Of a stretch of DNA of 64,000 nucleotides, positions 1 to 64,000 are shown piece after piece (position 1 is the stretch's first letter; each line of letters opens with the position of its first letter). Made by a program: the position numbers and the translations under genes. The stretch covers positions 508,501-572,500 of the forward strand of contig NZ_CP102428.1 in assembly GCF_024652905.1 (NCBI RefSeq), given 5' to 3'. The DNA is from Pseudomonas oryzihabitans (GTDB lineage Bacteria; Pseudomonadota; Gammaproteobacteria; Pseudomonadales; Pseudomonadaceae). Under the pieces are notes generated by a model, which saw only the letters and a list, made by a program, of their open reading frames with translations, was not told where the DNA came from and made no database searches.

Positions 1-36
1 GACATCGGCAGACACCTGACCGAGGCCTGTTCGTGA
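1..36 (+). CDS. 3' end of a gene, probably cheB (partial)
   Basis: Frame 1 is open from the window edge and stops at TGA 34-36, leaving only eleven residues (DIGRHLTEACS). It sits directly before motC. In Pseudomonas the gene before motC is cheB, the chemotaxis protein-glutamate methylesterase, and such a tail is compatible with its C-terminus. The assignment rests mainly on gene order; the visible sequence is too short for domain evidence. Confidence 0.5.
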   Translation, partial: DIGRHLTEACS

Positions 37-70
37 CGGCAGGTGTTCACCGGCCAGAAGGGCATTGAGC

Positions 71-811
71 GTGGACGTGCTCAGTCTCATCGGCATCCTG
101 CTGGCCTTTACCGCCATCATGGGTGGCAACCTGCTGGAGGGCGGTTCCTTCACCGCCCTGGCCAATGGACCGGCCGCGCTGATCGTGGTCGGCGGCACTC
201 TGGGCGCCGTTCTGCTGCAGACCCGCCTGCCGGTACTGCGCCGCGCCCTGACCATGCTGGCCTGGGTGTTCGTGCCGCCACGGCTGGACCTCGTCGGTGG
301 CATCCGCAAGGTGGTCAACTGGAGCAACGTGGCGCGCAAGGAAGGCCTGCTGGGCCTCGAACCCCTGGTCGCCCGCGAAGCCGATCCCTATGCCGCCAAG
401 GGCCTGCAGTTGCTGGTGGACGGCACCGAACCGGAAGCCCTGCGCAGCATTCTCGAAGTGGACCTCTACGGCCAGGAAGACCGTGACATCGCCGCCGCCA
501 AGGTCTACGAGGCCATGGGGGGTTATGCGCCCACGGTGGGCATCATCGGTGCGGTGATGGGCCTGATCCACGTCATGCAGAATCTGGCCGATCCCTCGCA
601 ACTGGGCAGCGGCATCGCCGTGGCTTTCGTCGCCACCATCTATGGCGTCGGCTTCGCCAACTTGCTGTTGCTGCCCGTCGGCAACAAGCTCAAGGCGCTG
701 GCTCAGCAACAGTCCCGCTATCGGGAAATGCTGCTGGAAGGCCTGATGTCCATTGGCGAGGGCGAGAATCCCCGCTCCATCGAAATGAAGCTGCAAGGTT
801 TTCTGGACTAG
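71..811 (+). CDS. motC: MotC, MotA-type flagellar stator protein
   Basis: A 246-residue inner-membrane protein of the MotA/TolQ/ExbB proton-channel family. With MotD it forms the second flagellar stator of pseudomonads, converting proton flow into torque. There is an N-terminal membrane pair and a conserved C-terminal pair (around residues 155-205, with TVGIIGAVMGLIHVM and GIAVAFVATIYGVGFANL). I chose the GTG at 71 because it gives the usual MDVLSLIG start and lies 9 bases after AGAAGG. The TTG at 65 is only 3 bases from that site. motD follows after 11 bases, so the two are co-transcribed. Confidence 0.93.
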   Translation: MDVLSLIGILLAFTAIMGGNLLEGGSFTALANGPAALIVVGGTLGAVLLQTRLPVLRRALTMLAWVFVPPRLDLVGGIRKVVNWSNVARKEGLLGLEPLVAREADPYAAKGLQLLVDGTEPEALRSILEVDLYGQEDRDIAAAKVYEAMGGYAPTVGIIGAVMGLIHVMQNLADPSQLGSGIAVAFVATIYGVGFANLLLLPVGNKLKALAQQQSRYREMLLEGLMSIGEGENPRSIEMKLQGFLD

Positions 812-822
812 GAGGACGCCGC

Positions 823-1686
823 ATGCCTCGTCGTCGTCGCCGTCCCGAAGAACACGAGAACCACGAACGCTGGCTGGTCTCCTACGCCGACTTCATCACC
901 TTGCTGTTCGCTTTCTTCGTGGTCATGTATTCCATCTCCTCGCTGAACGAGAGCAAGTACAAGGTGCTCTCGGACAGCCTCTCGGGCATCTTCAGCCAGC
1001 CGGAGCGCTCGCTCAAACCCATCCCCCTCGGCGACCAGCGTCCGGCGGGCGTGACGCCGACGGTGATGGATGCGAGCGCCGCTCAACCGGCCAAGGTCAC
1101 CCCCAGCGATCCGCTGCAGCAGATCGCCGACAGCGTGCGAGCCACCTTCGGCGATCTCATCGCCGGCGACCAGCTGAACATCAAGGCCAGTGAAATGTGG
1201 CTGGAAATCGAGCTCAGCTCCAATCTGCTCTTCGCCAGTGGCGATTCCCTGCCGAGCAATCCCGCCTTCGGTCTCATGGAGAAGGTGGCCAAGATTCTGG
1301 CGCCGTTCAAGAATCCGATCCAGGTACAAGGCTACACGGACGACCGCCCCATCAGCACAGCGCTGTACCCCACTAATTGGGAACTGTCGGCGGCCCGAGC
1401 CGCCAGTATCGTGCGGCTGCTGATCGGCAATGGCATCGCCCCGCAACGCTTGGCCGTGGTGGGCTATGGCGCCTATCAGCCGGTGGTCGACAACACCAGT
1501 GACGTCAATCGAGCCCGTAATCGGCGGGTCGTCCTGCTGATCTCGCGCAATCTCGACCTGTTCCGGCCGCAGAGCACCTTGCAAAATTCGTCGACTGGCA
1601 CACAATCTGCAGCATCGCCTGGAGAACCGGCGCCCAAGGTGGCGCCTGTCAAATCTTCGTCGCCGGCTGCTACGCCGGCACCTTGA
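823..1686 (+). CDS. motD: MotD, MotB-type flagellar stator protein
   Basis: A 287-residue partner of MotC. A short basic cytoplasmic N-terminus is followed by one membrane helix (about residues 19-39, SYADFITLLFAFFVVMYSIS). Asp23 in YADF is the expected proton-carrying residue. The periplasmic part is an OmpA-type peptidoglycan-binding domain (about 130-250) with the typical GYTDDRPI, NWELSAARA and NRARNRRV motifs, which anchors the stator to the wall. The tail is rich in Ser, Ala and Pro. AGGAGG lies just before the ATG. It is the third gene of the visible motility operon. Confidence 0.94.
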   Translation: MPRRRRRPEEHENHERWLVSYADFITLLFAFFVVMYSISSLNESKYKVLSDSLSGIFSQPERSLKPIPLGDQRPAGVTPTVMDASAAQPAKVTPSDPLQQIADSVRATFGDLIAGDQLNIKASEMWLEIELSSNLLFASGDSLPSNPAFGLMEKVAKILAPFKNPIQVQGYTDDRPISTALYPTNWELSAARAASIVRLLIGNGIAPQRLAVVGYGAYQPVVDNTSDVNRARNRRVVLLISRNLDLFRPQSTLQNSSTGTQSAASPGEPAPKVAPVKSSSPAATPAP

Positions 1687-1721
1687 CCCGGCTGGTCGTG
1701 TCGTCGGGAGGAAGTCTGCAC

Positions 1722-2510
1722 ATGAGAGTCTGGGCTGTCGCCAATCAGAAGGGTGGGGTGGGCAAGACCACCACCACCGTTGCCCTCGCCGGGTTGCTCG
1801 GCGATGAGGGCAAGCGCGTCCTGTTGGTGGATCTAGATCCCCACGGTTCCCTGACCAGTTATTTCGGTCAGGATCCGGACAGCCTGGAACACAGCGCGTT
1901 CGACCTGTTCCAGCACGGTGGCCAGGTGCCGGAAGGCCTGCCGAAGCGGCTACTGCTGCCCACCAGCCATCCACAGCTGTCGATGCTGCCGTCCAGCACC
2001 GCGCTGGCTACCCTGGAACGTCAGTCGCCGGGTCAGAGCGGCCTGGGCCTGGTGATCTCCAAGAGCCTGGCGCAGCTGTGGAACGACTTCGATCATGTGT
2101 TGATCGACAGTCCGCCGCTGCTCGGCGTACTCATGGTCAATGCCCTGGCGGCCAGCCAGCATCTGGTGATTCCCACCCAGACCGAATTCCTCGCGCTCAA
2201 GGGGCTCGAACGCATGGTCAACACCCTGACCATGATCAACCGCTCGCGCAAGCAGGCACTGCCCTACACCATAGTGCCGACCCTGTTCGACCGCCGGACC
2301 CAGGCTTCCATCGGTACCCTCAAGGTCTTGCGCAACACCTATCCGGCCCAGCTGTGGCAGGCCTTCATTCCCATCGATACCCGGTTGCGCGATGCCAGTC
2401 GCTCCGGCCAGGTGCCATCGCGCTACGAGGCCAACAGCCGCGGCGTCATCGCCTACCGGGCGTTGCTGCGGCATCTGCTCGAAGGCGCGCCCAGCAGCCA
2501 GGTGGCCTGA
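1722..2510 (+). CDS. parC: ParC-type ParA ATPase of the chemotaxis cluster
   Basis: A 262-residue ParA/MinD-family ATPase. The deviant Walker A motif KGGVGKTTTT begins at residue 10, VLLVDLDPHGSL follows at about 36, and VLIDSPPLLG is the Walker B region. In Vibrio and Pseudomonas chemotaxis operons this ATPase, called ParC, places chemoreceptor arrays at the flagellated pole with ParP. I chose ATG 1722, which follows GGGAGGAAG, over an upstream TTG that would overlap motD. The next gene encodes the matching CheW-domain protein, which supports a role in array positioning rather than plasmid partition. Confidence 0.88.
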   Translation: MRVWAVANQKGGVGKTTTTVALAGLLGDEGKRVLLVDLDPHGSLTSYFGQDPDSLEHSAFDLFQHGGQVPEGLPKRLLLPTSHPQLSMLPSSTALATLERQSPGQSGLGLVISKSLAQLWNDFDHVLIDSPPLLGVLMVNALAASQHLVIPTQTEFLALKGLERMVNTLTMINRSRKQALPYTIVPTLFDRRTQASIGTLKVLRNTYPAQLWQAFIPIDTRLRDASRSGQVPSRYEANSRGVIAYRALLRHLLEGAPSSQVA

Positions 2511-2567
2511 TTCAAGTTTTCCACCCCTCCGGCCGATAGGCTGGACAACTCACCCACGTAGAACGCC

Positions 2568-3473
2568 ATGAGCCAACCGACGTCCCTCGACAATCGTCCT
2601 CAGCGTGTCCTCCAGGGCTATCTCGATGCCCTGTTGCTGGATGCGTTCCTGGAACTGCCCACCGCCGAGGCCACCCCAGTGGAGGCTCCCGTGGTGGCTG
2701 CGGCCGCGCCGATCGTCAGCGTGAGCGAAGACGAATTCGCCGCTGCGGTGCGTGAGGAGCTCGAACGGGATGCCGCGCGGCAGCCCCGAGTCGTGCCGCT
2801 GGCCACCCGCCGTGCCGGGATCGCCCCGCCCGAGGTGCTGCTGCCTGAGCCCCAGGCGCTGCTGGCGCCGGAAACCGACATCGAGCTGGACTGGCGCGTC
2901 CCCGAACTGACGCCAGTCGCCGAGCCGGTGCGTCCGGTGGTGGAGGGCATTGCCGTGGGGACTCCGGCGGTGCAGCCGGTAGTGGCGGCTGGCGTACCGC
3001 CCAGCGCCGTATATCTGGAAGGTCGACCCGAGTGGGGTGAAGAGCCCTTCGAATGCCTGCTGTTCGACGTCGCCGGCCTGACCCTGGCCGCTCCCCTGGT
3101 CTGCCTGGGCTCCATCTATCCGCTCGCCGCCGAAGAGTTGACGCCGCTGTTCGGTCAGCCAGACTGGTTTCTGGGCCTGCTACCCTGCCAGGCTGGTAAC
3201 CTGCGCGTGCTCGACGCCGCACGTTGGGTAATGCCCGAACGCTATCGTGACGACTATCGCGAAGGGCTGAAATTCGTGATATCGCTGCAAGGCCTGGATT
3301 GGGGGCTGGCCGTGCATGGCGTCAGCCATTCGGTACGGCTGGATCCTGCCGAGGTCAAATGGCGGAATCAGCGGGCCACTCGCCCGTGGCTGGCCGGTAC
3401 GGTGATCGATCAGATGTGTGCGCTGCTGGATGTGGCGGCGCTCGCTGAACAGGTGGTGGGTGGCCGTCGCTAG
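2568..3473 (+). CDS. parP: ParP-like CheW-domain protein
   Basis: A 301-residue protein with two parts. Residues 1-145 are a low-complexity linker rich in Pro, Ala, Val and Glu. Residues about 150-295 form a CheW-like domain (ECLLFDVAGLTLAAPL, then GLDWGLAVHGVSHSVRL). In this genomic position the family is ParP, which links the ParC ATPase to CheA so arrays stay at the pole and are inherited. It lies between parC and cheW. The call rests on the CheW-like C-terminus plus context; the ParP label is an inference. Confidence 0.8.
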   Translation: MSQPTSLDNRPQRVLQGYLDALLLDAFLELPTAEATPVEAPVVAAAAPIVSVSEDEFAAAVREELERDAARQPRVVPLATRRAGIAPPEVLLPEPQALLAPETDIELDWRVPELTPVAEPVRPVVEGIAVGTPAVQPVVAAGVPPSAVYLEGRPEWGEEPFECLLFDVAGLTLAAPLVCLGSIYPLAAEELTPLFGQPDWFLGLLPCQAGNLRVLDAARWVMPERYRDDYREGLKFVISLQGLDWGLAVHGVSHSVRLDPAEVKWRNQRATRPWLAGTVIDQMCALLDVAALAEQVVGGRR

Positions 3474-3546
3474 GGCTGCTCGCTGCAACTAACCAGCGGG
3501 TTCGCCCGCTTCGCCGCACGTGCGGTATTTGACGAGGCTAGGGAAC

Positions 3547-4026
3547 ATGAAAAAAACGTCCGCACAGGGTTCCGAAGATCCGGTCCTGCAATGGGTCACC
3601 TTCCGCCTGGATAACGAGACCTATGGCATCAACGTGATGCAGGTCCAGGAAGTCCTGCGCTACACCGAAATCGCTCCGGTCCCCGGTGCGCCGAGCTACG
3701 TGCTGGGCATCATCAACCTGCGCGGCAACGTGGTGACGGTGATCGACACCCGTCAGCGCTTCGGTCTGTTGCCCACCGAAGTGACCGACAACACCCGTAT
3801 CGTCATTATCGAGGCCGACAAGCAGGTCGTCGGTATCCTGGTCGACAGCGTGGCCGAGGTGGTCTACCTGCGGCAGTCGGAGATCGAGACCGCACCCAAC
3901 GTTGGCAATGACGAATCCGCCAAGTTCATTCAGGGCGTGTGCAACAAGAACGGCGAGCTGCTGATCCTGGTCGAGCTCGACAAGCTGATGACCGAAGAAG
4001 AGTGGTCGGAGCTGGAAAGCATCTGA
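3547..4026 (+). CDS. cheW: Chemotaxis coupling protein CheW
   Basis: A 159-residue CheW that couples the kinase CheA to chemoreceptors. The whole protein is one CheW domain (WVTFRLDNETYGINVMQVQEV, YVLGIINLRGNVVTVIDTR, LLILVELDKLM). ATG 3547 gives MKKTSAQGSEDP, the usual Pseudomonas N-terminus. A start 27 bases earlier adds residues without family support. The stop overlaps the next start by one base (TGATG), indicating translational coupling. Confidence 0.95.
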   Translation: MKKTSAQGSEDPVLQWVTFRLDNETYGINVMQVQEVLRYTEIAPVPGAPSYVLGIINLRGNVVTVIDTRQRFGLLPTEVTDNTRIVIIEADKQVVGILVDSVAEVVYLRQSEIETAPNVGNDESAKFIQGVCNKNGELLILVELDKLMTEEEWSELESI

Positions 4027-4442
4027 TGCTCGTCGGGCTGATCCTGCTCAGCGTCGCCTTGGGGCTGGCCTGTGCCGGCCTCGGTGGCTGCTGCTGGCTG
4101 CTCTGGCAACGCCAGCAGCAGCAGGCGGCCAAGCTGGCCGAGCGGGAGGCCCTGGTCGACAAGCGCATGCAGATCCTGCTCAAGCGTCTGGAAACCTACC
4201 AGGCCGGGCAGGTGCGCATGGGTGAGCAGGTGCAGGGGCTGGCCAAGGTGGTGGCGCCCTTGCCCGATCGTTTGACCCAGATCGAGCAGAGCGACCCCAC
4301 CAGTCTGTCGTTTTCCCAGGCCGCGCGTCTGGTTGGACTGGGCGCCAGCGCTGATGATCTCACCCAGGCCTGCGGCCTGTCCCAGGCCGAAGCCGAGCTG
4401 GTGGCCCGTCTGCATCGGCAGCGCCAGCAGCGTTCCGGCTGA
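4026..4442 (+). CDS. DUF2802 protein at the end of the motility operon
   Basis: A 138-residue protein with one N-terminal membrane helix (LVGLILLSVALGLACAGLGG) and then a Gln/Glu/Arg-rich coiled coil. The C-terminal part (SFSQAARLVGLGASADDLTQACGLS) resembles a small winged-helix or KorB-like fold. The family (DUF2802) is commonly found directly after cheW in Pseudomonas and has no firmly known role. Its start codon overlaps the cheW stop. It is the last gene of the operon, and a convergent lpxO-like gene follows. Confidence 0.85.
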   Translation: MLVGLILLSVALGLACAGLGGCCWLLWQRQQQQAAKLAEREALVDKRMQILLKRLETYQAGQVRMGEQVQGLAKVVAPLPDRLTQIEQSDPTSLSFSQAARLVGLGASADDLTQACGLSQAEAELVARLHRQRQQRSG

Positions 4443-4470
4443 CCGCCGCCGCCGCCGCAGGATCGCCGCC

Positions 4471-5394
4471 TCAGCTGACGATCCAGTGATAGAGCGCGAT
4501 CACCACCAGCACCGCCAGCACCGGCTTGGCGACGCGATAGGCCTTGGGGTGGCGCCGCTTGAATTTCTTCACACCGCCGCCGATACGATCCCCGAATCTC
4601 TTGCTGAAGGCATAGGCCTGGTTGATGCCGCCGACGCGTTCGCCTTCGACATTCTGCGGCGCCGTGGCGCTGCCCAGGAAGCGGCTGACCGCCTGGTTGA
4701 CGCGGGTCAGCAGACGATTGCGCAGAGGGCGCTCCACGTCGCAGAAGAGGATGACCCGGGTCTGGTCGGTCTCGTTCTTGACCCAATGCACATAGGTCTC
4801 GTCGAACATCACGTCCTCGCCGTCACGCCAGGCATAGGGCTCGCCGTCGACATAGATGCGGCAGGCGTCCGAATTGGGCGTGGCCAGACCCAGGTGGTAA
4901 CGCAGCGAGCCGCCGAAGGGATCGCGATGGGGATTCAGATGACTGCCGCCCGGCAGCAGGGCGAACATGGCGCCCTTGACGTTGGGAATCTGCCGCACCA
5001 GTTCGACGGTGCGCGGGCAGAGGGTCTGGGCGGAGGGCAGCGGTTCGCCGTACCAGGTCAGGTAGAAGCGCTTCCAGCCCTTCTTGAAGAAGGAACCGAA
5101 GCCGGCGTCATTGTCCTTTTCCGCGGCGCGGATATAGCCCTCGTCGAACAGCCGTAGGGCTTCGACGCGAATCTCCTGCCAGTTGTCCTTGAGCACGTCC
5201 AGCTCGGGAAAGCGGCTGCGATCCAGGTAGGGTTTGGACGGCACGCTGGAGAACAGGTACATCAAGGCGTTGTAGGGCGCGAACACCGCGGAGTGGTTGA
5301 CCAGCTGGCGCAGGAAGGGCAGGCGAGCGCGTCCGCGAAGATGGACGAAGAGCACGCTGGCGACGAAGAGCAGGACGATCGCGAAGGTAATCAT
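4471..5394 (-). CDS. lpxO: LpxO-like lipid A 2-hydroxylase (aspartyl/asparaginyl beta-hydroxylase family)
   Basis: A 307-residue Fe(II)/2-oxoglutarate dioxygenase-like protein anchored by an N-terminal helix (residues 2-18). Iron ligands fit His156 and Asp158 (NPHRDPF) and His203 (DETYVHWV). An Arg for 2-oxoglutarate follows near 213 (QTRVILF). LpxO hydroxylates the secondary acyl chain of lipid A at the inner membrane. Length and the N-terminal anchor fit LpxO better than soluble AspH proteins. It is monocistronic and convergent with the motility operon. Confidence 0.85.
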   Translation of the reverse strand: MITFAIVLLFVASVLFVHLRGRARLPFLRQLVNHSAVFAPYNALMYLFSSVPSKPYLDRSRFPELDVLKDNWQEIRVEALRLFDEGYIRAAEKDNDAGFGSFFKKGWKRFYLTWYGEPLPSAQTLCPRTVELVRQIPNVKGAMFALLPGGSHLNPHRDPFGGSLRYHLGLATPNSDACRIYVDGEPYAWRDGEDVMFDETYVHWVKNETDQTRVILFCDVERPLRNRLLTRVNQAVSRFLGSATAPQNVEGERVGGINQAYAFSKRFGDRIGGGVKKFKRRHPKAYRVAKPVLAVLVVIALYHWIVS

Positions 5395-5564
5395 GGGCGA
5401 ATGGTGATCGGCAGCGCCCGAACCAGGGGCGGATAGGTAATGACTGCATTATTTCACCCCAGAGAAAGGCTTGCACTCGCTTCGTCGGCTGCGCAGGATG
5501 GACACCCTGGCGCGCGGCCGCTTCCGAGCCGCGCCCCCTTGGATGATCTAGACGAGTCGTATCG

Positions 5565-6104
5565 ATGAGCATGTCCCTACGCGACCAACTGCTGAAAGCC
5601 GGCTTGGTCAATGAAAAGCAGGCCAAGCAGGCCGTCAAGCAAAAGCAGAAGCAGACCCGCATGGAGCATCGTGGGCAGACGGAAAAGGACCGCTCCCAAG
5701 AGCTGGCCGTCCAGCAGGCCCAGGCGGAAAAACTGGCCAAGGACCAGGAACTCAACCGTGCCCAGGAAGAGAAGAAGAAGCGCAAGGCCGAGCAGGCGCA
5801 GATCAAGCAGCTGATCGAGACCAGCCGCCTGCCCAAGCTGAGCACCGAGGACTACTACAACTTCGTCGATGACAAGAAGGTCAAGCGCCTGTCGGTCAAC
5901 GTCATGATGAGGGACAAGCTCAGCAAGGGCAGCCTGGCCATCGTGCGCTACGAAGGCCGCTACGAGGTGGTGCCGCGGGCTACCGCCGAACGCATCCAGG
6001 AACGCGATCCCAAGCGCGTGGTGCTGCTCAACGTGCAGAGCGGCGAGCCGGATCCGGACGATCCCTACGCGGCCTATCAGGTGCCGGACGACCTGATGTG
6101 GTAA
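5565..6104 (+). CDS. DUF2058 family protein (YaiL-like)
   Basis: A 179-residue protein of the DUF2058/YaiL family. Residues 1-95 are a highly charged, Lys/Gln-rich helix, probably a coiled coil, opening with SLRDQLLKAGLVNEKQAKQA. The C-terminal half (YYNFVDDKKVKRLSVN onwards) is a compact conserved domain ending DPYAAYQVPDDLMW. Family members have been called nucleoprotein-like, but the role is unclear. The gene is alone, divergent from lpxO, with a 170-base shared upstream region. Confidence 0.85.
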   Translation: MSMSLRDQLLKAGLVNEKQAKQAVKQKQKQTRMEHRGQTEKDRSQELAVQQAQAEKLAKDQELNRAQEEKKKRKAEQAQIKQLIETSRLPKLSTEDYYNFVDDKKVKRLSVNVMMRDKLSKGSLAIVRYEGRYEVVPRATAERIQERDPKRVVLLNVQSGEPDPDDPYAAYQVPDDLMW

Positions 6105-6113
6105 GGCGGCGGG

Positions 6114-6758
6114 TCAGGCGTTCTGTCTGACCAGCATATAGATGCGATAGACGGCGATGCTGGGGATCAGCTGCAGAAAGCCCGACAGGGTTTGCAGCAT
6201 GATCTCCGGCACCGCGGCCTCGGCGAACTGCCGGGTGATCCAGGCGTCGAGCAGCCAGGCCGGCAGCACCGTAGCCAGGATGCAGGCCAGCAGGGTGAAG
6301 AAGTGCCCGCGGCTCAGACGCAGACTGCCGCGCAGGGCGTCCAGCGATGCCCGTCCTTCAAGGACCAGCAGATTCTCGGCGAAGGCCAGCTTGGCCATGA
6401 TCAGGAAGCCCGGCACGATCAACAGCGAAAAGCCCAGCATCACCAGCCCCGAGGTCAGGGCCGCGAGGAGGGCGAAGCGTGGCCAGAGCAGCAGGGCGGC
6501 GCCCCAGGCGCCGCTCAGACGCGGTGTGGTGCCCTGGGTGCGTGCTTCCAGAAAGATCAGCAGCGCGGCGGTGTACAGCGGATAGCAGAGCAGGCTGACC
6601 AGCATGTCCCACAGCCCGCCGTCGACGCCGAAGCGTTCCAGCACCTGATAGCGCAACAGGGCTTCGAGCAGCAGCCAGGGCAGGGTCAGGACAGCCAGGG
6701 GCCGCAGATTGCGAGCAAAGAAAGACAGCGAGTCGCGCAGGATATCGACAGGGTTCAT
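6114..6758 (-). CDS. YciC-like integral membrane protein
   Basis: A 214-residue protein dominated by hydrophobic segments, about five or six membrane helices. The opening MNPVDILRDSLSFFARNL is typical of the YciC/UPF0259 family of uncharacterised inner-membrane proteins. There is no catalytic motif. It converges on the DUF2058 gene with 9 bases between stops and follows the isochorismatase-family gene in the same direction after about 30 bases, so the two may be co-transcribed. Confidence 0.75.
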   Translation of the reverse strand: MNPVDILRDSLSFFARNLRPLAVLTLPWLLLEALLRYQVLERFGVDGGLWDMLVSLLCYPLYTAALLIFLEARTQGTTPRLSGAWGAALLLWPRFALLAALTSGLVMLGFSLLIVPGFLIMAKLAFAENLLVLEGRASLDALRGSLRLSRGHFFTLLACILATVLPAWLLDAWITRQFAEAAVPEIMLQTLSGFLQLIPSIAVYRIYMLVRQNA

Positions 6759-6788
6759 GCAGCTCTTCCAGACGGGCAGGAGGGCAGT

Positions 6789-7355
6789 CTAGCAGGGCGA
6801 CCCGGTCGCCCGCAGGCGTTCGAGCATGGCCGTGCTGGAGGTGACGGTGGCGTATTCGCCGTGCAGATTGGCCATGGCCATCGCATGGACTTCTTCGGCA
6901 CTGCGCGGCTGCCCGGCGAAGTCGCGCTTGGCGAAGGTGTAGCAGGCATCTTCGGCGACCCAGGTGGTGAAATCCAGATTGCCGGCGCTGCGCGCCGTGG
7001 CCTCCACCGAATTCTCGCTGGCTACGCCGCAGATCAGCAGCGACGCGATGCCGCGCTGGTGCAGCCAGCGCTCCAGACCGCTGTTGGCGAAGGCGTCGGG
7101 GACCTGCTTGTCGAACACCGGCTCGCCGGGCAGGGGCGCCAGAGCTGGCTGGAATTCCACCCCGGGCTGGCCCGGCCAGAACACCGAACTCGGACTACGC
7201 GACAGGTGCCGGACATGCAGCAGGGGCGCTCGGGCCTGACGCCAGGCCGCCAGCAGATCGGCCATGCGCCGTTCGGCTTCGGGATGGTTGCGCGGCCCCA
7301 GGTGCTGGGCGCGGATCCCCTGTTGCTGGTCGATCAGGATGAGCAGGGGCGGCAT
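6789..7355 (-). CDS. Isochorismatase-family hydrolase with Ser at the nucleophile position
   Basis: A 188-residue cysteine-hydrolase-family protein. The Asp of the usual catalytic triad is Asp9 (LLILIDQQQG) and the Lys is Lys83 (VFDKQVPDAF). In the motif that normally carries the catalytic Cys, this protein reads GVASENSVEATARSA, so the position is Ser116. A Cys lies seven residues earlier (LLICG). ATG 7355 has a GAGG element 6-7 bases upstream; an upstream TTG would add six residues. The substrate is unknown. The protein may be a divergent hydrolase or a non-catalytic relative. Confidence 0.82.
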   Translation of the reverse strand: MPPLLILIDQQQGIRAQHLGPRNHPEAERRMADLLAAWRQARAPLLHVRHLSRSPSSVFWPGQPGVEFQPALAPLPGEPVFDKQVPDAFANSGLERWLHQRGIASLLICGVASENSVEATARSAGNLDFTTWVAEDACYTFAKRDFAGQPRSAEEVHAMAMANLHGEYATVTSSTAMLERLRATGSPC

Positions 7356-7629
7356 GGGAGGCCTCGCTGACAAAGGCTCAGATTCCCGCAGCCCTGGCCG
7401 GTTGTCCAGTCATGGATGCCCACCCGGAACTACCCATTAGGGCGGCTCTTCAGATGGAAAGGGCATCCACGGGTCACTGGCTGAACCCCTGCTGAATGCC
7501 TTGTGGACTCAACTTGAAAAGCGACCACTGCGCCTTTATCTGGCATAACGGCGCACAACCTTGCGCCTTTCGACATCCAGGCCGTTCCCAGGGGAAGGCC
7601 ACCAGTAGACCGTCTGCGGGAGGGTCATC

Positions 7630-8406
7630 ATGCAACGCGAAGAAAGCCAGCTGATCGAAGGTCTGTTCGACCGTCTCAAGACCACGGAAGCCCAGACGGC
7701 GCCCCGTGACCGGGAAGCCGAGGCATTGATCCAGCAGCGCCTGCGCGAGCAGCCCGCAGCGCCCTATTACATGGCCCAGGCGATGCTGATCCAGGAGGCC
7801 GCCATCAAGCGCCTGGACCAGCGCGTCAAGGAACTGGAAAGCCAGATGGCCCAGGTCCAGCAGAATCGTCCAAGCAGCGGCGGCTTTCTCTCCAGCCTGT
7901 TCGGCGGCGGTAGCAATCAGCCCGCGGGTGGTCAGGCACCGGTCAATGCCGCGCCGTCGCGGGGCTGGAACGATCCTGGTCCGGCCGCCTCACGTCCTGG
8001 CACTCCGGGCTATGCCCAGCCCAACCCCGGCTATGGCCAGCCTGCCCCGGGCTATGGCGCGCCCCAGGCGGCGCCCTCGCGCATGGGCGGCTTCATGGGC
8101 GGCGCGCTGCAGACCGCGGCCGGGGTCGCCGGTGGCGTGCTGGCGGCCCAGGCCATCTCGGGTCTGTTCCATCATTCGCAACCCGAGGAGATCGTCAACG
8201 TCATCAACGAGACCCCAGCCGCCGATCAGGGCCTGGCCGATGCCGGCGCCCAGGGTGGCTGGGCGGACAACGCCAGCTACGACAACGGTGGTGGTTTCCA
8301 AGATGCCGGCTACCAGGATAACGGCGGCTTCCAGGATGCGGCCGACTATGGCGATACCGGCGGCGGTTTCCTCGACGACAGTGGCGACGACGACTCCTTC
8401 ATCTAG
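7630..8406 (+). CDS. DUF2076 domain protein
   Basis: A 258-residue DUF2076 protein, thought to be periplasmic or surface-exposed. Residues 1-90 are a helical region (REESQLIEGLFDRLKTTEA). Next comes a Gly/Pro/Gln-rich stretch with PGYGQPAPGYGAP repeats, then a hydrophobic segment (MGGALQTAAGVAGGVLAAQA, about 157-176). The tail has GGFQDAGYQDNG-type repeats rich in Asp and Gly. No enzyme motif is visible. The 256 bases upstream hold only a presumed promoter, and an intrinsic terminator follows. Confidence 0.85.
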   Translation: MQREESQLIEGLFDRLKTTEAQTAPRDREAEALIQQRLREQPAAPYYMAQAMLIQEAAIKRLDQRVKELESQMAQVQQNRPSSGGFLSSLFGGGSNQPAGGQAPVNAAPSRGWNDPGPAASRPGTPGYAQPNPGYGQPAPGYGAPQAAPSRMGGFMGGALQTAAGVAGGVLAAQAISGLFHHSQPEEIVNVINETPAADQGLADAGAQGGWADNASYDNGGGFQDAGYQDNGGFQDAADYGDTGGGFLDDSGDDDSFI

Positions 8407-8422
8407 CCTGTCGCGTTGAGCC

Positions 8423-8456
8423 AGCCCTGGTGCCGTGAGGCCCCAGGGCTTCTTTG
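8423..8456 (+). terminator. Intrinsic terminator after the DUF2076 gene
   Basis: AGCCCTGG (8423-8430) pairs with CCAGGGCT (8443-8450) around a 12-base loop, followed by TTCTTTG. It lies 17 bases after the stop codon and just before the convergent Lrp-type gene. Confidence 0.75.
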
Positions 8457-8465
8457 TCGGCGCTT

Positions 8466-8903
8466 TCAGCTGGAGGCAAGCGGCAGCGGGCGTTCGAAGG
8501 GTGTCGACAGCACCACCACGGTACGGCTCATGCCGAATTGGGTGAGGGTATCGATTAGGGCCTCCAGTTCGCTCATGTCGCGCACGGCGGCGCGCAGCAT
8601 CAGACAGTCCTCGCCGGTGACCCGGTGGCAGGCGAGAAGCTGGGGCAGGGCTTCCAGTTTCTTCAACAACGGTCCCTGGCTGGTGCTGTGCAGACGCAGG
8701 GAGATGAGGCATTCGGTGCCGTAGCCCAGGGCGCGGCGATCGATGCGGGCGCCATAGCCGGTGATGATGCCGGCGTCCTCGAGTTTGGCGATGCGCTCGG
8801 CGATGGCCGGCGCGGAAAGACCCAGCCGGCGACCCAGGTCGGCGTAGCTGGCGCGCCCCTCTACCAGCAGCAGGTCGATGAGGCGGCGATCGATATGGTC
8901 CGT
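8466..8903 (-). CDS. Lrp/AsnC-family transcriptional regulator, non-canonical start
   Basis: About 145 residues with the full Lrp/AsnC layout: an N-terminal HTH (HIDRRLIDLLLVEGRASYAD, then LGLSAPAIAERIAKLEDAGI) and a C-terminal RAM domain (GYGTECLISLRLH, LLACHRVTGEDCLMLRAAV). The HTH-coding frame has no ATG, GTG or TTG between its upstream stop and the HTH. I placed the start at ACG 8901-8903 because AGGA lies 7 bases upstream; ATT at 8922-8924 is another option. It is divergent from an EamA exporter, a common pairing in which the regulator controls export of an amino acid. Confidence 0.8.
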   Translation of the reverse strand, partial: TDHIDRRLIDLLLVEGRASYADLGRRLGLSAPAIAERIAKLEDAGIITGYGARIDRRALGYGTECLISLRLHSTSQGPLLKKLEALPQLLACHRVTGEDCLMLRAAVRDMSELEALIDTLTQFGMSRTVVVLSTPFERPLPLASS

Positions 8904-9052
8904 TTCCGTTTCCTGCCTTCGAATCGAAGGTCACTGTCCTTAAAGTCTGCTGAATCAAAGGCTGGTTAGGCCCTTTCTGTCTCGACTGTATCTTAGCCGT
9001 CCGGTCGCGCGCTCCTACAATGTCAGCCTGACCTCTCCGGAATCTCTCGCGC

Positions 9053-9958
9053 ATGGACACCTCCCCCTCGCCCTGCCTCGTGCCGCGCCTGCCCACTTGG
9101 CTGCCCTTGCTGGCGGCCTTTTTCGCGCTCTATGTGGTCTGGGGTTCCACCTATCTGGTGATCCGCATCGGCGTGGCCCACTGGCCGCCGCTGCTGATGG
9201 CGGGGCTGAGGTTCCTGATCGCCGGGAGTCTGCTGCTGGGCTGGCTGCGCCTGCGTGGGGCGCCCTGGCCCACAGCGCGCGAGACCGCGGCGGCCGCGGT
9301 GATCGGCATCCTGCTGCTTGGCGTGGGCAACGGCGGCGTGACCCTGGCCGAGCACTGGGGCGTGACCTCCGGTATCGCCGCCCTGTCGATCGCCACGGTT
9401 CCGCTGTTCACCCTGCTGTTCGGCCTGCTCTGGGGGCAGCGCAATACCCTGCTGGAATGGGCCGGCATCGCCCTGGGCCTGGTGGGGATCGCCTTGCTCA
9501 ACCTGGGCGATACCATGAGCGCTACGCCGCTGGGGGCCGCGGTGATCCTGCTCGCGGCGGCGGCCTGGGCCTTCGGCTCCATCTGGAGTCGCTATCTGCC
9601 GTTGCCACGCGGGGCCATGGCTAGCGCGGTGGAAATGTTGGTAGCTGGCGCTGTCCTGCTCAGCGCCAGCTACTTCAGTGGCGAGCGGCTGCAGCATTGG
9701 CCAGCCCTGGGCGGTTGGTTGGCGCTGGGCTATCTGGTGGTGTTCGGTTCGCTGATCGCCTTCAGCGCCTATCTCTATCTGCTGGGGCGGGTACGCCCGG
9801 CCGCCGCCACCAGCTACGCCTACGTCAATCCGGTGGTAGCGGTGCTGCTGGGCACCCTGTTCGCCGGTGAGCGGATCGGTCCGGCGGAAACGCTGGCCAT
9901 GCTGGTCATCGTCGGCGCGGTGGTGCTGATCGGGCTGCCGCAGTGGCGACGGCGCTGA
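9053..9958 (+). CDS. EamA/DMT-family exporter (YedA-like)
   Basis: A 301-residue drug/metabolite transporter with about ten membrane helices in two EamA repeats. The N-terminal repeat shows the family signature WGSTYLVIRIGV at about residue 28, and the second repeat ends AATSYAYVNPVVAVLLG. Such proteins export amino acids or related small molecules across the inner membrane; the substrate here is unknown. The Lrp-type regulator is divergent, with about 150 bases between them that should hold both promoters. Confidence 0.88.
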   Translation: MDTSPSPCLVPRLPTWLPLLAAFFALYVVWGSTYLVIRIGVAHWPPLLMAGLRFLIAGSLLLGWLRLRGAPWPTARETAAAAVIGILLLGVGNGGVTLAEHWGVTSGIAALSIATVPLFTLLFGLLWGQRNTLLEWAGIALGLVGIALLNLGDTMSATPLGAAVILLAAAAWAFGSIWSRYLPLPRGAMASAVEMLVAGAVLLSASYFSGERLQHWPALGGWLALGYLVVFGSLIAFSAYLYLLGRVRPAAATSYAYVNPVVAVLLGTLFAGERIGPAETLAMLVIVGAVVLIGLPQWRRR

Positions 9959-9959
9959 G

Positions 9960-10145
9960 AGCCTGATCAAAGTCTGCTGCGCGTCGGCCAAACTGCGTTG
10001 AAAAGGCCTGGAAGGCCAGCCCCGTCGGAATGCTCATTTACCGCTCGTAAACCCGAGCGCGGGTCCGATCCGCTTCCTCAGCCATTTTCGTGGGGCCGCC
10101 TAGGCCTTTTTGCTCTAGCTCGCGAGACGTTGAACAGGCTCGGAG
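9960..10145. repeat. Probable dispersed Pseudomonas intergenic repeat
   Basis: The gap between the exporter and yceH has no gene. Its text (CTGCGCGTCGGCCAAACTGC near the left, then GCCTTTTTGCTCTAGCTCGC and ACGTTGAACAGGCTC at the right) resembles a dispersed non-coding repeat I associate with Pseudomonas intergenic regions. No second copy lies in this window, so repeat status is recalled, not shown. The last bases before 10,185 hold the yceH promoter region. Confidence 0.45.
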
Positions 10146-10184
10146 GGCAGGCTAGGCTGGCGCGTCATCCAAGCGGAGTCCGCC

Positions 10185-10850
10185 ATGAGCCAAGCAGTCA
10201 CCCCCGCCTTTGCCGAAGAGCCGCTCGAAGCCAGCGAGATCCGCGTCCTCGGCAGCCTCATCGAAAAGCAGCTGACCACGCCGGAAAGCTATCCCCTGAC
10301 CCTCAATGCCCTGGTGCTGGCCTGCAACCAGAAGACCAGCCGCGAGCCGGTGCTCAACCTCACCCCGGGCGAAGTGGGGCAGGGACTGCGACGTCTGGAA
10401 GAACGCGGCCTGGCGCGCCTGGTCATGGGCAGCCGTGCGGATCGCTGGGAGCAGCGGTTGGACAAGGCCCTGGAGCTACCGCCGCCCCAGTGGGTGCTCT
10501 GCGCGCTGCTGTTCCTGCGGGGCCCCCAGACCCTGGGCGAGCTGCTTGCCCGCAGCGGTCGGATGCATGCCTTCGACGATACCGAGCAGGTGCGCCACCA
10601 CCTGGAGCGCCTGATCGCTCGCGGCCTGGCCACCGGCCTGGGTCGGCAACCCGGTCAGCGTGAAGAGCGCTATCTGCATCTGTTCGGCAATGCGGCGGAC
10701 CGCGATGCCCAGGTCGCCCAGCTCGGGAGCGCCGCCGAAGGCAGTCCGTCCGCAAGCGGACGCGAAGGCCGACTGGAGGCACTGGAAGCCCGGGTCGTCG
10801 CCCTGGAAGAGCGCCTGGCGCGGCTGGAGGAGGCCGCTCAGCGCGGATAG
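10185..10850 (+). CDS. yceH: YceH family protein (DUF480)
   Basis: A 221-residue member of the YceH/UPF0502 family, built from tandem winged-helix domains. The N-terminal signature [20 protein letters not shown] and the following [16 protein letters not shown] are diagnostic. A C-terminal helix ([20 protein letters not shown]) forms a short coiled coil. The function is not established. Its stop codon overlaps the end of the convergent batD-like gene by 13 bases. Confidence 0.9.
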
Positions 10851-12421
10851 AGCGGCGGCAGGGTATCGTGCACGGCCGCGGGCGTCAGCGGCGGCAGGGC
10901 ATTGATCGCCTGCCACAGCGTCTCGCCCTGCCAGCGCTGACCGGCTTCGCTGTAGAGCGCCCCATTGAGATCGTCGAGGGCAGCGGCCAGGGGCTCGAAT
11001 CGCGCGCCCATGGCCGCCAGGGTTTCCGGCTGCTGCCGCGCCCAGGCGTCCAGGGCGTGGCGGGTCACATGGGGATCGTTGCTTTGGCAGGCACGGCGCA
11101 GCTCTTCGCGCTGCAGGCGACTGTCGAGATCGGGGGCCGTCGGCAGGACCGCTGGCTGGCGGCGGGCGCGCCACCAGAGGCCGAAGCCGAGCAGCGTGGT
11201 CAAGGCGAAGAAGGCCGTCGCCAACTGCCAGCGCCAGAGTCCCTTGGCATTGACGCTGGCCTGGGGAGCGACCGGAGCCGCTACGGGCTGCAGGGTCGGA
11301 TCCTCGGCGACCACCAGCGGCTGGGCGGGCAGGGTAGCGCGTTCGAGGGTATCGGTCTCGGTGTTCCACCAGACCACCTCCACCGGCGGCAGGACCTTGT
11401 CCCCCGTGGACGTGGGAATCAGGGCGACGCGCTCCTCGCGCTGTCCGACCAGGCCGCGCGCCTGGGTCTGCAGGGACAGCCGCGGCTGTTCGGCATAGCG
11501 CTTCACGCCCTCGATCTCGGGCAATACCAGCGGGGGTAGCTGACCGGGCGCCAGGCCTTCGGCACGCAGCTGCAGGGTGCGGGTCAGGGCGCTGCCTTCG
11601 CGGGCGTCTGCCGGCGCGGGATTCCATTGCTGCGTCAGGGTCAGGCTGCGCGCCGGCACCCAGGGGGTCTGCGGCGGATAGCTGGCCGGCTGCGGCAGGA
11701 CTTCCAGGGTCAGCGCGGGGGTGCGTAACTGGATCGGCTGACCGGCACGGGAGCTGTCGTCGAGACCACCGGCCAGGGTGGCGCTGAAGGTCTGGGGCGG
11801 CAGCACCAGGGTGCCGCTCTGCAGCGGATGGATGGCGTAGCGCCATTCGATCACGCCATGCCGTACCCCCTCGACGTCGCGCTCGTAGACCTGCGGGGTG
11901 CCCAGCAGATCCACGCGCGCCTCGCTGGGGTTGGGCGGGGTGAGCACATGGTCGTCATAGAGCGCCACGGCGTGGTAGAGGCGGATGGTCAGGATGGTTT
12001 CCGCCTGCACATAGAGCCGGGTGCGCTCCACTGCGGCTTCCAGATAGACCGGTTCGCGGGCTTGGCGCTTGGCGGCAGTGGCCTCCACGGTGACGGTCAG
12101 CGGCTGGCTGCGGGCGCCGTCCAGGGTCAGGGCGGGAATGGTCAGGGCGCCGCTGGCCTTGGGTTGCAGGGTCACGTTCCAGCGGGTGGTCACCCGCTCG
12201 CCGGGCGGCAGGCTGTTCTGTCGCACCCCGAGTACCTGGAAGTCCTGGTCCAGTGGGCCGAGATCAGGCTTGCCGAACTGGGCGGGATCGGTGGTCTCGA
12301 GAATGAGTTCCAGGGTCTCGTTCTGACTGAGCTGACTACGCTCCAGGCGCGCACTGAGATCCGCCGCCTGGACCAGGGGCGCGAGCAGCATGAGGGGCAG
12401 CAGCAACGGATGGGACTTCAT
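10838..12421 (-). CDS. batD: BatD-like protein
   Basis: A 528-residue envelope protein. It has a signal peptide ([19 protein letters not shown]), several beta-sandwich repeats typical of BatD ([19 protein letters not shown] onwards), a membrane helix near residues 395-420 ([21 protein letters not shown]) and a helical cytoplasmic end. Bat proteins are linked to stress or oxygen tolerance in some bacteria, but the mechanism is unclear. ATG 12421 overlaps the stop of the upstream batB/C gene (ATGA). It is the last gene of the MoxR/Bat operon. Confidence 0.85.
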
Positions 12422-14091
12422 TGCAGCGCGTTCTCCTCGCGTTGTTGTTGCTGGTACCAGAATTTGCGGCGCAGCAGCTCGTCCGGGTTGTCGGGAATCT
12501 CTCGCAGCCATTGCTCGGCGGCCTGACGCTGTTCTTCCGCCAGGGGATCTTCGGCATAGGCCGGCGCGACGAGCCAGTCCGCGCCGGCCTGAGCCTGCTG
12601 CTGCGGACTGGCCGCGGCAGTCGCCGTGGACGGCGAGGTACTGCTGCTGGCCGGCTCGTCCGCCTGGGCGCTGCTCTGGCTGGCGTTCTGCGCCTTGCGA
12701 CTGCGGGCGACGGCCTCGGCCTGGGCCGCGGCGCGCTGGGCGAGCAGGCGTTCGAGACGGTTGCGATTACGCAGGGCAGCGGTCAGATCGGGACGCAACA
12801 CCAGCGCCGCCCGGTAGGCGCGCAGAGCCTCTTCCAGGCGTCCGGCCATGGCCAGAGCATTGCCGCGATTGTAGTGGCCGTCCGCCGACGGATCCCGGGC
12901 GAAGGCCGCGGCGGCGCCGCTGAAGTCGCCCGCGCGATAGCGTGCCACGCCGCGCCAGCGCTCGTCGGTGAAGAGGTCGGCGGCCGCCGCGGCCTGGTCG
13001 TCGGCCAGCAGCTGCAGGGCCTGTTGATCGCGGCGCAACCAGAGGTCGTCCCAGCTGCCGGCCTGGGCGGGAGGCGGCGTCAGCAACAGGCAGAAGGGCA
13101 GGCACAGCAACCAGCCGCGGCGCGCGCCGCAGGCGACCAGAAGCAGTAGGGGCAGAAGCAGCAGGTAGCCCTGGTCGCGCCAGTCCGAGGGGCCCTGGCC
13201 ATCGCTGGCCCGCACAGCGTCGGGGCGTTCCAGCAGACCAAGGCGACGCAGGTCGCTGTCGTCGCGCTGCAGACGTTGATAGCGCCCGCCCAGCTCGCGG
13301 GCGACGCCTTGCAGGTGGCCTTCGTCCAGTCGAGCGATGCGGATGCCGCCGGCGGCGTCGCTCAGGTAGTTGCCGGTCTCGGCTGCCACCGGGGCGCCCT
13401 GAGGCGTACCCGGACCGAGGATCGCCAGCTGGCGCAGCCGACCTTGCAACTGGCGCTCGATCCCCTGCCGTTCGCGGTCATCCAGGTCGCTGGCGATGAG
13501 CAGCAGTCGGGCGCTGGCACTGGGGGCCGGGCCGAGCAACTCCAGGGCCTGGGCGATGCCCAGGTCGGCGCGCTGGCCTGGCACCGGCATGATCGACGGC
13601 CGCAGCGCCTTGAGCAGATTGTCCATGGTCGGCAGATCGTCGGTCAGGGGCACCAGGGTGTGAGCGCTGCCGGCATAGACGACGAAGGCGGTCTCGCCGT
13701 CCTGGCGCGCCTTGAGCAGGTCCTGCAGCTTGCGCTGCACCGCCAGCAGGCGATTGGGGGTGACGTCGGTGGCGAGCAGGTCGGGCGTCAGCGCCAGCAC
13801 CACCACCAGCGGATCGTTACGGCGAAAGTTCTGCTGTTCACCCTGCTGCCAGCTGGGGCCGGCCAGGGCCAGGCAGGCCAGCAGGCCGGTCAGACCCAGC
13901 AGCATCAGGCCGAGGGGCGAGCGCTGGCGCTCGCTGTCGCTGAGCAGCCAGGGTTGCAGCGCCGGCGGCAGCAGCGCCTGCCAGCGCCCGTGGCGATGGC
14001 GGCGCTGGCGAAGTGACCAGATCACCAGAGCGACCGGCAGCAGCGCCAGCAGCCACCAGGGACGCAGGAACAGCGGCAGCCAGTCGTTCAT
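12418..14091 (-). CDS. BatB/BatC fusion: VWA plus TPR protein
   Basis: A 557-residue membrane protein. Two N-terminal helices are followed by a von Willebrand A domain (about 95-260), more membrane helices near 315-350, two or three TPR repeats (YRAGDFSGAAAAFARDPS, HYNRGNALAMAGRLEEALRA) and a Gln/Ala/Ser-rich tail. Elsewhere BatB and BatC can be separate. The metal site DxSxS is not intact: the strand reads VVVLALTPDLLATDV at 96-110. Four-base overlaps join it to batA and batD. It probably acts with MoxR in envelope protein assembly. Confidence 0.85.
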   Translation of the reverse strand: MNDWLPLFLRPWWLLALLPVALVIWSLRQRRHRHGRWQALLPPALQPWLLSDSERQRSPLGLMLLGLTGLLACLALAGPSWQQGEQQNFRRNDPLVVVLALTPDLLATDVTPNRLLAVQRKLQDLLKARQDGETAFVVYAGSAHTLVPLTDDLPTMDNLLKALRPSIMPVPGQRADLGIAQALELLGPAPSASARLLLIASDLDDRERQGIERQLQGRLRQLAILGPGTPQGAPVAAETGNYLSDAAGGIRIARLDEGHLQGVARELGGRYQRLQRDDSDLRRLGLLERPDAVRASDGQGPSDWRDQGYLLLLPLLLLVACGARRGWLLCLPFCLLLTPPPAQAGSWDDLWLRRDQQALQLLADDQAAAAADLFTDERWRGVARYRAGDFSGAAAAFARDPSADGHYNRGNALAMAGRLEEALRAYRAALVLRPDLTAALRNRNRLERLLAQRAAAQAEAVARSRKAQNASQSSAQADEPASSSTSPSTATAAASPQQQAQAGADWLVAPAYAEDPLAEEQRQAAEQWLREIPDNPDELLRRKFWYQQQQREENALQ

Positions 14092-15086
14092 GTGGCCTTG
14101 CCTCCGCGCCGCCAGCGCCGTGGCCACGGCAGGCGGCCAAGGGCCAGGGCCAGGCCGAGCAGCAACGCCCCGGCCAGCGGCCAGGCATAGAGCTCGCGGG
14201 TGGGACGGGCCTGGTCCGGCTGCTGGCGGATGGGTTCGAGACGGTCGAGCTGGTGCGACACGGCGGCCAGTTCGGCGCTGGATCTCACCCGGAAGTAGGC
14301 GCCGTTGGTGACCTCGGCGAGGTGCCGCAGCATGGGTTCGTCAAGGTCGCTGGGCGTCGTGCCGGCACCCAGGGTATCCGGGTCGGCGCCGATGCCCAGG
14401 GTATAGACGCGCACCCGCTCGCTGGCCGCCAGGCTGGCTGCCACCGCGGGCGTCAGCACGCCGCCGTTGCTGGCCCCGTCGGTGACCAGGATCAGGGTGC
14501 GGCTGTTGTCCGGGCGCTTACGCAGGTGCTTGACCGCCAGGCCCACGGCGTCGCCCACCGCCGTGTTGCGCCCCGCGAGTCCGATCTGGGCTTCTTCGAG
14601 GAGGGCATGCACCGTGCGCCGGTCGGCGGTCAAGGGCGCCTGCAGATAGGCCTGGGAACCGAACAGGATCAGCCCGACGCGATCGCCCTGGCGGCTGTCG
14701 ATGAAGCGGCCAAGCAATTGCTTGACCAGGCTCAGGCGGCTGACGCTCTCGTCGCCCAGCTGCATGTCCGGGGTGTCCATCGAGCCGGAGACATCCACCG
14801 CCAGCAGCAGGTCGCGACCGCTCACGTCCAGCGGCTGGGGCGGTCCCACCCATTGCGGCCGGGCCGCCGCGCCCAGGATCAGCAGCCAGCCCAGCAGAAA
14901 GGGCAGCAGGCGGCGGGCGCCGCCCAGGCCGCCGGTATGGCGGGTGCGCCCGCCGAGGTGTTCGAGTTCACCGAGGAATTCCACACGCAGGGCCGCCTGG
15001 CCGCTGTCGGCCGCCGGCAGGAGTACGCGCAGCAGCCAGGGCAGCGGCAGCAGCAGCCACAACCAGGGCCAGGCAAATTCAAACAT
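14088..15086 (-). CDS. batA: BatA-like VWA-domain membrane protein
   Basis: A 332-residue protein with N-terminal helices, a VWA domain with an intact metal site (AVDVSGSMDTPD, Asp98) and a C-terminal helix (LYAWPLAGALLLGLALALG). TRSQ-type residues near TDGASNGG complete the metal site. VWA proteins next to MoxR ATPases act as adaptors, as in the CoxDE and RavA-ViaA systems. ATG 15086 gives MFEFAWPWLW, the family start, and overlaps the preceding gene by 8 bases. Confidence 0.88.
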   Translation of the reverse strand: MFEFAWPWLWLLLPLPWLLRVLLPAADSGQAALRVEFLGELEHLGGRTRHTGGLGGARRLLPFLLGWLLILGAAARPQWVGPPQPLDVSGRDLLLAVDVSGSMDTPDMQLGDESVSRLSLVKQLLGRFIDSRQGDRVGLILFGSQAYLQAPLTADRRTVHALLEEAQIGLAGRNTAVGDAVGLAVKHLRKRPDNSRTLILVTDGASNGGVLTPAVAASLAASERVRVYTLGIGADPDTLGAGTTPSDLDEPMLRHLAEVTNGAYFRVRSSAELAAVSHQLDRLEPIRQQPDQARPTRELYAWPLAGALLLGLALALGRLPWPRRWRRGGKAT

Positions 15087-15573
15087 GCTTGCGGATCCAG
15101 GTGGCGACGGCGTCCTGCAGGCCGTCGATGGCGCGGTCGTCCAGCCGGCAATCCGGGCGATAGCCGCCATCGACCAGGATCATGTAGCGCGTCAGACCGG
15201 CCGCCGGACAGCGCGAATCGAGAAAGGCCAGCCAGTCGCGCCCGCTCAGGGTCTGGCTCAGCTGATCCGGATAGCTGGCCCGGCAAAGGCGCTTGAGCAG
15301 GGCGTTCAGGGCCTGCAACCAGGGCCCAGCCGGCGCGCCATAGGGGCGCGGCAGCCGCGCCAGCTCGGCCAGGGCGGTGGTGCGCAGGTCCTCTTCGGTA
15401 GTCGGCTCGACGAGGGGCGCGCTGACCAGGGGCCGCCGACCATGGCGGTGACGCAGAAAGAAGCCCAGCGCCACCACGACCAATACCAGCAGCCACCAGC
15501 CCGGCGCCGGTGGCCAGAAGGCCGGCTCCGGCGGCAGCCGCAGCGGCTCCAGACTTGGCGGCCCGGGCGTCAC
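15079..15573 (-). CDS. DUF4381 membrane protein of the MoxR/Bat operon
   Basis: A 164-residue protein with one membrane helix (PGWWLLVLVVVALGFFL, about residues 24-40) followed by a cytoplasmic helical domain (LRTTALAELARLPRPYG). DUF4381 proteins regularly lie between the DUF58 and BatA genes. The GTG start overlaps the DUF58 stop in a GTGA, indicating coupled translation. Its role is unknown but presumably structural within the MoxR-VWA complex. Confidence 0.82.
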   Translation of the reverse strand: MTPGPPSLEPLRLPPEPAFWPPAPGWWLLVLVVVALGFFLRHRHGRRPLVSAPLVEPTTEEDLRTTALAELARLPRPYGAPAGPWLQALNALLKRLCRASYPDQLSQTLSGRDWLAFLDSRCPAAGLTRYMILVDGGYRPDCRLDDRAIDGLQDAVATWIRKHV

Positions 15574-16508
15574 GAGGTGTACCCCGGACGGTGCTGGCGC
15601 AAGAGATGCCGCAACTGCTCGATCAGGTCGTCCGCGGTGGACAGCGGCAGCAGCGGAATGCCCAGCCGCAGACTGAGTTCCGTCCAGCGTTCGCGGCGCT
15701 GGGCGGCCTGCTCGGCATAGCCCTGGCGGACGTCGGCGCGGTCGGTATCCAATTCCACTTCCGCCTGGCCACTGGCGAAGCGCAGCAGACCGGCCTGGGG
15801 TAGTTCGTGATCCAGAGGATCGGAAAGCGGCAGCAGGACCAGGTCACTGTGCCGCGAGAGCAGGGTGAGATGCTGCTCGGTGGCCACGTCCAGGCTGCGC
15901 TCGTCGCAGATCACCAGCGCCAGGCTGCCGGGGCGCAGCACCTCACGGGCGCGGCGCAGCACCTGGTTGAAGGTAATGCGCGGCACCTGGGCCAGGGCCG
16001 GATCCTGCAGCGCCCGATTGGCGTTGATCAGGTGATCGAAGAAGCGCAGCAGATTCTGCTTGCTGCGCCGTGGGCGGACCTCGTGCAGGCGTTCGCCACC
16101 AAAGATCATGCCGCCGATGCGGTCATTGTGCTCCAGCACCGCCCAGCCGATCAGCGCGGCCAGGCGTCCGGCCAGCACCGACTTGAATTGCCGGCGGGTG
16201 CCGAAGAAGGTGCGCGGACTCTGCTCCAGCAGCAGATAGACCGGCCGCTCGCGCTCTTCGTGGAACAGCTTGGTATGGGGTTCCCGGGTGCGGGCGGTGA
16301 CGCGCCAGTCGATGGCCCGTACGTCGTCACCGGGCTGATAGGCGCGCACCTGGTCGAAGTCCACGCCGCGACCGCGCAGGCGCGAATGGTGCAGGCCGAT
16401 CAATGGGCTGCGCCGTCCGGCGGCGGAAAACAGCTGCACCTCGACCACCCGGTGGCGCATCTCGATGAGCTCGGCCAGGCCCAGGGTCACGCCGTCGCGC
16501 TCGGGCAT
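15570..16508 (-). CDS. DUF58 protein of the MoxR/Bat operon
   Basis: A 312-residue soluble protein. The DUF58 signature is clear around residues 40-80 (GRGVDFDQVRAYQPGDDVR, then IDWRVTARTREP). A VWA-like fold follows (RPVYLLLEQSPRTFFG). These proteins accompany MoxR ATPases and are thought to be its substrates or adaptors. I chose ATG 16508 (MPERDGVTLG), which follows the moxR stop by one base, over an upstream start inside moxR. Confidence 0.88.
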   Translation of the reverse strand: MPERDGVTLGLAELIEMRHRVVEVQLFSAAGRRSPLIGLHHSRLRGRGVDFDQVRAYQPGDDVRAIDWRVTARTREPHTKLFHEERERPVYLLLEQSPRTFFGTRRQFKSVLAGRLAALIGWAVLEHNDRIGGMIFGGERLHEVRPRRSKQNLLRFFDHLINANRALQDPALAQVPRITFNQVLRRAREVLRPGSLALVICDERSLDVATEQHLTLLSRHSDLVLLPLSDPLDHELPQAGLLRFASGQAEVELDTDRADVRQGYAEQAAQRRERWTELSLRLGIPLLPLSTADDLIEQLRHLLRQHRPGYTS

Positions 16509-16509
16509 C

Positions 16510-17469
<960 letters not shown>

Positions 17470-17786
17470 GGGGCATCCTGAATACGGCGCTGGAGCGGTC
17501 AAGGGTGCTGGATTTTACTGCAAGCGGCGGCTGCCGCCCATGCCTGCGCTGACGTCGCGTCCAGAGCAGCCCTTGACGAAATTTTGACGTGCTCCTGCTC
17601 AGGCTGGGCGACTGTCGACGCGGCAGAGGTCTCGCTTCGGCATGGCGCGGTGCGGCAAGACTGGCGTGCTACCGCTGGACGGTTAAACTCCCACGCCTAC
17701 CGACCGCGCCCGAGGCCTCTGCGTGGCCGATCCCGAGCCGCTGGCCACCCGCCGCGAATCCCTGCTGCTTTTGACAAGGTGTTTTC

Positions 17787-19877
17787 ATGTCGCAAACGGA
17801 AGTCCCCCAAACCCCGCGCGCCGCGGGCGCTCGCCCGCTGCCGACGCTGGGCAGCCACCTGAGTTTCGTCCTGGGCTGCGGCCTCGCGCTGCTGGTCATG
17901 TTCACTCTGCTGCGCCTGGCGCTGCTGGGCTACAACACCGACCTGATCGGCACATCGCCCTTCGCCACCTTCGCCGAGGCCTTCTTCAATGGCGCGCGCT
18001 TCGACCTGCGCCTGGTGGTCTATATCTGCGCCCCCTCGCTGTTCTGCCTGTTCAGCCTGAGGGCCATGGCCGCGCGCCGGCTGCAGGCCGGCTGGTTCAC
18101 CCTGGCCGCCAGCCTCTGTTTGTTGCTGGGCGTCGCCGAGCTGAACTTCTATCGGGAATTCCACCAGCGGCTGAACAGCCTGGTGTTCCAGTACCTGCAG
18201 GAAGACCTGCATACCGTCACCAGCATGATCTGGAACGGTTTCCCGGTGGTGCGCCTGCTGCTGGCCTGGGCGGTGGCGACCCTGCTGCTGGGCCTGGTGT
18301 TCTTTGGCATCGAACGAGCCACCCGGCGCCATGCCGCGCTGCGACCGGCCGCCTGGTACCGCCGGGGTGCGGTGTTCATGCTCTGCCTGGTGGTGGCCGT
18401 CATCGCCGCCCGCGGCACCCTGAGATCCGGTCCGCCGCTGCGCTGGGGCGACGCCTATACCACCGATTCGATGTTCGCCAACCACCTCGGCCTGAACGGT
18501 ACCCTGACCCTGATCGACGCCGCCGAGAACAGTTTTTCCGATCACCGCGACAACAGCTGGAAGGCCACCATGCCGGCCGCCGAGGCCCTGGCCACCACCC
18601 GGCAGCTGCTGCTGACTCCGCGCGATGAGCTGATCGACGCCGACAAGGCCGCCGTCCGCCGGATCTATACCCCGCCCGCCGACGGCCAGCTGCCCAAGGT
18701 GCGCAACGTGGTGGTGATCCTCATGGAAAGCATGGCCGGTCGCTACATTGGCGCCCTGGGCAATGAAGACGGCATCACGCCGAACTTCGATGCCCTGGCC
18801 AAGCAGGGCACCCTGTTCACCCGCTTCTTCTCCAACGGCACCCATACCCACCAGGGCATGTTCGCCACCATGGCCTGCTTCCCCAATCTGCCGGCCTTCG
18901 AGTACCTGATGCGCATGCCCGAGGGCGCGCACCAGTTCTCCGGCCTGCCGCAGCTGCTCAGCACCCGTGGCTTCGACGACGTCTACGTCTACAACGGCAA
19001 CTTCCAGTGGGACAACCAGTCCGGCTTCTTCAGCAACCAGGGCATGACCCGCTTCGTCGGGCGCGAGGACTTCGTCAATCCGGTGTTCATGGATCCGACC
19101 TGGGGCGTCTCCGACCAGGACATGTTCGACCGCTCGGTGCAGGAACTGGACAAGCTGGCCAAGGCGCCGGACGGCAAGCCCTTCTATGCGCTCTTGCAGA
19201 CCCTGTCCAACCACACCCCTTATGCGCTGCCCAAGGACCTGCCGGTCGCGCCGGTCACTGGCCATGGCTCGCTCGACGAGCACCTGACCGCCATGCGCTA
19301 CGCCGACTGGTCGTTAGGTCAGTTCTTCGCCAAGGTCCAGCACGAGCCCTGGTACCAGGACACCCTGTTCGTCATCCTCGGCGACCATGGCTTCGGCAAC
19401 AACGAGCAGATCACCGAGATGGACCTGTCGCGCTTCAACGTACCGCTGTTGCTGATCGGTCCGGGCGTGCAGGACACCTTTGGCGCCCGTCGCGACACCG
19501 TGGGTAGCCAGATCGACGTGGTGCCCACCGTGCTGGCGCGCTTCGGCAAGCCGACTCAGCACCAGTGCTGGGGCCGTGACCTGCTGAGCTTGCCCCAGGG
19601 CGATCAGGGCGTGGCCGTGATCAAGCCCTCGGGCAGCGACCAGACCGTGGCCCTGGTCACCGGCGATCGCATCCTGGTCAAGCCACGCGATCGTGACGCC
19701 GTGCTCTATCGTTACCACCTGGGCACCCAGGCCGGTGGCGAGGTGCTCAAGGGCGATGCCAGCGCGCCCGAGCTGCAGAAGCGCCTGGAGGCCTTTATCC
19801 AGACCGCCACCGCCAGCCTGCTCGGCAACACCACCGGCATGAACGACAGCAAGGCCGCCGCCGCCCAGCGGCAGTAA
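17787..19877 (+). CDS. LtaS-type phosphoglycerol transferase (sulfatase fold)
   Basis: A 696-residue inner-membrane enzyme. About five N-terminal helices (residues 28-215) precede a large periplasmic sulfatase-fold domain starting near NVVVILMESMAGRYIG. The Thr nucleophile is expected in SNGTHTHQGMFATMAC, and metal ligands in LFVILGDHGFGNNEQ. In Gram-negatives such proteins add phosphoglycerol or phosphoethanolamine groups to periplasmic glucans or glycolipids; the substrate is not deducible here. It is monocistronic, with a strong terminator after it. Confidence 0.87.
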   Translation: MSQTEVPQTPRAAGARPLPTLGSHLSFVLGCGLALLVMFTLLRLALLGYNTDLIGTSPFATFAEAFFNGARFDLRLVVYICAPSLFCLFSLRAMAARRLQAGWFTLAASLCLLLGVAELNFYREFHQRLNSLVFQYLQEDLHTVTSMIWNGFPVVRLLLAWAVATLLLGLVFFGIERATRRHAALRPAAWYRRGAVFMLCLVVAVIAARGTLRSGPPLRWGDAYTTDSMFANHLGLNGTLTLIDAAENSFSDHRDNSWKATMPAAEALATTRQLLLTPRDELIDADKAAVRRIYTPPADGQLPKVRNVVVILMESMAGRYIGALGNEDGITPNFDALAKQGTLFTRFFSNGTHTHQGMFATMACFPNLPAFEYLMRMPEGAHQFSGLPQLLSTRGFDDVYVYNGNFQWDNQSGFFSNQGMTRFVGREDFVNPVFMDPTWGVSDQDMFDRSVQELDKLAKAPDGKPFYALLQTLSNHTPYALPKDLPVAPVTGHGSLDEHLTAMRYADWSLGQFFAKVQHEPWYQDTLFVILGDHGFGNNEQITEMDLSRFNVPLLLIGPGVQDTFGARRDTVGSQIDVVPTVLARFGKPTQHQCWGRDLLSLPQGDQGVAVIKPSGSDQTVALVTGDRILVKPRDRDAVLYRYHLGTQAGGEVLKGDASAPELQKRLEAFIQTATASLLGNTTGMNDSKAAAAQRQ

Positions 19878-19888
19878 CCCTTGCCCAT

Positions 19889-19920
19889 GAAAAAGGCCGC
19901 CCGCGGGCGGCCTTTTCTTT
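19889..19920. terminator. Strong bidirectional intrinsic terminator
   Basis: AAAAGGCCGCCC and GGGCGGCCTTTT form a 12-bp stem followed by CTTT, with an A-run on the other side. It serves the transferase gene on the plus strand and the convergent cold-shock gene on the minus strand. Confidence 0.9.
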
Positions 19921-19932
19921 GGTCGGCAGAAG

Positions 19933-20577
19933 TCAGGCGGCGATGACCACGTCTTCGGCCTGCAGGCCCTTGTCCCGCTGGATCACCGAGAACTCCACGC
20001 GCTGGCCTTCCATCAGCACCCGATGACCTTCGCCGCGGATCGCGCGGAAGTGCACGAAGATGTCGTCGCCGGTGTCGCGGGAGATGAAGCCGAAGCCCTT
20101 GGAGGTGTTGAACCACTTCACCGTGCCGCGCTCGCGGTCATCGGCCAGCGGCCGTGCCGGGATCGCTGCGGCCGCTACGGGGCGCGCCGCCGGGCGAGGA
20201 CGAGCCTCCGCATCGAGCGCGGGCGCATTGCCGGCCGGGGTGCGAAACTTTTCCGGCAGACTGGCCAGGGCGGCGACCAGGGTCAGACCCAGGGGCAGCA
20301 GCTCGGCCGGCAGCCCGCCGATCTGCTCCAAGGGCGCCAGCAGGATAAAGGTTTGGGCCACGACGGCGATCACCAGCAGGGCGCTGGCGAGTTTCTGGGC
20401 GCCACTGCTGCGGCTGCGGGAGAAGGGTGTGAAGAGGAGGGTGGCAAGACCCAGCAGGGCCAGGTGGATGGACTCGGGTTGATCGAAGGACGAGGTGTCG
20501 GACTGCAGTCCGGGAATCGCCGATAACAGGAGCGCAGCAGCGCCCACCACGACATGGACAGTAGATAACGTGTTCAA
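19933..20577 (-). CDS. Membrane-anchored cold-shock-domain protein
   Basis: A 214-residue protein with two parts. Residues 1-115 carry four or so hydrophobic helices ([50 protein letters not shown]). Residues about 149-214 are a complete cold-shock domain with both nucleic-acid-binding motifs (KGFGFI and DIFVHF). An Ala/Pro/Arg-rich linker joins them. Ordinary Csp proteins are about 70 residues; this long form occupies the same place beside dps as the P. aeruginosa gene. The start is a TTG with AGGTGA 7 bases upstream. Confidence 0.88.
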
Positions 20578-20743
20578 TGTGAAATCACCTTGGGATAGAG
20601 AACACGGGTCTGCCGAAACTGCCGAAACAGTGCTCGACAGCGGCGTGACCCGGCGCTAGGTGCGCGTCCTTATTAAACCCAAAAGGTGAAGGCCACTCAA
20701 TCGTGGCACCGTCGCAGGTCCGCGCCTGCGACGGTGCCCGGAC

Positions 20744-21214
20744 TCAGGCGGCGAGCAGGCTGCGCAGCATCCAGGCGGTCTTCTCGTGGGTCTGCATGCG
20801 CTGGGTCAGCAGATCGGCGGTGGGCTCGTCGTTGACCTTGTCCAGCAGCGGGAAGATGCCCCGCGCGGTGCGCACCACGGCTTCCTGACCCTGCACCAGC
20901 AGGCGGATCATCGCCTCGGCGTCCGGTACGCCTTCCTCTTCCTTGATGCTCGACAGGCGCGCATAGGCGGCGTAGGTGCCCGGTGCCGGGAAGCCCAGGG
21001 CGCGGATGCGCTCGGCGATGTCGTCCACCGCCACGGCCAGTTCGGTGTACTGCGTCTCGAACATGAGGTGCAGGGTGTTGAACATCGGCCCGGTCACGTT
21101 CCAGTGGAAGTTATGGGTCTTCAGATAGAGGGTGTAGGTGTCGGCCAGCAGGCGCGACAGGCCCTCGGCGATCTGGGCGCGATCCTGTTCGGCGATGCCG
21201 ATGTTGATTTCCAT
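20744..21214 (-). CDS. dps: Dps-family ferritin-like protein
   Basis: A 156-residue four-helix-bundle protein of the Dps family. The helix carrying [20 protein letters not shown] gives His ligands for the dinuclear ferroxidase site, and the acidic ligands follow in [12 protein letters not shown]. Dps stores iron, removes peroxide and protects DNA during starvation. Its position between the cold-shock gene and aspS matches other pseudomonads. The 211-base gap to aspS holds divergent promoters. Confidence 0.93.
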
Positions 21215-21425
21215 GCTGATGGCTCCTGTGCGGCGGTTACGAAAGGCTCCGAGGCTATCACAGAACCGCTGGCCGTTTAGCCAGTGTTGGCATGTCGAGC
21301 TGCGTGCCCGGCTACGGTAAAATCGTGGCGGATGATATAGAATCTCCCGTTCAGTCGAGCGCCCGGTCCTGCCGGCCCGGCGCCTCCACGCATTCAGCCT
21401 GTTCTAGAGAAGCGAAACCACGACC

Positions 21426-23201
21426 ATGATGCGCAGCCACTATTGCGGCCAGTTGAACGAGAGCCTGGACGGCCAGGAAATCACCCTCTGCGGTTGGGTC
21501 CACCGCCGCCGTGACCACGGCGGGGTCATCTTCCTCGACATCCGCGATCGCGAAGGCCTGGCCCAGGTGGTGTTCGATCCGGATCGCGCCGAAACCTTCG
21601 CCAAGGCCGACCGCGTGCGCAGCGAATACGTGGTCAAGCTCACCGGCAAGGTGCGTCTGCGTCCCGAGGGCGCGCGCAACGCCAACATGGCGTCCGGTGC
21701 CATCGAGGTGCTGGGCTACGAGCTGGAAGTGCTCAACGAAGCGGAGACGCCGCCGTTCCCGCTCAACGAATACACCGATGTCGGTGAAGAGACCCGCCTG
21801 CGCTATCGCTTCATCGACCTGCGTCGTCCGGAGATGGCCGAGAAGCTCAAGCTGCGTTCGCGCATCACCTCCAGCATCCGCCGCTATCTGGACGAAAACG
21901 GTTTCCTCGACGTGGAAACTCCGATCCTGACCCGTGCCACCCCCGAGGGTGCCCGCGACTACCTGGTGCCCAGCCGCACCCATCCCGGCAGCTTCTTCGC
22001 CCTGCCGCAGTCGCCCCAGCTGTTCAAGCAGCTGCTGATGGTCGCCGGCTTCGACCGCTACTATCAGATCGCCAAGTGCTTCCGTGACGAAGACCTGCGC
22101 GCCGACCGCCAGCCGGAATTCACCCAGATCGACATCGAGACCAGCTTCCTCGATGAAAAAGACATCATGGACATCACCGAGACCATGGTGCGCAACCTGT
22201 TCAAGGAAGTGCTGGACGTCGAGTTCGGTACGCTTCCGCACATGACCCTGGCCGAAGCCATGCGTCGCTTCGGTTCCGACAAGCCGGACCTGCGCATTCC
22301 GCTGGAACTGGTGGACGTGGAAGACCAGCTCAAGGACGTCGACTTCAAGGTCTTCGCCGGTCCGGCCAACGATCCCAAGTGCCGCGTCGCCGCGCTGCGG
22401 GTACCGGGCGGGGCGAGCATGCCGCGCAAGCAGATCGACGATTACACCAAGTTCGTCGGCATCTACGGCGCCAAGGGCCTGGCCTACATCAAGGTCAACG
22501 AGCGCGCCGCTGGCGTCGAGGGTCTGCAGTCGCCCATCGTCAAGAACATCCCGCTGGACAACATCAACGTCATCCTCGACCGCGTCGGCGCGGTGGATGG
22601 CGACATCGTGTTCTTTGGCGCGGACAAGACCAAGATCGTCTCCGAAGCCCTGGGCGCGCTGCGCATCAAGCTCGGTCACGACCTCAACCTGCTGACCTGC
22701 CAGTGGGCGCCGCTGTGGGTGGTCGACTTCCCGATGTTCGAGGAAAACGACGATGGCAGCCTGACCGCCATGCACCATCCCTTCACCTCGCCCAAGTGCA
22801 GCCCGCAAGAGCTCAAGGCCAACCCCGGTGCCGCGCTGTCGCGCGCCTACGACATGGTGCTCAACGGCACCGAGCTGGGCGGCGGTTCCATTCGTATCCA
22901 CGACAAGAAGATGCAGCAAGCCGTCTTCGAGGTGCTGGGGATCAGCGAAGCGGAACAGGAAGAGAAGTTCGGCTTCCTGCTGGACGCCCTGAAGTTCGGC
23001 GCACCGCCCCATGGCGGCCTGGCCTTCGGCCTGGATCGTCTGGTGATGCTGATGACCGGCGCCTCGTCGATTCGTGAAGTCATCGCCTTCCCGAAGACCC
23101 AGAGCGCGGCCGACGTCATGACCCAGGCGCCCGGCGCCGTCGACGCCAAGGCCCTGCGCGAGCTGCACATTCGCCTGCGCGAGCAGCCCAAGGCGGAGTA
23201 A
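21426..23201 (+). CDS. aspS: Aspartyl-tRNA synthetase
   Basis: A 591-residue class II aminoacyl-tRNA synthetase with the standard bacterial length and start ([10 protein letters not shown]). It has an N-terminal OB-fold for the anticodon ([20 protein letters not shown]), motif 2 ([19 protein letters not shown]), the inserted GAD domain around 290-420, and motif 3 ([15 protein letters not shown]). In pseudomonads it is usually the non-discriminating type that also charges tRNA-Asn. That point is family knowledge, not visible here. An intrinsic terminator follows. Confidence 0.97.
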
Positions 23202-23212
23202 GCCTTACCGGA

Positions 23213-23250
23213 GGAGGGCGCCCAAGTCAGCGCCCTCCGTTTCCTTTTTC
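23213..23250 (+). terminator. Intrinsic terminator after aspS
   Basis: GGAGGGCG (23213-23220) pairs with CGCCCTCC (23231-23238), followed by GTTTCCTTTTTC. It ends the aspS transcript 12 bases after the stop. Confidence 0.8.
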
Positions 23251-23306
23251 ATTGCGTCGCGGCCCTCGCTGCCGGCGCAGTCTTCGTCAAGACATTGGAG
23301 TAGCTT

Positions 23307-24053
23307 ATGGCCGGTCATTCCAAATGGGCCAACATCAAGCATCGCAAAGAACGCCAGGATGCCAAGAAAGGCAAGATCTTCACCAAGATCATCCGTGAGC
23401 TGACCGTGGCCGCGCGCCAGGGCGGCGGCGTTCCAGCCGACAACCCCCGTCTGCGCCTGGCGGTGGACAAGGCGCTCACCGCCAACATGACCCGCGACAC
23501 CATCGACCGGGCCATCGCCCGTGGCGTGGGCGCCGGCGAAGGCGAGAACGTCGAGGAACTGACCTATGAAGGCTACGCCCCAAGTGGCGTCGCCATCATC
23601 GTCGAAGCCATGACCGACAACCGCAACCGTACCGCGGCCGAAGTCCGTCACGCCTTCAACAAGTGCGGTGGCAACCTGGGTACCGACGGCTCGGTCGCCT
23701 ATCTGTTCGAGCGCAAGGGTCAGATCAGCTACGCCCCTGGCCTGGACGAAGACGCCCTGATGGAAGCCGCGCTGGAAGCGGGTGCCGATGACGTGGTGGC
23801 CAACGACGATGGCTCCATCGACGTCTTCACCAGCTTCGCCGACTTCATCGCAGTCAACGAAGCCCTGACCGCCGCCGGCTACAAGGCCGACGAAGCCGAG
23901 GTGACCATGATCCCCTCGACCTCCGCGACCCTGGATCTGGATACCGCGCAAAAGGTGCTCAAGCTGATCGACATGCTCGAAGACCTGGACGACGTGCAGA
24001 ACGTCTATTCCAATGCCGACATCCCCGACGACGTCATGGCGCAGCTCGGCTGA
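23307..24053 (+). CDS. yebC: YebC/PmpR-family protein
   Basis: A 248-residue YebC/TACO1-family protein with the invariant start [20 protein letters not shown]. In P. aeruginosa the gene at this position, pmpR, was reported as a transcriptional repressor of a quorum-sensing gene. Other family members help ribosomes through proline stretches, so the function may be translational. GGAG lies 7 bases before the ATG. Its stop overlaps the ruvC start by one base, so both are probably translated together. Confidence 0.95.
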
Positions 24054-24613
24054 TGTCCCTCTACGAGCGCCTGCCGCCCGATGCGCCCGGCACCCTGGTG
24101 CTGGGCATCGACCCGGGCTCGCGGCTGACCGGCTTTGGCGTGGTGCGCGACACTGGGCGGGGCTGCGAGTACGTGGCCTCCGGCTGCATCCGCACCGGTA
24201 ACGGTCCGTTGCCGGAACGGTTGCAGATCGTCTATCGCGGTGTGCGCGACGTCATCGCCCAGTACGGGCCGGTCACCATGGGCATCGAGCAGGTGTTCAT
24301 GGCGCGCAACGCCGACTCGGCGCTCAAGCTGGGTCAGGCCCGGGGTGCGGCCATCGTCGCTGGCGCCGAGGGTGGCCTGGAAATCTCCGAGTACACCGCG
24401 AGCCAGGTCAAGCAGGCCGTGGTCGGCAACGGCGGAGCGGACAAGCAGCAGGTGATGCTGATGGTCATGCACCTGCTGCGGCTGACCGAAAAGCCCCAGA
24501 TCGACGCCTCCGACGCCCTGGCCATCGCCCTGTGCCATGCCCATACCCGGCAGAGCCTGGTCCCCCATGGCCTGCTGGCGACTCGCCGCCGCGGCGGCCG
24601 GCTGCGTCTCTAG
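24053..24613 (+). CDS. ruvC: Holliday-junction resolvase RuvC
   Basis: A 186-residue resolvase that cuts four-way DNA junctions moved by RuvAB. The RNase H-like active site is present: Asp in [13 protein letters not shown], Glu in GIEQVF, and the acidic pair in [13 protein letters not shown]. The N-terminus is about 12 residues longer than usual ([14 protein letters not shown]). An internal GTG at LVLGIDPG would give the usual length, so the start is slightly uncertain. The ATG used overlaps the yebC stop. Confidence 0.95.
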
Positions 24614-24659
24614 CTTCATCCGCTCAAACATCTCGCTCCAGAAGTAGGAAGGTATCCCT

Positions 24660-25262
24660 GTGATCGGTCGTCTACGTGGCACCCTGGCGGAAAAGCAGCC
24701 GCCCCATCTCCTGCTCGACGTGGACGGAGTCGGCTACGAGGTCGAAGTGCCCATGACGACCCTTTATCGGCTGCCGGCCCAGGGCGAGGTCGTCACATTG
24801 CATACCCACCTCGTGGTACGGGAAGATGCGCACCTGCTGTACGGGTTTGGCGAAAAACGCGAGCGAGAGCTGTTTCGCGAGCTGATCCGACTCAATGGTG
24901 TCGGCCCCAAGCTGGCCCTGGCGTTGATGTCCAGTCTCGAGGTGGATGAATTGGTTCGCTGTGTTCAGGCCCAGGACACCTCTGTCCTGGTCAAGGTGCC
25001 GGGAGTGGGCAAGAAGACCGCCGAGCGCCTGCTGGTCGAGCTCAAGGACCGCTTCAAGGCCTGGGAAAATCTGCCGACCATCGCGCCCCTGGTTCTGCCG
25101 AACCAGGCCGCCGGCGCCGCCAGCGCCGAGGCCGATGCGGTCAGCGCCCTGGTCGCCCTGGGGTTCAAGCCCCAGGAAGCCAGTCGCGCCGTCGCTGCCG
25201 TGGAAGGGGAAGACCTTTCCAGCGAGGAACTCATCCGTCGCGCCCTGAAGGGCATGGTCTGA
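24660..25262 (+). CDS. ruvA: Holliday-junction branch-migration protein RuvA
   Basis: A 200-residue protein that binds four-way junctions as a tetramer and loads RuvB. The N-terminal OB-fold ([20 protein letters not shown]), the paired helix-hairpin-helix motifs ([17 protein letters not shown] and [19 protein letters not shown]) and the C-terminal RuvB-binding domain ([20 protein letters not shown]) are all present. The start codon is GTG, with AGGAAGG upstream. ruvB follows after 4 bases. Confidence 0.97.
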
Positions 25263-25266
25263 TCCC

Positions 25267-26319
25267 ATGATAGAAACCGATCGCCTGATCTCGGCCGGTG
25301 GCCGCGACCGAGAGGAATTCCAGGATCGCGCCATCCGTCCGGTGCGCCTGGCCGACTACATCGGCCAGCCGGTGGTGCGCGACCAGATGGGCCTGTTCAT
25401 CCAGGCGGCCAAGGGCCGGGGCGAGGCCCTCGACCACACGCTGATCTTCGGCCCACCCGGCCTGGGCAAGACCACCCTGGCCAACATCATCGCCCAGGAA
25501 ATGCAGGTTTCCCTCAAGAGCACCTCAGGCCCCGTGCTGGAGCGCCCGGGCGATCTCGCGGCGCTGCTGACCAACCTGGAAGCGGGCGATGTGCTCTTCA
25601 TCGACGAGATCCATCGGCTCTCGCCCATCGTCGAGGAGGTGCTCTATCCGGCAATGGAGGACTACCAGCTCGACATCATGATCGGCGAGGGTCCGGCGGC
25701 GCGCTCCATCAAGCTGGATCTGCCGCCCTTCACCCTGGTCGGGGCAACCACCCGCGCCGGCATGCTGACCAATCCGCTGCGTGACCGCTTCGGGATCGTT
25801 CAGCGCCTGGAGTTCTACGGCACCGCGGACCTGGCCACCATCGTCACGCGTTCGGCCGGCATTCTGGGCCTTGCCATCGAAGCCGAAGGGGCGATGGAAA
25901 TCGCCCGCCGGGCACGGGGCACGCCGCGGATCGCCAACCGCCTGCTGCGGCGGGTGCGGGACTTCGCCGAGGTCCGCGGGCAGGGCCATATCAGCCACGA
26001 CATCGCCAGTCGTGCCCTCGACCTGCTGGACGTCGACGCCCAGGGCTTCGATCACCAGGATCGCCGTCTGCTGCTGACCATGATCGACAAGTTCGACGGC
26101 GGCCCGGTAGGGGTGGACAGCCTGGCGGCAGCCATCAGCGAAGAGCGTCACACCATCGAAGACGTGCTGGAACCCTATTTGATCCAGCAAGGCTATATCA
26201 TGCGCACGCCGCGCGGGCGGGTGGTGACCCGGCATGCCTATCTGCACTTCGGACTCAACCTGCCGACGCGTCTGGCCCAGGGCGGTACGCCCGATCTGTT
26301 CGAGGTCAATGGTAACTAA
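25267..26319 (+). CDS. ruvB: Holliday-junction helicase motor RuvB
   Basis: A 350-residue AAA+ ATPase that drives branch migration. It shows Walker [12 protein letters not shown] (about residues 60-70), Walker [14 protein letters not shown], sensor 1 [12 protein letters not shown], the arginine-finger region and a C-terminal winged helix ([19 protein letters not shown]). The opening [17 protein letters not shown] is typical. It completes the ruvCAB operon. Confidence 0.97.
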
Positions 26320-26370
26320 ATGCAGTTGCGAACATTTCTGATTGGCAACGGCGAGGCTAGGTTCTAGAGT

Positions 26371-26820
26371 ATGCACGCGCAATCGCGGAGCCCGTCGCCG
26401 TCCGTCCTCAGGTGTCGTGTCTACTACGAAGATACCGATGCCGGCGGCATCGTCTACTACGTCAACTACCTCAAGTTCATGGAACGCGCCCGCACCGAGC
26501 GACTGCGCGCGCTGGGCTATGCCCAGTCCGAACTCGCCCGGGACGGTCTGCTCTTTGTCGTCCACAGCAGCGAAGCGCGCTACCATGCGCCCGCGCGCCT
26601 GGATGACGAACTGCTGATCGGCGCCGAGGTGGTCGAGGCGAAGCGCGCCAGCCTCAGGTTTTACCAAGAGGTGCGGCGGGCAGAAGACGAGGTCCTGCTC
26701 TGTGAAGGGTGGGTGACGGTCGCCTGCGTGCGTGCTGACAGCTTCAGGCCCCGGGCGATCCCGACGGCCATGCGAACGGTTCTTGCCGGAAATCCGGCGT
26801 CAATTCAATCAGGAGATTAA
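26371..26820 (+). CDS. ybgC: YbgC acyl-CoA thioesterase of the Tol-Pal operon
   Basis: A 149-residue hot-dog-fold thioesterase. The signature [20 protein letters not shown] (about residues 12-31) includes the catalytic Asp. YbgC hydrolyses acyl-CoA or acyl-ACP near the membrane and is found at the head of tol operons. Its link to Tol-Pal function is unclear. The stop lies 2 bases before the tolQ start, consistent with one operon running through cpoB. Confidence 0.93.
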
Positions 26821-26822
26821 GC

Positions 26823-27515
26823 GTGCAACCCAACGTCGACCATATGTCCATGTGGAGCCTCGTCGCCAATGCCAGTCTGGTAGTGCAACTGGTGATGCTC
26901 ATCCTGGTCGCAGCCTCTGTCACGTCCTGGATCATGATCATCCAGCGCGGCAATGCCATGCGTGCCGCCAAGCGTTCCCTGGATGCCTTCGAAGAAAAAT
27001 TCTGGTCGGGCATCGATCTGTCCAAGCTGTATCGCCAGGCCGGCAGCAACCCCGACCCGGACTCCGGCGTCGAGCAGATCTTCCGCGCCGGCTTCAAGGA
27101 GTTCTCCCGCCTGCGTCAGCAGCCCGGCGTGGATCCCGATGCCGTGATGGAGGGTGTCTCGCGCGCCATGCGCGTCGCCATCTCCCGTGAGGAAGAGAAG
27201 CTCGAGCAGGCCCTGCCGTTCCTGGCCACCGTCGGTTCCACCAGCCCCTACGTGGGTCTGTTTGGTACCGTCTGGGGCATCATGAATTCCTTCCGTGGCC
27301 TGTCCACGGCGCAGCAGGCGACCCTGGCCACCGTGGCGCCCGGCATCGCCGAGGCCCTGATCGCCACCGCCATCGGTCTGTTCGCCGCCATTCCCGCCGT
27401 CGTGGCCTACAACCGCTTCGCCGCCCGTTCGGAAATGCTGATCAACCGCTACTACACCTTTGCGGACGAGTTCCAGGCCATCCTGCACCGCAAAGTCCAC
27501 GCCAGCGACGAATAA
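26823..27515 (+). CDS. tolQ: TolQ, proton-channel subunit
   Basis: A 230-residue inner-membrane protein of the MotA/ExbB/TolQ family. It has three helices: one near residues 15-37, and the pair spanning FLATVGSTSPYVGLFGTVWG and ATVAPGIAEALIATAIGLFA. With TolR it uses proton flow to energise TolA during cell division. GTG is the start, preceded by AGGAG in the end of ybgC. tolR follows after 11 bases. Confidence 0.96.
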   Translation: MQPNVDHMSMWSLVANASLVVQLVMLILVAASVTSWIMIIQRGNAMRAAKRSLDAFEEKFWSGIDLSKLYRQAGSNPDPDSGVEQIFRAGFKEFSRLRQQPGVDPDAVMEGVSRAMRVAISREEEKLEQALPFLATVGSTSPYVGLFGTVWGIMNSFRGLSTAQQATLATVAPGIAEALIATAIGLFAAIPAVVAYNRFAARSEMLINRYYTFADEFQAILHRKVHASDE

Positions 27516-27526
27516 AGAGGTATCCC

Positions 27527-27973
27527 ATGGTTCCTCGCCGCCAGAAACGCAAGCCCGTCGCCGAGATGAACGTGGTGCCCTACATCGACGTGATGTTGGT
27601 GCTCCTCGTCATCTTCATGGTGACGGCGCCCATGCTCAATCAGGGCGTCAAGGTCGACCTGCCCAAGGTCGACAGTCAGGCCCTGCCGCAAGACAACGAC
27701 AAGCAGATCCTCACCGTCTCGGTGAAGTCCGACGGTACCTACTACTGGAACGTCGGGTCCGAGGTGGATACCGATCAGAAGGCCAAGTCCGAGACCGCCG
27801 TGTCGCTGCCGCAACTGAGTCAGCAGGTCGGTGCCATCATGCGTCAGCGTGCTGACACCCAGGTGTTCATCCGTGGTGACAAGGCCGCCAACTATGGTGT
27901 CGTCGCCGGTGCCATGGGTGCCTTGCAACAGGCCGGCGTGCCCAACGTCGGGTTGATTACCGAGGCGCCTTGA
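27527..27973 (+). CDS. tolR: TolR, proton-channel subunit
   Basis: A 148-residue ExbD/TolR protein with one N-terminal helix. The proton-binding Asp lies in NVVPYIDVMLVLLVIFMV (about residue 23), followed by the conserved TAPML. The periplasmic part binds peptidoglycan when activated. Its TGA overlaps the ATG of tolA (TGATG). Confidence 0.96.
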   Translation: MVPRRQKRKPVAEMNVVPYIDVMLVLLVIFMVTAPMLNQGVKVDLPKVDSQALPQDNDKQILTVSVKSDGTYYWNVGSEVDTDQKAKSETAVSLPQLSQQVGAIMRQRADTQVFIRGDKAANYGVVAGAMGALQQAGVPNVGLITEAP

Positions 27974-29076
27974 TGCGACACCGCGAGCGTTCGTCGTCCG
28001 AAAGTTATTTCTGGCCGGTCATCTGGGCGGTCGCCCTGCATGTGCTGATTTTCGGCCTGCTGTTTGTCAGCTTCGCCTTTACCCCTGAATTGCCCCAGTC
28101 GCGCCCGGTGGTTCAAGCGACCCTGGTCCAGCTCAAGTCGAAGAGCTCGGCGCAGGTCCAGACCGAGCAAAAGTTGGCAGGGGAGGCGAAGAAGACCGCG
28201 GCCAAACAGTACGAGCAGGAGCAGCTGGAGCAGCGTCGCGAGCAGCAGGAAGCCCAGCGTGAAGCGGCGGCGGCCAAGGCGGCTCAGCAACAGAAGGAAG
28301 CCCAGCACCAGGCCGCGGAACAAAAGAAAGCCGACGACGCTCGAAAGGCGCAGCAAGCGGAAGCGGCGGCCAAGGCCGCCGAGGCCAAGGCTGAGGCCGA
28401 GAAACAGTCCGAGGCCGCCAAGGCGGCTGCGGAAGCCAAGCAGGCTGCCGAGCAGAAGAAGCAGGCGGACATCGCCAAGAAGAAAGCCGACGAAGCCGCC
28501 AAGCAGAAGGCGGCCGACGAAGCGGCCAAGAAAGCGGCGGCAGAAGCGGCCAAGCAGAAATCGGCGGAAGAAGCCAAGCAGAAGGCCGCAGCCGAGGCTG
28601 CCAAGAAGGAAGCGGCAGCGGAAGCGGCGAAGAAGAAAGCGGCTGACGACGCCAAGAAGAAGGCTGCCCAGGCAGCTGCACGCAAGGCGGCAGAAGACAA
28701 GAAGGCCCAGGCGCTGGCGGAGCTGTTGTCCGATGATACCCAGCGGCAGCAGGCCCTGGCCGAAGAGCAGGGCGACGAGGTGGCATCGAGCTTCGATGAC
28801 CTGATCGTGCGTCTGGTCAGCGAGCAGTGGACGCGTCCGCAATCGGCGCGCAACGGCATGAGCGTCGAAGTGCAGATCAACATGCTGCCGGATGGGACCA
28901 TCACCAGCGCGACGGTGACCCGTTCCAGTGGCAACAAGGAATTCGATAATTCAGCGGTATCGGCCGTGCGTAACGTCGGTCGTATCCGTGAGCTGCAGCA
29001 GCTGGATCGCAAGACCTTCGATCAGCTGTACCGTCAGCGCCGCATGATCTTCAAACCGGAGGACCTGAGTCTGTGA
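27973..29076 (+). CDS. tolA: TolA, energy-transducing envelope protein
   Basis: A 367-residue protein in three parts: a short cytoplasmic end plus one helix ([20 protein letters not shown], about residues 14-33), a long helical domain of Lys/Ala/Glu/Gln repeats (about 60-255), and a globular C-terminal domain that contacts Pal and TolB ([20 protein letters not shown]). ATG 27973 is preferred to the TTG one codon earlier because it overlaps the tolR stop. Phages and colicins often use this domain. Confidence 0.95.
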
Positions 29077-30371
29077 ACACCCTGATCCGTTACATTCTGC
29101 TGGGCCTGGTCCTGGTGGTGGGCTCCGCCCAGGCGGCCGATCCGCTGGTGATTTCCAGCGGTAGTGATCGCGCCATCCCGATCGCCGTCGTGCCCTTCGG
29201 GTGGCAGGGTGGTCAGCCACTGCCGGAAGATCTGGCCAACATCGTCAGCGACGACATGCGCAATTCCGGGGTGTTCTCGCCGATTCCGCGCCAGAACATG
29301 CTGAGCCAGCCGAGCCAGGCCAGCGAAGTGATCTTCCGCGACTGGAAAGCCCTGGGCGCCAACTATGTGCTGGTGGGCAACGTCGTGCCCAACGGTGGTC
29401 GACTGCAGATCAGCTACGCCCTGTTCAACGTGTCCACCGAACAGCAGGTCCTGACCGGCAATGTCGGCGGCAGCACCGATCAGCTGCGCGACATGGCGCA
29501 CTTCATCTCCGACCAGGCCTATGAAAAGCTGACCGGGGTGAAAGGTGCATTCTCCACGCGCATCCTCTATGTGACCGCCGAGCGCTTCTCCGCGACCAAC
29601 ACCCGCTATACCCTGCAGCGCGCCGACTATGACGGTGCCCGCTCGGTGACCCTGCTGCAATCGCGCGAACCCATCCTGTCGCCGCGTTTCGCGCCGGACG
29701 GCAAGCGCATCGCCTACGTCTCCTTCGAGCAACAGCGTCCGCGCATCTTCCTGCAGTACATCGATACCGGTCGTCGCGAGCAGCTGACCAACTTCGAAGG
29801 CCTGAATGGCGCTCCGGCGTTCTCGCCCGATGGCAATCGTCTGGCCTTTGTACTGTCCAAGGACGGAAACCCCGAGATCTATGTGATGGACCTGGGCTCC
29901 CGTGCCATTCGTCGTGTGACGAATGACTCCTCCATCGATACCGAGCCGTTCTGGGGCAAGGATGGTCAGACCATCTACTTCACCTCCGATCGCTCCGGCA
30001 AGCCGCAGATCTACAAGGCCAGCGTCAGTGGCGGGGGTGCTGAGCGCGTGACTTTCGTTGGCAACTACAACGCCAACCCGAAACTTTCGGCGGATGAAAA
30101 GACGCTGGTCATGGTGCATCGCCAGGAAGGTTTCACCAATTTCCAGATCGCTGCACAAGACCTCCAGCGCGGCTCTGTGCGGGTACTTTCCAACACCAGC
30201 CTCAACGATTCGCCCACTGTTGCGCCCAATGGCACCATGCTAATCTACGCCACCCGCCAGCAGGACCGAGGCGTACTGATGCTTGTCTCCATCAATGGTC
30301 GCGTCCGGATTCCTCTTCCCACCGCCCAGGGTGACGTGCGCGAGCCTTCCTGGTCTCCTTACCTGAACTGA
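29073..30371 (+). CDS. tolB: TolB, periplasmic beta-propeller
   Basis: A 432-residue periplasmic protein with a signal peptide ([20 protein letters not shown]), an N-terminal alpha/beta domain and a six-bladed propeller whose blades carry [12 protein letters not shown]- and [12 protein letters not shown]-type repeats. TolB cycles between TolA and Pal to relocate Pal to the division site. The GTG start overlaps the tolA stop. pal follows after 59 bases and may have an extra promoter there. Confidence 0.96.
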
Positions 30372-30430
30372 CGGCTAATTAGAAAAGTCCTTAGAAACAC
30401 CAACATTGCGGTTCTTTTAGGAGTTACATG

Positions 30431-30952
30431 ATGGAAATGCTGAAATTCGGCAAGTTCGCTGCACTGGCTCTGGCCATGGCTGTCGCCGTGGGCTGTTCCT
30501 CCAAGGGCGGCGACGCCTCCGGTGAAGGCGCTGGTGCTGGCGCTGGCGCCGGTGCTGTCGACCCGAACGCTGGCTACGGTGCCAACGCCGGTGCCGTTGA
30601 CGGCAGCATGGGCGATGAAGCCGCTCTGCGCGCCATCACCACCTTCTACTTCGAGTACGACAGCTCCGACCTGAAGCCGGAAGCCATGCGCGCTCTGGAC
30701 GTTCACGCTCGCGACCTGAAGGCCAGCGGCCAGCGCGTCGTTCTGGAAGGTCACACCGACGAACGCGGTACCCGCGAGTACAACCTGGCGCTGGGCGAGC
30801 GTCGTGCCAAGGCCGTTCAGCGCTACCTGGTGCTGCAGGGCGTATCCCCGGCTCAGCTGGAGCTGGTGTCCTACGGTAAAGAGCGTCCGGTTGCCGTCGG
30901 TCACGACGAGTCTTCCTGGGCTCAGAACCGTCGCGTCGAGCTGAAGAAGTAA
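30431..30952 (+). CDS. pal: Pal/OprL peptidoglycan-associated lipoprotein
   Basis: A 173-residue outer-membrane lipoprotein. The signal peptide ends in a lipobox (MAVAVGCSS), then a flexible Gly/Ala-rich linker with GAGAGAGAG repeats, then an OmpA-type domain ([44 protein letters not shown]) that binds diaminopimelate in the wall. I chose the second of two tandem ATGs because AGGAG lies 7 bases before it and it gives the usual MEMLKFGK start. Confidence 0.96.
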
Positions 30953-30958
30953 TAAACG

Positions 30959-31786
30959 ATGTCCAAGCGCCTGCAGTTCTTGATCGCCCTGACCCTTGGT
31001 GTACCGGTTGTCGCCGCGGCTCAGGTTCCCGTACAGGATGGTAGTTATGGTGTTGCCCAGTCCGCTGGGCAAGGCTATGGCAACGCAGGCGCGGCCAGTG
31101 CCGGAAACGGGGCTCCCGTTTCCGGCATGGGTCAACTGTTCATGCAGTTGCAACAGATGCAGGATGACATCGCTCGCCTGCGTGGCCAGGTCGAGGTTCA
31201 GGAAAACGAGATCCGCCAGCTCAAGCAGGAAGGATTGGATCGTTACCAGGATCTGGATGGTCGACTCTCCCAGCTTTCTTCCGCTCCTGCCAACGCAGGT
31301 GCCGGAGCCGCTGCCGGTGCCGCCCAGGGTGGCGCCATCGCGGCAAACAACGCGCCGACTCCGCCTGCTTCCGCGGGGGCACCGGCCGCCAGTAGCGAAC
31401 CGGGTGATCCGGCGAAGGAAAAGCTGTACTACGACGCTGCCTTCGATCTGATCAAGGCCAAGGATTTCGACAAGGCCAGTCAGGCGTTCAACGCCTTTCT
31501 GCGCAAGTATCCCAACAGCCAGTATGCGGGCAACGCCCAGTACTGGCTAGGTGAAGTGAATCTGGCCAAGGGCGATCTGCAGGCCGCTGGCCAGGCATTC
31601 GCCAAGGTCAGCCAGGCCTATCCCACCAGCAACAAGGTGCCGGATTCGCTGTACAAACTGGGTGGCGTCGAGCAGAAGCTCGGCCGCACCGATCGGGCCA
31701 AGGGCATGTACCAGCAGGTCATCAGCCAATATCCCGGAACCTCCGCTGCGCAGCTGGCGCAGCGGGATCTGAAAAGCCTGCCCTAG
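30959..31786 (+). CDS. cpoB: CpoB (YbgF) cell-division coordinator
   Basis: A 275-residue periplasmic protein. It has a signal peptide (LQFLIALTLGVPVVAAAQ), a trimerising coiled coil (about residues 50-100, LQQMQDDIARLRGQVEVQEN), an Ala/Gly/Pro linker and a C-terminal TPR domain (KLYYDAAFDLIKAKDFDKAS). CpoB links Tol-Pal to the PBP1B peptidoglycan synthase at the septum. It starts 6 bases after pal and is the last gene of the tol operon. Confidence 0.94.
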   Translation: MSKRLQFLIALTLGVPVVAAAQVPVQDGSYGVAQSAGQGYGNAGAASAGNGAPVSGMGQLFMQLQQMQDDIARLRGQVEVQENEIRQLKQEGLDRYQDLDGRLSQLSSAPANAGAGAAAGAAQGGAIAANNAPTPPASAGAPAASSEPGDPAKEKLYYDAAFDLIKAKDFDKASQAFNAFLRKYPNSQYAGNAQYWLGEVNLAKGDLQAAGQAFAKVSQAYPTSNKVPDSLYKLGGVEQKLGRTDRAKGMYQQVISQYPGTSAAQLAQRDLKSLP

Positions 31787-31800
31787 CGCAGGCTTTTTTC
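31772..31800 (+). terminator. Intrinsic terminator of the tol-pal operon
   Basis: AAGCCTGC (31774-31781) pairs with GCAGGCTT (31788-31795), followed by TTTTTC. The stem overlaps the cpoB stop codon. Confidence 0.88.
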
Positions 31801-31857
31801 TTCTATCTCCCGCAACGGAGGCGGATGGCCTGTTTAGCCGTCACGCCCGTGGCTTCT

Positions 31858-32508
31858 ATGCAAAAAGATACCCTACGTCTTACCGAAATCTTCTATTCGC
31901 TCCAGGGTGAGGCCCGCACCGTCGGTCTTCCCACCGTCTTCGTCCGGCTCACCGGCTGCCCCCTGCGCTGCCAGTATTGCGATACGGCCTATGCCTTCAC
32001 CGGTGGTGAGATCCATCATCTCGATGCCATCCTGGAGCAGGTCGCCAGCTACCGGCCACGCCATGTCTGTGTGACCGGTGGCGAACCGCTGGCGCAGCCC
32101 AATTGCCTCAAGCTGCTCGAGCAGCTGTGTGATGCTGGCTACGAGGTATCCCTGGAAACCAGCGGTGCTCTGGATGTCAGTGGCGTGGACGTGCGCGTCA
32201 GCAAGGTCGTCGACCTCAAGACCCCTGGATCCGGGGAAATGGGGCGCAACCTCTACGCCAACATCGCTCATCTCACACCGAACGATCAGGTCAAGTTCGT
32301 CATCTGCTCGCGTGAAGACTACGACTGGGCGGTTTCCAAGCTGATCGAATATCGCCTGGATCAGCGGGCGGAGGAGGTGTGGTTCTCGCCCAGCCATGGC
32401 CAGGTGGTGCCGCGTGAGCTGGCGGAATGGATTGTGGCCGACAATCTGCCGGTGCGTTTCCAGTTGCAGCTGCACAAGATTCTCTGGAACGACGAGCCGG
32501 GACATTGA
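31858..32508 (+). CDS. queE: 7-carboxy-7-deazaguanine synthase QueE
   Basis: A 216-residue radical-SAM enzyme in queuosine and 7-deazaguanine synthesis. It converts 6-carboxytetrahydropterin to 7-carboxy-7-deazaguanine. The iron-sulfur cysteines are in [14 protein letters not shown], followed by [13 protein letters not shown] for SAM. I chose ATG 31858 ([10 protein letters not shown]), which matches the family length. An in-frame ATG at 31825 sits closer to a GGAGG but would add 11 unsupported residues. queC follows after 2 bases. Confidence 0.94.
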
Positions 32509-32510
32509 GC

Positions 32511-33185
32511 ATGAGTCAGCCTAAAGCGGTCATCCTTCTTTCCGGCGGCCTGGATTCCGCCACCATCGTTGCCATGGCCAAGGCCCAGGGCTTCGCCTGC
32601 TACACCATGAGTTTCGACTACGGCCAGCGCCATCGCGCCGAGCTGCAGGCCGCCGAGCGCGTAGCGCGTCAGCTGGGTGTCGTCGAGCATAAGGTGATCG
32701 GCCTGGATCTCAACGGGATCGGTGGCTCGGCCCTCACCGACCCGGACATCGCCGTGCCGGAGACGCCGGGCGAGGGCATCCCCGTTACCTATGTGCCGGC
32801 GCGCAACACCGTGTTCCTGTCGCTAGCCCTGGGTTGGGCCGAGGTGATCGGCGCTCGCCATCTCTTCATCGGGGTGAACGCGGTGGATTACTCCGGCTAT
32901 CCGGATTGCCGGCCGGAGTTCGTCGAGGCCTTCGAGCGCCTGGCCAATCTCGCCACCAAGGCGGGTGTGGAAGGGGATACCTTCAGGATCGAAGCCCCGC
33001 TGCAGTATCTGTCCAAGGCGCAGATCGTCGAGACCGGTACCCGGCTGGGCGTGGACTACGGTCTGACCGTGTCCTGCTATCAGGCCAACGGCGAAGGCGA
33101 GGCCTGCGGCCGTTGCGACAGCTGCCGCCTGCGCGCCGAAGGCTTCAAGGCGGCCAAGATTTCCGACCCCACCCGCTACCAGTAA
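32511..33185 (+). CDS. queC: 7-cyano-7-deazaguanine synthase QueC
   Basis: A 224-residue ATP-dependent enzyme that turns the QueE product into preQ0. The PP-loop [13 protein letters not shown] lies near residue 11, and four Cys near the C-terminus ([19 protein letters not shown]) bind zinc. The pair supplies preQ0 for queuosine in tRNAs. ATG 32511 gives [13 protein letters not shown]; longer forms run into queE. It is the last chromosomal protein gene before the tRNA-Lys integration site. Confidence 0.95.
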
Positions 33186-33204
33186 AAAAATTTCATCTAG
33201 GGTG

Positions 33205-33232
33205 TTGATTCTCCTGAGAAAATCGCTAGAAT
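33205..33232 (+). promoter_or_regulatory. Probable sigma-70 promoter of tRNA-Lys
   Basis: TTGATT (33205-33210) and TAGAAT (33227-33232) are 16 bases apart and end 13 bases before the tRNA. No other gene lies downstream on this strand. Confidence 0.6.
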
Positions 33233-33245
33233 GGCGGCCACTAAC

Positions 33246-33321
33246 GGGTCGTTAGCTCAGTCGGTAGAGCAGTTGGCTTTTAACCAATTGGTCGTAGGTT
33301 CGAATCCCACACGACCCACCA
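33246..33321 (+). tRNA. tRNA-Lys (anticodon UUU)
   Basis: A 76-base tRNA including an encoded CCA end. The acceptor stem GGGTCGT pairs with ACGACCC. The D-loop region reads GTTAGCTCAGTCGGTAGAGC, the anticodon loop CTTTTAA carries TTT at 33279-33281, and the T-arm has GGTTCGAATCC. This is the tRNA-Lys that follows queC in Pseudomonas and is a known integration site of pKLC102/PAPI-type ICEs. Here ICE genes begin straight after it, so its 3' part presumably forms the left attachment site. Confidence 0.97.
33300..33321. other. Presumed attL core of the ICE (3' end of tRNA-Lys)
   Basis: ICEs of this type recombine at the 3' end of tRNA genes, leaving a direct repeat of about 20 bases at each end. 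The T-arm and acceptor end of tRNA-Lys is the expected core. The matching attR is not in the window, so the exact limits are inferred. Confidence 0.5.
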
Positions 33322-33332
33322 TCTTCACCAGG

Positions 33333-33357
33333 AACCCTCCGCAAGGAGGGTTTTTGC
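33333..33357 (+). terminator. Intrinsic terminator after tRNA-Lys
   Basis: AACCCTCC (33333-33340) pairs with GGAGGGTT (33345-33352) around a GCAA loop, followed by TTTGCG. It lies 12 bases after the tRNA. Confidence 0.85.
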
Positions 33358-33499
33358 GTTTCTCGCAGCTAAGACAAGCAGCCGTCTGGAGCGGAATCTA
33401 GCCCTGCGCCTCGATGATGTCAAACTGCACATGCCATGACCAGGAGCCTCAGGCGCGCCTGGTCTCAGCACCTATCTATAAAACTTCAACGCTGATGAG

Positions 33500-34630
33500 C
33501 TATCCGCGTCTGGCTGATGCGAAGGGTTGGGCTCCGTTGCTGATCCATTCAGCCAGCTGATCGAATGCCTCTTGAGAAAAAGATCCAGCAGCATTTGCTG
33601 ACTGCAGGGCGGGCACTGCCATCGGTTGATTTAGGTGCTTCTTTAAACGCTCATGAGGCAGTCGAGCGCTGGTATCGACGCGTGCGAGCAAACTCTTTGG
33701 CATCTTGGTGGCACGGTCTTCCAGAACATTGCGCATCTGGTGTGGATCGGTCTCGATGTACTCCATCGTTGTGACAATGCTGGAGTGATTAAGCAGGGCT
33801 TTGGCCACATGGATGTTTCGATCCGATTGCCGCATCAAGTCAGTCGCCAAGGTGTGCCTGAAACGGTGTGGCGTCATGCGCGTTCCCACGAGGGTAGTCA
33901 ATTTTCTATACATTGACTCAATTTGGTTTATATCCATAGTGTCGCGTTTGTAATGTGGCGAAAATCTGTTCACGTTGAATAGTTGGTCTGTGGCATTGAA
34001 ATGCAAAGAATCCGCCCAAGCCGTTAGCCTATCAATATGCTCATAGAGCGGGCCAGGAATAGGTAAAACGAATTCTTTGTGTGTCTTGTCGCTTTCACTT
34101 CTTATGTTGATGGTCCTTCGTTTCAGGCAGACGTCCTTTCGCTGCATCATTAGCAGTGAGTTAAGGCGAATTCCTGTGTAATGGAACGTCTCGTAGACTG
34201 ATAGCCAGAACCAGGCAGGCGTGATACTGCTGCGTTTTCCAGAGACTCTTTCACTTTCCTGGAGTCTGAGCAGCAGCGATCGGCCTTGGGTGATAGCCTC
34301 GTGCGGCACAGTCTTCTTGCGTTTCTTAGGCGGAACTACGGAAGTTTCAGTAAATGGATTTTGCCGCATGCTCAGTAAATCATGCTTGATCGCATACTGG
34401 AAAAGCGTTTTAAGATGACTTGCGTACGTATTCCAGCTGCGCTTTGCTAAGCCGGAATCAAGAATTTCCTTTCTCCAAATTAAGACGTCTCGGTTATGGA
34501 GTTTTTCCAGTGCGAAATCTTCACCAAATCTTCGCTCTAGTGCTCTTGCGGCAGCCAAGTAAATGGTTCTGGTAGCGGGCCTTAGGTCGTGAGTCTCGTT
34601 GTACTCGCCGGCGATTTCGAGGATGTTCAC
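33500..34630 (-). CDS. int: ICE tyrosine recombinase (integrase)
   Basis: A 376-residue tyrosine recombinase that integrates and excises the ICE at tRNA-Lys. The N-terminal SAM-like DNA-binding part spans about residues 1-110. Catalytic residues are visible: Arg in YTGIRLNSLL (about 155), HRFRHT (about 253), His in LLNHSS, and the Tyr nucleophile in TTMEYIET (about 288). I chose GTG 34630 (MNILEIAGEYN) because it overlaps the traI stop in a GTGA. The gene is clearly AT-richer than the chromosome beside it. Confidence 0.93.
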   Translation of the reverse strand: MNILEIAGEYNETHDLRPATRTIYLAAARALERRFGEDFALEKLHNRDVLIWRKEILDSGLAKRSWNTYASHLKTLFQYAIKHDLLSMRQNPFTETSVVPPKKRKKTVPHEAITQGRSLLLRLQESERVSGKRSSITPAWFWLSVYETFHYTGIRLNSLLMMQRKDVCLKRRTINIRSESDKTHKEFVLPIPGPLYEHIDRLTAWADSLHFNATDQLFNVNRFSPHYKRDTMDINQIESMYRKLTTLVGTRMTPHRFRHTLATDLMRQSDRNIHVAKALLNHSSIVTTMEYIETDPHQMRNVLEDRATKMPKSLLARVDTSARLPHERLKKHLNQPMAVPALQSANAAGSFSQEAFDQLAEWISNGAQPFASARRG

Positions 34631-36492
34631 TCTTCGACCGCCCCCGTTTCCTGTAAGCGCAAACTGCAATTGTCAAAAGGCGGTTGATTGAAAATTAGTT
34701 TTGGATCCTCTAGCAGATAGCCTTTGAGGCTCTTTGTCTTGCGGGGGCCCACGACTTCGCACGTCCAGATGTTGAGGTTGTCTGCTGTCTTTCTGTGCTG
34801 CTTCAGCTTTTCGAAAGCACGTTGCACCAGTTGCCAGGGATCTAGCTGTCTGGCCTTGGCGTCGATTTCTAAGTGGGGATGCTCTTGGGCGTATCGCTTG
34901 AACAGGCCTGGGCTAACCAGGAAAGCGGTGCCATCTACCGTGTGGATCATCGCTTTGGCATCGTTGATCAATAGCTTGTGTGAAAGCACGCCTTGGCGGC
35001 TCCAGGCTATGAATGCCTGGCCTAAGTCGGCTGTAGTGATCGATTCAGCTCTTGAATGGGTTGTGGCAGCGATAACGTGTTCTGAAAGGTTATCCACGTC
35101 TTGGAGAGTTGGCGCTTCATGGGCTGAAACTGCTGGGGCCTGAGGTGTTGCAGCGAATAGGTCGTCTGCCAGTGCGAGTATGTCTTCCATGGGGTCCAAA
35201 CCGGTCTGGAATGCGGGCTGCGGCAGTGTTTCGGAATAGGCCATCGCTTGTGAAGATGTGACATTCGTCACATCTTGTGATATCGGATGTGATGGCAAAG
35301 TGATATCGCTCGCTGTGCCAGGGTGCGCTATTCCTGGCGGTCCGTCCTCGGTCTGCTCAAGCGTGAAAATTCCTGAAAAAGGGGCTGGTCGATCTGCAGG
35401 GTCGGGCCATATCAGCGCAGGCGCGACCTTGAGAAGGGTAAAGGTGTTCTTCCATCCGTGACCGGTATCGATCGTGGCCTTCCAGATAGCCTTGTCCTGA
35501 GCGTTGACCTGGATGATGGCCTGATCCTGGATCAGGTTGAAGAACGGTGCATTCGAGGTGGGAATGCCCTCCACACCCTGGGAGAGCATCAGTGCTCGCA
35601 GCTGGTCTGAGGCAGGCTTGCTCACGAGCCATAGCGCATCTTGGGTCAGCCACCCGTCCGACGGCCCATCTGGCTGGTTCAGCTTGAATTTCTCGATGAC
35701 CAGGGTGCGTAGCCCATCGGCCAGCTGACGCTGAATCGTATTTCTGGGCGCCTCCATCGCGCGATGCGGGTTCGCGCCGAGCTCTTGAGCGACACTCGCC
35801 TGGTCAGCCTGGACGATCATTTCCCCCAGGACACCGGCGTGCTGGTATTGCCCGGCCAAGACGAAGATCAGTGATGACCAGAGTTCACGATAGCCGCTGA
35901 GCCAGTCCAGTACATGCGGTGGCAGCACCTGGAAGTAGACGAGGGCTGAGGCAGCACTATGTAGCTGGTAGTCCCGACCCTTGACGTACCGAAAGCGGTA
36001 GGGCTTTTCGATCCGGCCGTGCCAGGGGTGCCAGGGCTTGCCATCTTCATGGACAACCTCGATGTCGACGGCAATCTTGCCTAGGTCATGGAGGAGGGCG
36101 CCGTAGGCGACCGCTGCAGACCAGGCCTCTGCCTGGGCCGCCTGCGACTCCGGTGGCGCGCCGATAGGCAGAAGGTAGTTCTGCCGGATCTTGAGGGCGT
36201 AGGCGACGATCTCCAGGCCGTGATCGAGGAGGCCCCCGGGGTAGGCGTGGTGGTGGTTTTCCGAAGCAGGAAGCTGCTGTACCAGGTCAGCGTAGCGTTC
36301 AAGGGGATCTCGGTAGAGCGAGGCAAACTGCTCGCGTGACAGTGACGTCCGCTGCCAGATGTTCTCGATGAGCTTCTGTCGGCGGGGGAGGGCAAGGAGA
36401 TCCCTACCTATGGACGGCTGCGTGAAGCCCTGTTTGCCTGGGCCGGGTGGTGGGGATGGTGGGGCTTTCTTCCTGAAAAAGAGATCGAACAT
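34627..36492 (-). CDS. traI: MobH-family relaxase TraI (TIGR03760-like)
   Basis: A 621-residue relaxase thought to nick the transfer origin of this ICE class. The N-terminal TraI_2 domain carries the HD-type motifs of MobH enzymes: HHHAYPGGLLDH (about residues 78-90) and LLHDLGKIAVDIEVVHEDG (about 130-150). A variable middle follows, then a C-terminal domain (about 500-600) that resembles the usual DUF1528-type end. ATG 36492 gives MFDLFFRKKAPP. Its end overlaps the integrase start, so relaxase and integrase are co-translated. Confidence 0.9.
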   Translation of the reverse strand: MFDLFFRKKAPPSPPPGPGKQGFTQPSIGRDLLALPRRQKLIENIWQRTSLSREQFASLYRDPLERYADLVQQLPASENHHHAYPGGLLDHGLEIVAYALKIRQNYLLPIGAPPESQAAQAEAWSAAVAYGALLHDLGKIAVDIEVVHEDGKPWHPWHGRIEKPYRFRYVKGRDYQLHSAASALVYFQVLPPHVLDWLSGYRELWSSLIFVLAGQYQHAGVLGEMIVQADQASVAQELGANPHRAMEAPRNTIQRQLADGLRTLVIEKFKLNQPDGPSDGWLTQDALWLVSKPASDQLRALMLSQGVEGIPTSNAPFFNLIQDQAIIQVNAQDKAIWKATIDTGHGWKNTFTLLKVAPALIWPDPADRPAPFSGIFTLEQTEDGPPGIAHPGTASDITLPSHPISQDVTNVTSSQAMAYSETLPQPAFQTGLDPMEDILALADDLFAATPQAPAVSAHEAPTLQDVDNLSEHVIAATTHSRAESITTADLGQAFIAWSRQGVLSHKLLINDAKAMIHTVDGTAFLVSPGLFKRYAQEHPHLEIDAKARQLDPWQLVQRAFEKLKQHRKTADNLNIWTCEVVGPRKTKSLKGYLLEDPKLIFNQPPFDNCSLRLQETGAVEE

Positions 36493-36638
36493 GGCATGCC
36501 CTTGGTAGTTCTTGGGCCTGCGTTGTCGATCAGCGGGGTCGTGCGAACAATGGTAAACCGCTATCACTGTCCAGAAGGTTGAGGCGGCGGATGGCCACTA
36601 GGATCGAGAGCCGGGACACCCTTTGCTCTTCGCAGCCA
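36493..36638. promoter_or_regulatory. Upstream region of the traI-int operon
   Basis: This 146-base stretch between the relaxase start and the IS3-type end has no gene. It should carry the traI-int promoter. I see no clear -35/-10 pair, riboswitch or origin-like repeat in it. Confidence 0.35.
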
Positions 36639-36662
36639 TGAAATGACCCCCAAATGTTGGAC
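36639..36662 (+). repeat. Left terminal inverted repeat (IRR) of the IS3-type element
   Basis: The sequence opens TGAAATGACCCCC and closes GTTGGAC. It matches the repeat at 44,230-44,253 in opposite orientation at 22 of 24 positions. The three bases outside are CCA. The end of the anti-sigma gene lies 40 bases inside. Confidence 0.8.
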
Positions 36663-36702
36663 AGGGTTGGTTTCAAGCAACGAGCACTGGTCTGAACGGG
36701 AA

Positions 36703-37458
36703 CTAGAGAGGTGGCCTCTGAGAGATCGCCTCACGCAAGGTATCAAACGATGCTTCGCTAGGACTCACCAACGCAAAGTTGTAGCCCTGTCCTGACCAAT
36801 AGTCAGCAGTAACATCGCTTTCCCTACGAGATCCGTGGCCAACGTCGCGCTGGCTGTTGGGATGCCGCACATAGAAGATCACTTGGCGCCCTTTCGTATC
36901 CCGGTAGAGCACCATCGCGGCGGCGCCGGTGTCCGTGGCCATGAGACGACCACCCACTGGGATCAAGCCGAAGCGCTCCAGGTTAGGGAGGGCGGGCGCC
37001 TGCACAAATGTCCTTTCAAGCCAATGCTGAATCGCACCGTCCTGGCCGGTTACATCGACTGGCGGCCGCCCCTCGGCGCTCGCAAATAGTCGATAAGCCT
37101 CCACGGCATCCGCCATTGGAACGTGCGCCCGCCGCAGCATCGATTCCCGTGCCTGCCACCCTAAGCCGCTACCCAGGCCTAACGTCAGCACTAGCGAAGC
37201 GAGATAAGTCATACGTCTTTTACGTCTGGCGACTATCCGGTGTCGCACGACTGCTGGCATAAGGTGTGTCGGTAAAGGCTCAAGCACGGGAGAAAAAATC
37301 AGCCGTAGCCGACGATTCTGCTCGCGGATATCAGCTACCCGTGCGGCATCTTCCGGATGGGTTGCAAGATAGCGCATCACCTCCTCGTGCCGCAGCGCAT
37401 CCAACTGATTGTCGGCATAAGCCATCAACTCTTCAGGAGTAGGAGGTCGATACATCAT
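36703..37458 (-). CDS. Anti-sigma factor, single membrane helix
   Basis: A 251-residue protein of the anti-sigma/FecR-like transmembrane regulator type. The cytoplasmic N-terminus (RPPTPEELMAYADNQLDALR, with LATHPEDAARVADIREQNRR) is the typical anti-sigma helix bundle. One membrane helix lies near residues 83-101 (MTYLASLVLTLGLGSGLGW), and a periplasmic domain fills the rest. No zinc Cys-His motif is visible. Its ATG overlaps the stop of the sigma gene (ATGA), so the pair is made together, as expected for a sigma/anti-sigma switch. Confidence 0.85.
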   Translation of the reverse strand: MMYRPPTPEELMAYADNQLDALRHEEVMRYLATHPEDAARVADIREQNRRLRLIFSPVLEPLPTHLMPAVVRHRIVARRKRRMTYLASLVLTLGLGSGLGWQARESMLRRAHVPMADAVEAYRLFASAEGRPPVDVTGQDGAIQHWLERTFVQAPALPNLERFGLIPVGGRLMATDTGAAAMVLYRDTKGRQVIFYVRHPNSQRDVGHGSRRESDVTADYWSGQGYNFALVSPSEASFDTLREAISQRPPL

Positions 37459-37961
37459 TTCAATACTCGCAAAGCGGCGGTAGCCAAAGGACTTTCGTGG
37501 ATCTGTCTCAAGGCCGCGCGTGCCCGCGCCAAACGAGACATGACGGTTCCCAGTGGAATGCCAAGCGCCTGTGATACATCGCGATAGCTCATGCCTTCCA
37601 CCGCGACCAACAGCAGCAGGGCACGCTGTTCGTCATTGAGTCTCTCAAGATTCGTCAACGCTTCTTGATCCAGATAGATCGTCTCAGCCGAAGGCTCAAC
37701 CGGGACCTCTTGGAATCCCAGCCACTCCAACAGACGACCATAGCGGCGCTCACGACGTCGGCCATCAACGAATTGGCGGTACAGGATGGTGAACAGCCAG
37801 GCTCGCACATCACCGGCGGGACAGCGCGTGTTCCCATGCGTAAGCGCCCGTTCTAGACAACTCTGGACCAAGTCATCGGCGCTGGCTTCGTGACGAGTAA
37901 GCGATCTTGCGAAGCGACGCAGAGACGGTAGTAGCTGAGAAAGCATGGCGTCATCAAGCAT
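37455..37961 (-). CDS. ECF-type RNA polymerase sigma factor
   Basis: A 168-residue group IV sigma factor with only regions 2 and 4. Region 2 includes ASADDLVQSCLERAL and DVRAWLFTILYRQFVDGRRR. Region 4 includes LLLVAVEGMSYRDVSQALGI and GTVMSRLARARAAL, its HTH for the -35 element. I chose ATG 37961 (MLDDAMLSQLL), 7 bases after AGGGG. It is divergent from the DUF305 operon and has a GGAATAA/CGTCTG promoter motif upstream, so it probably activates both directions. Confidence 0.9.
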   Translation of the reverse strand: MLDDAMLSQLLPSLRRFARSLTRHEASADDLVQSCLERALTHGNTRCPAGDVRAWLFTILYRQFVDGRRRERRYGRLLEWLGFQEVPVEPSAETIYLDQEALTNLERLNDEQRALLLLVAVEGMSYRDVSQALGIPLGTVMSRLARARAALRQIHESPLATAALRVLK

Positions 37962-37986
37962 GGACATTCCCCTGGTATCGCTGACA

Positions 37987-38011
37987 GACGCTTGAGCTGA
38001 CCTTTTATTCC
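37987..38011 (-). promoter_or_regulatory. Predicted ECF promoter of the sigma/anti-sigma operon
   Basis: On the minus strand GGAATAA starts at 38,011 and CGTCTG starts at 37,990, with 14 bases between the two blocks. These are classical ECF -35 and -10 elements. They lie 26 bases before the sigma start codon and match the divergent promoter, implying autoregulation. Confidence 0.65.
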
Positions 38012-38036
38012 CCACAATTTTTATTTTTGTAGGTAT

Positions 38037-38064
38037 GGAATAACCCAGACCGTACAAACGTCTG
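38037..38064 (+). promoter_or_regulatory. Predicted ECF promoter of the DUF305-YVTN-PF03640 operon
   Basis: GGAATAA (38,037-38,043) and CGTCTG (38,059-38,064) are separated by 15 bases. The gene start is at 38,098. The same two blocks occur on the opposite strand before the sigma gene, so one sigma factor probably reads both. Confidence 0.68.
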
Positions 38065-38097
38065 CATTGGAAACTCACCAGTCTGCTGGAGCGCCAC

Positions 38098-38451
38098 GTG
38101 TTTTCAGTCAAACACCCGTTGTTGGCAGTCACCCTTCTGGTGCTCGTGCTTCCCATTGCCTGGGCCGAACCTGATAGCAGCGCCGCCACGGCGCAGGCCG
38201 ACAACCGCCAGGCCATGGATCAGATGATGGCCGCGATGCACAAGCCCAGCAGTGGCAACGTAGACCGCGACTTTGTGACCCAGATGACGGCACATCACCA
38301 GGGTGCGATCGAAATGGCACGGATCCAATTGCGGTATGGCCATAACGAACGCCTACGCCGTCTGGCCCAAGAGATCATTGTCACCCAACAACAGGAAATC
38401 GCCGTCATGCAGCAGGCGCTTTCTGAATTGCCCGCCTCTCCAACTCGGTAA
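38098..38451 (+). CDS. DUF305 periplasmic protein (CopM-like)
   Basis: A 117-residue secreted protein. Its signal peptide is followed by a four-helix DUF305 domain with the hallmark DFVTQMTAHHQGAIEMARI (about residues 59-77) and a Met-rich region (MDQMMAAMHKP). His and Met ligands in this family can bind copper or silver, as in cyanobacterial CopM; other members have no known role. The start is GTG. It is the first gene of the predicted ECF-controlled operon, and the YVTN gene starts 5 bases after its stop. Confidence 0.85.
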   Translation: MFSVKHPLLAVTLLVLVLPIAWAEPDSSAATAQADNRQAMDQMMAAMHKPSSGNVDRDFVTQMTAHHQGAIEMARIQLRYGHNERLRRLAQEIIVTQQQEIAVMQQALSELPASPTR

Positions 38452-38456
38452 TCCTC

Positions 38457-39917
38457 ATGCCTCGATTGTCGCTCACCCCGCTCGCCGCTGTGTTGTTAGT
38501 AATCTCCTGCACCGCTTCAGCCGGTCAAGTTCCGCGTGCTGCTGCACAACCGGACATCACGATTAGTTCCCAAGACCGTGTGTATACGGCGGAGCAGTTC
38601 TCCAACACGGTATCGGTGATTGATCCCAGCACGGAAAAATTGCTCGGCGTCATCACCCTAGGCGACAGCCAACCCAAGAACTTGAGTCCTTTGTACAAGG
38701 GCGAGCTACTGGTGCATGGCTTGGGATTTTCGCCAGATGGGCGAACCTTGGCCGTCGTAGCGATAGGCTCGAACTCCGTGTCCTTCATCGACACCGCCAA
38801 CAACCAGGTGAAGGGTAAAACCTATCTGGGTCGCGCGCCTCATGAAGCCTTTTTCACCCCTGACGGCAAAGAGCTCTGGGTCACGGTACGGGGCGAGGAC
38901 TATATCGCCGTGATCGACCCGGTGACTTTCAAAGAGAAGACGCGAATTGGCGTACCGCCAGGCCCTGGCATGCAGATCTTCTCCCCTGATGGCCGCTATG
39001 GCTACGTCTGCTCCTCGTTCACTCCGGAAACCGTAGTGGTTTCGGTTGCCGAGCATCGAATTGTTGGCCGCGTCGCTCAGGCGAGTCCCTTCTGCCCCAA
39101 CATCGCTGCGTCTGCAGATGGCCAACAGGTCTGGCTCACCCTAAAAGATGTCGGTAAGACCCAGGTGTTCGCAGCCAAACCGCCGTTCAGCTTGATTAAG
39201 ACGCTTGATACTGGCGCGATCACTAATCACGTCAACTTGGTTCGCAATGCCCGCGGAAGCTTCGCCTATGTAACGGTAGGCGGAGAAAATCGAGTCAAGG
39301 TCTTCCGAACCGATGATTTCAGCCAAGTCGCCAGCATTCCTGTTGGCGCTTTGCCCCACGGTCTCTGGCCGTCAGGAGATGGCACGCGGTTGTACGTGGG
39401 ACTAGAGAATGCTGACAGTGTGGCCGTCATCAATACGCTGACCAATAGCGTTGAAACCACTGTACCCGTGGGGCAGGCGCCCCAGGCTTTGGTCTACGTT
39501 CCCCGCGCCGCTACCCAGGGCGCTGGGCTGGCAAATCTTAAGCCGTTAGGGAGCGCCGCCAAGAGTATTCAGATCGCCCTGGCTCCGCCGGGTCAACACG
39601 AACGTCATACCACTCAGGTGACACTTTTCGACCAGGGCTTGACTCAGGTCCTGCAGGCCTCGGTTACGGGCCTGGTGGCCAAGCAGCCCTATGTACTAGC
39701 GTTGGCTCGTCATGCAGACGGTAGCGGCGCTCTTGAGTCTCTCGCCGCTTTTCAAACCAATCCCGCCGGCGCAGCTATCGTGAATGCGGTAGGACCGATA
39801 CGCCAACTGGTTCAGCAATCCCAGGCGGATGAACAGCGCTACCTCGTCATCGCACCTGGTGCAGCCGATGCGCCAGGTGCTCCCGTGCAAGTGCAAGTGC
39901 TCCAATCGAAATACTAA
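38457..39917 (+). CDS. Secreted YVTN-type beta-propeller protein
   Basis: A 486-residue exported protein with a signal peptide (about residues 1-23). Seven or so propeller repeats follow, with units such as TVSVIDPSTEKLLGVITLGD, YIAVIDPVTFKEKTRIGV and SVAVINTLTNSVETTVPVGQ. After about residue 350 a separate C-terminal domain (LAPPGQHERHTTQVTLFDQG) is not propeller-like. Such propellers often bind partner proteins or metals in the periplasm. The operon context with DUF305 and a PF03640-like protein suggests one envelope module. No catalytic residue is recognised. Confidence 0.85.
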   Translation: MPRLSLTPLAAVLLVISCTASAGQVPRAAAQPDITISSQDRVYTAEQFSNTVSVIDPSTEKLLGVITLGDSQPKNLSPLYKGELLVHGLGFSPDGRTLAVVAIGSNSVSFIDTANNQVKGKTYLGRAPHEAFFTPDGKELWVTVRGEDYIAVIDPVTFKEKTRIGVPPGPGMQIFSPDGRYGYVCSSFTPETVVVSVAEHRIVGRVAQASPFCPNIAASADGQQVWLTLKDVGKTQVFAAKPPFSLIKTLDTGAITNHVNLVRNARGSFAYVTVGGENRVKVFRTDDFSQVASIPVGALPHGLWPSGDGTRLYVGLENADSVAVINTLTNSVETTVPVGQAPQALVYVPRAATQGAGLANLKPLGSAAKSIQIALAPPGQHERHTTQVTLFDQGLTQVLQASVTGLVAKQPYVLALARHADGSGALESLAAFQTNPAGAAIVNAVGPIRQLVQQSQADEQRYLVIAPGAADAPGAPVQVQVLQSKY

Positions 39918-39942
39918 TAACCAATAACCATCGAGGTCCAGC

Positions 39943-40317
39943 ATGCTCAGACAAGTGTTGATTGCCACTGCCATTTTCTCCATGACAGGGCTGGCCGTGG
40001 CGGCCACGCCCGCCAAGGTTGGCGACACCACCTTGGGTAAGGTGCTTGTGGATGAAAAGGGTATGACGCTTTACACCTTCACCAAGGACAGCGAGGGTAA
40101 GTCCGCCTGCAACGGCCCGTGCGCCAAGAACTGGCCGCCGCTGATGGCACCGGCAGGGGCCAAGAGCGGTGACGGCTATACCGTAGTACAGCGTGAGGAT
40201 GGTAGCCAGCAATGGGCCTATAAGGGGCAGCCACTCTATACCTGGGTAAAGGACAGCAAGCCCGGTGAAACGACCGGTGAAGGTGTCAATCAAGTCTGGC
40301 ACGTCGCGAAGCCTTGA
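39943..40317 (+). CDS. PF03640-like secreted protein (Y-x4-D repeat)
   Basis: A 124-residue exported protein with a signal peptide (QVLIATAIFSMTGLAVAA). It has two copies of the repeat typical of the lipoprotein_15/COG4315 family: GMTLYTFTKDSEGKSACNGP and QPLYTWVKDSKPGETTGEG. The first is followed by CAKNWPPLMAP. The function of the family is unknown; members often appear under ECF sigma factors. No lipobox Cys is seen at the cleavage site. It is the last gene of the operon, with a hairpin after it. Confidence 0.85.
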   Translation: MLRQVLIATAIFSMTGLAVAATPAKVGDTTLGKVLVDEKGMTLYTFTKDSEGKSACNGPCAKNWPPLMAPAGAKSGDGYTVVQREDGSQQWAYKGQPLYTWVKDSKPGETTGEGVNQVWHVAKP

Positions 40318-40323
40318 TCGTGG

Positions 40324-40352
40324 AGCAGTCCCTGCGGACAGCGGGGACTGCT
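40324..40352 (+). terminator. Hairpin terminator after the ECF-controlled operon
   Basis: AGCAGTCCC and GGGACTGCT form a 9-bp stem around an 11-base loop, followed by TATCTATTTAG. The T-run is weak, so termination may be partial. Confidence 0.6.
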
Positions 40353-40446
40353 TATCTATTTAGTAGATTACTTTTTATATCATATTCAATTTTTCAGATA
40401 ATCGAGCCGGGCTAGACTGTTTGCATTCCTCAGCGGAGCTCACCTC

Positions 40447-41610
40447 ATGACATTAAAGGATGCTATAGCCCTGCGCACCGGCGGCAAGCCGCTCAGCCAG
40501 CTCAAGCAGCCGCTCGAAGTCGTTCGCCAGTTCACCCCCAACTGGTTTGCGGCAACGATGGGCACCGGTATTTTGGCAATCGCCTTAGCGAGTTTTCCCG
40601 CGTCGGTACCCGGCTTGCGTCTGATCGCCGAAGGACTGTGGCTGTTCAACATCTTGCTTTTCGTTCTATTCAGCGGCTTGTATGCCGCTCGCTGGATCTT
40701 GTTCTACAACGAAGCCAAGCAAATTTTTGCCCACTCCACCGTATCGATGTTCTTCGGCACCATTCCGATGGGGTTGGCAACAATCATCAACGGGATGCTG
40801 ATCTTTGGGCTGCCACGATGGGGTGAGGTGGCTGTCACGATTGCCACCGGACTTTGGTGGGTCGATGCGGCCATGGCACTGGTTTGCGGAGTAGCGATTC
40901 CGTACCTGATGTTTACTCGTCAGCAGCACAGCATCGATCAAATGACGGCGGTATGGTTGCTACCTGTGGTAGCCGCCGAAGTGGCCGCTGCCAGTGGCGG
41001 GCTGTTGGCACCGCACCTAGCCGATGGCGGGCACCAATTCACCGTGCTGGTGACCAGCTATGTGCTTTGGGCCTATTCGGTACCTGTCGCCCTAAGTGTC
41101 CTCGTGATCCTGCTATTGCGGATGGCACTGCACAAGCTGCCTCACGAGAACATGGCTGCATCGAGCTGGTTATCGCTTGGCCCCATTGGTACAGGTGCGT
41201 TGGGTCTGCTCGTGATGGGCAGCGACGCGCCGGTCATCTTCGCTGCTCACGGTATGGCCGGAATTGGCGCCGTCGCGCAGGGGCTAGGCGTAATTGGCGG
41301 GATCCTACTATGGGGACTCGGCTTGTGGTGGATGAGCCTTGCCATACTGATCACGCTGAAGTACGCGCGCCACGGCATCCCTTTCAACCTGGGATGGTGG
41401 GGTTTTACTTTTCCACTGGGCGTCTATGCCGTCACGACGCTACGTTTGGGAAGCACGCTTGGGTCAGGTTTCCTTACCGTCTTCGGTGCCTTTTTGGTCG
41501 TCGCCTTGACTGCTCTGTGGGCGGTGGTCGCGGGACGCACCCTAGCCGGTGCCTACCGCGGGACGCTGTTCGTCTCGCCTTGCATTGCTCATCTGCAACC
41601 ACGCAAATGA
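40447..41610 (+). CDS. TDT/SLAC1-family anion channel or transporter
   Basis: A 387-residue membrane protein with about ten helices. The opening RQFTPNWFAATMGTGILAIA is the TehA/SLAC1 (tellurite-resistance/dicarboxylate transporter) signature. Family members pass small anions such as chloride, nitrate, sulfite or dicarboxylates; the substrate here cannot be deduced. It is separated from the PF03640-like gene by 129 bases with a terminator, so it probably has its own promoter. It shares the mobile unit with a fluoride exporter, another anion-handling gene. Confidence 0.85.
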   Translation: MTLKDAIALRTGGKPLSQLKQPLEVVRQFTPNWFAATMGTGILAIALASFPASVPGLRLIAEGLWLFNILLFVLFSGLYAARWILFYNEAKQIFAHSTVSMFFGTIPMGLATIINGMLIFGLPRWGEVAVTIATGLWWVDAAMALVCGVAIPYLMFTRQQHSIDQMTAVWLLPVVAAEVAAASGGLLAPHLADGGHQFTVLVTSYVLWAYSVPVALSVLVILLLRMALHKLPHENMAASSWLSLGPIGTGALGLLVMGSDAPVIFAAHGMAGIGAVAQGLGVIGGILLWGLGLWWMSLAILITLKYARHGIPFNLGWWGFTFPLGVYAVTTLRLGSTLGSGFLTVFGAFLVVALTALWAVVAGRTLAGAYRGTLFVSPCIAHLQPRK

Positions 41611-41657
41611 GGTCGATTAGGTGGCGCCTCGCTGAGCAACGCTACCAAGCTAGGACC

Positions 41658-41689
41658 ATCAGCCCACTCTCTACGACGAGTGAGCTGAT
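41658..41689. terminator. Hairpin between the convergent channel and DUF190 genes
   Basis: ATCAGC pairs with GCTGAT and, after one mismatch, CACTC with GAGTG around an 8-base loop. It lies 47 bases after the channel gene and has no T-run. It may act as a bidirectional terminator or only as a structured spacer. Confidence 0.4.
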
Positions 41690-41775
41690 GAGTCCGCAAA
41701 TGGGGCTCAGTGAAAGCCATCCCTTGATGCCGTTGGTTACCGCGGCCGCCTTAACCGATTCAAAGGTGCGTCAGC

Positions 41776-42126
41776 TCAGGACGAGGATGACTCTGTCTCT
41801 TGGGAAGGGCGGTGGCGTCCTACCGTGCCAATCTCGGCAGGCGTCTTGATGTAGAACAGTGCCAAGTCTTCCGATTCGAGGCGTTGAAACAGCATGTCGT
41901 GTTGAATTTGAGTCAGCGCCATCGTTACCTGGATGGGCTGATCGGCAAGCTCAAAAAAATGAGCGGAGTGGCGTTTTCCATCTTGGCCAAAGCCTTCAGC
42001 CGCCACTGACAACGTTGCGCCACTTAGGTGAAGCTCTTTAGCAAGATCCAGAAGCCAATCTCCAATCTGCTGATGTTCATGGCGACGATTTTGTTCGGTA
42101 TAGAACGTAACGAGATAGTCGTTCAT
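41776..42126 (-). CDS. DUF190 protein (PII-like fold)
   Basis: A 116-residue DUF190 protein (NDYLVTFYTEQNRRHEHQQI, then LHLSGATLSVAAEGFGQDG). DUF190 genes commonly follow crcB, and their products have a PII-like ferredoxin fold, but the role in fluoride handling is not established. It starts 10 bases after the crcB stop, in the same transcript, so the fluoride riboswitch should control it too. The last residues (ETESSSS) look like an unstructured tail. Confidence 0.85.
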   Translation of the reverse strand: MNDYLVTFYTEQNRRHEHQQIGDWLLDLAKELHLSGATLSVAAEGFGQDGKRHSAHFFELADQPIQVTMALTQIQHDMLFQRLESEDLALFYIKTPAEIGTVGRHRPSQETESSSS

Positions 42127-42136
42127 GCTATTGCCT

Positions 42137-42520
42137 TTAGCGTGGGTGCAGCAGGTTGATGGTCAAGATACCCAGGGCTGTCATGCACAGGGACCCCACG
42201 ACATGAACGCTGATTGCAGTCAGCGCCATGAGCAGCCTTCCTTGCTGGATTAGCATCAGTGTCTCAGCAGAAAACGTCGAGAAGGTGGTTAAGCCGCCGC
42301 AAAATCCGGTGATCAGAAACAGCCGCCATTCAGGCGCAATCCCGGGCCAAGCAGCGAAGATGGCTACGGCCATTCCGATGATGTAGCCACCTACAAGATT
42401 CGCAACGACCGTCCCAGGCGGGAGCGACGGGAACCAGGCATTTAGCTTCAAGCCCAGTATCCAACGGAGCCAGGCACCCAAGGTCGCACCGAGTGCGATG
42501 GCTATGAGCGGCTTCAGCAT
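42137..42520 (-). CDS. crcB: Fluoride exporter CrcB/FluC
   Basis: A 127-residue four-helix membrane protein that forms dimeric fluoride channels and keeps cytoplasmic fluoride low. Family signatures are [13 protein letters not shown] (residues 12-24), [14 protein letters not shown] and [17 protein letters not shown]. The Asn in ANLVG and the Phe/Thr/Ser cluster line the fluoride path and central sodium site. A fluoride riboswitch and terminator lie upstream in its leader. It is the only gene of the cargo with a clearly predictable substrate. Confidence 0.95.
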
Positions 42521-42591
42521 GGAACGTCTCCCAAGGGGAATGGAAGACTAGGGGCCGGGGAGGGATATGGTCGGTGCATAGCGCTGTCCTC

Positions 42592-42621
42592 GAAAAAGAC
42601 AGGGCGCACCTACGCACCCTG
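42592..42621 (-). terminator. Terminator in the crcB leader (riboswitch expression platform)
   Basis: On the minus strand CAGGGTGC pairs with GCGCCCTG, a stem with one G-T pair around a short loop, and is followed by TCTTTTTC. It sits between the fluoride aptamer and crcB, as needed for transcriptional control. Confidence 0.75.
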
Positions 42622-42631
42622 CCAAGGGGTT

Positions 42632-42686
42632 ACGTAGGCATCATCAGCACGAGGCGGTTTGAGGAGGAATGCCATCTCCTTAGCGG
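42632..42686 (-). ncRNA. Fluoride riboswitch (crcB motif)
   Basis: Read on the minus strand, this stretch has the conserved parts of the fluoride aptamer in order: GGAGATGGCATTCCTCC, AAACCGCC, and CTGATGATGCCTACG. The 5' hairpin, the pseudoknot partners and the 3' pairing strand can all be matched. It lies about 110 bases before crcB. Fluoride binding should prevent the downstream terminator from forming and switch crcB and DUF190 on. Confidence 0.9.
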
Positions 42687-42839
42687 ATCATAGCAGCGCA
42701 GCAGATGACTTTGAAGATGGCTCGTTCTTGAAGCCGACATGCCTGCCACTGCTTATTGAGACCCGGAGCATGCCTGCACTCCTCAAACGCCGAGGGTCTA
42801 GAAACCGATCGACTCTGCGGTAGCTATGAGGCAAACGTC
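42687..42839. other. Junction between cargo and transposase, no gene seen
   Basis: This 150-base stretch contains the promoter that feeds the fluoride riboswitch. It is also where the normal IS end would be expected, just after the transposase stop. I find no copy of the 24-bp terminal repeat here, in either orientation. Confidence 0.5.
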
Positions 42840-44210
42840 CTATTCGTCACAGGTATTCACAGCTTTCGCTATTGCCAGACGATATTCAGCTGGACTGCGC
42901 CCACCCAGTGCCAATTTGATTCGCTCCTTATTGTAGTAGTCGATATAGGCCCGAATTGCTACTGCCAGCTCCTCTACGCTTGAGAACCTGTTGCAGTGGA
43001 AAAGCTCAGATTTTAGTACTGCAAAAAAGCTTTCCATTGCCGCATTGTCGAGGCAATTGGCTCGCCTTGACATACTCTGAGTCAGTCCATGCTGACGGAT
43101 CAGCTGTTGGTAGGCAGGGTATTGATAGTGCCAGCCTTGATCGGAATGGATGAGCGGTTTCTCATGAGGCCGAAGGGTCTTCAATCCGTCTTTCAACATA
43201 CGTAAGACCATCTCGAACGATGGGCGCTCACTTATCTCGAAAGCCACAATTTCCTTATTGAAGAGGTCAAGAATCGGTGACAGGTATAGCCGGTTTTGAT
43301 TGACACGAAACTCCGTTATGTCAGTCGCCCACCGCTGATTGGGCTGCGGTGCGGTAAAGCGGCGTTCCAGCAGGTTAGGCGCCACGCAGGACTCCGGCCC
43401 TGTGAATGGACGATAGCGACGGCGTCGCAGCGTGCACTTTAACGACATTTCGCCCATCAGCCGCTGTACTGCCTTGTGATTGATCTGCTGCCCCTGATTG
43501 CGTAGCGCCTGCGTGATGCGGCGATAGCCATAGCGACCCCGATGATGCGCGAACATCGTCCGGATGCTCTCTTTGCGGGCACCTTGTTTGTCTGGTTGGC
43601 GAGTGACCTTGAGGTGGTAGTAGAAGCTGCTTCGAGGAAGACATGCTCCCTGAAGAAGCGCATCAAGTGGATATCGTGACCGCAACTCCTGCACGATAAG
43701 TGCTTTCTGCTGATTGTCCAGGTCACTGTCCTTGAGACCCAAGCTCATGGCTTTGCGCAGAAAGGCGTTTTTGACCTGCAGATAGGCAACCTGCTTTTCC
43801 AGCTCTCGGACTGGGTTTGCGATGTGGGGCTTGAAAGCGGATGGATCTGGAACGGGAAGAAGGGGCAAGGAGTCACCTCTGCGTTTGCTGGCCAACCCCT
43901 CGATACCATACCTCTGCCACGCATCGACCCAGCGCTGCATTTGGGAGCGATTGAGACTAAATCGCTCACTAGCCCGTCGGATTGATAGGCCTTCGACGAT
44001 CTGTCGCACCACCTCGATCTTGAAATCGATGCTGTGATAACGATAACGCTTTTGTAGAGCCGCTTTTCCGTGATTGGCATAGGCGCCAATCCATCCTTTT
44101 ACCTGCACCACGCTGACGTCATGCACCCTAGCGAGGTGGCCGTAGCTGCAATCGCCCTTTTAGTACTGAGCGACGATCTTCAATTTGAACGCTAGAGAGT
44201 ACTTGGGCAT
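42840..44210 (-). pseudogene. IS3-family transposase with premature TAA at codon 17
   Basis: From ATG 44210 the frame encodes 456 residues but is broken by TAA at 44,162-44,160 (MPKYSLAFKLKIVAQY then stop). Beyond it, 428 or more residues are intact: HTH domains (IVEGLSIRRASERFSLNRSQ), a Leu-rich coiled coil, and an rve domain with the DDE residues in WATDITEF, IHSDQGWHY and NAAMESFFAVLKSE. OrfA and OrfB lie in a single frame, where many IS3 relatives need a frameshift. A GTG at 44,126 could restart translation, so the enzyme may still be made in shortened form. Confidence 0.82.
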
Positions 44211-44229
44211 GGTACGCCTTCAAGGCAGC

Positions 44230-44253
44230 GTCCAACTTTCGGGGGTCATTTCA
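44230..44253 (-). repeat. Right terminal inverted repeat (IRL) of the IS3-type element
   Basis: On the minus strand it opens TGAAATGACCCCC and closes GTTGGAC, 19 bases before the original transposase start. It is the partner of 36,639-36,662. The three bases outside are CCA. Confidence 0.85.
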
Positions 44254-44341
44254 CCAACGGCGGAGCCCTTTCTGGTAGGGCTTTTACCCTTATGGCCCCC
44301 TTCCATTACGTCCTTTGCGCCAGCCCCTTCGCCCCTTTTGG

Positions 44342-44695
44342 CTACTCAGGGTTGACCAGGTGCTCCTTGGGCTCCATCACCTCATGCAGCAGCCGGACGA
44401 TCTCGATGAGGTCTTCGGCCGCGATCCGGTAGAAGACCACATGGCGAGGCTGGCCGACGCGCCGATCTGCCGGAATACCCCTTTGGGTATGGGCCAGATG
44501 GAGACTGCGTAAGCCCTCGTGCAGCTCATCACGGGCACGAGTGACCGGCGCGTAGGGCTCGGCTGCGATCAGATTGAAGCTGTTGACCAGCAGGCTCTGG
44601 TAGCGCTTGCGCGCCGCAGGGCCGAACTGCTGGGCGGAGTACACCAGGATGTCAGCGAGATCCTGACGGGCCTCGGCGGAGATACGGTACTTCAT
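44342..44695 (-). CDS. parE: ParE/RelE-superfamily toxin
   Basis: A 117-residue toxin of the ParE/RelE fold. It opens KYRISAEARQDLADILVYSA and closes with the strand block HVVFYRIAAEDLIEIVRLLH, both typical of ParE toxins, which poison DNA gyrase. The antitoxin gene ends 3 bases before it. Such pairs stabilise ICEs by killing cells that lose them. It lies just outside the IS3-type unit and so belongs to the ICE backbone or an older insertion. Confidence 0.88.
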   Translation of the reverse strand: MKYRISAEARQDLADILVYSAQQFGPAARKRYQSLLVNSFNLIAAEPYAPVTRARDELHEGLRSLHLAHTQRGIPADRRVGQPRHVVFYRIAAEDLIEIVRLLHEVMEPKEHLVNPE

Positions 44696-44698
44696 GGG

Positions 44699-44980
44699 TC
44701 AGCGGCCTATGCGGCTGTCATCAACTCCCAGGCCTTCCAGGTACTGCTCCAAATCCTCGGCAGGCACCTCGTCGAATGTTCCCTGCTCCAGTTGCTGGAT
44801 CGCTGAGCCCGTGGCGTTACGCAGCGCTTCGATCTTGGCGGAAACCATGGCCTCTTGTTGAATCAGCAAGCGGAGCCCGTTGCGTACCACCTCGCTGGCG
44901 TTCTGGTAGCGACCTGTCTCTACCAAGCGATCAATCTCGTGGGAAAGCGGATCGGGGATGACGATGTTCCGGGTGGGCAT
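44699..44980 (-). CDS. parD: ParD-type antitoxin
   Basis: A 93-residue ribbon-helix-helix antitoxin. The N-terminal DNA-binding part (TRNIVIPDPLSHEIDRLVET, then YQNASEVVRNGLRLLIQQE) is standard ParD, and the acidic C-terminus (EVPAEDLEQYLEG) should wrap the toxin. ParD dimers usually repress their own promoter. It is the first gene of the pair, divergent from the DUF3742-like gene. Confidence 0.9.
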   Translation of the reverse strand: MPTRNIVIPDPLSHEIDRLVETGRYQNASEVVRNGLRLLIQQEAMVSAKIEALRNATGSAIQQLEQGTFDEVPAEDLEQYLEGLGVDDSRIGR

Positions 44981-45102
44981 GGCTGCTCCAGAGTAGGTAT
45001 TGTAGGGCTATGGCAGTTTATGCCATGCCACTTGCAGCGTCACTCATCGCAGCGTATAAGTACCGTCATAGAGCCATCGCTCCATGGAATGAGGCAGTAG
45101 CC

Positions 45103-45459
45103 ATGACCACGCGAAAACCGGGATCGACGGAAGATTGGACCCACCTCGGGAAGCTAGATACGAGTTGTGTGCTCGTCCGGGCTGAGGGCGCTATTTGGAA
45201 TGGCTTGGCTATGGTGGGCGTGCCGGCGGGCATCGCTAAACCGCTGAAATGGTGCGTGCGGGCTGTTGTCTTAGTAGCTGCTGCAGCTTACTCGCTATAT
45301 CTCTTTGTGCCGCTGATGCTTGCACTCGGGTACCTGTGGCTGGCGTCTAATGCTTCTCCAAGTAGCACTAGCGACACAGATCCTGATGCACCTTATGGGC
45401 GGGATGCTTTGGGCCACCCCTTGAACTCTTTGGGTAGTAGAGATGTGTGGCGGCTTTAG
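45103..45459 (+). CDS. DUF3742-like ICE protein
   Basis: A 118-residue protein with a short polar N-terminus, a segment like other DUF3742 proteins (VGVPAGIAKPLKWCVRAVVL), and one long or two short membrane helices (AAAAYSLYLFVPLMLALGYL). DUF3742 genes normally lie beside traG in this ICE family, often in the opposite direction, as here. ATG 45103 follows a GAGG. Upstream starts would add residues with no family support. Function unknown. Confidence 0.65.
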   Translation: MTTRKPGSTEDWTHLGKLDTSCVLVRAEGAIWNGLAMVGVPAGIAKPLKWCVRAVVLVAAAAYSLYLFVPLMLALGYLWLASNASPSSTSDTDPDAPYGRDALGHPLNSLGSRDVWRL

Positions 45460-45496
45460 AAAGCTAGTTTCGAGTCGAGCTCTTAACTAGCTTTCT
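45458..45496. terminator. Bidirectional hairpin terminator between DUF3742 and traG
   Basis: AGAAAGCTAGTT and AACTAGCTTTCT form a perfect 12-bp stem around a 15-base loop. It starts inside the DUF3742 stop codon and ends 11 bases before the traG stop, so it serves both converging genes. Confidence 0.75.
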
Positions 45497-45506
45497 AACT
45501 TTCGAG

Positions 45507-47045
45507 TTACTTAGCGCCGACTGCCTTTGTCACAACATCTCCCCCCGTTTGGCCTGCTACCTTCGCGCTATTCGTTCCTTCCGTAAGCGCCTGGGCGAGG
45601 TTACCTACCTTCGCACCCGCCCAGCTCATTGCCGTTATCCAAAACGCCGGCAGCACCAAGAACATCGTTCCCATCACGAAGTCCAGCAGCAGATCCCCCT
45701 GCGCATTGTTCACGCCCATCATGATGTTGAAGTTCAGATGGGGAGAGGCCCCCATGATGTTGCCGTACAGGGCGTCCAGGATCGTGCTGTCGACCCAGCG
45801 TGCCAACTGCAGCCAGAAGTCGACGAAGACCAAGGCGAACTGCGCGAAAGTCAGGGTCATGGCTACCTTCAGATCGTAGGTGCCCAGCACCAGCACGATG
45901 GGGATGCAGATGATGAAGGCCATCATCAGAAAGGCCAGTACCATAGGCGCAGCCTGCCGCACGCTGTCTATGGCCGGGTACATCGCAATCGAGCCCACCG
46001 CCTGACCTGCTGTGGCTGTGATGCGAGAAAGGCTGCTTCCGAAGCTACCTCCCACCTGGCCACCGTAATCGCCATACACCTGGCCCTGGGTCAGTACCTG
46101 TTTGCGAGGTGATACCAGGTCACGGATCACCTGGTCTTCTACTTCCTGTTTGCTCATCAGTTTGGCCCACTGCGCGAGCTGAGTGATCAGGCTGGGCTCC
46201 ACGGCCGCCAAAAGCCGCGCACGCAAGCCAACGGACGAGTCACTCCACCACTGGTTGCAGGTCGGGTACCCGCCACCGCCCGAGGTCTGTGCCAGCCCCG
46301 CATCGCGGGTGGTGTCGTAAGGCCAGGATGGCCGGGGAGTGTGTGAGCGAAAGCCGGAAGAGCCGTCGTTGTAGTACCCATTGATGGTCAGGAAGTATTT
46401 GGAGCCGATCCAGCTGACATCTTCGAATTCAGCATCGGAGAGTTTCGGCTGGGTCATGAAGAGCTTGGCTCTGGCCTGGGCGTAGCAGTCGTTGGTGAAA
46501 TCCGCGACCTCCTGAGCGAGAAGGGGACTGCCTATCCGGTTGGCATTTACCTCCATGCGAAGTTGCTGCAGATCCTGGCCACATGGGATGCCTGCGACCG
46601 CCCCGGCGGTGAAGCCTTTGGACAGAGCGTGGACGACTGCCCACCAGAGCGGAATCTGGGCACTCTTGCCGTTGAGGGTACTGAAGCTTGTACCCCAGCC
46701 GGTCTCGGACGGCTTGAGCACGTCGACCTGGCATTGCTGGGAGCGCGTCTTATCGTACTCCAGGGTCGAAAAGCTCAAGGTCGTCCCGGGGGTTGGAATC
46801 AGCCCGAGCAGGATGACGAATATGGCCACGTAGAAACGATTTTCGATCCTGGCCAGACTGAGCACTCCCTTGTTGCCCTCGTCCTGGCCCTCGCCGCGGG
46901 CGCGGAGCCACTCCTGGATAACGATGGCAGCGAAGGGCGCCGCGAACAGACCGGTGCTGCCGATCATCTCCCAGATGGCACTGTTGATCAGCCAACCCAC
47001 AAGGGTCAGGTAATACTCGAGGTAGTCGTTGGTATAGAGCGTCAT
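45507..47045 (-). CDS. traG: TraG-like conjugation membrane protein
   Basis: A 512-residue protein matching the N-terminal TraG domain of F-type and ICE systems. There are membrane helices near residues 13-45, 72-90, 370-420 and 455-490, with a Trp/Cys-containing periplasmic region between (CQVDVLKPSETGWGTSFSTL). TraG proteins help assemble the pilus and stabilise mating pairs. The long C-terminal periplasmic part of F TraG is absent, as is usual in this ICE class. It is the last gene of the TIGR03757-03756-03755 operon. Confidence 0.85.
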   Translation of the reverse strand: MTLYTNDYLEYYLTLVGWLINSAIWEMIGSTGLFAAPFAAIVIQEWLRARGEGQDEGNKGVLSLARIENRFYVAIFVILLGLIPTPGTTLSFSTLEYDKTRSQQCQVDVLKPSETGWGTSFSTLNGKSAQIPLWWAVVHALSKGFTAGAVAGIPCGQDLQQLRMEVNANRIGSPLLAQEVADFTNDCYAQARAKLFMTQPKLSDAEFEDVSWIGSKYFLTINGYYNDGSSGFRSHTPRPSWPYDTTRDAGLAQTSGGGGYPTCNQWWSDSSVGLRARLLAAVEPSLITQLAQWAKLMSKQEVEDQVIRDLVSPRKQVLTQGQVYGDYGGQVGGSFGSSLSRITATAGQAVGSIAMYPAIDSVRQAAPMVLAFLMMAFIICIPIVLVLGTYDLKVAMTLTFAQFALVFVDFWLQLARWVDSTILDALYGNIMGASPHLNFNIMMGVNNAQGDLLLDFVMGTMFLVLPAFWITAMSWAGAKVGNLAQALTEGTNSAKVAGQTGGDVVTKAVGAK

Positions 47046-47067
47046 AGGTCTTCTTTCCTAGCTCGAG

Positions 47068-47454
47068 CTACAGGTGGAGACGCAGTTCGTAGAGCGCGAT
47101 GACCAAGACAGCCAGGCTCTCGCATCGGACGAGGCGTGACGGTCCACCTGGCAGGCGACCCAGACGCCTGCGGATTGGCCACCAACCGGCGGCGAGGGCT
47201 GCGTAGATGCCCATCCGCCAGGCCTGGAGGAAGCCAGCATGGTCCGCGGTCCAGCGCTGGTAGCCCGCCACATCGCCGAATAGCCACTGGATCATCTGGG
47301 TGCAGGTCAGGGCGAGCAGCACGGTGGTCAGCAAGACAGTCACTGTCCAGGCCAGGCTCTTGAGTCCGCCTTTGGCGAGACGAGATGCCCAATGCTGCTT
47401 GCGCATAGAGGGACCAGGTTGTCCGGTTTCGCCGGGAAGATGGCTCATGGTCAT
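47068..47454 (-). CDS. ICE membrane protein of unknown function
   Basis: A 128-residue protein with two or three hydrophobic segments (SLAWTVTVLLTTVLLALTC, about residues 33-51, and AWRMGIYAALAAGWWPIRR). Its start overlaps the TIGR03755-like gene (ATGA), and traG follows after 22 bases. A small membrane protein at this place is a regular part of this ICE family, but I do not recognise a named domain. Confidence 0.75.
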   Translation of the reverse strand: MTMSHLPGETGQPGPSMRKQHWASRLAKGGLKSLAWTVTVLLTTVLLALTCTQMIQWLFGDVAGYQRWTADHAGFLQAWRMGIYAALAAGWWPIRRRLGRLPGGPSRLVRCESLAVLVIALYELRLHL

Positions 47455-48821
47455 TGGCCCTTGCTCGGACTCTCGACACGATCCAGCCGGTTCGGCAGAG
47501 GATCGCCCTGGAAGATGCCCTTAGAGGCATCCTTGCGGATCGAGGCGCGCTGCAGGATGGTGGTCGGCGAGTTGCCGGCCAGCTCTCGGCGCATGTCCAG
47601 CTCGGTCTTGAGGTTCTGGATCTCGGCCTGCAGGTTGGCGGCGTTTTGGTCGACCTGCGTCTGGGCGACCTGGTTGGCGGCCACATTGGGCTCCTGGCGG
47701 CCAGCGGCCAGAGTGCGTGTCAGCGACAGGGCCTTCTCGATGACATCGGCCAGGGCGACCTCGGACACGAGCCGCTTGGCCAGCACGTCCTGGTCCTGTT
47801 CGGTACGCAGCGATTCGATGATGCCGCGGGTGACTGGGATGGAGTTGCTGCCGGCAGCAGCCAGGTTCTCTGCCGTCATCGGCTGGGTGCCGGCGATGAG
47901 CGCGTTCACCGCCTTGAGCTTGGTGTCGTAGGTCTCCTGGATAAGCGGGGTGAGCCCGACCCCGGCCTGGGTCACCGTCTTCTGGCAGTTGTCGCAGGTC
48001 TGCTGCTGTTGCTCGCCCAGGACGCGGGTGGCAAAGGTCGCGGCCTCCTGCGGTGATGACCAAGTGCTGCAGACGAGGCCGCCGTTACAGCTGCTGGCAG
48101 GGATGCTCCCCGTGCTGTTGGGCGCCCGGCCGCTGAGCATGTTGTAGCCGGCCTTGGTGACGTCGCCGACCACCTTGATGGGCTGCTGGCCACTGCCCCC
48201 AGCCTTGCTCCCGCCAACCCAGGTCACGCCCTCGTTCCCGCTCTTCTGCTCGACCTGGTTGATGGCCGCGACGGCATCGGTGGTGCTGGCAGCGGCCGAC
48301 TTCATTGCCTCACCCTCGGCGAGCTTGTTCCAGCCGACCTGGCCGCCGGCGACATCGAGCATCTTGTCGGCGATGGCGCGGCAGGTGCCTTTCGAGCGAT
48401 CGAAATCCAGGCGGGCCTGGCCAATGCCGTTGGTGATGAGGTTGTACAGGCCTGGGTTGGCGCGCTGCAGGATCAGGCCGGGGAGGGAAGCGACGGCGCT
48501 GGTGGCGTTCTGTAGCACCGAGCTCATGATGGTCTTAAAACCCTGGGTGGCGCCGTTGAGCTGGTTCTGCAGGGTGTTGGTCAGGCTCATGTTTCCGCAG
48601 ATCAGGTTGGTGTTCCAGCCACCACCGATCTGGATGCTATCCATGTTGCCGACGCTGCCCATGGACACGGCGTTGCCGCCGCCGACGCTGTAGAGCACGT
48701 CATCACCGATAACGCTGCCCTGGGACTGCACACGGTAGGGCTCGGCCGCCTGGACAGTGCTGCCGAGGAGAAAGCCGGCCAGGCAGGTGCTGGCCAACAG
48801 GGTGAGGCGAGAGGTGTTCAT
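47451..48821 (-). CDS. ICE protein TIGR03755 (PFL_4711 family)
   Basis: A 456-residue exported protein with a signal peptide (MNTSRLTLLASTCLAGFLLG). The first part is rich in Gly, Ser and Asn (VIGDDVLYSVGGGNAVSMGS, QIGGGWNTNLICGNMSL). A CxxC motif occurs in QQTCDNCQKTV, and the C-terminal third is helical. TIGR03755 proteins occupy the place of TraH-type mating-pore assembly proteins. ATG 48821 starts the signal peptide and has GGGAG 8 bases upstream. Confidence 0.85.
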   Translation of the reverse strand: MNTSRLTLLASTCLAGFLLGSTVQAAEPYRVQSQGSVIGDDVLYSVGGGNAVSMGSVGNMDSIQIGGGWNTNLICGNMSLTNTLQNQLNGATQGFKTIMSSVLQNATSAVASLPGLILQRANPGLYNLITNGIGQARLDFDRSKGTCRAIADKMLDVAGGQVGWNKLAEGEAMKSAAASTTDAVAAINQVEQKSGNEGVTWVGGSKAGGSGQQPIKVVGDVTKAGYNMLSGRAPNSTGSIPASSCNGGLVCSTWSSPQEAATFATRVLGEQQQQTCDNCQKTVTQAGVGLTPLIQETYDTKLKAVNALIAGTQPMTAENLAAAGSNSIPVTRGIIESLRTEQDQDVLAKRLVSEVALADVIEKALSLTRTLAAGRQEPNVAANQVAQTQVDQNAANLQAEIQNLKTELDMRRELAGNSPTTILQRASIRKDASKGIFQGDPLPNRLDRVESPSKGQ

Positions 48822-48838
48822 GATCGACGGCTCCCTGA

Positions 48839-49786
48839 TCATTGAAAGTCGGTGCTGCCCAGGAAGACCTGGCCTTCACGCTTGCAGCAGCTGTAGGGGC
48901 GCCACAGCGCCCAGGCGTAGGCGCCCACGGCGTCTTGGACGTGTGGGCCCGGGCTGGGAAAGGCAGCGCAGCTCTGGCTTAGCGTGGGCGTGAGCTCCTG
49001 CCACTTGCCGGTGGTGGCGTCGCCCTCGAGCAGCTCGCCCGCGGGCCAATAACCGTCCTCGGGCTGGGCAAGCAGCGACTGATAGACGTGGATCTGGCCA
49101 GAGCGCGTGACGACGTCGCCGGCGCGCTGGGCCATGACCGCCGCGGCCTTGTAGTCGTCGGGCTGATGCAGGAAGCCGCTGCGCGGATAGACATTGCCCC
49201 ACAGGTCGCCGGACAAGGTGCCGCCCACTTCGCGCTTGCCCGGGATGAGGGCCTCCGGATACACGACCTCAGGAATGCCGTACCGCCAAGCCAGGTAGTC
49301 GTAGTTGCTCAGTAGATAGGGCATGTAGGCGGTACCGGCGCCTTTGCAGGTGTAGCCGGAGCCGCTGGCGAACTGACTGAAGGCGTAGCCACCCGGGTGG
49401 CCGATGACTTCAGTGTTCTTGAAGCGGGCGCTGATCGTCGCGTTCGCCTGGGTCGCGCTGTCGCCCGGATCGTTGCCACCAGCGGCGACAGTGCTGACTG
49501 GGCTGAAAGAGGCCATCTCGGTCCACGGGTTCTCGCCGGTATTGGCGTAGCTGGACACCACCGCATCGGGCACGAAGTGCCGTACCTTGGCCGAGGTCTT
49601 AACCTTGCAGCCGTAGGGGGTGCAGAACAGCCAATAGCAGATGCCGACCACCTTGTATTCGAGGCATTCAGGCGAGAGCGAGGACGACACGATGGTCGCG
49701 GTGGTGACCGCTGCCGTGGCCTGCAGGCTGGTGGCCAGCGGGATGGCCAGTACGAGGCGCCGGAGGCGCTGCAGACGCGGCGTCAT
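48839..49786 (-). CDS. ICE protein TIGR03756 (TraU-like, PFL_4710 family)
   Basis: A 315-residue exported protein of the TraU-like group. A signal sequence (VLAIPLATSLQATA) is followed by a Cys-rich region (ECLEYKVVGICYWLFCTPYG, then CKVKTSAKVRHFVPD). More Cys come near the end (RPYSCCKREGQVFLGS). TraU proteins are needed for DNA transfer and need disulfides, fitting the DsbA-like protein encoded nearby. The start overlaps the TIGR03757 stop (ATGA). Confidence 0.87.
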   Translation of the reverse strand: MTPRLQRLRRLVLAIPLATSLQATAAVTTATIVSSSLSPECLEYKVVGICYWLFCTPYGCKVKTSAKVRHFVPDAVVSSYANTGENPWTEMASFSPVSTVAAGGNDPGDSATQANATISARFKNTEVIGHPGGYAFSQFASGSGYTCKGAGTAYMPYLLSNYDYLAWRYGIPEVVYPEALIPGKREVGGTLSGDLWGNVYPRSGFLHQPDDYKAAAVMAQRAGDVVTRSGQIHVYQSLLAQPEDGYWPAGELLEGDATTGKWQELTPTLSQSCAAFPSPGPHVQDAVGAYAWALWRPYSCCKREGQVFLGSTDFQ

Positions 49787-50220
49787 CGTCCGGTGCTCCG
49801 GAAGCGCTCGATGCTGGCCATGGCGGCCGCCACGTCAGGCTGGCCATAGACCACATACTGACGATCCACTACGACGGCCGGTAGCTTGGCCACACCCAGG
49901 CTCCAGGCATCGGCCACGTCCTGGTGCGCCCTGGCAAGGTCACGGCCCAGCTGCTGTGCAGAGGCCGAGCGCATCCGCTGTTGCATGATAGCTACGGCCT
50001 GGTGCGGATCCGCCGGCAGGCCTTCGGAGAGCTTTTGCTCAAGGCGGTCCGGGGCATCCAGAAGTAAAACCCGGGTGCCGGCGCTGTTGATGAGCGGATG
50101 AGCGGCGTCGGAGATGGCCAGCACGTCCGCTGTGGCGAAGGGGACGCAGGCGGTGGCTAGGACAAAGCCCAGCAGGCGGGCTTTCAGGCCTGCTGAGAAG
50201 GTAGGGGGGGAAATGGACAT
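49783..50220 (-). CDS. ICE protein TIGR03757 (DUF1525, PFL_4709 family)
   Basis: A 145-residue exported protein with a signal peptide and a thioredoxin-like fold without the CxxC (LARAHQDVADAWSLGVAKLP, AVVVDRQYVVYGQPDVAAAM). This pattern is typical of DUF1525/TrbC-type transfer proteins. It is the first gene of the operon through traG. A conserved block shared with the other transfer operon lies 55-100 bases upstream. Confidence 0.87.
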   Translation of the reverse strand: MSISPPTFSAGLKARLLGFVLATACVPFATADVLAISDAAHPLINSAGTRVLLLDAPDRLEQKLSEGLPADPHQAVAIMQQRMRSASAQQLGRDLARAHQDVADAWSLGVAKLPAVVVDRQYVVYGQPDVAAAMASIERFRSTGR

Positions 50221-50632
50221 GCGCGGTACCAGGCAGAGGAGTGGCTGGTACAGGAAACGCGATCAGAAGGGCTGGGTCAGCGGGAAACCATATCTACGTC
50301 GCAGGAGGTTGAATACCCACATCCGAACGGAAGGAGCCTGCTGCGGGTTTCCGCAGTAATTGCGACTTTCTGCGGGATTTCGCATGGACTGTTGTGGGAT
50401 GGCTTTAATGGCCTCGTCAAAGCACGGGGGCTGCTATCGACCCAAAGCTGCCGTTGGCGGTCGACCCGTAGCTGACCTTCGGCGAGGGCGGTAAACGACC
50501 AGAAGCAGGTTATACGGGTGCTGTTCTTCGGCTAGGCCGGCAGTTGGCAGATCACCTGCCTGCAGGTGAGGGCCGAAAAAATCGCGGTGGCCTAGATGAC
50601 GAGTGGCTGACGCCTGCCTACGATCATATCCC
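50221..50632. other. Upstream region of the TIGR03757 operon; left part of the accessory pocket
   Basis: No gene is convincing in these 412 bases. The right end of the conserved 46-base regulatory block (50,275-50,320) and, further right, a GC-rich stretch with ACCTGCCTGCAGGT palindromic text near 50,550 are the only features I can point out. Confidence 0.4.
50275..50320 (-). promoter_or_regulatory. Conserved regulatory block upstream of the TIGR03757 operon
   Basis: The plus-strand text GGTCAGCGGGAAACCAT, 14 variable bases, then AGGTTG and a close ACCC region occurs here and at 62,828-62,873 with identical spacing (46 bases). Both copies lie 55-60 bases before the first gene of a minus-strand transfer operon and are read in the same orientation. 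A shared promoter or activator site is the simplest reading. Confidence 0.65.
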
Positions 50633-50914
50633 TTACGACCATTTCCTTAGCTTGCTGATCTCCACACGGCGCGTCGCGGCGTGACCGCAGAGCTCGTTGC
50701 AGAGGTCGGCCGCGATCGCGCCCATCGAACAGATGTCCAGAATTGCGAGCAACGGACCTTCATAGCTCGTGGTCCTGTCAGTTATTACGTCGCAGACGGT
50801 GAGGATCCTATCGTCAGGATTGGTCTCGCTTCGTTCGAGCATCACCTCGAAGTTTGATGGGAAGAACGCCTCCACGTAGGAGGTAAGACTGAATTTATTT
50901 ACTTGATGACTCAT
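50633..50914 (-). CDS. Hypothetical protein in the accessory pocket
   Basis: A 93-residue protein (SHQVNKFSLTSYVEAFFPSN at the start, ISKLRKWS at the end) with four Cys and no recognised domain. GGAGG lies 5 bases before ATG 50914, which supports real translation. It is soluble by appearance. It lies in the AT-richer pocket between the two transfer operons, so it is probably cargo rather than part of the conjugation machine. Confidence 0.6.
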   Translation of the reverse strand: MSHQVNKFSLTSYVEAFFPSNFEVMLERSETNPDDRILTVCDVITDRTTSYEGPLLAILDICSMGAIAADLCNELCGHAATRRVEISKLRKWS

Positions 50915-51021
50915 TTTTACCTCCACGTGCGACTTACCTAGCTTGGCAAAGGAGGGTACGTTTCGGTCAAGCGTAAGCGGATCGGATTTTCACCGAACTT
51001 TTGCCTTTGTCTTCAGACAAC

Positions 51022-51042
51022 CGGTAATGGTGGCCACTGAAC
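51022..51042 (+). repeat. 21-bp direct repeat, copy 1
   Basis: CGGTAATGGTGGCCACTGAA followed by C. It recurs at 51,296-51,316 with one mismatch. The two copies bracket a small gene. They may be leftover ends of an insertion sequence, but I cannot name the family. Confidence 0.6.
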
Positions 51043-51099
51043 TGTGCACCGATTACCCCTTCCCATGCAGAGCATATATCGTAAACATGGGAGACAACG

Positions 51100-51282
51100 A
51101 TGTCAGATATTCGAAGACCAAGAATTGATGCAGGAGCAGCCCCGGAAGACCTTCCGCCTACGCTTGAAGAGACTCAGGCACGGAACGCTCAGATCCGCTT
51201 AACCAAAATTGCAAAGCTCCGTCAACAAGCGCTTTCCGACCGCTCGAAGGCGGCCGATAGGAACGAGAAAGTGAATCCCTAA
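51100..51282 (+). CDS. Small hypothetical protein between two direct repeats
   Basis: A 60-residue, highly charged, helical protein (PTLEETQARNAQIRLTKIAK, then LRQQALSDRSKAADRNEKV). GGGAG lies 6 bases before the ATG. No domain is recognised. It lies between two copies of a 21-bp repeat, so it may have arrived with them. Confidence 0.5.
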   Translation: MSDIRRPRIDAGAAPEDLPPTLEETQARNAQIRLTKIAKLRQQALSDRSKAADRNEKVNP

Positions 51283-51295
51283 CAATAGGGACCGT

Positions 51296-51316
51296 CGGTA
51301 ATAGTGGCCACTGAAC
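51296..51316 (+). repeat. 21-bp direct repeat, copy 2
   Basis: CGGTAATAGTGGCCACTGAA followed by C; one mismatch to 51,022-51,042. It lies 13 bases after the small gene. Confidence 0.6.
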
Positions 51317-51378
51317 GAGCGTGTGTTTTCCACTTCCAAGCTTATGAGGCCATTTTCGGCCTCAATGTGAGGTGGTAA

Positions 51379-51627
51379 ATGATCACTACGTCCAGAGTCT
51401 TCCAACGCTTCAGTTCGCCGATTGCGCCGGCCATGATAGTGAGATCGCTATTCGGGATTGACGCGGCTATCGCGGGTTCTCGTTTCGCGCAGGCTACTGA
51501 GCCTGATGCGGTTGAACCCTTGGACCCTGACCAGGCCGACCCAGCAAATCAGCCTGATTCCGATTTGGACGCTCCGGAAGATCCGGTGACGGGCGATATC
51601 GACGACCAAGAGCCAGCGCCTCGCTAG
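51379..51627 (+). CDS. Small acidic hypothetical protein
   Basis: An 82-residue protein with a moderately hydrophobic first half (FSSPIAPAMIVRSLFGIDAA) and a very acidic Pro/Asp-rich second half (ATEPDAVEPLDPDQADPANQ). GAGGTGGTAA precedes the ATG, and an intrinsic terminator follows the stop. These signals suggest a real single-gene transcript. No family is recognised. Confidence 0.5.
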   Translation: MITTSRVFQRFSSPIAPAMIVRSLFGIDAAIAGSRFAQATEPDAVEPLDPDQADPANQPDSDLDAPEDPVTGDIDDQEPAPR

Positions 51628-51646
51628 CTTAATTGCAAACCAAACA

Positions 51647-51678
51647 AAGCCCAGCCATTGCGCCGGGCTTTTTCTTTT
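51647..51678 (+). terminator. Intrinsic terminator after the acidic small gene
   Basis: AAGCCC (51,647-51,652) pairs with GGGCTT (51,665-51,670), followed by TTTCTTTT. Confidence 0.7.
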
Positions 51679-51679
51679 C

Positions 51680-52321
51680 TAAAGTAAAAAATGGATCCAT
51701 CTGACTGGGGCGGTGAAAATCTGGTTAGATGGGGCACGGCCGGCGGCATTGGTTTGGCCTGGGATCTTAACCAACTCTGCAAGTTCTTCTCCCGCGTCAA
51801 TGCCGGTGTAACTAACGGCCACGCCGAGAATGACATCCTTGATCGCTGCAGTGTTTCGGGGCTACCTCTGCTTGAACCAAGATTTTCGCTAGAGAACCGG
51901 CTATTCAAACCTCAGTGAATGACCTTAAGCCTATTCAAGTCAAGCTCAAGTATGCGGACTTTTTCGAGATTCTCCGCGTAACGCTGGAACAGGATTTCTA
52001 AAACGGCCCTATCAGCTGATAATTTCAGTTATTCGATGCTGATTTTTTGCCGGGTGAGATGTTCGACTTCTCTGGTGCCAACGTACAATTTTCTTGCTTC
52101 GCTCATTTTTCAATTCCATTCGTAGTTGCCGGCATACCAGCACCATAAGGAGGTTTTTACGTGCCAGTAGCAAGATGCTTTACTTTGAATATCATGCCTT
52201 AGCTCGCAAAGTCTGCCGAGTTAGCTCCTCGCCGTGTTAAATTTGCGCAAGCGAAACGATAATGAGAAGATCCCAAAATTAAGCGATGCACTTCGCATTT
52301 TAGGTCGCGACTACCGTCTCG
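51680..52321. other. Accessory-pocket stretch without a convincing gene
   Basis: Open frames on both strands (plus 51,691-51,918, minus 51,624-51,908, and plus 52,234-52,488) lack clear ribosome sites, overlap one another or oppose a better-supported gene. I see no repeat or structured RNA here. The base composition is AT-richer than the chromosome. Confidence 0.4.
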
Positions 52322-52555
52322 CTAGGTCTCTTGAGGTCTTGCGTCAGATTCCAATAGAAAGCGAAACGCCTTTAAAACGGTCTCTTGTCGTTCTTGAATT
52401 TCGACAATGCATAGACCCAGCATATTGCGAAGAGCTTCGGTATCAGCTGTTCCATGACATTCATAAATTTGACGTAGTAGCTGATTAATGGCGTCTTGTT
52501 CCGCTGAGTACCGCTCGAGCAGCTCTATTCCGTGCTTTCTATCCAGCTCTTTCAT
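52322..52555 (-). CDS. Small helical hypothetical protein
   Basis: A 77-residue protein of amphipathic helices (KELDRKHGIELLERYSAEQD, then INQLLRQIYECHG and EIQERQETVLKAFRFLLES). AGGAG lies 6 bases before the ATG, which favours this strand over the overlapping plus-strand frame. No family is recognised. Confidence 0.55.
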   Translation of the reverse strand: MKELDRKHGIELLERYSAEQDAINQLLRQIYECHGTADTEALRNMLGLCIVEIQERQETVLKAFRFLLESDARPQET

Positions 52556-52713
52556 GCCACGCTCCTATAGTGAAAATCGCTACGATAACCATTCATGAGA
52601 GATAGTATCTATGGCAATATCACGTTTTCGCTCATCTGATGAGCGGTGGATAACAGTCTATCTTACCAGGTGTCTTCTCATTATAGCCTTTGGTTAGATG
52701 AGCGGAAATCGAA

Positions 52714-52965
52714 ATGGACGACCTCCGACAGGCGCTGTCTGCGTTAGACCCACCTATAAAGCATTTTATTGAGTATAGGAATAGTGGCATGCTTTTGACG
52801 CTGTTGGATATTGAAATTTACGCCAGTGTCTTCAGATTCATCACCCCTCGAACCATGCGAAGCGCAGAGGCCCTGAACCTGACAATACTTTACGCCATCA
52901 ATGAATTGCGGGTTAAAGGCTCACATCTTCCACTAGATGCAGATACAGTAATTATCAAAGCCTGA
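52714..52965 (+). CDS. Small hypothetical protein
   Basis: An 83-residue, mainly helical protein (DDLRQALSALDPPIKHFIEY, then EALNLTILYAINELRVKG). The ribosome site is weak (GCGGA). It is divergent from the 77-residue gene with about 160 bases between. No family is recognised, so the call is tentative. Confidence 0.4.
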   Translation: MDDLRQALSALDPPIKHFIEYRNSGMLLTLLDIEIYASVFRFITPRTMRSAEALNLTILYAINELRVKGSHLPLDADTVIIKA

Positions 52966-53406
52966 GCTATACTAGCGGTCATCTAACATTGAAGCGCTAA
53001 CGGCGAGCTGGAGATTACCCGCATATGCCTGGATGGCGGCATATTCTGGCAAGTCTATGGCGCAGATATATTTTCCGACACACTCCACTTATTGCCAGGC
53101 TGTATTGGGTTCGTTGACTTAAATAAGTCTGTCTATGGGCTGTGGGTTTTATTACACGATAGGCGAACTTCTTCACTGTTAGCTTTTTTCCTACCTGTCC
53201 GCTTTCGACCGATTTTAATCCAGTGATGAAGGACTGCTATTGGCCGCTAGCTGCCCTACGACAACGGCAGCTCTGGGTCGATTGCTGTCATGCGCTATTT
53301 CGGTAATTTCAGAACTCCACAACGATTTCGAAAGCCGGCGTCTGCTTCAGGTGAGATGTCTCAGCGCTGCCAAGGCACTGCCTACGGCTACTTGGTGCAG
53401 ATGTTT
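52966..53406. other. Right part of the accessory pocket, no gene seen
   Basis: About 440 bases without a supported reading frame or recognisable motif. This is AT-richer sequence that ends at the conjugation gene cluster. Confidence 0.4.
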
Positions 53407-53742
53407 CTATTCTCGACGCCCCTGCCAATAGCCTCGGCGTTCGGCATACCGCACTGGAAGGGAGGTATCTCCTCGGCGAAGGGCCGCCAGTACCTGGTCA
53501 TCCGCGATGTCACGAAAGAGGGTGAAGAGCAATCGCTCGGCCGATTCCATCGCTTCCCGCTCACTGCAGTAAGACTCCTGATGTTCATAGGCGCCCACTC
53601 GGAACAGCCACTGGTGACTGGACCCTTGGGTGACTCGTGCCAGCTTGATGGGCGGAAGTGCGCTGCCCGCTTCAAATGCGATCCTAAGCTTCGGTACTTC
53701 ATCGGTGACACGGGGGAGGGGAATATCAGCGGGATTGCTCAT
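53407..53742 (-). CDS. Hypothetical ICE protein after the DsbA-like gene
   Basis: A 111-residue protein (SNPADIPLPRVTDEVPKLRI, with a central HQWLFRVGAYEHQESYCSER and a helical C-terminus). It overlaps the preceding small gene by 17 bases in another frame, so the two are co-translated. No domain is recognised. Its operon position suggests it belongs to the ICE rather than the accessory pocket. Confidence 0.6.
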   Translation of the reverse strand: MSNPADIPLPRVTDEVPKLRIAFEAGSALPPIKLARVTQGSSHQWLFRVGAYEHQESYCSEREAMESAERLLFTLFRDIADDQVLAALRRGDTSLPVRYAERRGYWQGRRE

Positions 53743-53905
53743 CGGCGTTGCCTGGCATTGGAGAACGGTGGTGCGGGGTATCGCGGCGTTGCATCTCGGC
53801 ATCGATCATCCGCAACAGATGGGTAAGGCGGCTGTTGAGCCGCCGCAGGGTCCGATCGGAAAGGCTGGCTAGCCAAAGGGGGATGTCATTGGCGCCGCTG
53901 TGCAT
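53726..53905 (-). CDS. Small hypothetical ICE protein
   Basis: A 59-residue basic protein (HSGANDIPLWLASLSDRTLR, then NSRLTHLLRMIDAEMQRRD). GGGAGG lies 5 bases before ATG 53905. It overlaps the DsbA-like gene by 20 bases and the next gene by 17, the pattern of a compact operon. Confidence 0.6.
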   Translation of the reverse strand: MHSGANDIPLWLASLSDRTLRRLNSRLTHLLRMIDAEMQRRDTPHHRSPMPGNADEQSR

Positions 53906-54572
53906 CCGCACCTCCCTGACTCGCCAGCCAGTCCATGGCCGATAGCATGCCGGCGTCATCCAGCAGTGACGGAAGCCGGATCGTACGGCCGGACCGATTG
54001 TCTCGGAGCTCGAAGGTCGGGGTGGCATCGATCCGCTTCTGCGCTGCGGTTGCGGTCTGCTCAGCGACTACCCGCCGCACTGTCGTATTGTCCTGGATGC
54101 ACACCTGCAGTTGCGGGAGCGATACGGCTGGTTGCAGGCCCAGTTGATTGATCGGGACTGTTAGGCCAGCACCGTTTCCGCGGCTGTGCTGGTAGACCGC
54201 TTCGACCGCCTGCCAGAACACCGGATTGCCGCCCAGCCAGCCGGCGCACGTAACTAGGCGTGCTTCCTGCTGCGCTGCTTCGCCGTGCATGGGCAGCGGC
54301 AGGTGATGCCACTGCCAATTCAGCACTTCGTGCCGATCAATCAGTCGCTTGACCTGCGGATAGGCGTCCTTGCAGTAGGGACACTCCAGGTCAGCGTACT
54401 CAACCAGAGTGAAGCGGGCCTTAGAGTTGCCGTAGACGAAGGTCGGCGGCGTGGTTGCCTCAGGGGTACGTGCAAATGCCCAGGCGCAGAATTGCCATGC
54501 GAGGAAGAGCAGGCAAGGAATTGCCGCAAGGCTCAAGGCAGCCTGTTTGCGCGATAGACCCCCTGTGATCAT
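53886..54572 (-). CDS. DsbA-family thiol-disulfide protein of the ICE
   Basis: A 228-residue protein with an N-terminal membrane or signal helix (LSLAAIPCLLFLAWQFCAWA) and a thioredoxin-fold DsbA domain. The active site is CPYC in VEYADLECPYCKDAYPQVK, near residue 64. The cis-Pro loop appears as IDATPTFEL. Conjugation systems often encode their own Dsb proteins to fold Cys-rich pore proteins such as the TraU-like protein here. ATG 54572 overlaps the preceding stop (ATGA). Confidence 0.88.
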   Translation of the reverse strand: MITGGLSRKQAALSLAAIPCLLFLAWQFCAWAFARTPEATTPPTFVYGNSKARFTLVEYADLECPYCKDAYPQVKRLIDRHEVLNWQWHHLPLPMHGEAAQQEARLVTCAGWLGGNPVFWQAVEAVYQHSRGNGAGLTVPINQLGLQPAVSLPQLQVCIQDNTTVRRVVAEQTATAAQKRIDATPTFELRDNRSGRTIRLPSLLDDAGMLSAMDWLASQGGADAQRRQ

Positions 54573-54877
54573 GCTGAAGCCTCTCGGACATCGGGCTCAT
54601 CGACCTGCCGGCCCAGCACTTCCCTGTGCAGGACCTCGAGCAGCGCCTGCTGCGCCTCGTCCGGCTGCGGATGCTTGGCCAACCAGTCCTTGAGCGCCGT
54701 ATCGAGCTGGACCTCGATCTCCCGTCGGTCTACCGCTCGAGATTTCACCGCCTGCAGGTTGGTGATTAGTACTGGGGCGCAGATCTGCAGCGCGGTTAGG
54801 GCATCCTGCCCGGGTTGGCTGAGCAGCTGTGTCAGGCTGTCGATGAGGTTTTGGGTAAAGCGGTCCATCGCCCTCAT
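54569..54877 (-). CDS. Hypothetical ICE protein after the TraC ATPase
   Basis: A 102-residue helical protein (MDRFTQNLIDSLTQLLSQPG, then LDTALKDWLAKHPQPDEAQQ). The start overlaps the TraC stop (ATGA) and its stop overlaps the DsbA-like start. A second ATG three codons in is equally possible. No family is recognised. Confidence 0.7.
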   Translation of the reverse strand: MRAMDRFTQNLIDSLTQLLSQPGQDALTALQICAPVLITNLQAVKSRAVDRREIEVQLDTALKDWLAKHPQPDEAQQALLEVLHREVLGRQVDEPDVREASA

Positions 54878-57800
54878 CCGCGTGCTCCCGAAGCGGGTGG
54901 CAGATCGAAGGGGTAGGGCTCAATACCGCGCAGCCGATCCAGCCGCGCCGCCACGGCGACGGCCGCGCCCAACTCGTCGGTACCTAACTCTTCCATCAGC
55001 TGCGCACGTTCAGCCTTCTCTTCCGGCTCCGTCATTGCCAGGGCCAGGAAGAGGCTTGGCGGTACCGCGCGAAAGAGGATCTCCATGGATTTGGATAGCA
55101 CCACGCCTTCGGTGTAGGCACCGCTCTGCTTGCGTGCTGACAGCATCAGCTCCTTCTGCGCAGGGGTGAGGGCGCGGAATTTGGAAATCTTCTCGACCTC
55201 GTCCGGCGGCATGTTGAGGCAGATCCACCACTCGATCATGTTGAGCATCGGCGCGCCGGAGAGCGGGATGTCGTCGATGTTCTGGGTGGCCAGCCAGAAC
55301 CAGGCCCCGAGCTTTCGCCACATCTTGGTGATCTTCATGGCATAGGGGAGTAGCAGCGGGTGCTTGGTGATGATGTGGCCTTCGTCGGTCAGCTTGATCA
55401 GCGGGCGACCTTTGAATTGGTCACGCTCGGCGATGTTGTTGATCGAGTTGAGTAGCGAGATGTAGGCAATGCCGAGTTGCGCCTGGTAGCCCTCACGGGC
55501 GTAGGTGGCAAAGTCGACCACGGTCAGGTCGGCTTCCGGCCAGGGCGTACCAGGGCGGTTGAACATCTCTCCGTCAGCGCCCATGCAGAACATATCCATG
55601 GATTCGGCCATCTCCTGCAGACGCTCTCGCCGCGCTGCGGGAAGGCCTTCGTCCCGTGCGGCCCCACTCAAAGCATCGCGGACGTCCTGGGTCAGCACGG
55701 TTTTCTCGGCCTTAGAACAGGCCGTAGCCGCATTGATGATGGCGTGACGGATGGCCGCGCGATCGGCGCGGGTCAGACGAGCGTCCTCCTTCTCCTCGCC
55801 GCCGGTAATCATCAGGCGGGCCACGATCTCCATCTCACCGAGCACGTCGCGCTGATCGTCCTCGAGGTTGGCCTGAGGGGTACTGTTGCGATCCGACGCC
55901 TCTAGGTCCTCGGCATCAAGGACGGCGACTCGTGCAGGATCGTCCGCAAGACGAATGGCGTCAGCAAAGGGTGCTAGGCTGACGCCGGATCCTGGAGAGA
56001 GACGAACGCGATGCACGGTCAGACCTAGTCGCTGCGCGAAGTCTGCCAACAGGCCAAAGCTGTTACCGGCCTCGGCGACGAACATGCGTGGCCGGTAACC
56101 GGCCAGCCACTGGATCATCAGGTTGTTGAGCGTGGCGGATTTGCCAGCCCCGGTGGGACCGAAGACAAAGCCATGGGCATTCATCTGACGATCTTCCTTG
56201 TTGAAGGGGTCGAAGGTCAGCGGCGCGCCGCCGCGGTTGAAGACGGTTGTTCCAGGATGCCCAGTGCCGGTGTGGCGACCCCAGACCGGGGCCAGGTTAG
56301 CAACGTGCTGGACGAGCAGCATCTGGGCATACCACTGCAGGGCACGGGGCTGATTCGGATCGAAGTTGGCCGGGAGCCATCTCAGGTAGCTGGAAAGGCC
56401 GGCGACCTCATCGTCCGGCTGCACGGGCTCCATGCCAGCCCCCAGCAGGATGTTCGTCAGGTTCATGCAGCGCTGCGTCAACTCCGCTTCATGTTTGCCG
56501 CGGACGTAGAAGGCGACGCTGCCCTTGTACAGCTTGTGCTTGCGGCCAATGAGGTATCGCGCATCCTGAATGGCCTCACGGGTCAGCGCCGAGGCCTGAT
56601 TGTCACCCACAGCTTTCTTGTGCAGGTCGTTGAGGTGGGCTTCAAGAGTGTCTTGAGGTGTAACCACTAGGGTGATGGCCAGCACCGTGTCCTCAGGTAG
56701 CTTGTCCATCAGGGCATTGAGCGCATCACCGCCCTGGCGGGTTTCGCCCGTCAAATGCCCGGTCTTAGGCGCCTCGCGAAGCCGATCAAGCATGATCACC
56801 CGGGTAGGCTGGCCATCGAAAAACCAGATGCCCTTGTCTGCGTCCGAGCGAGGCTCTCGGTACAGCAGGCACTGCGAGAAGTCCGTGCCGCTGGCCAGCA
56901 CCGGGATGGTGCCATCCTCGACTTCGGTCGGTGTATTCACCAGCTCGAAAAAGCGGTCATGGTCTTTGCGCGTGGTGCCTAGGTGATCGGGGCAGGGATT
57001 GAACCACTGCAGGAGCCAGTGTCGGATCGCACGCTCTTCCATGCGGATGGCTCGGACGCCGGCGTTGGCCAACGAGCCGACCAGGCGCTCACACGTATTG
57101 CGCAGATAGAGCGCGGGATCCTGGCCACGCATCAGGCCGTCGCCGACGCTGCGTCGTGATACCACCAGGCGGACGCGGCGCTGCTGGCCACGCCAGGGCA
57201 GCTTGGAAACCACTTTATCCTCGAACAAGCCTCCGGGTTTGGAGATGGCCGAGAGGTGGTGCTTCATCAGCCCCTGGTAGAGCTCGGTAAAGGCCGAACC
57301 TTGGGCGCGTGGCTTCACGTAGTTACGGAAGCCTTCGAGATAGCTGTCGAACTGGATCTCGTCGTAGGCGTACATCTGAATAACCCAGGGACTGACCTCA
57401 AGCTCATCGAAGCTGTCCTGCAGGGCGTTCTCCAGGGCATCCCGCGCTTGGCGTAGCCAGGCCGGTGAGCGGCCTTCGGTGCCGATCGGCACGATATCGA
57501 AGAACGCCGCCAAGGACTTGCCGTCCTCGAGCAGCATGGCCTGGTGCTCAGGTAGATACTCGACCCAGGGCAGCAGGTTGGTGAAGCTGGGATTGACATC
57601 GTAGAGCCTGGCCACGTCGGCCACGGTCGCAGGCTTCTCCTTGCCTGTCATCCAGGCACCGGGCTCCGGGATGCCATGAGCCTTCAAACGATCCAGATGG
57701 CGTTGATAGGCGGCTTCCTCGTCGACCTCCAGCGCGCGGGTGGCACGGATGGATTCGGGGTGGATGACTGGCTCAGCTTCAGCTGACAGAGCCCCTTCAT

Positions 57801-57900
57801 CAACCGCGTCAGTATGTCCAGGCTGGCCCGGTACAAGATCCGGCTCAGCCGCTGAAGTGTCGGTGGTCTTTTTGCCACGCAGGCGTTCGAAGATGCCCAT
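54874..57900 (-). CDS. traC: VirB4/TraC-type conjugation ATPase (TIGR03744)
   Basis: A 1008-residue ATPase that powers pilus and pore assembly of the ICE type IV secretion system. Walker A is FGPTGAGKSATLNNLM (about residues 577-592), and the acidic Walker B region is near residue 835 (LIKLTDEGHIITKHPL). The N-terminal half carries the TraC_F-like domain. The length agrees with TIGR03744, the PFL_4706 family. Its ATG is 1 base from the lipoprotein stop, and the operon runs continuously from RAQPRD. Confidence 0.93.
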   Translation of the reverse strand: MGIFERLRGKKTTDTSAAEPDLVPGQPGHTDAVDEGALSAEAEPVIHPESIRATRALEVDEEAAYQRHLDRLKAHGIPEPGAWMTGKEKPATVADVARLYDVNPSFTNLLPWVEYLPEHQAMLLEDGKSLAAFFDIVPIGTEGRSPAWLRQARDALENALQDSFDELEVSPWVIQMYAYDEIQFDSYLEGFRNYVKPRAQGSAFTELYQGLMKHHLSAISKPGGLFEDKVVSKLPWRGQQRRVRLVVSRRSVGDGLMRGQDPALYLRNTCERLVGSLANAGVRAIRMEERAIRHWLLQWFNPCPDHLGTTRKDHDRFFELVNTPTEVEDGTIPVLASGTDFSQCLLYREPRSDADKGIWFFDGQPTRVIMLDRLREAPKTGHLTGETRQGGDALNALMDKLPEDTVLAITLVVTPQDTLEAHLNDLHKKAVGDNQASALTREAIQDARYLIGRKHKLYKGSVAFYVRGKHEAELTQRCMNLTNILLGAGMEPVQPDDEVAGLSSYLRWLPANFDPNQPRALQWYAQMLLVQHVANLAPVWGRHTGTGHPGTTVFNRGGAPLTFDPFNKEDRQMNAHGFVFGPTGAGKSATLNNLMIQWLAGYRPRMFVAEAGNSFGLLADFAQRLGLTVHRVRLSPGSGVSLAPFADAIRLADDPARVAVLDAEDLEASDRNSTPQANLEDDQRDVLGEMEIVARLMITGGEEKEDARLTRADRAAIRHAIINAATACSKAEKTVLTQDVRDALSGAARDEGLPAARRERLQEMAESMDMFCMGADGEMFNRPGTPWPEADLTVVDFATYAREGYQAQLGIAYISLLNSINNIAERDQFKGRPLIKLTDEGHIITKHPLLLPYAMKITKMWRKLGAWFWLATQNIDDIPLSGAPMLNMIEWWICLNMPPDEVEKISKFRALTPAQKELMLSARKQSGAYTEGVVLSKSMEILFRAVPPSLFLALAMTEPEEKAERAQLMEELGTDELGAAVAVAARLDRLRGIEPYPFDLPPASGARG

Positions 57901-58346
57901 CAGTAGTTCTCCACCCGCTCACCGGGCATGGCGTATTGCACACGCTGATAGAGCGGGAAAACGGTGGTGTAGCCGGGGATGGGTGCTGGGTCGGAGCCGG
58001 CCAGGTGCGGGAAGACGTACATGACCAGGTCCGGATTGGGCAGGCGCTTGAACTGGCTGTAGATCTCGTTCTGCGCGGTGCGCGAATAGCCGGCGTTATC
58101 CGCCAGCGGCCGAGCCTGAGCCGTGTCCACAGGACGGCGCAGCTCCGCCCGGGCATCGATCAGTTGGCGACCCTGGCTGCTGCCGGCTGAGCCGGTGGTG
58201 CCGGCGTTCCAGACGTCCATCATGGTCTGGTCGCCGTGAGGGAGCATCTTCTCCTTGTTGACCGAGCAGCCCGCGGCCAGCAGGGCCATGGCCAGCACAG
58301 CCGCCATCTGTAGTCGTGCGTGATTAGTCGAGGTCAGCCGAGGCAT
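57900..58346 (-). CDS. Conjugal transfer lipoprotein (TIGR03751)
   Basis: A 148-residue lipoprotein with a signal sequence ending in the lipobox LLAAGCSVNKEK. The mature part has the family features GDQTMMDVWNAGT and YVFPHLAGSDPAPIPGYTTV. It is an outer-membrane part of the mating pore, like TraV in F-type systems. It overlaps the TIGR03752 gene by 23 bases. Confidence 0.88.
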   Translation of the reverse strand: MPRLTSTNHARLQMAAVLAMALLAAGCSVNKEKMLPHGDQTMMDVWNAGTTGSAGSSQGRQLIDARAELRRPVDTAQARPLADNAGYSRTAQNEIYSQFKRLPNPDLVMYVFPHLAGSDPAPIPGYTTVFPLYQRVQYAMPGERVENY

Positions 58347-59844
58347 GGCGAGCTCCCTTGCGATAGTCGACCTTGCGGCCCTTGAGTTCGTAGTCGATGG
58401 CCAGCTCTTGGTCGAGATGGATGGCCACCTTCGCCCCGGGTTGGACGTAAATAGCGGCGAAGGCCTGGCCGTAGAGCTTGTTCACCCAGGTGGAGATATC
58501 GCTGACGCCCTGGTTCAGGATCTTGCCCATCGCCTCGTTGCCGGAGATCCCGGTCGTGCCGATGGTGCCGCTGGAGGTCTGCACGTAGCTGGAGCTGCTG
58601 CCGTCGCTCTTGATGAGTGAGGCCGCGCCGGCGCCTGCGGCCGTGATCAGCGCCTGGGAGCCGATGTACTGGGCAGCATTGCTGCGGCGATCGCCCGCGA
58701 TGCACGGGATGCCATAGGGATCGCTGATCCAGCCCATACCGCCCTGGACCGCAGCCGGTTGGCCATTGGTGGAGCTGTTCTGGTTGTTCTGGCCGTTGTT
58801 CTGCTGACCGCCGTTCTCCTGCGGTGCCGGCAGGGTACGCACGGTGCCGTCGGTGAAGACAAAGGTCATGCTGCGGATCTGGCCTCGCACGCACGACAGG
58901 GTCCAATCGCCTGAGGCGGTACCGCTCACGACGGCGCCGGCGACGTCGGGCAGGTCGATACCGTTGGCGGTCAGGTTGTCGGGGCCGATCAGCACCTTAA
59001 AGGGGTAGGGGTCGTTGACCGTGCCGTCGACCGGCACTCTGCCCACCAGTGCGGTCATGGATACCGAACCCATGAGCGTCGAGTTCTGGGGCAGGGTGTA
59101 GACCTTGCGCACCTTCTTGCGCGTCTGTTCATCCCCACCCACACCATCCGCCACGCGCTGCGCACCTCCGGACGCCGCGTCCAGGGTCTTCTGGCCAGCG
59201 GTGCCGAACGACGTGGGGAAGGCAAAACCACTGGCCGCCTGGCCACTGCCGGCGGCGAGCGGTTTGCCATTGGCATCGACGGCCGTGCCGTCCTGCGGCT
59301 CGATCCAGACCAGGTCCGAGCTGCCACTGCCTTTCTTGAACTGATTACCTTCGCCCGGGTTGATGCCGAGCCCGATTGGCATATCGCCGCCGGCGCCTGC
59401 AGCGCCCCCCAACTGACTGCCCATCTGCGACAGGGTGTTGAGCTGCTTCTGCAAATTATCAACGAGTCCTTGGGTCTGCTTCTGCTGATTCTCCATGCCC
59501 TGGTTGATGCCTGCCTGAACGCGGTTGTCGACCGTGCTGTTGATGTTGCTCAACTGGGCTTTGAGGCCTTCGTTCTCCCGCTTGGCCTCTTCGTTGTCTT
59601 TCAGGACCTTGCTCATCTGGTCCTTCAACTGGCGACTCTCGGCGACGATGGTGCGCAGGGTGTCGTTGGCCGTATCGCCTTCAATGCCGAGCGCCTGGGC
59701 CTGTTCGGGGGTGAGCTGGGCGGATTGCGGCTGCTCCGGCTCTACGGACTTGCTACGGCCGAGCATTTTCACCCCGACGAATACCACCAGGACGAGGAGG
59801 GGTAGCAGAGCGTACTTGAGTAGCGGATTACTTCTGAGCTGCAT
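58324..59844 (-). CDS. TIGR03752 ICE protein (TraB-like)
   Basis: A 506-residue protein with one N-terminal membrane helix (LKYALLPLLVLVVFVGVKML), a coiled coil (about residues 60-130), a Gly/Asn/Gln-rich linker and a C-terminal VirB10/TraB-type beta domain (LPQNSTLMGSVSMTALVGRV). It should span the envelope and link inner and outer parts of the secretion channel. It overlaps the next and previous genes by 17-23 bases. Confidence 0.88.
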   Translation of the reverse strand: MQLRSNPLLKYALLPLLVLVVFVGVKMLGRSKSVEPEQPQSAQLTPEQAQALGIEGDTANDTLRTIVAESRQLKDQMSKVLKDNEEAKRENEGLKAQLSNINSTVDNRVQAGINQGMENQQKQTQGLVDNLQKQLNTLSQMGSQLGGAAGAGGDMPIGLGINPGEGNQFKKGSGSSDLVWIEPQDGTAVDANGKPLAAGSGQAASGFAFPTSFGTAGQKTLDAASGGAQRVADGVGGDEQTRKKVRKVYTLPQNSTLMGSVSMTALVGRVPVDGTVNDPYPFKVLIGPDNLTANGIDLPDVAGAVVSGTASGDWTLSCVRGQIRSMTFVFTDGTVRTLPAPQENGGQQNNGQNNQNSSTNGQPAAVQGGMGWISDPYGIPCIAGDRRSNAAQYIGSQALITAAGAGAASLIKSDGSSSSYVQTSSGTIGTTGISGNEAMGKILNQGVSDISTWVNKLYGQAFAAIYVQPGAKVAIHLDQELAIDYELKGRKVDYRKGARHASADLD

Positions 59845-60745
59845 GGCGCGCCTCCGAGCTCACTCGAGGATCAGCAGCGCTCAGGCTCGGTAACAGCGAC
59901 TGGCCGAGTCCGTGGTCCTTGGTGACTAGGTAGAGCACCGTGGTGTCGCTGGCATCGCCGCGGGCTCCGAGGTAGGGGTGCTGAAAGGTGGCAGTCGCGA
60001 AGTCGCCCATTAGCTCGCGTGGATCCAGGGCCAGGCGCTGGCCGGTCTGGTTTCGCAACTTCACGGCGGTCACCCAATGGTCGTCCAACCGCCAGGCGCC
60101 CAACTGGCTTGCCTCGACGGGCAAGGCCGGCATCAGCGTCGACAGGTCCAGGCGCTTGTCGACTTTGACTTGGGCGACGCCGTCGACCGGCTCCACCGTA
60201 CGGAGCGGGGCATAAAGCATCTGAGCGGCATACCGCGTGAGCACGACGGGAATCGGCGTTTCGCGTTTGGGCGGGGCCGGCTCGTCGTTCTCTTCATCAG
60301 CCTGGCTGCTGGCCTTGGCTGTGGCCCTTGGGGCATTGCTTCCGCTGGTCGAAGCTGCCTGGCCATATCGGGTCGGGGTCGTATCGCCGGGCACAATCTT
60401 GATCGCCTCCAGCGGGGCGTGACCTTCCTGGGCGGGGGTGGCCGCGATGTCGGCCAGCATGATCTCGCCAGTGGCCGCGTTCTGCAGCTGCAACCGACTC
60501 GGTTCGATGGGCTCCTTGGCCAGCAGGTAGATCGCACCACCGGTGCTTTGCACTCGGATCTTGTCGGCGATGGCCGGAGGAACACCGACGCGGACGTTGG
60601 CGTCGACGAACAGGATCCGCTCCTGGCCCACCACCAAAGGGATGGCCATGGGGACGCGTTCCCATTTGCGGATCTCGATGGCCTGGGCCAGGCTGCTCAG
60701 CAGCAGGCCGCCCAGCACCAGGGCGAGGGAATGACTGGACCTCAT
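59828..60745 (-). CDS. TIGR03749 ICE protein (TraK-like)
   Basis: A 305-residue exported protein with a signal peptide (SLALVLGGLLLSSLAQA). The mature N-terminal beta domain (IRKWERVPMAIPLVVGQERI) resembles secretin-like TraK of F-type systems. Its C-terminal part binds partners in the outer-membrane core. ATG 60745 gives the signal peptide; longer forms would run into the preceding gene. It overlaps the preceding gene by 4 bases. Confidence 0.87.
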   Translation of the reverse strand: MRSSHSLALVLGGLLLSSLAQAIEIRKWERVPMAIPLVVGQERILFVDANVRVGVPPAIADKIRVQSTGGAIYLLAKEPIEPSRLQLQNAATGEIMLADIAATPAQEGHAPLEAIKIVPGDTTPTRYGQAASTSGSNAPRATAKASSQADEENDEPAPPKRETPIPVVLTRYAAQMLYAPLRTVEPVDGVAQVKVDKRLDLSTLMPALPVEASQLGAWRLDDHWVTAVKLRNQTGQRLALDPRELMGDFATATFQHPYLGARGDASDTTVLYLVTKDHGLGQSLLPSLSAADPRVSSEARHAAQK

Positions 60746-61398
60746 GGTGTACCTCGGGCTTTGACTTCGATACCAGCCTCGATCCGCTGCGGCTGACCGC
60801 TGTAACAGTCCCATTTCATACCCCAAGGATTTTTCTCGGGATCGACGTCGGCTCTGACGACGTGCAGCGGGTAGCGCGTGAGCGCCGTCTTGACCTTCTC
60901 GCCGCCCAGGTACTCGTTCGCGACGACATCGAGCATGACGGTCCACTCGCTGTTGCCCAGCACCTGGACGCGCCGGGTGGGGTCATCGCCGTAGCCCGAT
61001 CCGGGGATCTCCGCCACGTTGCGCACGCGCCTGCGTAATTCGCCGGCATTGCGCTTGAGCGCCTCATCACCTTCCAGGTAGACCTTGCAGGACGGGGTGA
61101 TGAAGTTGGCCAGCCGCGCGATGTTGTCGCTGTAGTTCTTCTCGCCATCGGAGGGCCAGCTGTTCATCTGCTGGAAGATGTAGAAGGCGTAGGCATAGAC
61201 CGACTCAGGCGGTATCTCCCACCAGGGGCGCGTGCTACCCGAGCGCAGGTCCGGGGGCACATGGACGGTCAGGTCCTTCGGCGCCGTGGACCAGCCATAG
61301 CCGTTGAACACGGCGATGCCGGTCATCATCCCTAGCGCGAGGCGAAGCGTCGTGATGTGGGCGCGCTGCGAGTCGGAGAGCTTCCAGGCGCGACTCAT
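60742..61398 (-). CDS. TIGR03746 ICE protein (TraE-like)
   Basis: A 218-residue inner-membrane protein of the VirB8/TraE type. A short cytoplasmic start is followed by one helix (ITTLRLALGMMTGIAVFNGY) and a periplasmic domain (VHVPPDLRSGSTRPWWEIPP). TIGR03746 is the PFL_4703 family. It overlaps the genes on both sides by 4 bases. Confidence 0.9.
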   Translation of the reverse strand: MSRAWKLSDSQRAHITTLRLALGMMTGIAVFNGYGWSTAPKDLTVHVPPDLRSGSTRPWWEIPPESVYAYAFYIFQQMNSWPSDGEKNYSDNIARLANFITPSCKVYLEGDEALKRNAGELRRRVRNVAEIPGSGYGDDPTRRVQVLGNSEWTVMLDVVANEYLGGEKVKTALTRYPLHVVRADVDPEKNPWGMKWDCYSGQPQRIEAGIEVKARGTP

Positions 61399-61775
61399 AG
61401 CCCCACCATCCGTTTGCAGCTCCAGCTACCACTGCGGATCACCAGGTGGCGCCCGGCAATCCCCCATTGGGCCAGGCGGCATTCCACTTGCCGCCACAGC
61501 CATGTTTCGGGCCGCCCGCGCTTCCAGCGGCGCAGTTGACGTCCGGCAAGCACAAGGCCCAGGGAGCCGCAGGCTAGCGCGGCAAAGATCGGCATGGCCG
61601 GAGTCGTGAAAAACGCCAAGGGAATGCCGACCACAAAGCCGAACGAGGCGCAGACGATGATGGTGGCGAACATCTCGTCGGTGGTCAGGCCGCCCACGAC
61701 AACGGGTTGGGTATTGAGGCGATTCGGCAAGAAGAGAAGCGTGCCGTCCTCGTGCAGGTCCTGGGTGATGTCCAT
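61395..61775 (-). CDS. TIGR03750 conjugal transfer protein (TraL-like)
   Basis: A 126-residue protein with two membrane helices (TDEMFATIIVCASFGFVVGI, then FAALACGSLGLVLAGRQ) after the typical start LFLPNRLNTQPVVVGGLT. It fits the small TraL/VirB3 membrane subunit that works with the TraC ATPase. It lies 15 bases after the TIGR03745 gene. Confidence 0.9.
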   Translation of the reverse strand: MDITQDLHEDGTLLFLPNRLNTQPVVVGGLTTDEMFATIIVCASFGFVVGIPLAFFTTPAMPIFAALACGSLGLVLAGRQLRRWKRGRPETWLWRQVECRLAQWGIAGRHLVIRSGSWSCKRMVGL

Positions 61776-61790
61776 CTGCGCCGTCCTGCC

Positions 61791-62159
61791 TTACATGATG
61801 CCGCTGGCTTTGGTGACGATGAAGATCACCAGGCCGATGAGGATCACGCCGACAACGACGGTGGCACCCAGGTCTTTCCAGGTCTTCTTGTTCGTGTGGA
61901 TCTCGTGATAGACGCCAATGCCATGGGCGGCCACGACAATGAGGCAGAAGGCGCACAGGGCCAGTGCGATCAGCATGAAGCCGTCGTAGCCATAGTTCTT
62001 GAGCGTTTCGAGCCAGGTGGAGCCTTCGCCGCGCGAGGGCGCCTGAGCGCTGGGTAACGCGGCTTGGCTGACGGCCGGCAGCAAGGCCAGGCTGGCTACC
62101 GCAGAAGTGAAGCATTTGGCGCGAGCGCCGAGGGTGAACAGACGTTTGAGGGACAGCAT
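61791..62159 (-). CDS. TIGR03745 ICE membrane protein
   Basis: A 122-residue exported, pilin-like membrane protein. A signal sequence precedes a mature part with two helices (GFMLIALALCAFCLIVVAAH and TVVVGVILIGLVIFIVTKAS). The size and layout resemble VirB2/TraA pilins, and TIGR03745 is placed at the pilin position. ATG 62159 is preferred because it begins the signal sequence and follows GAGGAGAAATC. Confidence 0.88.
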   Translation of the reverse strand: MLSLKRLFTLGARAKCFTSAVASLALLPAVSQAALPSAQAPSRGEGSTWLETLKNYGYDGFMLIALALCAFCLIVVAAHGIGVYHEIHTNKKTWKDLGATVVVGVILIGLVIFIVTKASGIM

Positions 62160-62179
62160 GGATTTCTCCTCGAGGGGGG

Positions 62180-62419
62180 TTAATGCAAGATCAGCCAGGA
62201 CAGGACGAAGTAGAGGAGCAGCCCCTTGATGAGGGCGCCCTTGGCCGCGGCGGGTTTGAGGTTCTGATTCGCCCAGCCCTTGTAGAGGCTGATGGCGAGC
62301 CAGGCGAACCAGAGGGTGGTGACGGCCATGGCCGCGGAGAGCCAGAACAGGTTGCTGGCTGAAGGCGGTATGCCACTCGCCGCCTGAAAGGCAGCGGTTT
62401 GCGCAGCGGTCATGCTCAT
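62180..62419 (-). CDS. TIGR03758 ICE protein
   Basis: A 79-residue membrane protein with two helices (NLFWLSAAMAVTTLWFAWL and GALIKGLLLYFVLSWLIL). TIGR03758 is the PFL_4701 family and is a hallmark of this ICE class. Its start overlaps the RAQPRD gene by 4 bases. Confidence 0.9.
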   Translation of the reverse strand: MSMTAAQTAAFQAASGIPPSASNLFWLSAAMAVTTLWFAWLAISLYKGWANQNLKPAAAKGALIKGLLLYFVLSWLILH

Positions 62420-62769
62420 GGCTGGGCGCCTTCGCGCTGGTACTGACCGGAGAGTTCGGCTGCATCGCGTGGCTGCGCGCGGCTCGGTGCCAGATAGTCC
62501 TGCAGGCCCTGACGGATTCGCGCAATGTCAGCGGCTAGGCGGTTGTAGTCCAGGCGGTAACGGGTGCTGCCATCGCTGGGCAACTCGGCACTGCGCCGGG
62601 CGACGGCCTCGACAGCGTTGAGCTGCCTAATCATCACGTCGACGTTGGCCTGCTCGGAGGCGGTGCCAGCGGCCTGGGCCTGACTCGTCAGGATCCCGAG
62701 CGCGATGGCCAGACTGCCGGCAACGGCGAAGCGGCGGGTTGGCGTGCGAGGGTAGGAGGACAGTTTCAC
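62416..62769 (-). CDS. RAQPRD family ICE protein
   Basis: A 117-residue exported protein with a signal sequence (FAVAGSLAIALGILTSQAQA) and the family name motif RAQPRD near the C-terminus. It is the first gene of the operon from RAQPRD to at least traC, and probably to 53,407. A conserved regulatory block lies about 58 bases upstream. Confidence 0.92.
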   Translation of the reverse strand: MKLSSYPRTPTRRFAVAGSLAIALGILTSQAQAAGTASEQANVDVMIRQLNAVEAVARRSAELPSDGSTRYRLDYNRLAADIARIRQGLQDYLAPSRAQPRDAAELSGQYQREGAQP

Positions 62770-62827
62770 AGCGGGGGCCCTGGGCTAGCGGGTTGATGCC
62801 GCACAGGATGCCGAGGGCCGTAGGCGA

Positions 62828-62873
62828 GGTCAGCGGGAAACCATTACTGCACTCAAATAGGTTGCAAACCCGC
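62828..62873 (-). promoter_or_regulatory. Conserved regulatory block upstream of the RAQPRD operon
   Basis: GGTCAGCGGGAAACCAT (62,828-62,844, plus-strand text), then 14 variable bases and AGGTTG, matches 50,275-50,320 with the same spacing. It should hold the promoter of the largest transfer operon. Confidence 0.65.
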
Positions 62874-62877
62874 TTGG

Positions 62878-63207
62878 TTACTGGCTTCCGATCGGGACGA
62901 TGAGTCGCTTGAAAAACAGCAGAAAGCCGGTAGCCACCGCGTAGCCAACGCCCCAGCCCTGGTTTCCCTGGGCAGTCTGCTGGCCGACCTGGGCGCGGCC
63001 TTCCAGTACCGGCTGCACGCTGACTAGCTCCCAGCCGTCAGCGCCGAGAGCCTGCAGCCGTGTCTGTCGCTCGGGATCGGCGAGAAAGGCGGCGATATCG
63101 GGGGTACCGGTTTGCACCTCTTGCTTGAACAACAGCCAGCCGCGTTCTTGGACACGGTAGGTGAGGGGAGCGAATTCGGTGTGGTATTCGAAGCGGGCAG
63201 GGGACAT
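62878..63207 (-). CDS. DUF4177-like membrane protein of the ICE
   Basis: A 109-residue protein. The N-terminal part (RFEYHTEFAPLTYRVQERGW, ALGADGWELVSVQPV) resembles DUF4177, a small alpha/beta domain of unknown role. The C-terminus has one membrane helix (GVGYAVATGFLLFFKRLIV). It has its own upstream region and lies before the RAQPRD operon in the same direction. Confidence 0.6.
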   Translation of the reverse strand: MSPARFEYHTEFAPLTYRVQERGWLLFKQEVQTGTPDIAAFLADPERQTRLQALGADGWELVSVQPVLEGRAQVGQQTAQGNQGWGVGYAVATGFLLFFKRLIVPIGSQ

Positions 63208-63356
63208 GGACGGCTCCAGTTCGATGGGCTTGTCATCTTCGAACTGGCCTCATTGCCCTTACGAGGTAAAACCGTATTCAAGTCCTAAACGGTTACAGCT
63301 GGGTGACGAACGAAACCGCCGCCTATGCTGTCGTTAGGAAAATCACGGGAGGTTGT

Positions 63357-63668
63357 ATGACCGAGATTGCGTTTCTCCCCGAAGATGCCAAACAACGCTG
63401 GCAGGACCTGACTCATGCAATGGCCGTCATGGGCCTTGGGCATCTGGCCAGGCTGTACGGCCAGCTTGAGGGCTACATCATGGCACTGCTCGACTTCGAG
63501 CAAATCACTGCGCCGCAGGGTAAACAACTCCTCAAGGCAGCGGCCGATCTCTTCGGTCATTGCCGGTCTGAATACTTGAAGCATAAGCAGAAGCCACGTC
63601 GACATATCGCTGGTGCGGTCGCAGAAAGAGTCAGGCGATCAAAAGGGAAGCGACCGCTGCTGGGCTAA
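63357..63668 (+). CDS. Hypothetical ICE protein
   Basis: A 103-residue helical protein (TEIAFLPEDAKQRWQDLTHA, then HLARLYGQLEGYIMALLDFE) with a basic C-terminus (RRSKGKRPLLG) that could bind nucleic acid. GGGAGG lies 5 bases before ATG 63357. It is divergent from the DUF4177-like gene. No family is recognised. Confidence 0.6.
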   Translation: MTEIAFLPEDAKQRWQDLTHAMAVMGLGHLARLYGQLEGYIMALLDFEQITAPQGKQLLKAAADLFGHCRSEYLKHKQKPRRHIAGAVAERVRRSKGKRPLLG

Positions 63669-63679
63669 GCTTTCCTATA

Positions 63680-64000
63680 TCAGGCTGATGCTGGACCTCC
63701 GTTACGGCTGTAATCTGTGAGGCCATCGATTAGCTCGTCAGCGAACACCGAGCGATCCACCACTTTGAGCACGCCCCGCTTGGTTACAGGGTCGAATCTG
63801 CAGATGCGCCAAAAGCCGTGGCCTTCGCCGAAGTCGATGAATACGGGTACGGTTGTATGCCATCGGGCGAACAGTTTGCTCCTGCTGAACCAATGCAGGC
63901 TTGCGAAGCCGTTACCGTCTACACGGCTTCTGGACGTCCCGAAATTCGACTGATCGAGTTCATTTCTGGTTCCGTCGATCACCCAAACCATGCGCTGGTA
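63680..64000 (-). CDS. Hypothetical protein (partial, runs to the window edge)
   Basis: At least 103 residues ending at TGA 63,680 (start side reads VWVIDGTRNELDQSNFG, then VFIDFGEGHGFWRICRFDPV). The frame stays open to base 64,000, so ATG 63991 may be internal. It converges on the previous gene with 11 bases between. I do not recognise the family. Confidence 0.5.
   Translation of the reverse strand, partial: YQRMVWVIDGTRNELDQSNFGTSRSRVDGNGFASLHWFSRSKLFARWHTTVPVFIDFGEGHGFWRICRFDPVTKRGVLKVVDRSVFADELIDGLTDYSRNGGPASA

Follow-up and report, generated by a model that had tools for sequence, protein, structure and literature searches.

A two-block site before the transfer operons of a Pseudomonas oryzihabitans ICE is probably the place of the element's own activator

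The window analyzed here (the whole 64-kb stretch, C1:508501-572500, of the Pseudomonas oryzihabitans contig NZ_CP102428.1) contains a portion of a roughly 107-kb ICE that sits in a tRNA-Lys gene. Two of its operons, referred to by their TIGR03757 and RAQPRD genes, are each preceded by a copy of the same site (A and B). The features are given below in window positions.

33282-33321 (C1:541782), plus strand: left attachment repeat (tRNA-Lys 3′ end), a 40-bp direct repeat with its partner at C1:648890
49783-50220, minus strand: TIGR03757 family ICE protein gene, the first of its operon (E 2.3e-39)
50252-50257, minus strand: −10-like TTTCCT of site A, 17 bp from the −35, with the final T and a second position other than A
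50275-50318, minus strand: site A, box and −35-like hexamer before the TIGR03757 operon, with CTGACC at 50275-50280
62416-62769, minus strand: RAQPRD family (TIGR01690) gene (E 6e-25)
62805-62810, minus strand: −10-like CATCCT of site B, 17 bp from the −35
62828-62871, minus strand: site B, box and −35-like hexamer before the RAQPRD operon, with CTGACC at 62828-62833

The ICE genes beyond the window encode TIGR03764 ParB-family, DUF2857, DnaB-like helicase, ParA-like, and AcaB/PFL_4669 (TIGR03761) proteins. A transposase-like ORF (rve, HTH_21) lies in the ICE at window positions 42840-44126.

The sequence GGTCAGCGGGAAACCAT occurs exactly twice in the window, at 50275-50291 and 62828-62844. A sequence-only reading had placed a two-block pattern before the TIGR03757 and RAQPRD operons, in the same arrangement and orientation, and both copies were found there (minus strand, 50283-50318 and 62836-62871); they are the two occurrences in the 64-kb window, with an expected count of 0.00 in 100 dinucleotide shuffles of it. 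Both operons lie on the minus strand; in the direction of the genes, the unit is therefore GGGTnTnCAACCT-N14-ATGGTTTCCCGCTGACC. Site A lies 55 bp from the TIGR03757 ATG (50220) and site B 59 bp from the RAQPRD GTG (62769), and the site starts are 12,553 bp apart, in agreement with the 55 bases and roughly 12.5 kb given previously. A shorter form of the pattern with fewer than 2 mismatches matched only sites A and B in the 5.22-Mb genome; with 2 or 3 mismatches it matched four other places, and the backwards control also gave 2 matches. There is little similarity between the two upstream regions beyond the block, which is therefore not a duplicated segment. Block order and spacing are kept in same-genus elements, as the reading would predict. 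Its third part, an ACCC region, fared less well: AACCT and GGTTTCCCGCTGACC are retained with few changes in the 6 other same-genus TIGR03757 copies, all of which lack the GGGT, and the ACCC block, for which conservation is not general, was removed from the core. What is conserved reads (T/C)AACCT-N14-(T/C)GGTTTCCCGCTGACC, small changes allowed, and the unit reaches about 23 bp past the blocks, up to the −10-like hexamer.

A first weight matrix was built from the same-genus TIGR03757 and RAQPRD sites only and scanned over 184 kb. It matched sites A and B and four more sites in the ICE, all on the minus strand just before genes; outside the ICE it gave one weak chromosomal match (4.4 bits), and its reversed control gave zero matches. 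A second matrix combined the sites of the first with the four new ICE sites. The four further clear sites and two weaker ones are as follows.

C1:580329, minus strand: site before the TraD-containing operon (34.7 bits)
C1:639203, minus strand: site before the AcaB/PFL_4669 gene (22.3 bits)
C1:621801, minus strand: site before the topoisomerase III gene (6.1 bits)
C1:634999, minus strand: site before the pilus region (5.4 bits), so labeled from gene order and the pKLC102 annotation, without a family match
Window 36545-36583, minus strand: weaker site before the TraI_2 relaxase gene (13.1 bits)
Window 63259-63297, minus strand: weak site before the small gene at 62878-63207 (7.9 bits), 431 bp before site B

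All four further clear sites are on the coding strand of their genes. The relaxase site has counterparts of 16.5 and 16.0 bits in genomes G113 and G075, and the counterparts of the 63259 site (16.3 and 18.2 bits, respectively) also lie 431 bp before the RAQPRD site. The second-matrix reversed control was empty for the P. oryzihabitans region and G075 and reached 13.9 bits in G113; given this control, and because G113 and G075 are close relatives, the two weak sites are insecure by score alone. A plus-strand match of the second matrix at C1:549883 (8.1 bits) is probably spurious. The ICE total is six clear and two weaker sites, and no good copy of the box was found elsewhere in the genome by the 5.22-Mb pattern search or, by matrix, in 77 kb of ICE flank. 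The proposal that the block turns on the whole conjugation machine together is supported by this distribution, with clear copies at the TraD operon, AcaB/PFL_4669, topoisomerase, and pilus region and a weaker one at the relaxase. The promoter-like relaxase site overlaps GTG 36567, at which the longest relaxase ORF (end 34627) begins, so the gene probably starts at an ATG near 36492. G113 also holds a strong extra window-type site (54.4 bits; C1:4915490-4915528, L149), about 1.7 kb before its TIGR03757 site and with an ATG behind it. Before the AcaB gene, some eleven palindromic repeats, TGATGCCAnTGGCATCA and variants of it, recur every 39 bp at G000 C1:639380-639790 (L136:6880-7290), and the matching place of pKLC102 carries repeats with a 57-bp period (14703-15159); the palindromic repeats are possibly a replication origin.

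In the six clear ICE sites, a CTGACC-like 3′ hexamer is followed after exactly 17 bp by a −10-like hexamer (TTTCCT, CATCCT, GACCGT, CACCCT, CAGGGT, and CACCGT). At the relaxase site, the hexamer at 17 bp is GACAAC, with no final T, and the 63259 site has a T only at 18 bp (−10-like GAAGAT), with none at 17 bp.

The TIGR03757 family was found in 57 of 298 Pseudomonadaceae genomes, and 71 of its 74 listed places were taken as stretches, leaving out the window's own and the two weakest. The window variant occurs in ten upstream regions of same-genus elements. When upstream regions were compared within each element, other families were seen to share a diverged block between their TIGR03757 and RAQPRD operons, and many elements had no clear shared block in this comparison. 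EM was run on 94 unique upstream regions out of 118, with ICEclc excluded, and found the motif AAtnCGG-N13-CsnATTgTTTGcnG in 72 of the 94. On the real sequences, 30 runs with random seeds gave up to 81, and shuffled sequences gave at most 12 of 94 in 40 randomly seeded runs. Reversed upstream regions and coding slices (up to 45/94 and 42/54 sites) were discarded as nulls in favor of the shuffles, since a backwards copy of the motif survives in the reversed set and the coding slices share homology. Conservation of the motif sets in sharply at −26 and ends near +11. Position +36, which is outside the EM window, is a T in 66 of the 72 sites, and nAnnnT is found at this register in 28 sites versus 0 to 7 at other registers. 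The best dyad axis lies at −10.5 with the half-sites inverted, and the center of the window variant AACC/GGTT is half a base off this general axis. Among 16 mirror pairs tested, three co-vary at levels reached by none of 2000 permutations: 0/−21 (50 matches versus 36.5 expected), 3/−24 (29 versus 16.8), and −3/−18 (55 versus 48.2), each of 72. Three further pairs have p values of 0.01 to 0.03, and −2/−19 falls below chance (24 versus 28.3 of 72). Because the sequences are related and hence not independent, the significance is lower than these figures suggest.

The Pseudomonas aeruginosa element pKLC102 (NC_019202.1) was scanned with a 40-bp matrix. Sites were found before PFL_4669, the pilus operon, the TIGR03759-TraD operon, RAQPRD, TIGR03757, and mobH (7.5 bits), and gene 65373 is preceded by a weak one (1.9 bits); these scores are to be read beside a reversed control of up to 8.7 bits and near relatives in the training set. 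One more site, at 74764, is not directly followed by a gene, and 8 of the 15 gene starts tested, including that of topA, are without a site. The distance from the −10 end to the start codon is 26 to 36 bp. pKLC102 shares with the P. oryzihabitans ICE a ParB-DUF2857 gene pair and sites at matching operons; its half-sites read AAATAC/GTATTTCC in contrast to AACC/GGTT. The layout for which a comparison with this element had been proposed is thus kept in it, as it is in many Pseudomonadaceae ICEs.

ICEclc was examined in the copy of genome G157, which is probably P. knackmussii B13: it has two equally scoring TIGR03757 places, and its ORF stops match seven ICEclc names within 0 to 15 bp. A matrix trained without ICEclc loci gave 11 matches at or above the cut-off of 8 bits, and its reversed control gave none at that cut-off. 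Seven of the matches lie before genes: ORF67231 (37.7 bits), ORF73676 (32.5), TIGR03757 (29.4), ORF81655 (22.2), topB (20.2), ORF88400 (13.1), and orf95213 (10.9). In ORF73676, TIGR03757, and orf95213, the −10 falls after the beginning of the longest frame, and the true starts must therefore lie later. The four other matches (12.9, 12.4, 12.1, and 9.3 bits) are 402 to 5066 bp from gene starts, and the 12.9-bit match is the ORF81655 site on the opposite strand. Neither the surroundings of the relaxase (about C1:3417426) nor the final 18 kb, in which the integrase presumably lies, gave a match of at least 8 bits. The regions before alpA (−3.8) and ORF58432 (−8.5) did not exceed the 95th percentile of random windows (−0.6). 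The sequence CTATCCCnGGGATAG occurs three times in this copy (C1:3373227, 3373369, and 3375378), near the orf95213 and topB sites.

According to the accessible text of Sulser et al. 2022 (PMC9286271), a 27-bp MEME motif occurs in eight of nine bimodal promoters of ICEclc, the transfer-competence promoters are active in stationary phase, and the late promoters under the BisDC cascade include those of ORF67231, ORF81655, ORF88400, and inrR. Sites found here coincide with the first three of these published promoters. The stop of orf95213 overlaps the inrR start, and we infer that PinR lies before orf95213 and is a fourth coinciding promoter; a distance of 152 bp to the mapped PinR start, given in a legend of the same source (PMC9286271), does not suit the present −10 if it is counted from the motif. 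ORF73676 is described there as up in RNA-seq, with an isolated fragment that lacked activity, and P58432 is counted as motif bearing (PMC9286271). The TIGR03757 site was considered as P58432 and dropped, because it lies 64 bp after the ORF58432 stop. The published motif was matched with the present sites by position alone. ICEclc and the P. oryzihabitans ICE have matching sites at the RAQPRD operon (ORF67231) and the AcaB-like orf95213, with the same −10 spacing, and differ in box letters (AATCCGG/ATTGTTTGCGG in ICEclc versus AACCT/GGTTTCCCGCTG).

In a set of 22 sites from ICEclc (7), pKLC102 (7, the weak 65373 site being omitted), and the P. oryzihabitans ICE (8), the −10 T is at +36 in 19 (7, 6, and 6, respectively) and nAnnnT is present in 15 (6, 4, and 5). 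The last six bases of the box occupy the position expected of a −35, with a poor −10 usually exactly 17 bp on. The suggestion of a dimeric activator site or an unusual promoter is compatible with this layout, which may be read as an activator box over the −35 with a weak −10.

A candidate activator is encoded in the ICE. The TIGR03764 ParB-family gene (E 2.7e-110) adjoins the DUF2857 gene (E 4.9e-33) at C1:641170-643732, and the two proteins are 41% identical to BisD and 32% identical to BisC of ICEclc, respectively; by these identities, the pair corresponds to BisD and BisC. In the accessible text of PMC7423338, bisDC alone activates Pint and PinR of ICEclc in an ICE-free host. The available part of a 2026 report (PMC13393423) describes ParB-like BisD as sliding from bisS boxes and co-activating core promoters with BisC, and cites Antar et al. 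2025 for the BisD-CTP clamp. Four 17-bp palindromes, AGTTCGGAnTCCGAACT, spaced by 44, 54, and 44 bp, lie in the STY4528-family gene beside bisC (G000 C1:640336-640494; L136:7836-7994), with identical spacing in G113 and pKLC102 (13792-13934). They are candidate loading sites for ParB-like BisD, perhaps like the bisS boxes of ICEclc.

Box type was compared with BisC in 34 elements paired with a BisC homologue, pairings across contigs being assumed. All 7 elements with a window-type BisC (at least 60% identical) had window-type boxes, versus 0 of 27 others. The general-type box, split by eye into ICEclc-like and pKLC102-like letters and called with a matrix trained on most of the 34 elements, was found with 15 of 15 ICEclc-like, 4 of 4 pKLC102-like, and 1 of 8 distant BisC proteins (G065); the pKLC102 TIGR03757 box falls below its cut-off (12.4). 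The other 7 of 8 elements with a distant BisC had no recognized box. Genome G036 carries two elements, one ICEclc-like and one window-type, and the box type differs between them accordingly. Of the 33 genomes with DUF2857, 28 are also TIGR03757 genomes, and in the same-genus sample both families occur in one identical set of eight genomes, with neither family in five genomes. Three genomes (G056, G239, and G010; L082, L061, and L130) have TIGR03757 boxes and no DUF2857 match in the genome; decayed islands, incomplete assemblies, or another activator are options for these.

BisC was described as FlhC-like by Phyre2 in the accessible text of PMC7423338. By sequence, it was not placed in the FlhC family (PF05280), DUF2857 being the sole family found. 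An hhalign comparison of BisC with seven FlhC sequences was weak (E 0.025, probability 1.9), and the BisC profile found no FlhC among PDB sequences. A BisC relative from a viral contig was modeled as helical (mean pLDDT 74, from two sequences). Its best VIA-align row was Cupriavidus necator FlhDC (8j56_F; Z 9.0, 109 residues, rmsd 3.0; next row, 6.1), where a Z below 13 can be a common helical arrangement, and Foldseek alone gave nothing below E 0.001. As given in the accessible part of PMC9962212, the FlhDC box has inverted AAAT...ATTT half-sites separated by N18-20, and the pKLC102 RAQPRD box, AAATAC-N16-GTATTT, holds AAAT-N20-ATTT, inside this spacing. The present boxes do not conserve the outer left arm of the FlhDC site, however, and the window variant has AACC/GGTT instead. 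AcaCD of IncA/C plasmids and SGI1 is, in the accessible parts of PMC5058578 and PMC4207636, a two-subunit activator of the FlhDC family that switches transfer operons; its class II site is also at the −35 position, with no obvious −35, but has the core GCCCAAAATGGGC and a −10 that is 22 to 24 bp away, versus 17 bp at the present boxes. The candidate activator of the P. oryzihabitans ICE also differs from AcaCD in consisting of a DUF2857 protein and a ParB-like protein. Features of FlhDC/AcaCD class II promoters found in the present sequences are a site at the −35, a fixed −10 distance, and inverted half-sites.

We consider it likely that the block is a sigma-70 promoter that depends on an activator, the BisD-BisC pair of the element, and that it is a variant of the ICEclc motif. 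Two half-sites about two DNA turns apart would form the activator box: AACC...GGTT here, AAATAC...GTATTT in the pKLC102 RAQPRD box, and AATCCGG...ATTG in the ICEclc type. The 3′ end of the box would replace a good −35, with the weak −10 placed 17 bp downstream, and the activator would most likely be the BisD-BisC pair. Acting on the six clear and two weaker copies, it would join the relaxase, coupling protein, secretion channel, pilus, topoisomerase, and AcaB-like protein into one regulon. We infer BisC/BisD binding, class II activation, the transcription starts, and the dependence on BisDC. The control site before about eight genes or gene clusters is thus probably the place of the element's own activator.

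It is unlikely, to our judgment, that the same class of promoter is bound by another regulator of the element, either AcaB/PFL_4669 or an unannotated protein, with BisDC working at an earlier step of the cascade. The element does carry the AcaB/TIGR03761 gene, which bears its own site, the three genomes above have boxes and no DUF2857 match, and box type tracks the whole element lineage rather than BisC alone, as it would for other element factors; against this, bisDC suffices for Pint and PinR in the accessible report (PMC7423338), and other reported ICEclc late promoters carry boxes. Two conserved blocks with a fixed 14-bp gap also look like a −35/−10 pair, as in a promoter read by an alternative host sigma factor, and the stationary-phase activity of the ICEclc promoters in the accessible text (PMC9286271) would suit such a factor. 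This is quite improbable, as the host sigma factor alone cannot set box type where two types coexist (G036), no good copy was found outside the ICE by the 5.22-Mb pattern search or, by matrix, in 77 kb of flank, the half-sites co-vary as mirror pairs, and farther downstream there is a conserved −10-like T distinct from the two blocks. Post-transcriptional control by a leader RNA or a translational element appears very improbable: the block lies 55 to 59 bp ahead of the start codons, and both copies contain a mini-ORF of four codons (ATG GTT TCC CGC TGA), but several same-genus copies (ACGG and AAGG) and other families have lost the ATG at an unchanged −10 spacing, and the mini-ORF reading was rejected for this lack of conservation. 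The window holds only two near-identical copies, as chance or recent duplication without function might give, but this is scarcely credible: none is expected in shuffles, the flanks are unrelated, and the comparative data refute it, since other elements keep the block ahead of the same genes.

That ICEclc late promoters share a motif is already published (PMC9286271), and this is not a new kind of system. A literature search by title and abstract, outside subscription papers and supplements, gave no description of the box in pKLC102-type or tRNA-Lys elements, of the 17-bp register, or of the tracking of box and BisC. Tentatively, and at a little short of even confidence, the activator-box reading may extend to a pan-family code of G-type ICEs, in which an FlhDC-like BisD-BisC acts on half-sites spaced by about 20 bp at the −35, followed by the 17-bp step. 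The letters would have diverged with BisC (AACC, AAATAC, and AATCCGG), so that co-resident ICEs, as in G036, would be wired to separate switches.

ICEs of the pKLC102 and ICEclc types spread pathogenicity, metabolic, and resistance genes, and how their transfer genes are switched on jointly is under active study. A box readable from sequence would outline the regulon of an element without experiments, its type would predict possible cross-activation between co-resident ICEs, and it makes the proposed contact of BisC/BisD with the promoter testable at base resolution.
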